Positions 1 to 38,371 of a stretch of 38,371 bases of DNA are shown here, piece by piece (within the stretch, counting starts at the first letter, position 1; every line of letters starts with the position of its first letter). This DNA comes from Desulfobacteraceae bacterium (GTDB taxonomy: Bacteria > Desulfobacterota > DSM-4660 > Desulfatiglandales > Desulfatiglandaceae), in the NCBI GenBank assembly GCA_016783065.1, contig JADHXI010000011.1, positions 1 to 38,371 on the forward strand. The letters run 5' to 3'. Under the pieces are notes generated by a model, which had not been told where the DNA came from, did not search any database, and was given only the letters and a program-made list of their open reading frames with translations. The translations under genes and the position numbers were made by a program.

Positions 1-2
1 CG

Positions 3-428
3 ATTGAAGTAGACTCCTGCATTGGGGCCTGCATGCTAATCCGGAAAAAGGCCATTGACAAAGCAGGATTCCTTGACGATCGATATTTCTTTTTTCTTGA
101 GGAAACAGATTGGGCCTACAGGATGAAGAAGGCCGGATGGAAAATCTGTTTTGTTCCTGCTGCAAAAATATTCCATGCCCAGGGGAAAAGCGTAGGGACC
201 AGGGCAGATGCCAGGGTTATGTTCTATCGTTCCAGGTATGCCTTTTTCAAGAAATGGCACCCGGGGTCTTATCCTCTTGTATGTTTGGTAATTTTTTCCC
301 GTCTGCTGATAAATACCCTCCTTTCACTTTTGGGCGTCGCACTGACCCTTTGTCTGAAAAGGAATCTGAACAGAAAGCTCATCGTTTACGCGCAACTGAT
401 TGTATGGCATATAAGAGGATGTCCCTGA
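3..428 (+). CDS. Glycosyltransferase family 2 (rhamnosyltransferase-like), C-terminal part; 5' end lies outside the window
   Basis: Frame is open from base 3; motif CMLIRKKAIDKAGFLDDRYFFFLEETDWAYRMKKAGW is typical of the GT2 C-terminal acceptor region, ending in a hydrophobic tail. Confidence 0.85.
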   Translation: MEVDSCIGACMLIRKKAIDKAGFLDDRYFFFLEETDWAYRMKKAGWKICFVPAAKIFHAQGKSVGTRADARVMFYRSRYAFFKKWHPGSYPLVCLVIFSRLLINTLLSLLGVALTLCLKRNLNRKLIVYAQLIVWHIRGCP

Positions 429-582
429 GAATTAGGAAGTGGTTGAGTGGTTTATTATTATGCGGAGTTTGAACAGGAGGGTGTGGTGATTAAGGTAAGG
501 GGGAAAAGATACTTTTTGTTTGAGGGTATACTTTGTGCTATGCAGGCAATCAGAGTGTTCTTGGTAAGGCGGAGTAAATCCC

Positions 583-1359
583 ATGGATTCGGAAGCGGAC
601 AAACGCTTATCAGTATGTATCATTTGCTATAATGAGGCACGGAATATCAGGAGATGTCTCGATAGTATTAAATGGGTCGACGAGATTGTTATTGTAGACT
701 CCATGAGCAGTGATGATACCGTGAATATTGCCCGGCAATACACCGGTTCTATATTCCAGAGATCGTGGACAGGGTATGCGGATCAAAAGAACTTTGCCCT
801 TTCAAAAGCCCGCGGCAACTGGGTATTGAGCCTTGATGCCGATGAAGAGGTCACGCCGGTATTGCGTGATGAGATCTTGACTGAGATCGATAAGGCGACG
901 GCAAAGAATGGGTACCGGATGCCTCGGCGGTCATTTTATCAAGGGAGATGGATAAATCACAGTGGCTTTTACCCTGACCGACAGCTTCGGCTTTTCAGGC
1001 GGAACAAAGGTCGATGGGTAGGAGGCCGCGTACACGAGAGAGTGGAGATTGAGGGGAGCATCGGAGACCTTAAAAACGATCTCTTACACTATCCTTATCA
1101 GGGCGTCATCTCAGGGCAGCTTCAGACTGTGGACAACTTTTCCGGCTTGATAGCTTCAGACAGGCATGAGAAGGGAGAGCGTTTCCATTTGTCGCTCCTT
1201 CTATTACGTCCTTTGTTCAAATTCCTTGAGGTCTATCTCTTGAAACGGGGTATATCAGACGGTGTGCCAGGGTTAATCATAGCAGTCACTTCCGCCTATG
1301 CTGTGTTTGTGCGTTACGTCAAGATCAGGGAGATAGAGAAGAAGCTTGGGAACCAGTAG
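583..1359 (+). CDS. GT2 family glycosyltransferase, WaaE/KdtX-like LPS core glucosyltransferase
   Basis: SVCIICYNEARNIRRCLDSIKWVDEIVIVDSMSSDDT...NWVLSLDADEEVT...RLFRRNKGRWVGGRVHE. Confidence 0.85.
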   Translation: MDSEADKRLSVCIICYNEARNIRRCLDSIKWVDEIVIVDSMSSDDTVNIARQYTGSIFQRSWTGYADQKNFALSKARGNWVLSLDADEEVTPVLRDEILTEIDKATAKNGYRMPRRSFYQGRWINHSGFYPDRQLRLFRRNKGRWVGGRVHERVEIEGSIGDLKNDLLHYPYQGVISGQLQTVDNFSGLIASDRHEKGERFHLSLLLLRPLFKFLEVYLLKRGISDGVPGLIIAVTSAYAVFVRYVKIREIEKKLGNQ

Positions 1360-1437
1360 GGGGTCTATCCGGAATTTGTTGAAGCCTTTCTAAGGCCGTT
1401 TTCACACAAAACAGGGATCTCTTTTCTTCTGAAATAA

Positions 1438-3069
1438 TCAACGTTCGGGCCCTAAGCTGAAAAGGATCAGTTTTCCCGTATCCGGGTGACTCCAGGTTCC
1501 CAGCTCTTTAAGATCCCGCTGGTTCTTTGTTTTTAGAAAATCAAACCCGCCTTTTGGCCAGGCCCTCTCTTCCCACAAGAAATACTTCACTCTTTCTTTT
1601 CTAAGGCGATGGACAAATCTCCCGTAGCTTTTGAACATTGTTTCCTCGAATATTGTCGCCTCGAGATCGAAATTGGTCATGGGACATGGAGCCCCTTCAT
1701 ATTTCAAATTGGCATAGAAGGGGGTCCAATTTGGCGTACGCAAAGATTTGACAATCTTTGTCACATTCTCGTTTCCCTCTCTATGGGCAATGAGTTCCCC
1801 TATTTCTTTGAAAACAACCTTGTCTTCCTCTCTCGGTTTCAAATTCTTGGGCAAAGCAACCGCCAAAATCAGAAAGCATAAGAGAGCGAGAGCAGTAGAT
1901 TGCTTCAAATGAAACTTTGATCTTATAAGGAGCGCACTCTTTTCCAGACCGAACCCGAAAGCCAAAAAGCATGGCAGGACAAAAATCGGCCAGAACCGGT
2001 CAAACATCATCCAAGTCTGGATCACATGCAGATACAACAGTATAAACACAAAAAAAGCGATAAGGGACAAATAAAGAACACGCCGGTCTTCCTTTAAACA
2101 CCGCCAAATACCTCCAAGGCCGAGGAGAAACAGGATAAAAGGGAGATAAAAATAGGCCCTGATCATATATTTCACAAGGGTTCCGAGGGCAATAAGCCAG
2201 GTTAGATGCCGTGCCTTGTGTAAGAAGTGCGATACACCTTCGGCTAAAGGCTGGGCCATCAATTCAGATAGGTTTGATCTGAGAATTTCGTATTCAATAA
2301 AAGGTGCCGAGAGTTTATTCCCCACCTCAGTCAATCGAATGGTATCAACAAGCGATGCTTCAAGAAACAGCGTCCCGCAGAGGGCAAATGCCAAGATGAG
2401 TGCAAAGGGCATGGAAAAGATTGCGAACTTTTTGATCCGTTTTTCCTGGGGCACGGCTAACAGGTATGCGCAGGTTACGAAGATAAATAGAATGGCTTCG
2501 ATCCTTGCCCAGGAGGCCATCAGAAAAGAGAGACAGCTTAAAAGGAGTGGAAGACGGTAATTCTTGTCACCTGGCTTAATAAAAAAGTATAAACCGGTTG
2601 CGAGAAAAAACCAGCATATGGGCCCCCTCACCACATCCGCGCTTATTCCAACAAAAACAGGAAGGATCGCAAAAACCAGCACGCCCAATGTGCTAATATT
2701 CTTGTCAAAAAAGCGTCTGAATAGAAAATAGATGGGGATTAGGGTGATTGAACCGAAAAAAAGTGAGACGGATTTGGCTGCAACAATCCAATCGTGAAAT
2801 ATTGTATATGCTCCAGCGATAAAGAATGGATAATTTGAGAGAAAACCTATGTTGCATGAAGTAAGGCTATTCCACTCACCGTAATAGATGGCCCTCGCCT
2901 GGTGGATATAATATACCCCGTCAGGATTGACAATAAAGGTGTACTGGCTGGCAAAAAAGCGTATAACAAGACCGAGAATAAATATCAGGGCAATTTCCCT
3001 TGCCCCTACCCACCCGGGATCATTGGAACTGCCATTGGAAAAAGTAGTATGGGGCAGTGATGGTATCAT
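1438..3069 (-). CDS. GT39/ArnT-type multispanning membrane glycosyltransferase
   Basis: 543 aa, many TM segments, N-terminal NPDGVYYIHQARAIYYGEWNSL resembling the acidic loop of polyprenyl-phosphate-dependent glycosyltransferases. Confidence 0.75.
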   Translation of the reverse strand: MIPSLPHTTFSNGSSNDPGWVGAREIALIFILGLVIRFFASQYTFIVNPDGVYYIHQARAIYYGEWNSLTSCNIGFLSNYPFFIAGAYTIFHDWIVAAKSVSLFFGSITLIPIYFLFRRFFDKNISTLGVLVFAILPVFVGISADVVRGPICWFFLATGLYFFIKPGDKNYRLPLLLSCLSFLMASWARIEAILFIFVTCAYLLAVPQEKRIKKFAIFSMPFALILAFALCGTLFLEASLVDTIRLTEVGNKLSAPFIEYEILRSNLSELMAQPLAEGVSHFLHKARHLTWLIALGTLVKYMIRAYFYLPFILFLLGLGGIWRCLKEDRRVLYLSLIAFFVFILLYLHVIQTWMMFDRFWPIFVLPCFLAFGFGLEKSALLIRSKFHLKQSTALALLCFLILAVALPKNLKPREEDKVVFKEIGELIAHREGNENVTKIVKSLRTPNWTPFYANLKYEGAPCPMTNFDLEATIFEETMFKSYGRFVHRLRKERVKYFLWEERAWPKGGFDFLKTKNQRDLKELGTWSHPDTGKLILFSLGPER

Positions 3070-3238
3070 GCTAAAATAGTCTCAAAATTATCCTCCAGCA
3101 GACGGAGACTAAATGGATCTGGTTGTACAGAGCGATGGACTTTGATAAAAAGGGGCCTTCTTATGGCAAGGAGTATATGGAAAATGAAAATGAGTGTCAA
3201 TAATACAGGCCATCTTCCTGATCCCTTAAACCCCTGTT

Positions 3239-3314
3239 CACCACGAAAACACGAAGCACACGAAGAAGCAACTGTTGAATGAGATTCTTCGTGCTTCTTT
3301 CTGGTCTTAGTGGT
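3239..3314. repeat. Imperfect inverted repeat of the CCAC-n-AA-n-CAC-n-AAG type, without cargo
   Basis: caccacgaaaacacgaagcacacgaagaa ... attcttcgtgcttctttctggtcttagtggt; the arms are largely complementary. Confidence 0.7.
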
Positions 3315-3410
3315 TTAATATATTGGAGACCCTGACCTTTGAACCTTGAATCCCCCTGTAAGCGGGAAACCTGGCACCGATCACTTTAGATATTGGCAGA
3401 TATTGCAGAT

Positions 3411-4550
3411 ATGAAAATCGCAGTTGTTATTCCTAAATATGGTTTGGTTGGGGGGGCTGAGGGCTTTGCATATGAGCTGACGGAGAGGCTGGCCATGCGC
3501 AGCCGTTTTGAAATCCATCTGTTCGCAAATCAGTGGCGTCAGGGAAGGGCCGCAATTGTTTTCCACAAGGTCCCGATATTTATATTTCCTCGTTTCCTGC
3601 GGCAAATCAGTTTTGCATATTTTGCAAACAGAAAGATCGGGCTTGACGAATTTGATCTGGTCCATAGCCACGACCGGATATTTCGGATGCACCTCCTTAC
3701 AATGCATGGCATCCCTCATAAGAGATGGATCAGAGCGGCGAGAAATAAGCGTCTGAACCTCTTTGACAGATCTATGGCCTGGGTGGAGAGCAGGGGCTTG
3801 AAGGGACCGCATATTCCGATGGTTCTACCTGTCTCAACTCTTGTAAAGAATGAACTCCTCAGTGTATACGATATCCCGGAGTCGAAAATGCACGTGATTC
3901 ACCCAGGAGTCTCTTTAAAACGCTTTTCCTCTCTTGACAGGAAAAACTGCCGGCTCCATATTCGAAGGCGCCATGGTCTTTCTGAATCGGACGTTGTGGT
4001 TCTTTTCGTGGGGATGAACTTTGAGATCAAACGGCTTAAACTGGTCATTGAGGGCGTAGCTAAACTGATCATGGAGGAAAAGAGAGGGTCGAGCCTGAAG
4101 GTGCTGGTAGTGGGGAAAGGGAATAGTGCCTCATACCAGGCCCTGGCTCGTGATTTGGGTATAACTGACCGGGTGATTTTTGCCGGAGTGACACACGAGG
4201 TGGAAAAATACTACCTCGCCAGTGATCTTTTTGCCATGCCTTCCCAGTTCGATACCTTTGGGATGGCCGTCCTTGAGGCAATGGCGGCCGGGCTGCCGGT
4301 TATTATCACCGAGAAAGTGGGCGCTAAAGACCTTGTAACAGATGGTGTTCAAGGTTTTGTTCTCGGAGAAGAGGCCGCTCCCTCTGATTTTGGCGGGAAG
4401 ATCTCTTCCCTTTTAATAAAAGAGAATCGTCTGAAAATGGGAGAGATGGCCCACAAGACAGCACTCCAGCATAGCTGGGACAGGGTGGCAGATGAGATGG
4501 AAGATATGTACACGATGCAACAAGGGCTTGACTATGGGACTGGAGATTGA
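3411..4550 (+). CDS. Glycosyltransferase family 4 (WaaG-like)
   Basis: MKIAVVIPKYGLVGGAEGFAYELTERLA...VIHPGVSLKRF...VVGKGNSASYQALARDLGITDRVIFAG...FGMAVLEAMAAGLPVII; start chosen at 3411 within the 3393 ORF. Confidence 0.9.
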   Translation: MKIAVVIPKYGLVGGAEGFAYELTERLAMRSRFEIHLFANQWRQGRAAIVFHKVPIFIFPRFLRQISFAYFANRKIGLDEFDLVHSHDRIFRMHLLTMHGIPHKRWIRAARNKRLNLFDRSMAWVESRGLKGPHIPMVLPVSTLVKNELLSVYDIPESKMHVIHPGVSLKRFSSLDRKNCRLHIRRRHGLSESDVVVLFVGMNFEIKRLKLVIEGVAKLIMEEKRGSSLKVLVVGKGNSASYQALARDLGITDRVIFAGVTHEVEKYYLASDLFAMPSQFDTFGMAVLEAMAAGLPVIITEKVGAKDLVTDGVQGFVLGEEAAPSDFGGKISSLLIKENRLKMGEMAHKTALQHSWDRVADEMEDMYTMQQGLDYGTGD

Positions 4551-4565
4551 TTATCGTTGATTGTT

Positions 4566-4601
4566 ACCCCGGTTAAATAGCCCGAAGGGATTTAACAGGG
4601 T
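4566..4601. repeat. Intergenic hairpin with near-palindromic CCC-GTTAAAT-CCC-GAA-GGG-ATTTAAC-GGG core, flanked by GTTGATTGTT direct repeats
   Basis: accccggttaaatagcccgaagggatttaacagggt; GTTGATTGTT at 4556-4565 and 4608-4617. Confidence 0.7.
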
Positions 4602-5427
4602 AAAATTGTTGATTGTTGGAGCGAAGGGGAAAACCCAATACATCGGGGAAAAGCGATAGAAGAGCAAAAAACAGAGGTTCAAACAGTAAAGAGCAAACAG
4701 CAAATACCGCAAGGTGGGAATGAATTCTACTTTTTGCGTGGGCGTTACGAGAACAAGTACGGGAATATTCTAAAGCAGATTCTTGAAATCTGGGTCTGTC
4801 CTGTAAAGGTAATGAGGTTGTTTGCTCCATGCGTTCTTTCAGGGCTCTAACGTTTCCTGATGCGAAGAGCCATCCCAGTTTATGCTCACGAACTCGACGC
4901 GCTATGAGCCCTTCGTCTGAAACTATTACCATTTTGCCAGCAACAGTTGAGACTGAAACTACCCCACTGGATCCGAAATGCTTCACATAGGGGAGCAGAA
5001 CAACATCACTGGCACAAAAACACAACTTCTCCTCAGTATCCGAGACAAAGCGATTAAGAACTGGCGCAGTTCCTCGTCTCTTTAATTGCTCAAGAGCATT
5101 TGTGATTTCCGAATCATTCTTGGTTTGGCCGGCACACAATAGCAACATTCGAGAATTGTCAGATGAGGCCAGCATGGCGCGGATGACCAGATGCAGTCCT
5201 TTTCTTCGATTACCTATGCCGTAGTTGAGAAAAACAGTCCTACCCTCGGGAATCTCCAAGGCTTTCCGATTTTCGTCATGTGCCTGGGAGAATGCATCCC
5301 TCAAACCCTCTCTTGAGAAATTCGGAACTGTCTTGCATTACGACTGGTTCGAAAGGTTTAATTCAAAAATAGAAATCCTGGTCCTCAGGGCCAGGTCAGA
5401 GATAAATGGCTCTGCCTTACAGGATTG
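4573..5427 (-). pseudogene. Degenerate GT4 glycosyltransferase, N-terminal domain missing, in-frame TAA at 5338-5340
   Basis: GRTVFLNYGIGNRRKGLHLVIRAM...CFCASDVVLLPYVKHFGSSGVVSVSTVAGKMVIVSDEGLIARRVREHKLGWLF matches a GT4 C-terminal domain; the upstream frame reads CKAEPFISDLALRTRISIFELNLSNQS*CKTVPNFSREGL. Confidence 0.75.
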
Positions 5428-5430
5428 ACC

Positions 5431-5566
5431 TGGAGTATTGGAGTGATGGAGTACTGGAGTACTGGAAAAACCATAAAAGGCAGTGAGTTTTTAGGAACTG
5501 GGTTTGTCTATTACCTCCATAGGTGATCAGGTAGCTCTTTCAACACTCCATCACTCCAATACTCCA
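5431..5566. repeat. 22-bp perfect inverted repeat pair built of short GGAGTRNT-type units, with ~92 bp between the arms
   Basis: tggagtattggagtgatggagt at 5431-5452; its exact reverse complement at 5545-5566; adjoining ggagtactggagtactgg units. Confidence 0.85.
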
Positions 5567-5622
5567 TCACTCCTTGCGCCAATCAAATTGCAGTAGACTA
5601 AATCCCCTCCGGGGATAACCAA

Positions 5623-5936
5623 AGCCGAGTCCTCTGGGCCCGGATCTTTACTCATGACAGAAAGGACTGGCATATTTCGATCAAAGCGGAAATGAACCGT
5701 GACCTTTTAGCCAAATTATACCAGTGGGCCAGGGAATATCCTATTGATGTTATTTTTTCCTATCTCTCCGGAGACAATGTGGCCCTTTGGCAAACAGCCT
5801 TTTTATTCATCGTCCCAGCGAGGTTTTTCCAGCCAATAGCGAATTTTTCAAGGCCTATAGGAAAGATCCGAACACAGCCTACGTCCAGGAGAGAGGTTCC
5901 GACTTTGATTATCCCAAAGGCAATTTGACTAAATGA
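5623..5936 (+). pseudogene. Remnant(s) of a glycan-biosynthesis gene with a frame change around 5800-5820
   Basis: Frame 1 reads RIFTHDRKDWHISIKAEMNRDLLAKLYQWAREYPIDVIFSYLSGDNV (CgeB/GT1-like N-terminal flavour); another frame reads EVFPANSEFFKAYRKDPNTAYVQERGSDFDYPKGNLTK* at 5820-5936. Confidence 0.5.
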
Positions 5937-6028
5937 TATTTTATAGGTCATGGAGTGCTGACCTATCCCAAAGAAAAACCCCGAAGCCTTTAGCATTTTG
6001 AGAGGTTGGCAGGTTTGGAGGTCTAAAA

Positions 6029-6811
6029 ATGGTTACACATAAAGAGGCTGTGCATGCGCTTTATGCCACCCTTAATGAGAGACGCGCCGAGGGATCCCTC
6101 GATTCCGATAGTGAAAACGCCTTTTTGGGTAGCTGTGACCGCTGGAGCATTGCCACCAAGGAACTCAGCCGAAATCCTGAGACAGGTCGCATTCTTGATA
6201 TAGGGTCTTATGACGGAATTTTTTGCGGGGCTCTTACAAAGCTAGGGTTCCAGGTAGCGGCGCTGGATTGGCATCGCCATGTGAAGGAATCTCTCTGGCA
6301 AAGACTCGGTGTGGAGTGGCACAGGTGTCAGGTTGAGGCGGATCCAATTCCTTTTCCTGACAACAGCTTTATGGGTGTGTATATGGGCCAGGTTCTTGAA
6401 CATTTCACCTATTCCCCTCGCAAACCGTTGGCGGAGATCCGACGGGTTCTCAAACCTGGAGGGTTGTTGGTGGTGGATGTTCCAAATGTGGGTGAACTAC
6501 ATAACTACTATCGGCTTCTCCGGGGAAAAAACATCCTCTACGATTACAAAAAACATTACATCGACGATGATCCCGAATTTTATAAAGGACGTCCCTATTT
6601 TAACCGTCACAATCACGAATTCACTCGGCGGGATTTATGTGTCCTTGCTGAGAGTTGCGGCTTTCAAGTTGTCAAGATAGCATACATTAGATCCCGCCGG
6701 CATGGGAAGAAGGGTTTGCGGCGGCTGGGGTTACCCTTTACGGCACTTCGGGATATGATTCCCCTGTTCCGCAAGAGCATTATGCTTACCGCTCAAAAGC
6801 CTATTGAGTAG
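6029..6811 (+). CDS. Class I SAM-dependent methyltransferase (Methyltransf_11-like)
   Basis: GRILDIGSYDGIFCGALTKLGFQVAALDW...DPIPFPDNSFMGVYMGQVLEHF...EIRRVLKPGGLLVVDVPN. Confidence 0.9.
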   Translation: MVTHKEAVHALYATLNERRAEGSLDSDSENAFLGSCDRWSIATKELSRNPETGRILDIGSYDGIFCGALTKLGFQVAALDWHRHVKESLWQRLGVEWHRCQVEADPIPFPDNSFMGVYMGQVLEHFTYSPRKPLAEIRRVLKPGGLLVVDVPNVGELHNYYRLLRGKNILYDYKKHYIDDDPEFYKGRPYFNRHNHEFTRRDLCVLAESCGFQVVKIAYIRSRRHGKKGLRRLGLPFTALRDMIPLFRKSIMLTAQKPIE

Positions 6812-6882
6812 AATATTTGGAAAAGGTAAGGTCGGAGGTCTACCTTCAGCCATTTATGAATGGGGAAACAACCATTGTTTCA

Positions 6883-8535
6883 CTAATATTGGATAAACAC
6901 AAAGCCATTGTCTTCATCCCGGAAGGCAGGTTTCGGAAAGATGGCTTTGTATTTGGCGTAACGGGTGCTGTCCATGATGAGTGCAATTCTGTTTTTATCT
7001 GAATTCGTGCCGACCAGGTCCCGGACCTGATCAACGGTCAAAAGACGGCGATCTTCGGGTTTCTCATAGTCCATGCCATAGGCGAGCTCACCGCTCTTTT
7101 CGAGCAGGTAGATATCATTGCGCTTCAAAAACCAACAAACAGCGGAAACCGTGTGATTGTCAGAGACCAAAATGGTCTTGGGCGAGACCCTATGAGCATT
7201 GCGCGTGATAAGATTTTTAGGCGCCCGTTCCTCCAACACCTTTGCCGGCACGACAAATTGTGAGGTGAACATAAACAGTACCGGTGCCATGCAGTAAAGG
7301 GCGATTTTCTTCCAGGTACTCTGTGCCCTTGTGGCCCAGAGCAAAAACACTCCCCAGAAAAGAAAGCCGATGAGGGCGGCTGTCCATTTCCAGGCTTCCT
7401 CATGCCCGTAAGGGTTCAAAGCAGATAGATCAAACGTTTTCCCCAAAATCAATCCTACCGCTACAATCCCGATTATTGCCGCAAAACACACCGTCACAAC
7501 GTTGAACGCCTTTTGCTTTCCTTCTCGAAAATATTTTAGAAGCCCAACGGTTATGATAATGGCAACAGGCGGCATGCACGGCAAGATATATGCGATGAGT
7601 TTGCCGCTTGAGGCAGAAAAAAACAAAAATGGGAAGACGAACCAGCATATGGCGAAACGAATCAGCGGTTCTCCGGTGACCTTTTTCCATAGGCCGCAAA
7701 CTGCGGCGGGGAGGAGGGCCATCCATGGCAATGCCCCTCCCACGACGATTGGGATGAAATACCAAAAGGGTTTTGGGTGTTGTCCCTTGCCGGGAGAAAT
7801 GAACCGATTAATGTGCTCGGTCCAAAAGAAATAATTCCAGTAATCCCCCTCTCTCAGGTGAACCATGACGGCCCATGGCAAAACAACGACAATGGCTGCC
7901 AAGACCGGCAACCAGGCCCACTTCAACAGCTCCTTCCATCGGCCCTCCCATACGGTAAAAGGCAGGATCGCTATAGCGGGAACCAGAAAAGCCAGAAATC
8001 CCTTTACAAGAAATGCGAGGCCACAGGAGGCCCCAAAAAGCGTGAGGAAAAGCCCTTTTTTTCCAGGTTCAGAAGTCATGTGGAAAAAAAAGAAGAATAC
8101 CATGGCACATGTTAGAAACATGGAAAGCCCTGTGTCCAAGGTATTGATGGTGGCAATGGCAAAGACAAGTGGAAAGGTGAGAAATGCGGAAGCTGCAACA
8201 ATCCCCGAACAATGCCCTCCTCCGTACTTACTCGCCAACAAAAAGAGCATCAATGCTGAGATACCTGCTGAAATAGCTGATAGGAAACGAATGGCAAAGG
8301 CATTTTCACCGAAAAGTGTTATGCTTATGGCGTTGAGCCAATAGCCCAGCACCGGCTTTTCAAAATAGCGCAGCCCATTGAGGTGAGGTACGATCCAATC
8401 CCCTGAAATAATCATCTCTCTGGGGACTTCAGCGTAGCGGGTCTCATCGGGGATGGTGATGGGGCGGACGCCTAATGGCACCAGGTAGATCAGCGCAAAG
8501 AGCCCAATTACTGCTGCGATGGACGATTTCCCCAT
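6883..8535 (-). CDS. arnT: ArnT, undecaprenyl phosphate-L-Ara4N transferase (GT83)
   Basis: MGKSSIAAVIGLFALIYLVPLGVRPITIPDETRYAEVPREMIISGDWIVPHLNGLRYFEKPVLGYWLNAISITLFGENAFAIRFLSA; located directly after arnD. Confidence 0.92.
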   Translation of the reverse strand: MGKSSIAAVIGLFALIYLVPLGVRPITIPDETRYAEVPREMIISGDWIVPHLNGLRYFEKPVLGYWLNAISITLFGENAFAIRFLSAISAGISALMLFLLASKYGGGHCSGIVAASAFLTFPLVFAIATINTLDTGLSMFLTCAMVFFFFFHMTSEPGKKGLFLTLFGASCGLAFLVKGFLAFLVPAIAILPFTVWEGRWKELLKWAWLPVLAAIVVVLPWAVMVHLREGDYWNYFFWTEHINRFISPGKGQHPKPFWYFIPIVVGGALPWMALLPAAVCGLWKKVTGEPLIRFAICWFVFPFLFFSASSGKLIAYILPCMPPVAIIITVGLLKYFREGKQKAFNVVTVCFAAIIGIVAVGLILGKTFDLSALNPYGHEEAWKWTAALIGFLFWGVFLLWATRAQSTWKKIALYCMAPVLFMFTSQFVVPAKVLEERAPKNLITRNAHRVSPKTILVSDNHTVSAVCWFLKRNDIYLLEKSGELAYGMDYEKPEDRRLLTVDQVRDLVGTNSDKNRIALIMDSTRYAKYKAIFPKPAFRDEDNGFVFIQY

Positions 8536-8537
8536 GA

Positions 8538-9446
8538 TCAATGTCCCGGTGTTTGGGGTTCCGCAGGTCCCTGAAAAGCGACCCACCCCTCTCGCCCCAG
8601 AATCTGCTCTCTGACAATGTTTGATGAGCCTATTCGGGAAGTATCTTTGAGGATTGTCCCCAATGGCACCATGGAAGCCCCCCGTGATCGTGTGGTTGTC
8701 ACAAAGCGTTCAAACATTTCTGTGAGGGCAATGCCTTCAACCTCGGCATGGATGGTGAGGATATTCAGCCCATCAGGCTTGAGTTGGGAAATGAGGTAGT
8801 CGTTATAGTTACAATTGTTGATCCCTTTTCGACCGATCACCTCGTCATAGGTAGGAAGGGTGACAGGAATCTGGGGTTGGGATAGTTTTCTTCCACGGAC
8901 AACGGGGTAAAATATGTCTTCCCCTCTGCAATCACTGTTAAAGGCAAATGGAAAATTCCCCTTTTCAAGGAGTACTAACTCGTTGCATTTCCACCCTGGG
9001 GAGGCCGAACAGACCGGTGTTTTGCCGATGATCTCCTTTAGGAGTTCTACGGCTTTGCCGATCTCCCCATATATGGTATGGGCGTCCATGGACCCGATAT
9101 TGGTCTGCCATGCGTGATGGTCCCACGCATGGACGCCCACCTCGTGCCCCTCGCGAGCAGCTGAAGATATTATGGGTCCTAGGGTTTTGCCTATGATGGG
9201 TCCTTGCCGGAATGTGCCCCTGAATAGTATGTCCCAGCCATATAGGCCAGGTGCCCGGGTCCTCAACATCTTCCAGAAAAAGGAGGGCCGGATCATGCGC
9301 CAGATATGCCGGCCCATGTTGTCTGGACCGACGGAAAAAAAGAAGGAGGCCTTTATGGAATAAGCGGCCAACAGCTCACACAGTTTCGGGACGCCGTATC
9401 TGGTTCCCCTGAAGCTATCCACATCGATCCTGAGGCCTATTTCCAT
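8538..9446 (-). CDS. arnD: ArnD, 4-deoxy-4-formamido-L-arabinose-phosphoundecaprenol deformylase (polysaccharide deacetylase fold)
   Basis: GLRIDVDSFRGTRYGVPKLCELLAAYSIKASFFFSVGPDNMGRHIWRM...GHEVGVHAWDHHAWQ. Confidence 0.93.
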   Translation of the reverse strand: MEIGLRIDVDSFRGTRYGVPKLCELLAAYSIKASFFFSVGPDNMGRHIWRMIRPSFFWKMLRTRAPGLYGWDILFRGTFRQGPIIGKTLGPIISSAAREGHEVGVHAWDHHAWQTNIGSMDAHTIYGEIGKAVELLKEIIGKTPVCSASPGWKCNELVLLEKGNFPFAFNSDCRGEDIFYPVVRGRKLSQPQIPVTLPTYDEVIGRKGINNCNYNDYLISQLKPDGLNILTIHAEVEGIALTEMFERFVTTTRSRGASMVPLGTILKDTSRIGSSNIVREQILGREGWVAFQGPAEPQTPGH

Positions 9447-9543
9447 ATTACTCCAAATAGGTCACCACACCTTTACGTAAGCTCTCAGCAAACCCAGGCA
9501 GCGTGGGGTTCGCCCGCAAATTCCCCTGCTATCTACCCTGGAG

Positions 9544-11544
9544 TTATTGAAAAATTGTGAACTCTTCACACGTCAGGGCCTCCCGAAGGAAGAAATCCAG
9601 GGTCTGTTCTACCGACTGTTCAAGCCCCACAACGGGCGCCCAGCCCAACAGACGCCTTGCATTGCGGATGCTGGGTTTCCTGCGATCGATGTCCTGGTAT
9701 CCGGCACCATAGTAAGTGCGGCTTTCTATCTGGCGAAATCCTGCAAATGGGGGGAAACTTGATTTTAGGGGATGCTCTTGAAACCTTGCCACCAAAAGTT
9801 CGGCCAATTCCTTGATGCTGGCCTCGTTGTCGGGATTGCCGATGTTGATTATTCGACCATTGCAGATACCGTCTCTGTTCTCAATGATCCTGTAAAGACA
9901 CTCAACTCCGTCCGAGACATCTGTGAAACAACGCCTCTGGTTTCCGGAGTCTATGAGTTGAATCGGAGTGCCCTCCACAAGGTTCAGGATCAGTTGGGTG
10001 ATTGCGCGTGAACTCCCGATGCGCGCAGAGGTGAGGCTGTCGAGCCTCGGCCCAATCCAGTTGAAGGGCCGAAAAAGCGTAAACTCCAATCCTTCCTGTT
10101 CGCCATAGGCCCAAATGACTCTGTCCAGGAGCTGTTTTGAGCAGGAATAAATCCACCGTTGCTTCCGTATGGGGCCCAACACCAAATTGGAAGAGTCTTC
10201 ATCAAACTCCTCGTCATCGCTCATTCCGTATACCTCGGAGCTGGAAGGAAAAACGATCCGTTTATTGTATTTGAGACAATACCGCACGACCCGCAGGTTT
10301 TCCTCAAAATCGAGTTCAAAGACCCGGATGGGGTTTCGAGTATATTCGATGGGTGTGGCAATGGCGACCAGGGGGATCACGATGTCGCATTTTGTGATGT
10401 GATATTCTATCCATTCGCGATGAATGGAGATATCACCTTCATCAAAATAGAACCCGGGTCTGTCCAAGAGTCGTTTAATACAGTTTGACCTGAGGTCCAT
10501 GCCGTGAACTTCATATTTACCGCTTTGGAGGAGCCGTTCGCTGAGGGCATTGCCTATGAAACCGTCAACACCCAAGATAAGGACTCTTTTCTTCCTCACC
10601 GCTTCCACCTGGCTTGTTATACAGGGTCCAAACTTCATGCCCTCAATGAGGCTGAGGTCATGGGCAAGCTGGGTCCCGCTCATATACACCCCATCCTCGG
10701 GCTGGCCGAAGTCGATCCGTACTGCTCCTTCCCCGCAGGCGATCACAAGGGGATCGGTGGTGACAATGGTTCCGGGGCTTTGAGTCCGGCCGTATTCAGG
10801 CACATCTGTAACCTTCCAGAAAAGGCATTTCCTCTCTCCCACGTGACTCAAGGCCCCTGGATATGGGTGTGAAACCGCCCTGACCAGATCCCTCACTTCC
10901 TTTGAAGTTCCAGCCCAGTCTATTTCTCCATCTTTGGGACGTCGTCCACCGTAATATGTGGCCCTGGAGTGATCTTGAGGAATACGAGACGCAGTCTCAT
11001 TTAAGATTTGAGGGAGGGTCTCGTCAAGCATCTCGAGAGATGCCCCTGTCATTTTTTCGTGAAGTGTCTTGGCTGTATCATCTTCAGAAATGATGATCGT
11101 TTTTTGGGAAACGATATCTCCGGCATCGGGCCTCGGTGTCATGTGGTGCAAGGTAACGCCTGTTTCCTTTTCACCCTTTACCAGGACCCAATTGATGGGG
11201 CATCTTCCCCGGTATCTGGGCAAGAGGGATCCGTGGAGGTTAAGGCACCCTGAAGGAGGGATCTCCAATATAGGTGCTCTCACGATATTACGGTAGTAAA
11301 AAGAGAAGATGATATCGGGTCCAAGTTCTTTTATCTTATGAACCCACATGGGATGGTTGATATCATCGGGCGCATAGACTGGAATATTACATGATGCGGC
11401 AAGCTCTGCGACAGAATCAAACCAGATGGTCTCCTGCGGATCGTCCTTGTGCGTGAACACAGCGCTGATTTCAAATCCGTGCCGCAACAATGCCTCTATG
11501 CCGACACAACCGATATTGTGATAGGCCAAGACTATGGTTTTCAT
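9544..11544 (-). CDS. arnA: ArnA, bifunctional UDP-Ara4N formyltransferase / UDP-GlcA C4-decarboxylase
   Basis: 666 aa; formyltransferase motif [20 protein letters not shown], then dehydrogenase [19 protein letters not shown]...FPSSSEVYG. Confidence 0.95.
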
Positions 11545-11558
11545 TCGGGTATCCTCAA

Positions 11559-12617
11559 CTAACTACTTTCTTCTTGATCGCTTCTTCCCACAATACGTTC
11601 CACAAAAAATCGGGGCCGTGCCCTGACATCATGGTAGATGCGGCCGATATACTCCCCCAGGAGACCCAGCCCCAGGAATTGTGCGCCTATAAAGATAAAA
11701 AGGATGGCAAAGAGGGTGAACACTCCCTCTGCTGCCCATTCAGGGCCATAAATCAATCTCATTACGAAGAGAAAAATCCCGAAGCCTATTCCAAGGACAG
11801 ATATGATTCCTCCAAGCACACTCAGGAGGCGTACCGGAAAGGTCGTCATACTGGTCAAAAGGTCAAACTGCAGGTTAATCAACTTCCACAGCCCATATCT
11901 AGAATCGCCAGAGGAACGTTCTTCATGGCGTACATCGATTTCGGTCGTGTTTCGAGCAAAGGTGTTGGCGAGTATGGGGATAAAGGTGCTGCGTTCGTTA
12001 CATTCAAGCATGGCCGCTACTATATGGCGGCGATAGGCCCTCAGCATGCAGCCGTAGTCATGCATCTGTACTCCCGTGGATTTCTGCACGGCTTTATTGA
12101 CCATAGTGGAAGCGACCCTTCGGAAAAGGCTGTCGTGTCTGGGTACCCTGACGCTGCCAACCACATCAAATCCTTCCTCTGCCTTCCGGATCAGTCTCGG
12201 AATCTCCTCGGGCGGGTTCTGGAGGTCGGCATCCAGGGTAACGATAATGTCACCTCTCGACTCCCCAAAGCCGGCCATAACCGCTGCATGCTGCCCGTAA
12301 TTTCTGTTCAAGAATATCCCGATTACCCGGTCAGGGCTCCCTCCTGCAGCATGGGTGATGATCTCTCGAGATCTGTCAGTGCTACCGTCATCAACAAGGA
12401 TGATCTCGTATGCATTGCCAAGGGTGGCACAGGCATCCAAACAACGCCGTATGAACTCCTCCAGATTTTGCCCTTCATTGTATACGGGAATGACCACCGA
12501 TATGAGGGATTTGGGAATTCGGAATTCGGAATTCGGGTTTTCGATTGCGGATCTCGGATCTCTGTCCTCTGTCCTCTGACCTCTGATTTCTGACCTCTGA
12601 TCTTTTTCGGGTGTCAT
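11559..12617 (-). CDS. arnC: ArnC, undecaprenyl-phosphate 4-deoxy-4-formamido-L-arabinose transferase, with a repeat-encoded N-terminal extension
   Basis: [24 protein letters not shown]...[22 protein letters not shown]...[11 protein letters not shown]; start codon overlaps the arnB stop (ATGA). Confidence 0.93.
12517..12605. repeat. Heptameric tandem repeats (GAATTCG-type and CTCTGAC-type) within the 5' end of arnC
   Basis: gggaattcggaattcggaattcggg ... ctctgtcctctgtcctctgacctctgatttctgacctctgat. Confidence 0.85.
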
Positions 12618-13792
12618 CGTCTGGATCTTTCCCTTTGGGCCGACCTTGTCAGCACCTTCTTTATTACCTCTATTACGTCATCCACATCCTCGGGGGTCAT
12701 ATCAGGGAACAGGGGGAGGGAACATATACGATCGGAATTCCATTCTGTATTGGGCAGCATACCGTAGCGGGTGCCCATTGATTCCGTGTAATACTTCTGC
12801 AAGTGGACGGCACGGAAATGGAGCCCAGTGCCAATATTTCTCTTTTTGACCTGGTGCATAAAATCATCTCGACCGAGGCCAGTCCTATCTATATCCAGTC
12901 GCACAATGAATAGATGCCAGGCGTGCCTGGTGGTATGAGGTGGATCGGAAAGGGGGATTATTTCGTCGATCTCAGAGAGGCGGTCTCGGTATTTCATTGC
13001 CAGTTCGGCCCTCTTTTTGTTCAATTCATTGATACGGCCCAGCTGACTGAGTCCAAGAGCGGCCGCGATGTCTGTCATGTTGTATTTGTACCCCGGCTCC
13101 AGGACCTGGGCCTGGGGAGAACGCCCTTGTGTCTGCCGGTCATAGGCATCCACGCCAAGCCCATGAAATTTCAATCTCTTAATATGCTCAAGGAGGTCCT
13201 CATCATCAGAGCAGAACATGCCCCCTTCACCCGTGGTGATGTTTTTTATGGGGTGAAAGGAGAAGATGGAGCTACCCTCTTTGCCTACAGGTCGGCCCAA
13301 ATAGTGCGTACCCAGGGCGTGGGCTGTGTCTTCAATCACCGGGACCCCCTTTTGATCGGCCATTTTACGGATGGGGTCCATATGGACCGAGGCCCCGGCA
13401 AAGTGCACGGGAACAATCAGCCTTGTCTTGGAGGAAAGGCATTTTTCCACAGCATCAGAGGAGACCATCAAGGTGTCCTTCTCGATATCAACAAAGACCG
13501 GAGTGGCCCCAACCAGTACGATATGGTTCACGGTGGAGACCCAGGTCATGGAAGGCGTAATGACTTCGTCCCCTGGTCCGATCCCGAGTGCCTTGAGGAC
13601 CAGGTGCATTCCAGCCGTGGCCGAAGAAAGTGCAACGGCTCCGCCACAGCCGATGTACCGACAGAATTCTTGTTCAAACCTGGCAGTGTTTTGTCCGGCA
13701 GTGATCCATCCTGACCGAAGGACGCGGCCGACAGCCGCGATATCCTCCTCTGTTATGGATGGACGTGAAAACGGCAGGAATTGATTTCTCAC
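12614..13792 (-). CDS. arnB: ArnB, UDP-4-keto-pentose aminotransferase (DegT/DnrJ/EryC1 family)
   Basis: GTG start at 13792: [43 protein letters not shown]...[17 protein letters not shown]; the longer ORF to 13993 reads into antisense sequence of the upstream gene. Confidence 0.92.
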
Positions 13793-14163
13793 TAGGCGCT
13801 CCGAGTAATAAGATAGACTCCCACGCAGATTACAAGGATCCCGGCCCACCGAACAGGCCCCAAGGTCTCGCCGAAGAAGATTTGGCCTGCAAAGGCCGTC
13901 GCGATGTAACCGACGCTCAGGAGAGGGTAGGCATAGCTCACATCCACCCTGGACAGGGCCATGAGCCAGACAATTACGCTGATTACATAACAAAGCAGCC
14001 CTGCCAGCACAAAGGGGCTGAGGGCCACCTTCGTCCCGATGGGCAATATGTTTTCGAAGGAAAAGGCAAAGTGTCCTACAGTGCGCATGCCCTGTTTGAG
14101 TGAAAGTTGGGCAAATGCGTTTAAAAACACTCCCAAAAGGATCAGGGGCAGGTATTGATTCAT
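13792..14163 (-). CDS. SMR/EamA-type small multidrug-resistance-like protein, probable ArnE/ArnF-like flippase subunit
   Basis: 123 aa with four hydrophobic segments; QLSLKQGMRTVG...SYAYPLLSVGYIATAFAGQIFFGETLGPVRWAGILVICVGVYLI; overlaps arnB start. Confidence 0.85.
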   Translation of the reverse strand: MNQYLPLILLGVFLNAFAQLSLKQGMRTVGHFAFSFENILPIGTKVALSPFVLAGLLCYVISVIVWLMALSRVDVSYAYPLLSVGYIATAFAGQIFFGETLGPVRWAGILVICVGVYLITRSA

Positions 14164-14200
14164 GGCCTTACGTCCTTAAAAAGATAAGATTAGCTCACTA

Positions 14201-14381
14201 AGGGCTTACGCAAGAATAACTTCACATTTTCGCATCCCATCTTCAGGTTATCTTCGGCGGCGCCTCAATCGCAAAACCCTCAAAATAGTACTACTATTTC
14301 TGTGGTTTTGCTCAATCGGTGCAGCCAAATCTGACCCAAATCTGGGCGCCAATTCTGCGAAGTCATTTTTGCGCAAGCCCT
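14201..14381. mobile_element. 181-bp imperfect palindromic (MITE/REP-like) element upstream of the arn operon
   Basis: 26-bp terminal inverted repeats agggcttacgcaagaataacttcaca / tgcgaagtcatttttgcgcaagccct (22/26 complementary); central hairpin gcaaaacc..aaatagta-c-tactattt..ggttttgc at 14271-14311; both are centred on base 14291. Confidence 0.7.
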
Positions 14382-14465
14382 AAACCGGGCAAGAAAACAT
14401 TTGGCCGATGGGCTGAAGACCGATATTATTACAGTTGCAGGGCTAGTCAAGAACTTCCTTGGGGC

Positions 14466-14631
14466 CTATGGACCACCATGACCTTTTTTGTCGACCCATA
14501 ACCGCTCATACACCTCTGCCACCTGTTCGGCGGTCACATCCCATGTGTACCGGAGTGCCACCTGCTTGGCTTGCTGCCCCATGCGTATCCTATTTTCTTT
14601 TTTCATTAGAAATGATAGCTTTCCCAAAGAT
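14466..14631 (-). pseudogene. C-terminal remnant of a GT4 glycosyltransferase
   Basis: Minus-strand frame reads SLGKLSFLMKKENRIRMGQQAKQVALRYTWDVTAEQVAEVYERLWVDKKGHGGP*, a typical GT4 C-terminal helix, with a stop upstream. Confidence 0.75.
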
Positions 14632-14697
14632 CACTGGCAGCCGGATTTTCTCCAAGTAAAAAGCCATGAGAATTGAGATATATCGCGATTCTGCCTT

Positions 14698-15558
14698 TTA
14701 AGGGCCGAAGGTCTTCAAAGCAACCCTATATTTCTCCAACTTTTTGACGCAGCCTTCTCTGTTAGCGCTAAAGGGAAACGTGAGTCTTAATGTAACCAGT
14801 CTCCAAAGGGCCTGGACAACGTTGGCCCTCCTTATGGCCCGGATGGTCCTTTTGGTATAGTGTTTTCTGTAAAAGACAAGCTCTGCCTCAAATTTCTTTT
14901 TCCATATCTCCCCTGGAAGGTTGTCTCGCTCACTTTGTCCTCCCCAATGTATTACAATCGCCTCCGGGATGTGGCCGATAGTCCATCCCGCCTTCCTTAT
15001 CCTCAGACAGAGGTCTTGCTCCTCCCCATAAAGGAGAAACCTTTCGTCAAAGCCCCCCAGATCTTCAATAAGCCCTGCCCGCGCAATCATTGAGGCACCC
15101 AAGACCCAGGCGATGTCCCCCTCCAGGCCTTTCAATTCCTCTCTGGCGTATTTTTGACCCGGATAGCGAGTCTCCACCGAGGATTGGGGTGATCCATCCG
15201 GGTTGACAACTCGAGTTCCGCCAAGACCCACTTCGGGATGAGCGTCCATGAATCGTATCATGGCTGCAAGCGCACCCTGCTGGACCTCGGTGTCAGGATT
15301 TAGAAAATAGATATATTCCGATTTGCAGAATTTTAATACCTGATTGTTTCCACGAGCAAACCCAAGGTTTTGTTTGTTGGCTATCAACTCTACCCGTGGA
15401 AACCCATTCCTTACCACCTCTAGGCCGTTATCATTGGAGGCATTATCAACAACAATAACTTTGAGGTTGACATCCTCTTGGGCAGAGAGGGCATTCAGGC
15501 ATCTTTTGATAAAAGAGGCGGTGTTGTAATTGACAATAATGACTGAAAGATCACACAT
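14698..15558 (-). CDS. GT2 family glycosyltransferase (rhamnosyltransferase-like)
   Basis: SVIIVNYNTASFIKRCLNALSAQEDVNLKVIVVDNASNDNGLEVV...EYIYFLNPDTEVQQGAL...ERFLLYGEEQDLCLRIRKAGW. Confidence 0.9.
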   Translation of the reverse strand: MCDLSVIIVNYNTASFIKRCLNALSAQEDVNLKVIVVDNASNDNGLEVVRNGFPRVELIANKQNLGFARGNNQVLKFCKSEYIYFLNPDTEVQQGALAAMIRFMDAHPEVGLGGTRVVNPDGSPQSSVETRYPGQKYAREELKGLEGDIAWVLGASMIARAGLIEDLGGFDERFLLYGEEQDLCLRIRKAGWTIGHIPEAIVIHWGGQSERDNLPGEIWKKKFEAELVFYRKHYTKRTIRAIRRANVVQALWRLVTLRLTFPFSANREGCVKKLEKYRVALKTFGP

Positions 15559-15785
15559 ATCTTGTTGTTCTTGAGTTCGACATCATCTCCCATAGGTTCT
15601 TTACGGAAGTGAGAATCCTGATGATTCCGGCAGAGAGACTGTAATCCTTTAAGGGCTGTAGGTCAAGCAATGGCCGGGTCCATATGGCTGAAAGCGCTTG
15701 TATCATAAGGCCTTTTCCTTTATAGAATGGGAGGGCCACGGGTATGGGGAAGCAAGACCAAGGCATAAGAAGTTAGGAAAAGACA

Positions 15786-17459
15786 ATGGTTCTATCGTCT
15801 TTGAAAACGGTTATGGGTCGCCATGAGGCGGCACTTATTTTTTTGTTGGGTGTTTTACTGCTGCTGCCCCGTATCTGGTGCGAGACGAGTATTACCGGTC
15901 AGGACGAATACTGGCTCTCTTTCCGTACCCCCATGGAGACCCTTGAGCGGGGAGAATGGTTTACCCCGTGGGTGAATGGCGAGCCCCGCCTCAAAAAACC
16001 GCCCCTGCTTTACTGGGCCATCCTGTTGACCTACAAGCTTTTTGGAATCAACCTCTTTGCAGCGCGAATTTGGGGCGTGCTATCCGGGGCCGGGCTCGCC
16101 ATGTCCTCTTGCCTCTTGTACAGGATCCTATTTAAGAAAAGCGGAATTCTCGCGGGATTGATCACCCTGGCTACGATTTCGGTGGCCATTGACGGGCGCA
16201 GAGCAATGTTAGATCTTCCTCTCGCCTTTCTTACTTCTATGGCCATATACTTTGCCATCAGATGGGGAACATCGGGCCGGCAGGGCTGGGTGTTGGTATC
16301 GGCCATTTCTCTGGGCCTCTCCTTTCTGGTAAAGGGGCCAGTAGGGATCGTTGTCTTTGCAGTGGGTGCTCTCGGTGCGCTGATTGTCCTTGAAAAGTGG
16401 TCATTCGTCTTATTGCGCTGGTCACAGATTGCCTTGGCTTCAGCCCTGTTGCTGGCCATCTGTCTCCCATGGCCATTGATAATGGCCTATCTTTGGCCGA
16501 ATTTTTTTGAAATTGTAGATGGGGAAATTGCCGCCCGACACCTTGGGACCGTTCATTTTCGCTCCCCTTTTTCGATCCTGGGCGGCGCCTTGGGGCTTAT
16601 TTTCCCGTGGTCACTCATAATGATCGCGGCCTTGGTACATTCTTTGTGCCATGCAAGGGAAAGGATAGTTCGCAAAGAACTGTGGCTTACGGTGTGGTTT
16701 TTGGGCTGTGTGGCCCCTTTCTTTTTTATGGAGGCATTTGCGCGCTATATGACTCCGGTTGTCCCCGCGGCGTGTGTATTGTGTGCCAGCTGGTTAGAAC
16801 GCCATCAAGGTAAATGGAAAGGGGCGTTTCTGGGGATATCCGTTTCCTTGATGGCGGTGATCTCAATCCCTTTTTGTCTTTTTCTTATTTGGTTTGGTCA
16901 TGGGGTCTTAATCGGGGTATTATGTCTCATTTTTGTTGGCCTGATGCTCTGGGTCACCTTTGCCATGGGTGATGTGCGCCTGGTTGCCCTGTCCGTGGCA
17001 CTGTTACTTGCCTTGATCATGGGTGGTTTGTACCCTTCTCTCGGAATAAATGCGATGCCGGCAGGCCTTGATAAGATCGTTGGGTCTTCCCCGGTAGCTT
17101 CCTACAACGGTTCTCAGCCATCCATGCTCTCGATCCGGCTGAAACGGAGTGCGGTCAGGATCCGTTCCTTTGATAAGAACGATAGACGCAGGCTCAAAGA
17201 TTTTCAGGGCTTTGTGTTTATGGGAGAACGGGCTGCCAAAGGTTTCGAGACCCTTTGTAGGGAGTTGGGGATTCATTTTCAAAAGGCGGGTCAATTCAAG
17301 AGCTTTTATTCGCGAGAGGCGTGGATACGATTTGTCCGTGAAGATGCCACACGTGATGACTGGGAACGGGCCCTAAAGACCCACTCTTTGGAAGGTCTCA
17401 AACCGACGATTCATTACTATCGGGTAACTCAAAAAAGAAACCTTCTCTCAACCAAATAA
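15786..17459 (+). CDS. Second ArnT-like phospholipid carrier-dependent glycosyltransferase
   Basis: ITGQDEYWLSFRTPMETLERGEWFTPWVNGEPRLKKPPLLYWAILLTYKLFGINLFAARIWGVLSG; multi-TM. Confidence 0.88.
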   Translation: MVLSSLKTVMGRHEAALIFLLGVLLLLPRIWCETSITGQDEYWLSFRTPMETLERGEWFTPWVNGEPRLKKPPLLYWAILLTYKLFGINLFAARIWGVLSGAGLAMSSCLLYRILFKKSGILAGLITLATISVAIDGRRAMLDLPLAFLTSMAIYFAIRWGTSGRQGWVLVSAISLGLSFLVKGPVGIVVFAVGALGALIVLEKWSFVLLRWSQIALASALLLAICLPWPLIMAYLWPNFFEIVDGEIAARHLGTVHFRSPFSILGGALGLIFPWSLIMIAALVHSLCHARERIVRKELWLTVWFLGCVAPFFFMEAFARYMTPVVPAACVLCASWLERHQGKWKGAFLGISVSLMAVISIPFCLFLIWFGHGVLIGVLCLIFVGLMLWVTFAMGDVRLVALSVALLLALIMGGLYPSLGINAMPAGLDKIVGSSPVASYNGSQPSMLSIRLKRSAVRIRSFDKNDRRRLKDFQGFVFMGERAAKGFETLCRELGIHFQKAGQFKSFYSREAWIRFVREDATRDDWERALKTHSLEGLKPTIHYYRVTQKRNLLSTK

Positions 17460-17493
17460 ATTTCGATCGTTTACAGCAGGGTTCCAGGCAAAA

Positions 17494-18660
17494 ATGAATA
17501 AACGGCTTATCCTAATACTATCGCTTGTCACGGTTATGATTTACGCCTGGTCCGCGGGGCAAGGGCTGACGACCGACGGTCAGAAAGATCCCAAATTTGC
17601 TGTCGATCAACCAATCCCTGGGGGGGATAAGTCTCCGCCATATCTGGTCGAGGAATTCATCAGTCCGGAGTTGAGAACAGGGATGGTCCATACGGCCTCA
17701 ATTTGCCGGCTGAACGACGACCGGCTTGCCGCCGCCTGGTACGGCGGGAGCAAAGAAGGGGCAAGTGACACAGCCATATACCTTTCTATCCGTAATCCCG
17801 GGGTGCCCCCGTCCTGGACCAGACCGCGGGTTGTGGTGAATCAGGAGACCGCTTCAAAAGAACTCCAACGGTTTGTGAAAAAGGTGGGGAACGCCATCAT
17901 CTTTGCGGATCGTGAAGACCGTCTGTGGTTGATTTACGTCACAATCACCGTGGGCGGATGGTCCGGCAGCTCTCTTAATGTAAAGATCTCAACGGATGAC
18001 GGCGCAAACTGGACACCAAGCCAAAGACTGACACTCAGCCCATTTTTGAACCTCAGCGAACTGGTCAGAAACAACCCTGTGCCCCTCGAAGACGGCGGTT
18101 TTGTCATACCCATATATCATGAGTTTCTAGGGAAGTTTCCGGAACTGCTATGGATCTCTGTGGGAGCGAACAATCAAAAAGTCTTTTTTAGAAAATCCAG
18201 AATGGACGGTGGACGTACGTTTATTCAGCCCAGTGTGGTTGCGTATGGCCCCGGTGCCGCGACGGCCTTTTACAGGGATTGTTCAGATGAAAGAAACGTG
18301 GGGGTGGCACTGACAAAAGACGCAGGCGCCACATGGTCAAGGCCCCGGCGGATTGATCTCCCAAATCCCGATTCTGCCCTGAACGCGCTCCGTCTTTCAG
18401 ATGGCAATATTCTATTGGTCTTTAATGACAGCAAACATTACCGTGAAAACCTCCGGTTTGCCATCTCAGGAGACAATGGGCTCAATTGGACGCGAATCGC
18501 AAGGCTCGAAGATACGAAAGGTCAGGAATTTTCATACCCCTATCTGATTCACGGCCAAGGGAGACGGATTCATCTGGTCTACACGTGGCGCAGGAAACGG
18601 ATCAAACATGTGGAATTCAATGAGGCCTGGATCAGGGAACAAATAAGAAAGGCATCATAA
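17494..18660 (+). CDS. Secreted sialidase-like (BNR/Asp-box) protein
   Basis: Signal peptide-like N terminus; four Asp-box-like motifs STDDGANWT, SRMDGGRTF, TKDAGATWS, SGDNGLNWT; FISPELRTGMVHTASICRLNDDRLAAAWYGGSKEG. Confidence 0.85.
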   Translation: MNKRLILILSLVTVMIYAWSAGQGLTTDGQKDPKFAVDQPIPGGDKSPPYLVEEFISPELRTGMVHTASICRLNDDRLAAAWYGGSKEGASDTAIYLSIRNPGVPPSWTRPRVVVNQETASKELQRFVKKVGNAIIFADREDRLWLIYVTITVGGWSGSSLNVKISTDDGANWTPSQRLTLSPFLNLSELVRNNPVPLEDGGFVIPIYHEFLGKFPELLWISVGANNQKVFFRKSRMDGGRTFIQPSVVAYGPGAATAFYRDCSDERNVGVALTKDAGATWSRPRRIDLPNPDSALNALRLSDGNILLVFNDSKHYRENLRFAISGDNGLNWTRIARLEDTKGQEFSYPYLIHGQGRRIHLVYTWRRKRIKHVEFNEAWIREQIRKAS

Positions 18661-19322
18661 TGACGGCGTTTGTTTTCTCCTTTTTCTTTCCATTCCTTCT
18701 CGCGATGGCCTTGGTTCAATGGCTGATGCGGATTCTTTGGAAAAGGCCTTATGGGTGGAGGCCCACCCTTATGCTGGGTATGGTTTCGGCATTAATAGTG
18801 ATCATCCCATTTAAGGGCATTCCACTGGGCCGGTGGCTGATCAGCCTAAACGCCAATTTCAGCATTCCGCTCGTTGCCATATTCTTGAGCAAGGTCTTGG
18901 AAGGAGGACTCGGAATTCGACTGTTGGACAGGAAGGCCCTCTTTGGTACCAGGGTATTTGCCCTGACGGCCGGTGCAGCACTCTATCCAATGGCGTTGGG
19001 GTTGGGCAGCGTTGATCCATATGGCCTTGGCTGGGGGTTCTCATGGCTCTTTGCGGTTCTATTGGCCACTACGCTTGGCCTGCTTTTTATCAGGAACCGT
19101 TTGGGAATAATACTCATGGGGTGCGTCTTGTGCCATAACCTGCATCTGTTGGAATCGCAAAACTTATGGGATTATCTGGTTGACCCATTTCTTGTCCTTA
19201 TCTCGGGAGGTGTCCTTGGGTGTCGGGTCATGAGAAAGCTAACAGGGGAGCATGGGAAGAAAACCTCCCGGCAATCTCCTGAACTTGTTGAGAAGTTGCA
19301 GGCTTCGGAACTTTGTGGTTGA
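18660..19322 (+). CDS. Multi-TM membrane protein of unknown function
   Basis: 220 aa, strongly hydrophobic; start overlaps the stop codon of the sialidase-like gene. Confidence 0.75.
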   Translation: MTAFVFSFFFPFLLAMALVQWLMRILWKRPYGWRPTLMLGMVSALIVIIPFKGIPLGRWLISLNANFSIPLVAIFLSKVLEGGLGIRLLDRKALFGTRVFALTAGAALYPMALGLGSVDPYGLGWGFSWLFAVLLATTLGLLFIRNRLGIILMGCVLCHNLHLLESQNLWDYLVDPFLVLISGGVLGCRVMRKLTGEHGKKTSRQSPELVEKLQASELCG

Positions 19323-19431
19323 TATTACACGCATTTTTGGTATCATTTCCCCAGGTGATGACGTGGGTTGCAGGAGGCCTCTGGCGCACATCCACGTGGT
19401 AGACAAGAGGGACCTAGGGAAGGGACGTAAT

Positions 19432-20022
19432 ATGCCCCGTAACGCTCCGGCGTGGATTCATGATGTATTCAACAACAAGACCATCCGATTGGTCCTGTCA
19501 AAACTCCGGTACGTTCTCTTTCTGGGTGTCTTTATACTATTTATCCCGCACATAAGGCCTTCATGGTTTTGGATCGGATTTATTGTCACCCTGTTGGGGG
19601 AGTTGATTCAGGGGTGGTGCTTTGCTTCTCTTGAAAAAAACAGGGTGCTCGCAAATAAGGGGCTCTACGGGTTGACGCGAAACCCCATGTATCTGGGCCG
19701 TTTTTTTGTATTGCTGGGGTTTTTGCTTCTTACCGGAAATGTATGGATAGTCCTTGCTTTTGCGGTGCTCTATTATTTCTATATGGTCAATCGTGTCAAA
19801 CGGGAAGAAAATAAGCTGCGGGTCTTTTTCGGGGAGGAATATAAAGGCTATTGCCGGGATGTAAACCGCTTTGTTCCCTCCTTCAAAGGGAATGATCGGG
19901 GATCGTTGTGGGTCTTCAAGTGGGACGTATTTGTGGACAATAACGGTCACTGGAATTTTTCGGCAGTGCTTTTTTGTTACGCCATATTCTATTTTTTCAC
20001 TTTCCTGTATCCCAAGATTTGA
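19432..20022 (+). CDS. Isoprenylcysteine carboxyl methyltransferase (ICMT/PEMT)-like membrane methyltransferase
   Basis: LEKNRVLANKGLYGLTRNPMYLGRFFVLLGFLLLTGN...KREENKLRVFFGEEYKGYCRDVNRFVP. Confidence 0.85.
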   Translation: MPRNAPAWIHDVFNNKTIRLVLSKLRYVLFLGVFILFIPHIRPSWFWIGFIVTLLGELIQGWCFASLEKNRVLANKGLYGLTRNPMYLGRFFVLLGFLLLTGNVWIVLAFAVLYYFYMVNRVKREENKLRVFFGEEYKGYCRDVNRFVPSFKGNDRGSLWVFKWDVFVDNNGHWNFSAVLFCYAIFYFFTFLYPKI

Positions 20023-20044
20023 GCAGCCAGAAGGAGACGTCATC

Positions 20045-21001
20045 GTGAGCCCACCCGTGCCTCCCGAGATTTCCATTGTCGTGCCAATCTTTAATGAGGC
20101 CCCGAATCTACAGCCGTTGATTGAGGGCTTATTGGGTGTGATGCGCCCCCTGGGGCGGCCTTTTGAAGTGATCCTGGTGGACGACGGAAGCATTGATGAC
20201 ACCCACAGGGCCCTCAGCGCCATGCAACCGGAGAACCCGGAAATGCGGGCCGTATTCCTGAGACGCAACTTCGGTCAGGGTGCTGCCATGACCGCGGGTT
20301 TTGACTTTGCCAAAGGCGAGATAGTTGTCACCATGGACGGGGACCTCCAGAGTGATCCCGGGGATATCCCCCACCTCATAGCCAAACTGGAGGAAGGATA
20401 TGACCTGGTCAATGGCTGGCGCCGGGACCGCAAAGATCCATTTTTCTCAAGACGCCTCCCCTCGATGCTGGCCAATCGGCTGATAGGGATGGCCACAGGA
20501 GTCAAGCTTCACGATTACGGGTGTACCCTCAAGGCCTATCGCGCTGATCTGGCCGGACAGCTCCTTCTCTATGGCGAGCTACACCGTTTTATTCCAGCCC
20601 TGGCCAGCTTTTATGGCGCGAAGATCGCAGAGGTGGCCGTGAACCATCGTCCTCGCGAGATGGGAAAAAGCAAATATGGAATCAGCCGCACCTACAGAGT
20701 CCTCCTGGATCTACTCCTGATCCTGTTCTTCCAGAAGTTTGCCACCCGGCCCCTTCAGTTCTTCGGGCTGAGTGGAGGGATCCTCTTTTCTGTCGGTCTC
20801 GTTATTGAACTTTATCTGACATGGGTAAAACTCTGGAGAGGGGAGGATATCGGTGGGCGACCCCTATTGCTCCTGGGCGTCCTGCTCATCATCACAGGTA
20901 TCGTTCTGGCCGGTATAGGTCTGTTGGCCGAACTGGTGGTCCGGAACTATTATGAATCATCAGCCAAGAGGATCTACGCTGTGCGCGAGGTCTTGGAGTG
21001 A
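20045..21001 (+). CDS. ArnC/DPM1-like polyprenyl-phosphate glycosyltransferase (second copy)
   Basis: ISIVVPIFNEAPNLQPLIEGLL...GEIVVTMDGDLQSDPGDIPHLIAKLEEGYDLVNGWRRDRKDPFFSRRLPSMLANRLI...DYGCTLKAYR plus two C-terminal TM segments; likely GTG start at 20045. Confidence 0.9.
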   Translation: MSPPVPPEISIVVPIFNEAPNLQPLIEGLLGVMRPLGRPFEVILVDDGSIDDTHRALSAMQPENPEMRAVFLRRNFGQGAAMTAGFDFAKGEIVVTMDGDLQSDPGDIPHLIAKLEEGYDLVNGWRRDRKDPFFSRRLPSMLANRLIGMATGVKLHDYGCTLKAYRADLAGQLLLYGELHRFIPALASFYGAKIAEVAVNHRPREMGKSKYGISRTYRVLLDLLLILFFQKFATRPLQFFGLSGGILFSVGLVIELYLTWVKLWRGEDIGGRPLLLLGVLLIITGIVLAGIGLLAELVVRNYYESSAKRIYAVREVLE

Positions 21002-21930
21002 AGGTGAATGTTCCCCGGTGGGTGAGGTGGCTCGTAAGGGCAGGCGTCAGCGCAGGGCTTCTTTGGTGGCTCTTTTCACGATACGATCTTAAAGGGATCC
21101 TGGCCACCTTTGAAGGTCTGTCCATTTCAGTCTGGCTGCTCGCCTCGCTGATATACCTCCTCTGTCAGGTTATGAGCAGTATCCGTTGGTGGGTGCTGTC
21201 GAACACCCTTGCATTCCCGGGAAGATGGCCTACCTATCTGGGGTTTTATTTTGTCGGGATGTATTTCAACCTCTTCCTGCCTACAGGGATAGGGGGAGAT
21301 GTTTTTAAGGCACACTTCCTCTCAAGAGATGAGGGAAAAAGACTGCTGGCCGCGTGGAGCGTTGTGGGAGATCGCCTATTCGGCGTCACCTCAATGCTCC
21401 TCATGGGTGCGGGGGTGGTGGTGGTTGAACCGGACCTCCTCCCCGAGCCATTCGTCATTTTTCTCTCCTTCAGCGGTTTGATGATTTTGTGCGGTCTTGT
21501 GGGGCTTCCTTTTTTCCACAAGGCCCTTGGGCGTTTGTGGCCCGGGGTTTCCCGGTATCTAAACGACATGCTTGGCATCTGGCGAAGACCAAGGAGAATG
21601 CTTGTGATATTGGCCCTATCCTTCTCTCTTCAGGCCCTGGGTATGGGGGCTGTTGCCCTGCTGGGGGCGGGAATAGGCATCCAAATCCCTCTGGTATTCT
21701 ATTTTGCCAGCCTTCCGATGATAAGCCTGATAATGATGATTCCCATCAGCTTCAGCGGTATCGGGGTCAGAGAGGGGGCCTTTGTCTATTTCTTGGGGCT
21801 CAAGGGGATTGATCCGGAAAGCGCCTTTAGTCTCGGGCTTCTCTTTTTTTCCGTGCAGGTGGCCGCAAGTCTCGTGGGTGGGCTGGCATATGCCTTTGGC
21901 GTTCACCGTAGATCGATAAATGGTCCTTGA
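20998..21930 (+). CDS. UPF0104 / lysylphosphatidylglycerol synthase TM-region flippase-like protein
   Basis: YLLCQVMSSIRWWVLSNTL...FVGMYFNLFLPTGIGGDVFKAHFLSR...MISLIMMIPISFSGIGVREGAFVYFL. Confidence 0.88.
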   Translation: MKVNVPRWVRWLVRAGVSAGLLWWLFSRYDLKGILATFEGLSISVWLLASLIYLLCQVMSSIRWWVLSNTLAFPGRWPTYLGFYFVGMYFNLFLPTGIGGDVFKAHFLSRDEGKRLLAAWSVVGDRLFGVTSMLLMGAGVVVVEPDLLPEPFVIFLSFSGLMILCGLVGLPFFHKALGRLWPGVSRYLNDMLGIWRRPRRMLVILALSFSLQALGMGAVALLGAGIGIQIPLVFYFASLPMISLIMMIPISFSGIGVREGAFVYFLGLKGIDPESAFSLGLLFFSVQVAASLVGGLAYAFGVHRRSINGP

Positions 21931-23081
21931 CTCAGCGCTTTATGACCCTTTACAAATACATTCTTAACGAGATATGGCCCACCTTTTTTGCCGGCCTGTT
22001 TGTCATGGTCTTTATCATGGTGGCATCGCAAATGCTCTCTATCACCGAGTTGATCATAACGCGGGGGGTCGGGGTGGCTCAGGTCATGGGGATTGTCATC
22101 TATCTGTTGCCCGACATCGTGGCATTTGCCCTGCCAGCCGTGAGTCTCATTGCCGTTGTGGTGGCCTTTCTGCGTTTGTCCGCCGACAGTGAAATTATTG
22201 CCTTAAAGTCATGCGGTGTCAGTCTTTATCAGATGCTTCGACCGGTGATTTTGCTTTCCTTCCTGGGGTTCTTGTTTGCTCTCGTGATGGGGGTCTATGT
22301 GACGCCGTGGGGTAACCGATCTTTTAAAGACCTTGTCTTCCGGATAGCTGAATCAGAGGCCAATGTGGGAATCAAGGAGCGTGTTTTCTCCGAGCCCTTC
22401 GACAACGTCGTGTTCTATGTCAACAAGTACTCGAGCCGGGAGAAGTTACTGAAGGATGTTTTTGTGGTAGACAGACGGGATAAGGGTGTCACAAACACCA
22501 TCGTGGCCGAAGAAGGGCGAATTATGTTACATCCCGACGAAAGGATCATTACCCTCCGTTTTTTGCGGGGCACCATTTTCCTGGTGGAGAAGGACTTGAA
22601 GTCAGCCAGAACCATCGGGTTTAAGGTCTACGACCTGAATATCAGCCTCAAGGATATCATGGCCGGGCTCGCCTCCAGAAGGAAAAAACCGCACGAATTG
22701 TCGGTTGGAGAACTGCTCGAACAAATGGAGGAGGTCCCCGAGAGTGACTCGAGATATAATGAGATTGTGAGAGAACTCTTTGAGAAGGGTTCTATGCCCG
22801 TTGCGGTGTTTCTGATGGGTGTCATCGGCGTGCCCCTGGGTGCACGGTTAAGGGCACGGGGGCGCTCAGCCGGAATCGGAGTGAGCCTGGCAATATTCTC
22901 TATCTTCTACCTGTCCCTGGCTGGCGTGAGAAGTATCTGTTCGGCCGGAATCCTCTCGCCGGCAATAGGGGTGTGGATTCCGGACTTCTTTTTGCTGCTC
23001 TCATGCATCTATCTCTTGAGACGCACGGCAGAGGAACGGCCCATCAATTTCTTGGCAGGGCTGAGACAAAAGGCGGCTTAA
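21927..23081 (+). CDS. lptF: LptF, LPS export permease
   Basis: MTLYKYILNEIWPTFFAGLFVMVFIMVASQML...SADSEIIALKSCGVSLYQML; start overlaps upstream stop or begins at 21942. Confidence 0.92.
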   Translation: MTQRFMTLYKYILNEIWPTFFAGLFVMVFIMVASQMLSITELIITRGVGVAQVMGIVIYLLPDIVAFALPAVSLIAVVVAFLRLSADSEIIALKSCGVSLYQMLRPVILLSFLGFLFALVMGVYVTPWGNRSFKDLVFRIAESEANVGIKERVFSEPFDNVVFYVNKYSSREKLLKDVFVVDRRDKGVTNTIVAEEGRIMLHPDERIITLRFLRGTIFLVEKDLKSARTIGFKVYDLNISLKDIMAGLASRRKKPHELSVGELLEQMEEVPESDSRYNEIVRELFEKGSMPVAVFLMGVIGVPLGARLRARGRSAGIGVSLAIFSIFYLSLAGVRSICSAGILSPAIGVWIPDFFLLLSCIYLLRRTAEERPINFLAGLRQKAA

Positions 23082-23096
23082 CTGGAAACCGAATAG

Positions 23097-24173
23097 ATGG
23101 GAACATTGGCAAAATATTTTTCAAGGGAATTCCTCAAACTTTTTGTCCTCTTGGAATTTGTTTTTCTCACCATGTATCTCCTCATCCAGTTTATCCTCTC
23201 GCTTGATGATTTTGTCGAGGCCAATGCACCGAGCACCCTCATGGTGGTCTATCTCTTCTATAATACTCCCCTGATTGTTGTTCAGCTTGTACCGGTGGCG
23301 ACGCTTATCTCTGTCATCGTGATGTTCTGTATTATGGAGAAGAACAACGAGATCACAGCCATGAAATCGTGCGGATTGAGCGCTTTCAGGTTTTCCCTGC
23401 CGATTATTATTCTCTCCGTACTGATTTCCATTGGCGTATTCCTTGTCTCCGAACTGGTTGTTCCGTACTCTATTTCCAAAGCGAACGAGATATGGCAGGT
23501 GAGACTAAATAAGGGCACGAAGACAGGGTTTTATGGTCAAGATCATATCTGGTACCGCGGATCGGGTTCCGTCTATCGCATCAGAAATTTCGATTCCAAG
23601 AGAGAGATTATGGAGGACCTGACGCTTTATTTTTTTGATGATTCTTTTGGAGTCATAAAAAAGATAGACGCAAAACGGGGCCTATGGACCGGGAACAAAT
23701 GGGAGATCCGCGAGGGATTTATGCAAGAGATCACGACGGATGGGGGGTACGATCTGAAAAGATTTGACAAGATATATCTGGAACTCCCTGAAAGGCCTGA
23801 TGCCTTTACCAGGTCCCCCAAGAAGCCAGAAGAGATGAGCTATTGGCAATTGAAGCGATATGCAAAAAGGATTCGGGAAGAAGGTTATGATGCCACGGAA
23901 TATACGGTGGATATGAATGTCAAGCTGGCCTATCCCCTGATTAGTGTCATACTGGTTCTTATCGCGATTCCCATCGCCTTGGGGACAAAAAAAGGGGGTA
24001 CGCCGCTGGCCATATCTTTTGGGGTTGTTGTCTGTTTTTTCTATTTGATAAGCCTTGGTATTTCACGATCCTTCGGTCTCTCGGGCCTTTTGCCACCGGG
24101 GCTGTCAGCGTGGTCGGCGAACCTCATATTTTTCCTGTTTGGTATCTATTTGATGATGCGGGTGGAGACCTAA
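23097..24173 (+). CDS. lptG: LptG, LPS export permease
   Basis: LAKYFSREFLKLFVLLEFVFLTMYLLIQFI...EKNNEITAMKSCGLSAFRF; immediately follows lptF. Confidence 0.92.
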   Translation: MGTLAKYFSREFLKLFVLLEFVFLTMYLLIQFILSLDDFVEANAPSTLMVVYLFYNTPLIVVQLVPVATLISVIVMFCIMEKNNEITAMKSCGLSAFRFSLPIIILSVLISIGVFLVSELVVPYSISKANEIWQVRLNKGTKTGFYGQDHIWYRGSGSVYRIRNFDSKREIMEDLTLYFFDDSFGVIKKIDAKRGLWTGNKWEIREGFMQEITTDGGYDLKRFDKIYLELPERPDAFTRSPKKPEEMSYWQLKRYAKRIREEGYDATEYTVDMNVKLAYPLISVILVLIAIPIALGTKKGGTPLAISFGVVVCFFYLISLGISRSFGLSGLLPPGLSAWSANLIFFLFGIYLMMRVET

Positions 24174-24335
24174 CGCGGCGAAGCCGGAATTGACTATTGA
24201 ATATTTGTGGAAGTCGCTTCGCCCTTCATTCTTTGATTAGGTCTTTTGAAAATTTAAAGAATTCTTTAGAATATTTAATCTGGCTGTGACATAAATCATG
24301 CGAAAACATGACTTGATTTGAATGAATAGGTACTA

Positions 24336-26174
24336 ATGAAGCAGATGCCTCTCTATTATTTCTCTATTGTCTTTGGGGGGAGTTTTGCCCTCTCTGTCAT
24401 TTTGACCCCTCTCGTGAGAAGGCTCGCAGTAAAAACAGGTCAGGTTGCCGCGCCTAAGGATAGCCGCTGGCACAAAAGAGATACTGCGGTATTGGGGGGT
24501 GTGAGCATCTTTTGTGCCATGATGACGGTGTGGGTGGCGGCGGCCATGTACTCTGGATGGATCGTATATGGCCGCCCCTATCTTCCCATGATCGTGTGTG
24601 CCGCAGCAGTGTTTGCGCTGGGTTTGGCAGACGATATCTTTAGTATTGCCCCACAGCACAAACTTGCGGGCCAGATTGTCATCACGTCCATCTTGATGTT
24701 TTTCGGGTTCCGTCTGGGGTGGACCGATTCTGCAACAATAAATCTATTCCTGTCAATCCTGTGGGTCGTGGGGATTACCAATGCCTTCAACCTGCTTGAC
24801 AATATGGATGGCCTCTCAGGCGGAGTCGCCTTTATAGCAGGCGCCTTTCTATTCCTCTTTCTCTATCTCAATCCGGTCCCTTATGCGTTTTCAGGGCCCG
24901 TACTATTGATGAGTGCGGCGTACCTTGGGGCGATTCTGGGTTTTCTCCTATATAATTTCAACCCGGCTTCCATCTTTATGGGGGATGCAGGGAGCCTTTT
25001 CATCGGTTTTATGCTGGCCTCCCTGACCATGATCGGTAGCCCGGCGCAGGCCATGGAGCGGAGTTATGTGCATCTGCTTTCAGTCATTGCGATTCCAATT
25101 CTGCTCCTTTTTATCCCCATTCTGGATACGGGCTTTGTAAGCCTCATGAGAAAGCTGTTTCGTCGACGTATTTCCCAAGGGGGACGGGATCATTCTTCCC
25201 ATCGATTGGTGGCCATTGGCTTTTCAGAGAGAAAGGCGGTCCTGGTCTTATATGCCTTCTCCCTCGTGTCGGGGCTCATAGCACTCTCAATCACACGGTT
25301 CGGCATTGGAGTAAGCCTGGTAATCATTGTGCTGTATCTTCTTTTCATCCTGTTCTTTTGGATCTATCTGGCAAAGGTCAAGGTCTACCCGGAGGCCTCT
25401 GTCGTATCGGGTGATGGAACAGGCGTATTCACCCCTATCCTTATTGAGATTACTAACAGGAGAAGGCTTTTTGAGGTCCTGTTGGATCTGGTACTGATCT
25501 CAGTGGCCTACTATACAGCCTACCTCTTGCGGTTTGAAGGGACCCTCGGAGGCAACTTCGATTTTTTCTTAAAGTCTCTGCCCATCTTGATCGCTTGCCA
25601 GGTCCTGGCCTTTTTTGTCTTTGACGTCTACCGGGGGGTGTGGGAAAGAACGAGCCTCACAGACCTCATCGGATATATTAAGGCCATTACTGTAGGGACC
25701 ATAATGCCCATGCTTATCCTCCTTTTTGCCTACCGTTTTTACAGCTTTTCCCGGGCAGTATTTGTCATATACTGGGGTCTCATGCTCATACTGGTATCTT
25801 TGTCAAGGCTGTCGTTTCGGCTTTTGGAGGAAGGAGTGAGAAGGGCAAACCCGGAGGGAAATCCGGTTCTTATTTATGGCGCAGGTCTCGGCGGCCAAAT
25901 GACCCTCAGGGAGATAGAGACCAACAGGAAACTGGGACTGACGGTTGTGGGATTTATGGACGACAATCCCAACATAAAGAGAAAGAAAATCAGGGGGTAT
26001 CCTGTCTTTGGGGGAGAGGAAGATCTGGAGGAAATCATCAACAAATATCTCGTCAAGAACATTATTGTTTCTTTCAAAGAAAATAGTGGGGAGAAAAAAA
26101 GGGGTCTCACGGCCCGTTGTAAAAAAATGGGCGTGGACGTAGACGTCAAGGAGATGAAACTGATTATCAGTTAG
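24336..26174 (+). CDS. WecA/MraY-type polyprenyl-phosphate sugar-1-phosphate transferase fused to a CapD-like N-terminal membrane plus nucleotide-binding region
   Basis: LGLADDIFSIAPQHKLAGQ, NAFNLLDNMDGLSGG, FMGDAGSLFIGFML (WecA family); then VLLDLVLISVAYYTAYLLRFEG and NPVLIYGAGLGGQMTLREIE...VVGFMDDNPNIKRKKIRGYPVFGGEEDL (CapD/PglF N-terminal half). Confidence 0.9.
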   Translation: MKQMPLYYFSIVFGGSFALSVILTPLVRRLAVKTGQVAAPKDSRWHKRDTAVLGGVSIFCAMMTVWVAAAMYSGWIVYGRPYLPMIVCAAAVFALGLADDIFSIAPQHKLAGQIVITSILMFFGFRLGWTDSATINLFLSILWVVGITNAFNLLDNMDGLSGGVAFIAGAFLFLFLYLNPVPYAFSGPVLLMSAAYLGAILGFLLYNFNPASIFMGDAGSLFIGFMLASLTMIGSPAQAMERSYVHLLSVIAIPILLLFIPILDTGFVSLMRKLFRRRISQGGRDHSSHRLVAIGFSERKAVLVLYAFSLVSGLIALSITRFGIGVSLVIIVLYLLFILFFWIYLAKVKVYPEASVVSGDGTGVFTPILIEITNRRRLFEVLLDLVLISVAYYTAYLLRFEGTLGGNFDFFLKSLPILIACQVLAFFVFDVYRGVWERTSLTDLIGYIKAITVGTIMPMLILLFAYRFYSFSRAVFVIYWGLMLILVSLSRLSFRLLEEGVRRANPEGNPVLIYGAGLGGQMTLREIETNRKLGLTVVGFMDDNPNIKRKKIRGYPVFGGEEDLEEIINKYLVKNIIVSFKENSGEKKRGLTARCKKMGVDVDVKEMKLIIS

Positions 26175-26202
26175 CGCCACCGGATGACAGGGAGAAACCC
26201 AA

Positions 26203-27237
26203 ATGTCTGGCATAAAAAGTAGGGTCCTTAGGATCGGGGAGATGGGCGAATTTGCGTTTATTCGTTCTATCCAGGATGGCTCCCATTTTTCTCCAGAGGG
26301 GCTGATCAAGGGCATTGGTGATGATTGTGCGGTTATCGGACCCTATCAGGACAGGGTTTTTCTGATCACCACCGATCTGCTTGTGGAAGATATCCATTTC
26401 ATTTGGGATAGGATTTCACCTGTAGATCTTGGCCAAAAGGCGGTGGCGGTAAACCTGAGCGATATTGCGGCCATGGGGGGAATCCCCCGTCATCTGTTCT
26501 TGTCCCTGGCCATACCCCCTGCCATGGGGGTTGAGACCTTGCATTCCTTCTACCAGGGCATAAAGGCCATGTGCGAGCGCTATGACACAAATGTCCTCGG
26601 GGGAGACACGTCGGCCTCACCGGATGGTCTGACGATCAACGTTACCGCGATCGGGGAAGCCCGTGGAGATGAAGTGCTTTTTCGAAGCGGGGCAAAGGCG
26701 GGGGATAAGATATATTTGACGGGTACCCTGGGAGATTCAGCCGCCGGGCTTAGATTGATCAAAGAGGAATTCTCCGCCCCGGCACCACTGGCAGCCGTCC
26801 TAAAGGAGGCTCACAACAGACCGCAACCCCAAGTTGAAGCCGGCAGGGTTATCGCACAATCTGGACTGGCCACCGCCATGATAGATGTGAGTGATGGTGT
26901 CTTGTCCGACCTGGGGCACGTATGTGGGGCAAGCGGTGTGGGCGGAATCCTTTTTGAATCAGCCTTGCCTATCTCCAACTCCCTCAAAGCCCTGGCGGAA
27001 ATCAATAATTTTAATCCGTACGAATTGGCCCTGTCAGGAGGAGAGGACTACCAGCTTCTCTTCACGGTCCCGCGTGAGGATGCGGGGCAGTTTGAGACTA
27101 TCTTCCAAGAAAACAGCTCCTCGCCGATTTATTGCTTGGGTGAGATTACAGGAGAGGAGGGTATCAAGATCGTAAGGCCCGGAGGTGTAAGAGAGGAGGT
27201 GAAGGTTGAAGGTTTCGACCACTTTAGTGGGAGGTAA
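26203..27237 (+). CDS. thiL: ThiL, thiamine-monophosphate kinase
   Basis: IGDDCAVIGPYQDRVFLITTDLLVEDIHF...GQKAVAVNLSDIAAMGG...MIDVSDGVLSDLGH...ALSGGEDYQLLFT. Confidence 0.95.
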   Translation: MSGIKSRVLRIGEMGEFAFIRSIQDGSHFSPEGLIKGIGDDCAVIGPYQDRVFLITTDLLVEDIHFIWDRISPVDLGQKAVAVNLSDIAAMGGIPRHLFLSLAIPPAMGVETLHSFYQGIKAMCERYDTNVLGGDTSASPDGLTINVTAIGEARGDEVLFRSGAKAGDKIYLTGTLGDSAAGLRLIKEEFSAPAPLAAVLKEAHNRPQPQVEAGRVIAQSGLATAMIDVSDGVLSDLGHVCGASGVGGILFESALPISNSLKALAEINNFNPYELALSGGEDYQLLFTVPREDAGQFETIFQENSSSPIYCLGEITGEEGIKIVRPGGVREEVKVEGFDHFSGR

Positions 27238-27423
27238 ACGTTCTCTGATTTGTGGATGCTGTGAGACCCTTCTCCTTCAGGTAATCCGTAAATGAGGTTG
27301 GGGTTATTTTTTGTAGTCGCCCACTGAAAGCCATTTTTCGATCAGGCAGTAAAGGACGATAAAAAGGTAACGACTTCCCATCTCTTTTATTTTAAGTTTC
27401 GATTTTCCGGATCCCGTATGCAG

Positions 27424-27687
27424 CTAGCCGGCCAATACCGATGGTTCGGCCGAACATTCGATCAGTAGATCAAAAGCGCCGACCCCCTCGATGTCTTCCC
27501 TGATCCGTACATCGCCATGAACAAATTGAATCCCGTTTTCTCGGAGTCTCGGAATATTCAGTTCCGATCCACGGCGGTGGAGGTTGTCTAAGGAAATAAT
27601 CGTCCAGGAAGGGTGGTCCTGTTTCAAAGAGATGGCCAGGCTGGCACCCACAAACCCTGCGCCTCCCGTGATCAATACTTTTTTCAT
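27424..27687 (-). pseudogene. Truncated NAD-dependent nucleotide-sugar epimerase/dehydratase, first ~87 aa only
   Basis: MKKVLITGGAGFVGASLAISLKQDHPSWTIISLDNLHRRGSELNIPRLRENGIQFVHGDVRIREDIEGVGAFDLLIECSAEPSVLAG*; stops after the Rossmann start, no catalytic YxxxK. Confidence 0.8.
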
Positions 27688-27732
27688 CCAAATCCCTCAC
27701 TAATGGCCCCGGCAGTCTGCCAACGGCTCCGG

Positions 27733-30123
27733 TCACCGATTCCCTGAGATCAGCTCCTTATAGGAGGAGGTCCCCCGAATATTTTGTAAATCATTATCGG
27801 TCTTGACAAGATGCCAGTCATGGAACCCGCTCTTGATGGCCTTGTCCAGACACGCTATTGACCGTTCCACCATGTCTTGAAGGGCATAGATGCAGGCCAT
27901 ATTATAATAGGCAACGGGGGCAGCGGAAGGGTTTATCCTTATGGCTTCATGGTAATGCTGGATGGCCAGATCGGTCTTGCCTAGCTCTGCCAATGCATCG
28001 GCCAGACCCATACGGGCCTCTGCAAAATCGGGTTTTATTCGCAGGGCTCCGGAATAGATGCGGATTGCCTCCTCTCCCTTTCCATCTTCTGAAAGGGCGT
28101 TTCCCAGGGAATAATGGGCATAGGGGTCATCAGGCATGAGGCGGATGACCTCGTAGAAATGTTTGACGGCCTCATCACGCCTCCCTTGCTTCGAAAAGGC
28201 GAAAGCCAGGCTCCAGTGCGCCTTGGCATAGTCGGGCCTCAGACGCAAGGCCTCCATGTAATGTTTTACGGCCGTCTCCGTCGATCCCTCCTTTCCCAAT
28301 GTATTTCCCAGATTAATCATGGCCTCCACGAAATCAGGCCTTACACGCAGTGCCTCGGAATAATGACGGATCGCATCCTCTGGTTTTTCCTGTTTCGCAA
28401 GCGCATTGCCCAGGTTGTAGTGGGCGTTTGCGTGATTGGGGTCCAGACGGAGCGCGTTGAGATAGTGCTTGATGGCCTCTTCGGTCTTTCCTGCGAGCGC
28501 GAGTGCGTTTCCCAGGTTGTAATGGGCGTTGGCATTTCCACCTTTGACCTGCAACGCCTGGTTATAATGACTGATGGCCTCGTCTATCCGGCCCTGTTCC
28601 GCAAGTATATTTGCCAGGTTGATGCGGGCCCGGACAAACCCGGGCCTCTTTTCCAAGACCTCGGAATAGAGGCGGATCGCCTTATTATGTTTTCCCTGGG
28701 CAGCCAGGATACGGGCCAGGTTATAGCGGCCGTCTCTAAACCCGGGTTTGATGCGCAGTGCCTCTTCAAAATGGCTGATGGCCTCTGCGGTCTTGCCCTG
28801 CGTTTCGAAGACACGGGCCAAACCGTTGTGTCCCACATAATTGTTAGACACCACACGGAGTGAATGTTGAAAGAGCGTCATGCTGTTGGCCCAATGCCCC
28901 AACTGCTTCCAGGTAATGACCGCAAGGATAATAAGACAGATACCCCCCGCAGATACCAGCACCTTTTTTGAACGAAACGATCGGGTCAAGAGATCGGGGA
29001 CACCCCAGGCGACCATGACAAAAATGCCGATGAGTGGAATATAGGCGTACTTGTCCGCCATGGAGTGCATGCCCACCTGTACTATCTGGATTACGGGCAC
29101 GAAGGTCCCCATATACCAGAACCATCCTACTGCCAGATAAGGCCGGTGTTTTCGAGCCGCCACCACCAGCAAAGACACGGTCGCCAGAAAGAGACCGGCC
29201 CCGATCACTTGCCATCCAGGAATCGCCTCATGGGGATAAAAGACGGAGAGGTTGCTCGGCCAGATCATCTTCCAAAGGTAGAGGATATAGGACACCAGGG
29301 CATTGGAGATCCTTATGCCAAAAGGCAGGGCCGCCATGGTGGAAAGGGATCCGCCACTCTGTTGAGCGAAATAACCCATTATACTCATGAATCCCACAAG
29401 GAAAAACAGGGGGATTTTTTCCCAGACCGGGCGCGGATCAAAGGATTTGGCACCCGAACCGCGACCGTCCACCGGTTTCCCGGGTTGAAATCGGCGAAGG
29501 GGCCAATAGTCCAGGAGGAGCAATACAAAGGGGAGGGTCACGATCATGGGTTTGGCCATAAAGCCCAGGACAAAAAAGAAAAGGATCAATAGATAGTTGG
29601 AGATCTTCGGGCGCTCCAGATATCGGAGGTAACTCCACAGGGTAAGCATCCAGAAAAAGGTGCACAGGATTCCTTTGCGTTCCGCCGCCCAGGCGACCGG
29701 TTCCACATTGAGGGGGTGCAGTGCAAACAGGGCGGCAACAAAGCCGCTTTGCCATGGATTGCCGCTCATACCCAGAAAGACACGAAACAACAGAAGGACA
29801 CTTGCCAGGTGCAAAATCAGGTTGGTCAAGTGATGCCAAAGAGGATTGATTCCAAAAAGCTCACAGACCACCATATGAGACAACCACGTCAACGGGTGCC
29901 AGAAGCTCAGATCCAACGTCTTGAATGACCAGATGGCACCCTTGAGGGTCAGGCCCGCCTGGACATGAGTATTTCTGGTGACGTACGACTCATCATCAAG
30001 GTTGACAAATTCGTGATTTATCACCTGCCAGTAGACGATAAGTGTTGCCACGGTAAGGAACAGATAGATCCACAGGTTCAAACGTCTTTTTAAAATCGTG
30101 TTGTGCAGTATTTTGACGCTCAT
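27733..30123 (-). CDS. TMTC-like membrane protein with about ten C-terminal TPR repeats
   Basis: N-terminal multi-TM region with LDDESYVTRNTHVQAG...WHPLTWLSHM...FALHPLNVEPVAWAAERKGIL...GFMAKPMIVTLPFVLLLLDYWPL; repeated AHYNLGNALAxxGKxEEAIKHYxxALRLxPD. Confidence 0.9.
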   Translation of the reverse strand: MSVKILHNTILKRRLNLWIYLFLTVATLIVYWQVINHEFVNLDDESYVTRNTHVQAGLTLKGAIWSFKTLDLSFWHPLTWLSHMVVCELFGINPLWHHLTNLILHLASVLLLFRVFLGMSGNPWQSGFVAALFALHPLNVEPVAWAAERKGILCTFFWMLTLWSYLRYLERPKISNYLLILFFFVLGFMAKPMIVTLPFVLLLLDYWPLRRFQPGKPVDGRGSGAKSFDPRPVWEKIPLFFLVGFMSIMGYFAQQSGGSLSTMAALPFGIRISNALVSYILYLWKMIWPSNLSVFYPHEAIPGWQVIGAGLFLATVSLLVVAARKHRPYLAVGWFWYMGTFVPVIQIVQVGMHSMADKYAYIPLIGIFVMVAWGVPDLLTRSFRSKKVLVSAGGICLIILAVITWKQLGHWANSMTLFQHSLRVVSNNYVGHNGLARVFETQGKTAEAISHFEEALRIKPGFRDGRYNLARILAAQGKHNKAIRLYSEVLEKRPGFVRARINLANILAEQGRIDEAISHYNQALQVKGGNANAHYNLGNALALAGKTEEAIKHYLNALRLDPNHANAHYNLGNALAKQEKPEDAIRHYSEALRVRPDFVEAMINLGNTLGKEGSTETAVKHYMEALRLRPDYAKAHWSLAFAFSKQGRRDEAVKHFYEVIRLMPDDPYAHYSLGNALSEDGKGEEAIRIYSGALRIKPDFAEARMGLADALAELGKTDLAIQHYHEAIRINPSAAPVAYYNMACIYALQDMVERSIACLDKAIKSGFHDWHLVKTDNDLQNIRGTSSYKELISGNR

Positions 30124-30140
30124 GACCTATTTTCCTTCAT

Positions 30141-30352
30141 ACTCATATCAGGTATCCCAAGGTTCAGCAGCTAAAGCCGGTGATCGGGGAGATCGCAGCC
30201 CCTTTCCCGGCAAAGGCCCGGGTGTTTTCCCTCAGCATTCTCTTAACGATGCCCGTGTGCTGGAGATGTTCGTAGCCTGCGGGGCGGATGGGTGGACAAC
30301 AGGCAAAGCAGTTTTTCTCAGTATCCGGGAGACACAAAGTGGGTTTGGTCAT
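30141..30352 (-). pseudogene. Truncated cysteine-cluster protein fragment
   Basis: MTKPTLCLPDTEKNCFACCPPIRPAGYEHLQHTGIVKRMLRENTRAFAGKGAAISPITGFSC then TGA, TLGYLI, TGA; start overlaps the CNNM-type gene stop (ATGA); looks like the N-terminal part of a longer Cys-rich family. Confidence 0.5.
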
Positions 30353-31377
30353 GTTCTTGCCAGCTTGCGTCGACGTTTTCGGGCCAGTTCCCGTTTATCC
30401 ACCACTTCATCGGACTCATCAATGATTTCCCGACCAAGGAGTTCTTCCAGGATATCTTCCAGAGAGATTAGACCTGCAACCCCACCGTATTCATCAAGGA
30501 CCACAAAAAGGTGTTGTCTCAATTCCAGGAATTCAGCCAGGACCTTATTGAGTCTGGCCGTTTCCACCACAAAGTGGACGGGCCGCATGAGTTCTGTCAA
30601 ATGGGTTTTCTTTTTTCCTTCCGCATGTGCAATAAAAAGCTCCTTTGTAAGGATGACCCCCACCACATCTTCCCTCTCCCGGTCGTACACCGGCACCCGA
30701 CTATGTTCCCACCTACCGGCAACTTTGCTTGCCTCATCCACAGTCAGATGTTCGCTCAGGGAAAAGATTACAGTTCTGGGGGTCATGACATCCTTGACCA
30801 TCTTTTCCTGGAGCGTCAATATTCTCTCAATCGCCTGATCTTGATAAGAAGTAATCTTCCCGCTCCTGAGACTCAAGCGGGCCATGATCCGGACCTCTTC
30901 ACCTGTTACAGCCTTTTCGTCCTTACCTCGGGCAATCAGGCGTGTCATCAGGGTGCTTACCAATATGACGGGGGACATTAGCCATACGAGTGCCTTCAGA
31001 GGATATGCGACAAAGGGTACCAGAGACCTCCCGTAGACAACTCCAGCGGTCTTGGGGATAATTTCGGAAAATAAAAGCACGGCCAGGGTGAAGACAGCGG
31101 AAAAATACCCCAACCACTCGTGGCCGAAAACGGCAGTGGCTGCAGCCCCTGCGAAGGCTGCTCCGGCCGTATTGGCGATGGTATTGAGGGACAATATTCC
31201 CGCTATGGGACGCTCCACATTCTGCCTCATCTTACTGAAGATCTTACCGGCAGGTTTCCCCGCCTCTACCATGGCCTCGAGATGTCTGAGGGGCACCGAG
31301 TAGAGAACGGCTTCAAATAGAGAGCATCCAGCCGAAATGAGAATGGCAAAGCTCACAGCAATCGTTAGCTCTATCAT
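30349..31377 (-). CDS. CNNM/CorC-type transporter (DUF21 plus CBS domains)
   Basis: MIELTIAVSFAILISAGCSLFEAVLYSV...VMTPRTVIFSLSEHLTVDEA...SRVPVYDREREDVVGVILTKEL...VVLDEYGGVAGLISLEDILEELLGREIIDESD. Confidence 0.92.
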   Translation of the reverse strand: MIELTIAVSFAILISAGCSLFEAVLYSVPLRHLEAMVEAGKPAGKIFSKMRQNVERPIAGILSLNTIANTAGAAFAGAAATAVFGHEWLGYFSAVFTLAVLLFSEIIPKTAGVVYGRSLVPFVAYPLKALVWLMSPVILVSTLMTRLIARGKDEKAVTGEEVRIMARLSLRSGKITSYQDQAIERILTLQEKMVKDVMTPRTVIFSLSEHLTVDEASKVAGRWEHSRVPVYDREREDVVGVILTKELFIAHAEGKKKTHLTELMRPVHFVVETARLNKVLAEFLELRQHLFVVLDEYGGVAGLISLEDILEELLGREIIDESDEVVDKRELARKRRRKLART

Positions 31378-31985
31378 GGGTCTTTAAACCTCGTGTCTGT
31401 TTTTTTGATTTCTTGTAGCTCCTGGGGGGTGTTTACATTGAGAAAAGACCTTAATTCCGGGTCAAACCGCCGAATTTCATCCTCGTCCACATATCGGACG
31501 GACACCTCGGGGAAAAAACGGAAAACCTGGTATTGGCGGGAGTCAATCAGACGTCTAACGGCCCCGAGGCATGTTTTTCTGTAAAGCGCGTGAAGGGCCT
31601 CCACCTGACCTGATATCCTGGGGACGACCACATCGAAATCGTCTTTATATCCTGCCATATGCCGTAACAGCTTCCCATTGAGGGAAGGCATATCGCAGGC
31701 CACAAAAAGGCCTGCGTCCTTTGAGATTGCAGACAACCCGGTAAAAACCCCGCCCAACGGGCCCAGGCCTTCAATGAGATCTTTATATAGGGGAAGCCGG
31801 AGATGGGTGTATTCATGGGGGGTGTTGGTGATGATGATCAACTCCTGAAAGACTGCTCCCATTGCCGTGATCACTTTTTCAATCAATGGGATGTCATTGA
31901 CTTTTTCAAAGGCCTTGTTCTTGCCGTAACGACTACTCTTGCCGCCGGCAAGGATAACACCTGAGACATTATCAATTGTCTTCAT
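31374..31985 (-). CDS. mobA: MobA, molybdenum cofactor guanylyltransferase
   Basis: GVILAGGKSSRYGKNKAFEKVNDIPLIEKV...DLIEGLGPLGGVFTGL...LFVACDMPSLNGKLLRHM. Confidence 0.92.
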   Translation of the reverse strand: MKTIDNVSGVILAGGKSSRYGKNKAFEKVNDIPLIEKVITAMGAVFQELIIITNTPHEYTHLRLPLYKDLIEGLGPLGGVFTGLSAISKDAGLFVACDMPSLNGKLLRHMAGYKDDFDVVVPRISGQVEALHALYRKTCLGAVRRLIDSRQYQVFRFFPEVSVRYVDEDEIRRFDPELRSFLNVNTPQELQEIKKTDTRFKDP

Positions 31986-32054
31986 GGGTCAGGATCGAAA
32001 CATCCGTGGAATGTCCTATTTCAAATCAACATTCGGGCGGTAACATTTATTTGG

Positions 32055-32870
32055 TCAGAACCCAACAATCCTGCGGGCATGGCTGTATATGCGGTTTGTA
32101 TCTTTCGCCAGGTCTATCAAGGTGATATTGTAAAATTTGGCTGCTTCTACTGCCCTTGAGGTGGGTCTGGACATTGCTATAAAAAGTGGGAATCCGGCTC
32201 TTGCTGTCTTAAGTATCATTTCGAGACTGGCACGACCGCTGGAGACCACGGCCTTATCTTCGGGTACAATCCCTTTGAGAAGCGCGGCGCCGATAACCTT
32301 GTCCAGGGCATTATGGCGGCCCATATCTTCACAATAGAAAAACGAGTCACCGCTGGCGTTGAACAGGACGGCCGCATGCGCCCCTCCTGTTCTCTTGTAA
32401 AGAGGTTGACGTTTCTCAAGTTTTAGCGAAAAACCATTGAGGACATCCATTTTGAACCTCTGTCTGCTCTTTACCCGGTTCAGTCCCAGCTCTATGTTGG
32501 AGTAACCCTCTTTTCCACAAATACCACAACTGGAATATGAAACCCGCTTACCCGTTTTCGCCGGTGGATGTGCCCTGTCAGACGAAATCGTGACTTTCGC
32601 CTCTATGAGCTGCTCCCGATTACCATTTTGGGATGGAGAGATCGTGCACTCCTGAATCTGTGTGAGATGGCTTATGAGTCCTTCCGTGAAGATAAACCCC
32701 ACCACCAGTTCTCTGACCATGTCGGGGGTAAACATTATAATAATATGGCTTTCATTATTTATGATAATTTCCAGGGGTGTTTCGACGATGAGGTCGCTTG
32801 TTTGAGGAGAGATGACAGTTCCGGTTTGTGTGAAAGTACGAAAGGTTTTGTAAATATTATGGTTTTCCAT
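32055..32870 (-). CDS. fdhD: FdhD, formate dehydrogenase accessory sulfurtransferase
   Basis: ETPLEIIINNESHIIIMFTPDMVRELVVGFIFTEGLI...SYSSCGICGKEG...GGAHAAVLFNASGDSFFYCEDMGRHNALDKVIGAAL. Confidence 0.95.
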   Translation of the reverse strand: MENHNIYKTFRTFTQTGTVISPQTSDLIVETPLEIIINNESHIIIMFTPDMVRELVVGFIFTEGLISHLTQIQECTISPSQNGNREQLIEAKVTISSDRAHPPAKTGKRVSYSSCGICGKEGYSNIELGLNRVKSRQRFKMDVLNGFSLKLEKRQPLYKRTGGAHAAVLFNASGDSFFYCEDMGRHNALDKVIGAALLKGIVPEDKAVVSSGRASLEMILKTARAGFPLFIAMSRPTSRAVEAAKFYNITLIDLAKDTNRIYSHARRIVGF

Positions 32871-33090
32871 AGTTTAACCCTGTGGCTGGCGCAATCGTTC
32901 GTCTCTGATGTTATAAGGCCAAGTTTCTACCGGATTCTATACACCAATCAAAGATGAACGTCACCAAAAAACCTCCCGGCCTTAGGGGGGCACAGACAAA
33001 AAAGTTTCGCCCTCTGATTGACATTATGTCATAAGATGATATGGTCAGCTGGAAATTACGCTCAGGCATGGATGCCTAGGAAGGAGTATC

Positions 33091-33306
33091 TTGAGTAAAG
33101 ACGACTTGATTCAGTTAGAAGGCGTGGTGAATAGGGTTTTAGGTGGTGGCACCATGGAAATTCAGTGTGATAACGACATCACCGTAAGGGGAGTGCTCTC
33201 CGGACGGATGAAGAAATACCGCATTAAGGTCATGGTTGGAGACAGAGTACAGGTAAGTGTCTCTCCCTACGATACGTCCCATGGCCTGATCACCTACCGC
33301 TTTTAA
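33091..33306 (+). CDS. infA: Translation initiation factor IF-1 (possible paralogue); TTG start
   Basis: MSKDDLIQLEGVVNRVLGGGTMEIQCDNDITVRGVLSGRMKKYRIKVMVGDRVQVSVSPYDTSHGLITYRF; aaggag RBS upstream. Confidence 0.9.
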   Translation: MSKDDLIQLEGVVNRVLGGGTMEIQCDNDITVRGVLSGRMKKYRIKVMVGDRVQVSVSPYDTSHGLITYRF

Positions 33307-33349
33307 GATCTCCCATATCGATCCGGAAGGCTGCGGCACATGCCGCTGA

Positions 33350-34876
33350 TCATGATTTCCGGCTGGTCCTTTCCAGTATTCTCCTCATGATCCCTTCATC
33401 AATCAAGGTTAAGTCCGACGGCAAGACATTGCCGTCGATATCGTAGCGAACGATGGGTACATCCGAGCTTACATAACCATATTGCAGACCGGGCGTATGC
33501 TCGTCCACCAAGACAGAACCGGAAGGGAGTTGTGGCGGGTTATCCATACCGGATTGCGTCAAGAGGCTGATCAGGTAACTCTTACCCGTTGAACAACCCA
33601 TATCCGCCGGGTTATTTGACCTCCTGAGCAAGCCTCCCTCCGGATACAGCAATTCCAGGTTGGGGAAGACACTCAGGATGTTCAAATGAAACCCAACCTT
33701 AAACCCCTCACTTATTAGCCTTTCCTTGATCTCGGAGATTTTCCTGTAGTTGTTCTCAATATCCCCCCCGTCCCTGGAGGGCAGATCGATGATGATCGAT
33801 ATCTCCAGAAAGATTCTCCTGTCCAAATAGTTGATCATGTTGTTGATGGCCTCTTTTATGTCTTTATAGGTATAACCTTTGTCAATATAGTCCAGGCTGA
33901 AATCGGACGTGGATTCCAGGCCTATCAACAGACAATTCACATAATCATTGATGAATTCAATATAAGGCTTGCTCTTCAGGAGCGTAATCCCTGTGTAGAT
34001 GGTGATGTCATAATCGCTGATTTGGCGGAGGATATTTTGAACCGCAGGGGAGGTGGTATGAAAATAGGAATCAATGAATCGAATGTGAGTGGAGCCCAAG
34101 GTGTTCATCATTTTCCGGATGTACTCGATGACCTTCGTATCCCCGGCGGTTTTTAGGAAGTCCATTGGGGGAAGCTCCCTGTAGGTACAGAATTTGCATT
34201 TCCCGTACCAGCACCTGTTGCTGAAACCGAGGTGCACGGGTATTTGAGACTGGCCATCATAATACTCCCTCAAGAAGTCTCTTTCGCATTCAAAAGTGGT
34301 TCCGTAGTCATTTTCGGTGATGGCAGCATCCTTCCAGTCCCTGATGATCCCGTAAAGATTCGTTTTGAGATCAATGTTACCCGAAACAATGATGAGGTTA
34401 CTGCTCAGTTTTGATTGATTCACGCCCATATTGCATAGAAATTGCCGTATAAATGCGGGTGACAACCCAATGGTAATGAGCGGTCCTCCAATGACGACCT
34501 TTTTTTTTGTATTCAACAGGTGCCTTACCATAAGGAGGTCACAGAAATTTATGACCGTGACAACCACATATCTGGTATCAAAATCCTCCAAGATATAGGG
34601 GTCATAATAGCCGTGCGCCATGAATACATAAAAGAGATTATATAGGATGTATTTCTGCTCCAGGAACCCAACCGCATTGGGAGAAAGGGTGGAGCGGGCC
34701 TTCGAGATAATTCTGTCAAAAATTTCCTGGTGGATGTTGGAGGCATAAGTCCTGATGGGAATATCGCTGAAATCCACGGAAAGGTTTTTGTCGCGTAAAA
34801 GATTCTCTGTAATCATACGGGTTGCCATGGGATAGAAACCCTTGAAAAGAGGGGGATATATATATGTGATTTTCAT
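33350..34876 (-). CDS. Radical SAM protein (B12-binding-type architecture), function unknown
   Basis: MKITYIYPPLFKGFYPMATRMITENLL; KKVVIGGPLITIG; cluster motif NRCWYGKCKFCTY; LLIGLESTSDFSLDYIDKGYTYKDIKEAI. Confidence 0.85.
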   Translation of the reverse strand: MKITYIYPPLFKGFYPMATRMITENLLRDKNLSVDFSDIPIRTYASNIHQEIFDRIISKARSTLSPNAVGFLEQKYILYNLFYVFMAHGYYDPYILEDFDTRYVVVTVINFCDLLMVRHLLNTKKKVVIGGPLITIGLSPAFIRQFLCNMGVNQSKLSSNLIIVSGNIDLKTNLYGIIRDWKDAAITENDYGTTFECERDFLREYYDGQSQIPVHLGFSNRCWYGKCKFCTYRELPPMDFLKTAGDTKVIEYIRKMMNTLGSTHIRFIDSYFHTTSPAVQNILRQISDYDITIYTGITLLKSKPYIEFINDYVNCLLIGLESTSDFSLDYIDKGYTYKDIKEAINNMINYLDRRIFLEISIIIDLPSRDGGDIENNYRKISEIKERLISEGFKVGFHLNILSVFPNLELLYPEGGLLRRSNNPADMGCSTGKSYLISLLTQSGMDNPPQLPSGSVLVDEHTPGLQYGYVSSDVPIVRYDIDGNVLPSDLTLIDEGIMRRILERTSRKS

Positions 34877-34901
34877 TATTGTAACCGGTGAACACCTACC
34901 C

Positions 34902-35303
34902 CTATCTTTCGCAGATTTCTACCAGAACCCCGTTTGTCTCCTTTGGATGGATAAAGGCGATTTTTGCCCCCCCTGCCCCCTTTCGAGGGGCCTGATCGAT
35001 AAGTCGGACCCCTTTTTCTTTCAGTTCCTCAAGGGCCTCCTCAATGTTTTCCACGCGGAAGGCGATGTGCTGGACACCCTCCCCACGCGAGTCAATGTAT
35101 TTTGCGACCGGGCCGTCCGGGTCAGTGGATTCGAGCAACTCCACCTCGCTGTCGGTAATGGGGATAAAGGCCACGTTTACCTTCTGCTCAATCACGTTTT
35201 CCACGTCTTCAATACCAAGCCCCAGCATCTCCGTGTAGAACTTGCCGGCCTGTTCAATGCTCTTAACGGCAACTCCGATGTGATCAATGTGTTTTATCTT
35301 CAT
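34902..35303 (-). CDS. mce: Methylmalonyl-CoA epimerase (VOC/glyoxalase family)
   Basis: MKIKHIDHIGVAVKSIEQAGKFYTEMLGL...EGVQHIAFRVENIEEALEELKEKGVRLIDQAPRKGAGGAKIAFIHPKETNGVLVEICE. Confidence 0.93.
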   Translation of the reverse strand: MKIKHIDHIGVAVKSIEQAGKFYTEMLGLGIEDVENVIEQKVNVAFIPITDSEVELLESTDPDGPVAKYIDSRGEGVQHIAFRVENIEEALEELKEKGVRLIDQAPRKGAGGAKIAFIHPKETNGVLVEICER

Positions 35304-35320
35304 AGTCTCCTCCTTCGTCT

Positions 35321-35778
35321 CGCCACAAAAACACCAAGGCACAAAGTTCATAAAATCATTCTCTTAATTCCCTTTTTAATAATCGACACATTGAAATTAA
35401 TGAGAAAACCAAGCCGTTTCCCCGTCAATTTCAAATGACTCAGGAGCTGGGCTTCCCATACAGGATTCATATTGTCCACAGCTTTCAGTTCACAGATAAC
35501 GCAATCTTCAACCAATACATCTAGGCGCAAACCTTCGTCAAAAACCAAACCGTCATATTTGATAGGAATTTCTATCTGCCTTTGAGTCCTTAATCCTCGT
35601 TTGGACAGCTCGTGACAGAAGCAAATCTCGTAAACCTTTTCAAGCAGACCGGGTCCCAGTGCTTTATGAACAGTATACGCTGAATCTACTACCATCCTTG
35701 CAACCGATTCCTCTTTCCTTGAGAGCGGTTTGAATCTGCCTTCCATATTTTCTTGGTGTCTTGGTGCCTTAGTGGCGG
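35321..35778. repeat. Inverted repeats flanking the GxxExxY gene
   Basis: cgccacaaaaacaccaaggcacaaag (35321-35346) versus tcttggtgtcttggtgccttagtggcgg (35751-35778); arms are largely complementary. Confidence 0.75.
35348..35746 (-). CDS. GxxExxY family protein
   Basis: VVDSAYTVHKALGPGLLEKVYEICFCHELSKRGLRTQRQIEIPIKYDGLVFDEGLRLDVLVEDCVICELKAVD...QLLSHLKLTGKRLGFLINFNV. Confidence 0.92.
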   Translation of the reverse strand: MEGRFKPLSRKEESVARMVVDSAYTVHKALGPGLLEKVYEICFCHELSKRGLRTQRQIEIPIKYDGLVFDEGLRLDVLVEDCVICELKAVDNMNPVWEAQLLSHLKLTGKRLGFLINFNVSIIKKGIKRMIL

Positions 35779-35897
35779 CTTCTTCTTTGAAAAGCCCTTG
35801 CCTTTGGGGGTTTGGATTACTATTATAAGAGGACCAATCTGCCACAAAATAAAATTAGGTTATCACAACTTCCATAACAAATCCATAGGTTGAACCC

Positions 35898-36149
35898 ATG
35901 AGAAACAGGACTTTCAATTTTGGCCCAAACCCTCCCCAGGGGCCCCCGCAACAAAGGGCAGATTTTGAGGAACTGGAGGCCGTGGAACTCTACTGCCCGG
36001 AATGCGGTCAGGCAATGCCGGTGCGCAAGTTCCTGCTGCTGATTTTGCCCGAAGGTGACAAGTATGAATACCGCTGTCAGCAATGCGGGGCCAAGGTAGG
36101 GGACAAGACAGATCGGTCAGGGCAGTTTTATAGCACACTGAGGGGGTAG
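35898..36149 (+). CDS. Small zinc-ribbon protein
   Basis: 83 aa; two CxxC pairs: YCPECGQ and RCQQCGAK. Confidence 0.65.
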   Translation: MRNRTFNFGPNPPQGPPQQRADFEELEAVELYCPECGQAMPVRKFLLLILPEGDKYEYRCQQCGAKVGDKTDRSGQFYSTLRG

Positions 36150-36240
36150 TCGGCCCTTTCATATTGATATTGACTCCCTTACCGGCGTGGTGTTATACGA
36201 TTCCGGAACTCTCAAAGAAGCAAACCTGAGAAGGATAGTC

Positions 36241-37818
36241 ATGAGAAAAAGAGGAACGATCCTTTTATCGATCTTGCTGCTTGGTCTTGCCTTGTTCCAG
36301 ACAGGGACTTCTCTGGCCAAGAAACCCAAGACCCTCGCCATTCTTCCCTTCACAATGAATGCCGACCGCGATCTCACCTTCCTCCAGGAGGGTATCATGG
36401 ATATGCTCAGCTCAAGACTGGCCTGGAAGGGGAAGGTGGTGGTCATTGAAAAGGGAAAGGTCAAGAAAATAGTGGCGGATTTCCCCGGCCCGCTTGACAA
36501 GGAGAAGGCCCTTGAGATCGGAAAGCGTCTCGGAGTGGACTATGTCATATTGGGCAGCCTCACCGTGTTTGGCCAGAGCGTGAGTATGGATGCCAAGATC
36601 CTGGATGTGTCCAAGTCAGATGCCCTTGTGACCGCCTTTGATCAGTCTGAGGGCATGGACGGAGTGATCCCCACTATCAACCAGTTTGCCCAGGACATAA
36701 ACGCCAGGATCATGGGCAGGAAGGTTAGGGAACCCGCCCGGGCGGCTGAACCCGCCAAGGCCGAAGAGGGGGCTCTCGTAAGTACGGAGGAAGGGGTGGG
36801 GGGCCTTTCGAAGCCGAGCTATGTCCAGCGTCTCAAGATGGAAATTACGGGCCTGGATATTGGGGACGTAGATGGGGATGGTAAGAATGATATGGTATTC
36901 ATTGATAAGGATACCGTCTATGTCTATAAGTGGAGAAAAGGCACTTTTTTTCAGTTCACGACTGTGAAGGGGAGCTGGTCCCCAACCTATATCTATGTGA
37001 GTGTCGCGGACCTGAATGGTAATGGCCGGGCAGAGATATATGTGAGCGGCCTGGGTAACAGAGATGTCTCCTCTGCGGTTTTTGAATGGGATGGGGGTAA
37101 ACTCAAGAAGAATACAGGCTGGCTGAGATGGCTGATACGGGTCGTGGATTTACCAGGAAAGGGGAAGACCCTGGTGGGGCAGGGACGGGCGCCCGCAGGG
37201 CAATATTCGGGAGATGTCCATGTATTGAAGCGGAAGGGCAGCGGGTTTTCATCGATAGGGATCGTGAAGCTCCCTCGTGTGGGCAATGTATTTAATTTTG
37301 TCAAGGCCGATTTTGACGGAAATGGGAACATCTTCACGACCCTTCTGAATCCTTACGAATACCTGTGCGTGTATGACCAGAAGGGGGAGCAGCTCTGGAA
37401 AAGCGGGGATTATTTTGGCGGCAGCCTGGCCTATATGTTAGATTTGGGACAGGTTGGCACGGGGGATCAACAGATGGTCGACACCGGCAGGCGCATTTTT
37501 ATCCCGTCCCCCATTTTTTTGACTGATCTGGACAAGGATGACCGGCAGGAGGTGGTCATTTGTCAGAACCGTTCCAAAACCATGCGGTTGTCGGATATGC
37601 GCTGGTTTGCCAGCGGGAAGATCCATTTCATGACCTGGGACGGTGTCTCCCTCATCAGCCGGTGGACGTCCCAGAAGCTGTCCGGTGCGGCCGTGGGTTA
37701 TAAAGTGGGTGATATTGACAACGACGGCACCCTCGAGCTGGTGATCGCATCGGTGACCAGGGAGAGCTACTTCCTGGGCATGCCCCGCAGCCGGATCGTC
37801 ATGTATGACCTGGATTAG
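36241..37818 (+). CDS. Exported FG-GAP/VCBS-repeat-type protein with an N-terminal FlgO/TolB-N-like domain
   Basis: Signal peptide MRKRGTILLSILLLGLALFQTGTSLA; LAILPFTMNADRDLTFLQEGIMDMLSSRL; repeats DIGDVDGDGKNDMVFI, VADLNGNGRAEIYVS, LTDLDKDDRQEVVI, KVGDIDNDGTLELVIA. Confidence 0.82.
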   Translation: MRKRGTILLSILLLGLALFQTGTSLAKKPKTLAILPFTMNADRDLTFLQEGIMDMLSSRLAWKGKVVVIEKGKVKKIVADFPGPLDKEKALEIGKRLGVDYVILGSLTVFGQSVSMDAKILDVSKSDALVTAFDQSEGMDGVIPTINQFAQDINARIMGRKVREPARAAEPAKAEEGALVSTEEGVGGLSKPSYVQRLKMEITGLDIGDVDGDGKNDMVFIDKDTVYVYKWRKGTFFQFTTVKGSWSPTYIYVSVADLNGNGRAEIYVSGLGNRDVSSAVFEWDGGKLKKNTGWLRWLIRVVDLPGKGKTLVGQGRAPAGQYSGDVHVLKRKGSGFSSIGIVKLPRVGNVFNFVKADFDGNGNIFTTLLNPYEYLCVYDQKGEQLWKSGDYFGGSLAYMLDLGQVGTGDQQMVDTGRRIFIPSPIFLTDLDKDDRQEVVICQNRSKTMRLSDMRWFASGKIHFMTWDGVSLISRWTSQKLSGAAVGYKVGDIDNDGTLELVIASVTRESYFLGMPRSRIVMYDLD

Positions 37819-37839
37819 GAACCACCCAATCATCTGCCA

Positions 37840-37882
37840 AAAAAAAGCCCCCTCCCCGAAAACCGGGAAGGAGGTTTTTTTG
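37840..37882. terminator. Probable bidirectional rho-independent terminator between convergent genes
   Basis: aaaaaaagccccctccccgaaaaccgggaaggaggttttttt: GC hairpin with A and T tracts on the two sides. Confidence 0.75.
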
Positions 37883-37909
37883 TGTTAGGCGTTATGGTTA
37901 CATTTACAT

Positions 37910-38371
37910 TTAGAAGGTGATCTGGAACTGGAGACCGTAGATGCCATACGAGCCGTTATTGATACCTTTACCGGCGGAATTTTTGTTGTTGGTGCCGTCA
38001 AAATAAAACATGACTTCAGGTCTGAGGCTGAAGCCCTTTGCAAGGCTGATGGGCATACTGATTCCGATCATCTGGCTCGTTGCCTTTGTCTTGTCAGTCC
38101 CGGAGCCCTCTCCACTCGCGTAACCATAAATAAGGTGGGGCGTTGCAGGACCTAACTTGAAGGCAAGGTCGATCCAACCGCCATAACACTTGGAATCCTG
38201 AATGCTGCCAGTTGCCGTGTTAATACTGGCAGCCCCGGCCATCGCAGCAGGGCTGATGCCGGCTGAACCCAGTGAATTCCTCCAGTTCCTGCCAAGCTGA
38301 CCTTCGGCGCTCAAGGAGAAGGGGCCTGCGCCGAACCTCAAACCCAGGGAGGCGCCCCAGGCATAAAGGTC
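37910..38371 (-). CDS. C-terminal part of an outer-membrane porin-like beta-barrel protein; N terminus outside the window
   Basis: Frame open to the window edge; alternating beta-strand pattern GGWIDLAFKLGPATPHLIYGYA...GFSLRPEVMFYFDG...GIYGLQFQITF ending in Phe. Confidence 0.75.
   Translation of the reverse strand, partial: DLYAWGASLGLRFGAGPFSLSAEGQLGRNWRNSLGSAGISPAAMAGAASINTATGSIQDSKCYGGWIDLAFKLGPATPHLIYGYASGEGSGTDKTKATSQMIGISMPISLAKGFSLRPEVMFYFDGTNNKNSAGKGINNGSYGIYGLQFQITF

Follow-up and report, generated by a model that had tools for sequence, protein, structure and literature searches.

A Kdo hydrolase-like gene pair associated with a distinct clade of ArnT-like glycosyltransferases in a Desulfobacteraceae bacterium

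Eight consecutive genes adjoining an arn operon in a Desulfobacteraceae bacterium raise the question of whether they make up a lipopolysaccharide (LPS) modification pathway of their own and, if so, which sugar this pathway acts upon. The window analyzed here is the whole 38,371-nucleotide stretch of contig JADHXI010000011.1. Examination of its open reading frames confirms eight co-directional genes on the plus strand, with exact overlaps at 18660, 20998/21001 and 21927/21930, and the Pfam domains of the neighboring genes identify these as arnB, arnC, arnA, arnD and arnT. The labels initially given to the eight genes are backed by Pfam as well, except for that of the membrane protein, which has no match. 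The features are as follows.

15786..17459, plus strand: ArnT2, PMT/ArnT-like inner-membrane glycosyltransferase (Pfam PMT_2/PMT; PDB 5ezm; own clade; co-occurrence with KdoH).
17494..18660, plus strand: KdoH1, predicted sialidase-fold subunit of a two-component Kdo hydrolase (BNR_2; AlphaFold; Foldseek; match to the Francisella KdoH1 profile).
18660..19322, plus strand: KdoH2, predicted seven-helix membrane subunit of the Kdo hydrolase, 220 aa (always directly downstream of KdoH1; weak co-located match to Francisella KdoH2).
19319..19346, plus strand: possible internal promoter between ArnT2-KdoH1-KdoH2 and the downstream genes (consensus match; weak).
19432..20022, plus strand, start set from the homolog in L044: ICMT/PEMT-like membrane methyltransferase, a lineage-specific accessory (Pfam PEMT/ICMT).
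20018..21001, plus strand, start uncertain (about 20018-20060): ArnC2, similar to GT2 polyprenyl-phosphate sugar synthases (Glycos_transf_2).
20998..21930, plus strand: UPF0104 / LPG_synthase_TM flippase-like membrane protein (PF03706; TIGR00374).
21927..23081, plus strand: LptF, LPS exporter permease (TIGR04407).
23097..24173, plus strand: LptG, LPS exporter permease (TIGR04408).

The original prediction regarded this block as a probable single transcript that encodes a candidate undescribed system. The overlaps are compatible with one transcript, but KdoH2 is followed by a 109-base gap that contains the promoter-like site, a weak match with 10 of 12 consensus positions and a TG before the second hexamer. 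Given that a gap between KdoH2 and ArnC2 is kept in relatives (50-424 bases), a split of the block into two transcription units is possible. Among the loci compared, the complete order of eight genes is found in the window only; the sub-blocks are widely conserved, so that conserved adjacency holds for a core of 2 to 5 genes but not for the full set.

The tightest of these associations is that of the sialidase-like gene with the membrane protein gene. A search of whole genomes with a profile of KdoH2 alone retrieves loci in all of which a sialidase-like gene lies directly upstream, usually with a 4-base overlap, and all 40 loci, which represent 39 genomes of Desulfobacterota, Gammaproteobacteria and Betaproteobacteria, many of them gammaproteobacterial, have the two genes side by side. 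Two weak matches, one inside a 1029-aa frame (G169) and one of 42 residues with no KdoH1 nearby (G542), were treated as chance. KdoH2 itself has no match in Pfam or NCBIfam, nor in PDB by profile or by fold; its AlphaFold model (pLDDT 85.3) contains 7 membrane segments, and the family shares the motifs PmALG.g..DPY..G and ESxNLWDYxxDP.

The probable identity of the pair emerges from a gammaproteobacterial genome (G759, 31% GC, 2.14 Mb) with the gene order mtn / KdoH2 / KdoH1 / slt, where slt is exactly 1,977 bases long. The same order is seen in Francisella novicida FTN_0493-0496, where kdoH2 and kdoH1 are FTN_0494 and FTN_0495, respectively; because of this synteny, the G759 pair (locus L116) can be taken as Francisella-type. 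The KdoH1 profile of the window's family matches this Francisella-type KdoH1 with an E-value of 9e-71. The corresponding KdoH2 profile yields a weak match of about 21 bits (E 2e-5 to 1.5e-4, with biased composition), so that the KdoH2 assignment rests largely on gene position and the shared N-W-x-Y-x-x-D-P motif. In both organisms the two genes are adjacent and in the same order, KdoH1 combines a sialidase fold with one N-terminal helix, KdoH2 is a multi-helix protein, and homology holds for both subunits, although Francisella belongs to another bacterial group, its KdoH2 is strongly diverged, and its pair sits between slt and mtn rather than between ArnT2 and the lptFG block. Thus, judging from sequence and synteny, the genes at 17494-18660 and 18660-19322 are homologs of KdoH1 and KdoH2 and encode a predicted two-component Kdo hydrolase, and the supposedly undescribed core of the locus belongs to a described enzyme type. 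Another two-protein Kdo hydrolase involved in lipid A remodeling, HP0579/HP0580 of Helicobacter pylori, resembles the pair in its description; the literature ties it to polymyxin resistance, and in Francisella and Helicobacter loss of the Kdo hydrolase alters lipid A modification and polymyxin resistance.

The most consistent additional partner is ArnT2. The closest PDB match of this protein is ArnT (5ezm, E 6e-13), but it scores below the cut-off of the NCBIfam ArnT equivalog (49.6 vs 567 bits) and belongs to a separate clade of PMT-type glycosyltransferases (support 97/99). ArnT and FlmK of Francisella are PMT-type membrane enzymes as well and are thought to place polyprenyl-phosphate sugars on lipid A; in the tree, however, the FlmK-like protein of Francisella clusters with ArnT, and it was therefore rejected as an ortholog of ArnT2. 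The ArnT2 gene lies directly upstream of KdoH1 in several families, and a contig from another family (L118) contains nearly the same set in a different order, lptF-lptG-GT2-ArnT2-KdoH1-KdoH2. Among 23 genera of the window's family, KdoH and ArnT2 are both present in the same 8 and both missing in the other 15 (Fisher p 2e-6 by genus and 1.5e-11 by genome, without full correction for shared ancestry), and the co-occurrence holds where the genes lie on different contigs. In the sole genome with ArnT2 but without KdoH, the contig ends where the pair would be. Conversely, ArnT2 is undetected in 7 KdoH-positive relatives, one of which has a contig break at this position and most of which are incomplete, although G038 is 98% complete, and ArnT2 is absent from many KdoH loci of Gammaproteobacteria.

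The remaining genes are more loosely associated. The ICMT-like gene, predicted to be part of the set, has an ortholog only in a same-genus contig (L044, 81% identity), along with a distant analog in L060; its product scores 52.5 bits against the NCBIfam model of LmtA, the lipid A 1-phosphate methyltransferase, below the cut-off of 325, and this is a lead only. ArnC2 (Glycos_transf_2, E 2e-31) shares the GT2 domain and C-terminal membrane helices with ArnC and other polyprenyl-phosphate sugar synthases but is only 36% identical to the true ArnC encoded next door and falls far below the ArnC equivalog cut-off of NCBIfam (211 vs 529 bits). Nine of the compared loci have UPF0104 (PF03706, E 1e-38; TIGR00374, above the cut-off) adjoining ArnC2. 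Both also occur in the absence of KdoH, which argues against ArnC2 as a dedicated member, and KdoH is present without ArnC2 in many genomes. LptF and LptG score above the cut-offs of TIGR04407 (240.7 bits, cut-off 230) and TIGR04408 (266.5 bits, cut-off 240), respectively, and a genome search finds no second lptFG pair in the assembly (72% complete). A dedicated second Lpt exporter was rejected on these grounds, and these sole copies represent the housekeeping LPS exporter. Adjacency, co-occurrence and the separate clade accordingly support a conserved unit, related to LPS and separate from the arn operon, for ArnT2, KdoH1 and KdoH2 but not for the other genes.

It might be argued that ArnT2, ArnC2 and KdoH have nothing to do with each other and are housekeeping envelope genes that happen to be cotranscribed upstream of lptFG. 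The presence of ArnC2 in KdoH-less genomes, the gap with the promoter-like site and the lack of linkage between ArnT2 and KdoH in 7 relatives are all compatible with such an arrangement, but the co-occurrence of ArnT2 with KdoH even when unlinked, their gene-order bond in Gammaproteobacteria and distant Desulfobacterota, and the reassembly of the set in L118 make it unlikely. For ArnC2 and UPF0104 alone, this reading may hold.

The next question is what the pair cleaves. KdoH1 matches BNR_2 in Pfam (E 3e-70), and its AlphaFold model (pLDDT 85.7) consists of one N-terminal membrane segment and a GH33-like beta-propeller; we propose that the protein is anchored in the inner membrane and faces the periplasm. 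A PDB search with the single KdoH1 sequence from the window finds nothing, a profile search being needed, whereas Foldseek matches the model to sialidases and KDNases (E 3e-15, TM 0.70), enzymes whose sugars are chemically akin to Kdo. GH33 sialidases are characterized by an Arg triad, a Tyr nucleophile with a Glu, and an Asp acid/base. In KdoH1, residues R261, R317, E210 and Y348 are invariant in an alignment of 23 sequences; R261, R317 and Y348 align with GH33 sialidases, whereas the N-terminal arginine region did not align. At some of the invariant positions, the Francisella KdoH1 has another residue (N for D92, K for R317). GH33 sialidases and KDNases share with KdoH1 the six-bladed propeller and conserved Arg and Tyr positions, but sequence similarity is weak, and KdoH1 has a membrane anchor, a constant membrane partner and a predicted Kdo substrate. 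Plasmid homologs of KdoH1 were used as the outgroup of the tree on the grounds of their low identity (25-32%) and the absence of a partner gene from the annotated ones; a branch (99/91) separates all paired sialidase-like proteins, including that of Francisella, from 10 unpaired BNR_2 proteins. In view of the tree and the gene context, a true sialidase for host glycans was rejected. A periplasmic hydrolase of another ulosonic acid (sialic, Kdn, legionaminic or pseudaminic) or of the sugar added by ArnT2, with KdoH2 merely an anchor or transporter, would agree with the fold matches and with the two arginines and one tyrosine shared with GH33; it is nevertheless quite improbable, given the position of the Francisella KdoH1 inside the paired clade, with the unpaired proteins outside, and given that both the constant partner gene and the linkage with lptFG and ArnT-like genes fit an LPS substrate. 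Since the pair is predicted to be a two-component Kdo hydrolase, it most likely cuts Kdo and not, as first suggested, a sugar made by ArnC2. A glycan pathway to which all eight genes are dedicated, with the glycosidase acting on the sugar derived from ArnC2 and LptFG serving as its own exporters, is highly implausible despite the overlapping genes, considering the single lptFG pair in the 72% complete assembly, the near confinement of the ICMT gene to one genus, and the many genomes that have KdoH without ArnC2 and without ArnT2.

The observations are best compatible with a pathway, which we consider likely, in which ArnT2 glycosylates the LPS precursor from which KdoH1/2 trims Kdo, and the product leaves through Lpt. 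The genome encodes a WaaA-family Kdo transferase (PF04413, E 4e-56), in keeping with a supply of the substrate. We infer from homology that the organism hydrolyzes Kdo; which donor and acceptor ArnT2 would use, and in which order the steps would follow, are tentative assignments. Kdo2-lipid A, or a core form of it, would first be flipped across the inner membrane, where KdoH1 with its obligatory partner KdoH2 would remove one Kdo at the periplasmic face. Neither protein of the Kdo hydrolase reportedly works alone, as Zhao and Raetz are said to have found in 2010. After or in parallel to Kdo removal, ArnT2 would transfer a sugar from a polyprenyl-phosphate carrier to the same precursor, with the donor likely, although not exclusively, supplied by ArnC2 together with UPF0104, and the remodeled LPS would leave via LptF/LptG. 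A more speculative version, possible but doubtful, is a Kdo exchange, in which the LPS inner core, in the periplasm, loses its outer Kdo through KdoH and ArnT2 fills the uncovered position with a different lipid-carried sugar, so that the inner core is remade after flipping; if true, LPS core biosynthesis would include a periplasmic route of a kind that is not known from the systems of ArnT and FlmK.

To our knowledge, Kdo hydrolase activity is known experimentally only in Francisella and Helicobacter. The presence of the pair in free-living bacteria of the sulfate-reducer type and in many Gammaproteobacteria suggests that Kdo trimming is not peculiar to pathogens, and many "sialidase family protein" annotations in LPS loci would need renaming. 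The conserved motifs of KdoH2 are now open to testing, and the ArnT2 clade is a concrete candidate for the second step that follows Kdo removal. With KdoH linked to a glycosyltransferase branch of its own, a pathway of trimming and then decorating becomes testable.

All eight consecutive plus-strand genes of the original prediction are present in the window exactly as described, down to their overlaps, and Pfam/NCBIfam searches back the labels given to them, with no family matched by the 220-aa membrane protein. The source assembly is 3.69 Mb and 72% complete, and the relatives that bear names are Desulfobacteraceae/Thermodesulfobacteriota MAGs.

6883-13993, minus strand: arnB, arnC, arnA, arnD and arnT (by Pfam domain), beside the block
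15786-17459, plus strand: ArnT2
17494-18660, plus strand: sialidase-like protein (KdoH1)
18660-19322, plus strand: 220-aa membrane protein (KdoH2)
about 19432-20022, plus strand: ICMT-like methyltransferase
20018-21001 (start approximate, about 20018-20060), plus strand: ArnC2
20998-21930, plus strand: UPF0104 protein
21927-23081, plus strand: LptF
23097-24173, plus strand: LptG

A single-pass sialidase-like protein with an adjoining seven-helix protein pointed to the two-component Kdo hydrolase KdoH1/KdoH2. The names and loci are given in PMC4688374 and PMC12342981; in Francisella novicida, FTN_0494/0495 are kdoH2/kdoH1 (PMC4688374), in the order FTN_0493 (mtn), FTN_0494 (membrane protein), FTN_0495 (BNR/Asp-box protein) (PMC2928790) and FTN_0496 (slt, 1,977 bp, opposite strand) (PMC6587636). 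The gammaproteobacterial genome G759 (31% GC, 2.14 Mb) shares this order: its pair (L116:5819-7009 and 7002-7607) has mtn close by and adjoins an oppositely oriented slt gene whose length is likewise exactly 1,977 bases. In G759, an ArnT-like gene and a GT2 gene also face each other (L184), the pattern expected of flmK/flmF2. Very probably, then, this genome comes from a Francisella and the pair in it is KdoH1/KdoH2. Profiles from the window's family match the G759 proteins, KdoH1 with E 9e-71 and KdoH2 weakly (E 2e-5 to 1.5e-4); KdoH1 residues Y348, E210, R261 and H66 and KdoH2 residues N168, W170, Y172 and D175 are kept in the Francisella pair. In the tree, a 99/91 branch divides all 39 paired KdoH1 proteins from ten unpaired BNR_2 proteins. 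The KdoH1 model (pLDDT 85.7) consists of one helix (3-25) and a beta-propeller matching GH33 sialidases and fungal KDNases (E 3e-15, TM about 0.70); the KdoH2 model (pLDDT 85.3) has seven helices, and a fold search with it found nothing comparable in the PDB.

The membrane protein alone was used as the query against 118 relatives and, by peptide pattern, GTDB species genomes, and its profile was run over 395 genomes of the phylum and 369 of Gammaproteobacteria. In every confident match with enough contig, the sialidase-like gene lies immediately upstream (40 loci, 39 genomes), mostly with a 4-base overlap, and the sialidase-like protein as an independent query recovers nearly the same genome set. 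The spread is patchy, with credible pairs in 8/395 evenly sampled genomes of the phylum and in about 13/369 Gammaproteobacteria. In gammaproteobacterial G470 (L114:5493-7465), KdoH1 is highly diverged, lacking E210, R261, Y348 and N133, and KdoH2 retains the NLWDY..DP motif; this pair is possibly inactive or re-purposed.

One clade (97/99) unites the PMT-type proteins whose genes immediately precede KdoH1 in three Desulfobacterota families (the window's own and two more) and in Gammaproteobacteria (Achromatium included). Neither the ArnT encoded in the adjacent arn operon nor the FlmK-like protein of Francisella falls within it. Among the 118 relatives, ArnT2 profile scores are sharply bimodal (orthologues 764-895 bits, except two cut by contig ends that score lower; the rest at most about 149), and 13/14 ArnT2-positive genomes possess KdoH (Fisher p 1.5e-11). 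In the exception, G025, the contig breaks off at the place that the pair occupies in relatives, leaving about 170 bases before ArnC2. In the window's family, the same 8/23 genera hold both (p 2e-6). In seven genomes KdoH and ArnT2 are on separate contigs, so that their co-occurrence is more than mere hitch-hiking; L118, from another family, has a different order, lptF-lptG-GT2-ArnT2-KdoH1-KdoH2. By clade, co-occurrence and gene order, ArnT2 belongs with the pair. The gammaproteobacterial KdoH loci L107 and L113 have, in place of ArnT2, two genes a few positions away: one of ArnT type, closer to true ArnT than to ArnT2, and one ArnC-like.

Other partners are looser. Most loci of the window's family have ArnC2 and UPF0104 downstream of KdoH2, 50-424 bases away (in the window, 109 bases separate KdoH2 from the ICMT gene); ArnC2 also occurs without KdoH (G019, G113), and a different GT2 takes its position in L059 and L060. 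The window's ICMT-like gene is shared only with the same-genus contig L044. A second, unrelated ICMT-like gene directly 5' of ArnT2 (L060:6374-6928) hints that methylation may be a recurring feature of KdoH loci. In two Desulfobacterota families (L117:290-2296; L120), the gene after KdoH2 encodes a member of the sulfatase superfamily (668-671 aa), with PF00884 in L117 and a weak match of the lipoteichoic acid synthase kind. It may be a transferase of the phosphoethanolamine type, a further enzyme that decorates lipid A.

LptF and LptG have no other copies in this 72% complete assembly, and the genome encodes WaaA, so that Kdo is expected in the LPS. The window also encodes a 612-aa fusion (24336-26174) of a WecA/MraY-like sugar-1-phosphate transferase (PF00953) and a CoA_binding_3 domain, kept just 3' of lptF in many relatives (66-72% identity). 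It directly follows lptF in L050-L055, L057, L058 and L063, nine loci of window-family relatives in which lptG was not found near lptF, whereas in the window lptG lies between the two.

The pair, its homology, fold and context, and its co-occurrence with ArnT2 are the observed basis for a proposed KdoH-ArnT2 pathway. In the proposed sequence, Kdo2-lipid A would be flipped across the membrane; KdoH1/2 would remove one Kdo on the periplasmic face, where characterised Kdo hydrolases work (PMC12856342); ArnT2 would transfer a polyprenyl-carried sugar onto the same LPS precursor; and Lpt would export the product. The Kdo hydrolase itself is a known enzyme; as far as the literature searched shows, its spread in Desulfobacterota and Gammaproteobacteria is new (the original KdoH papers may list some homologues), as is its link to a distinct clade of glycosyltransferases. 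In Helicobacter pylori, the hydrolase is one step in ordered lipid A remodelling (PMC12342981) and its loss causes strong polymyxin sensitivity (PMC5371381), which suggests that the enzyme helps to protect the envelope.
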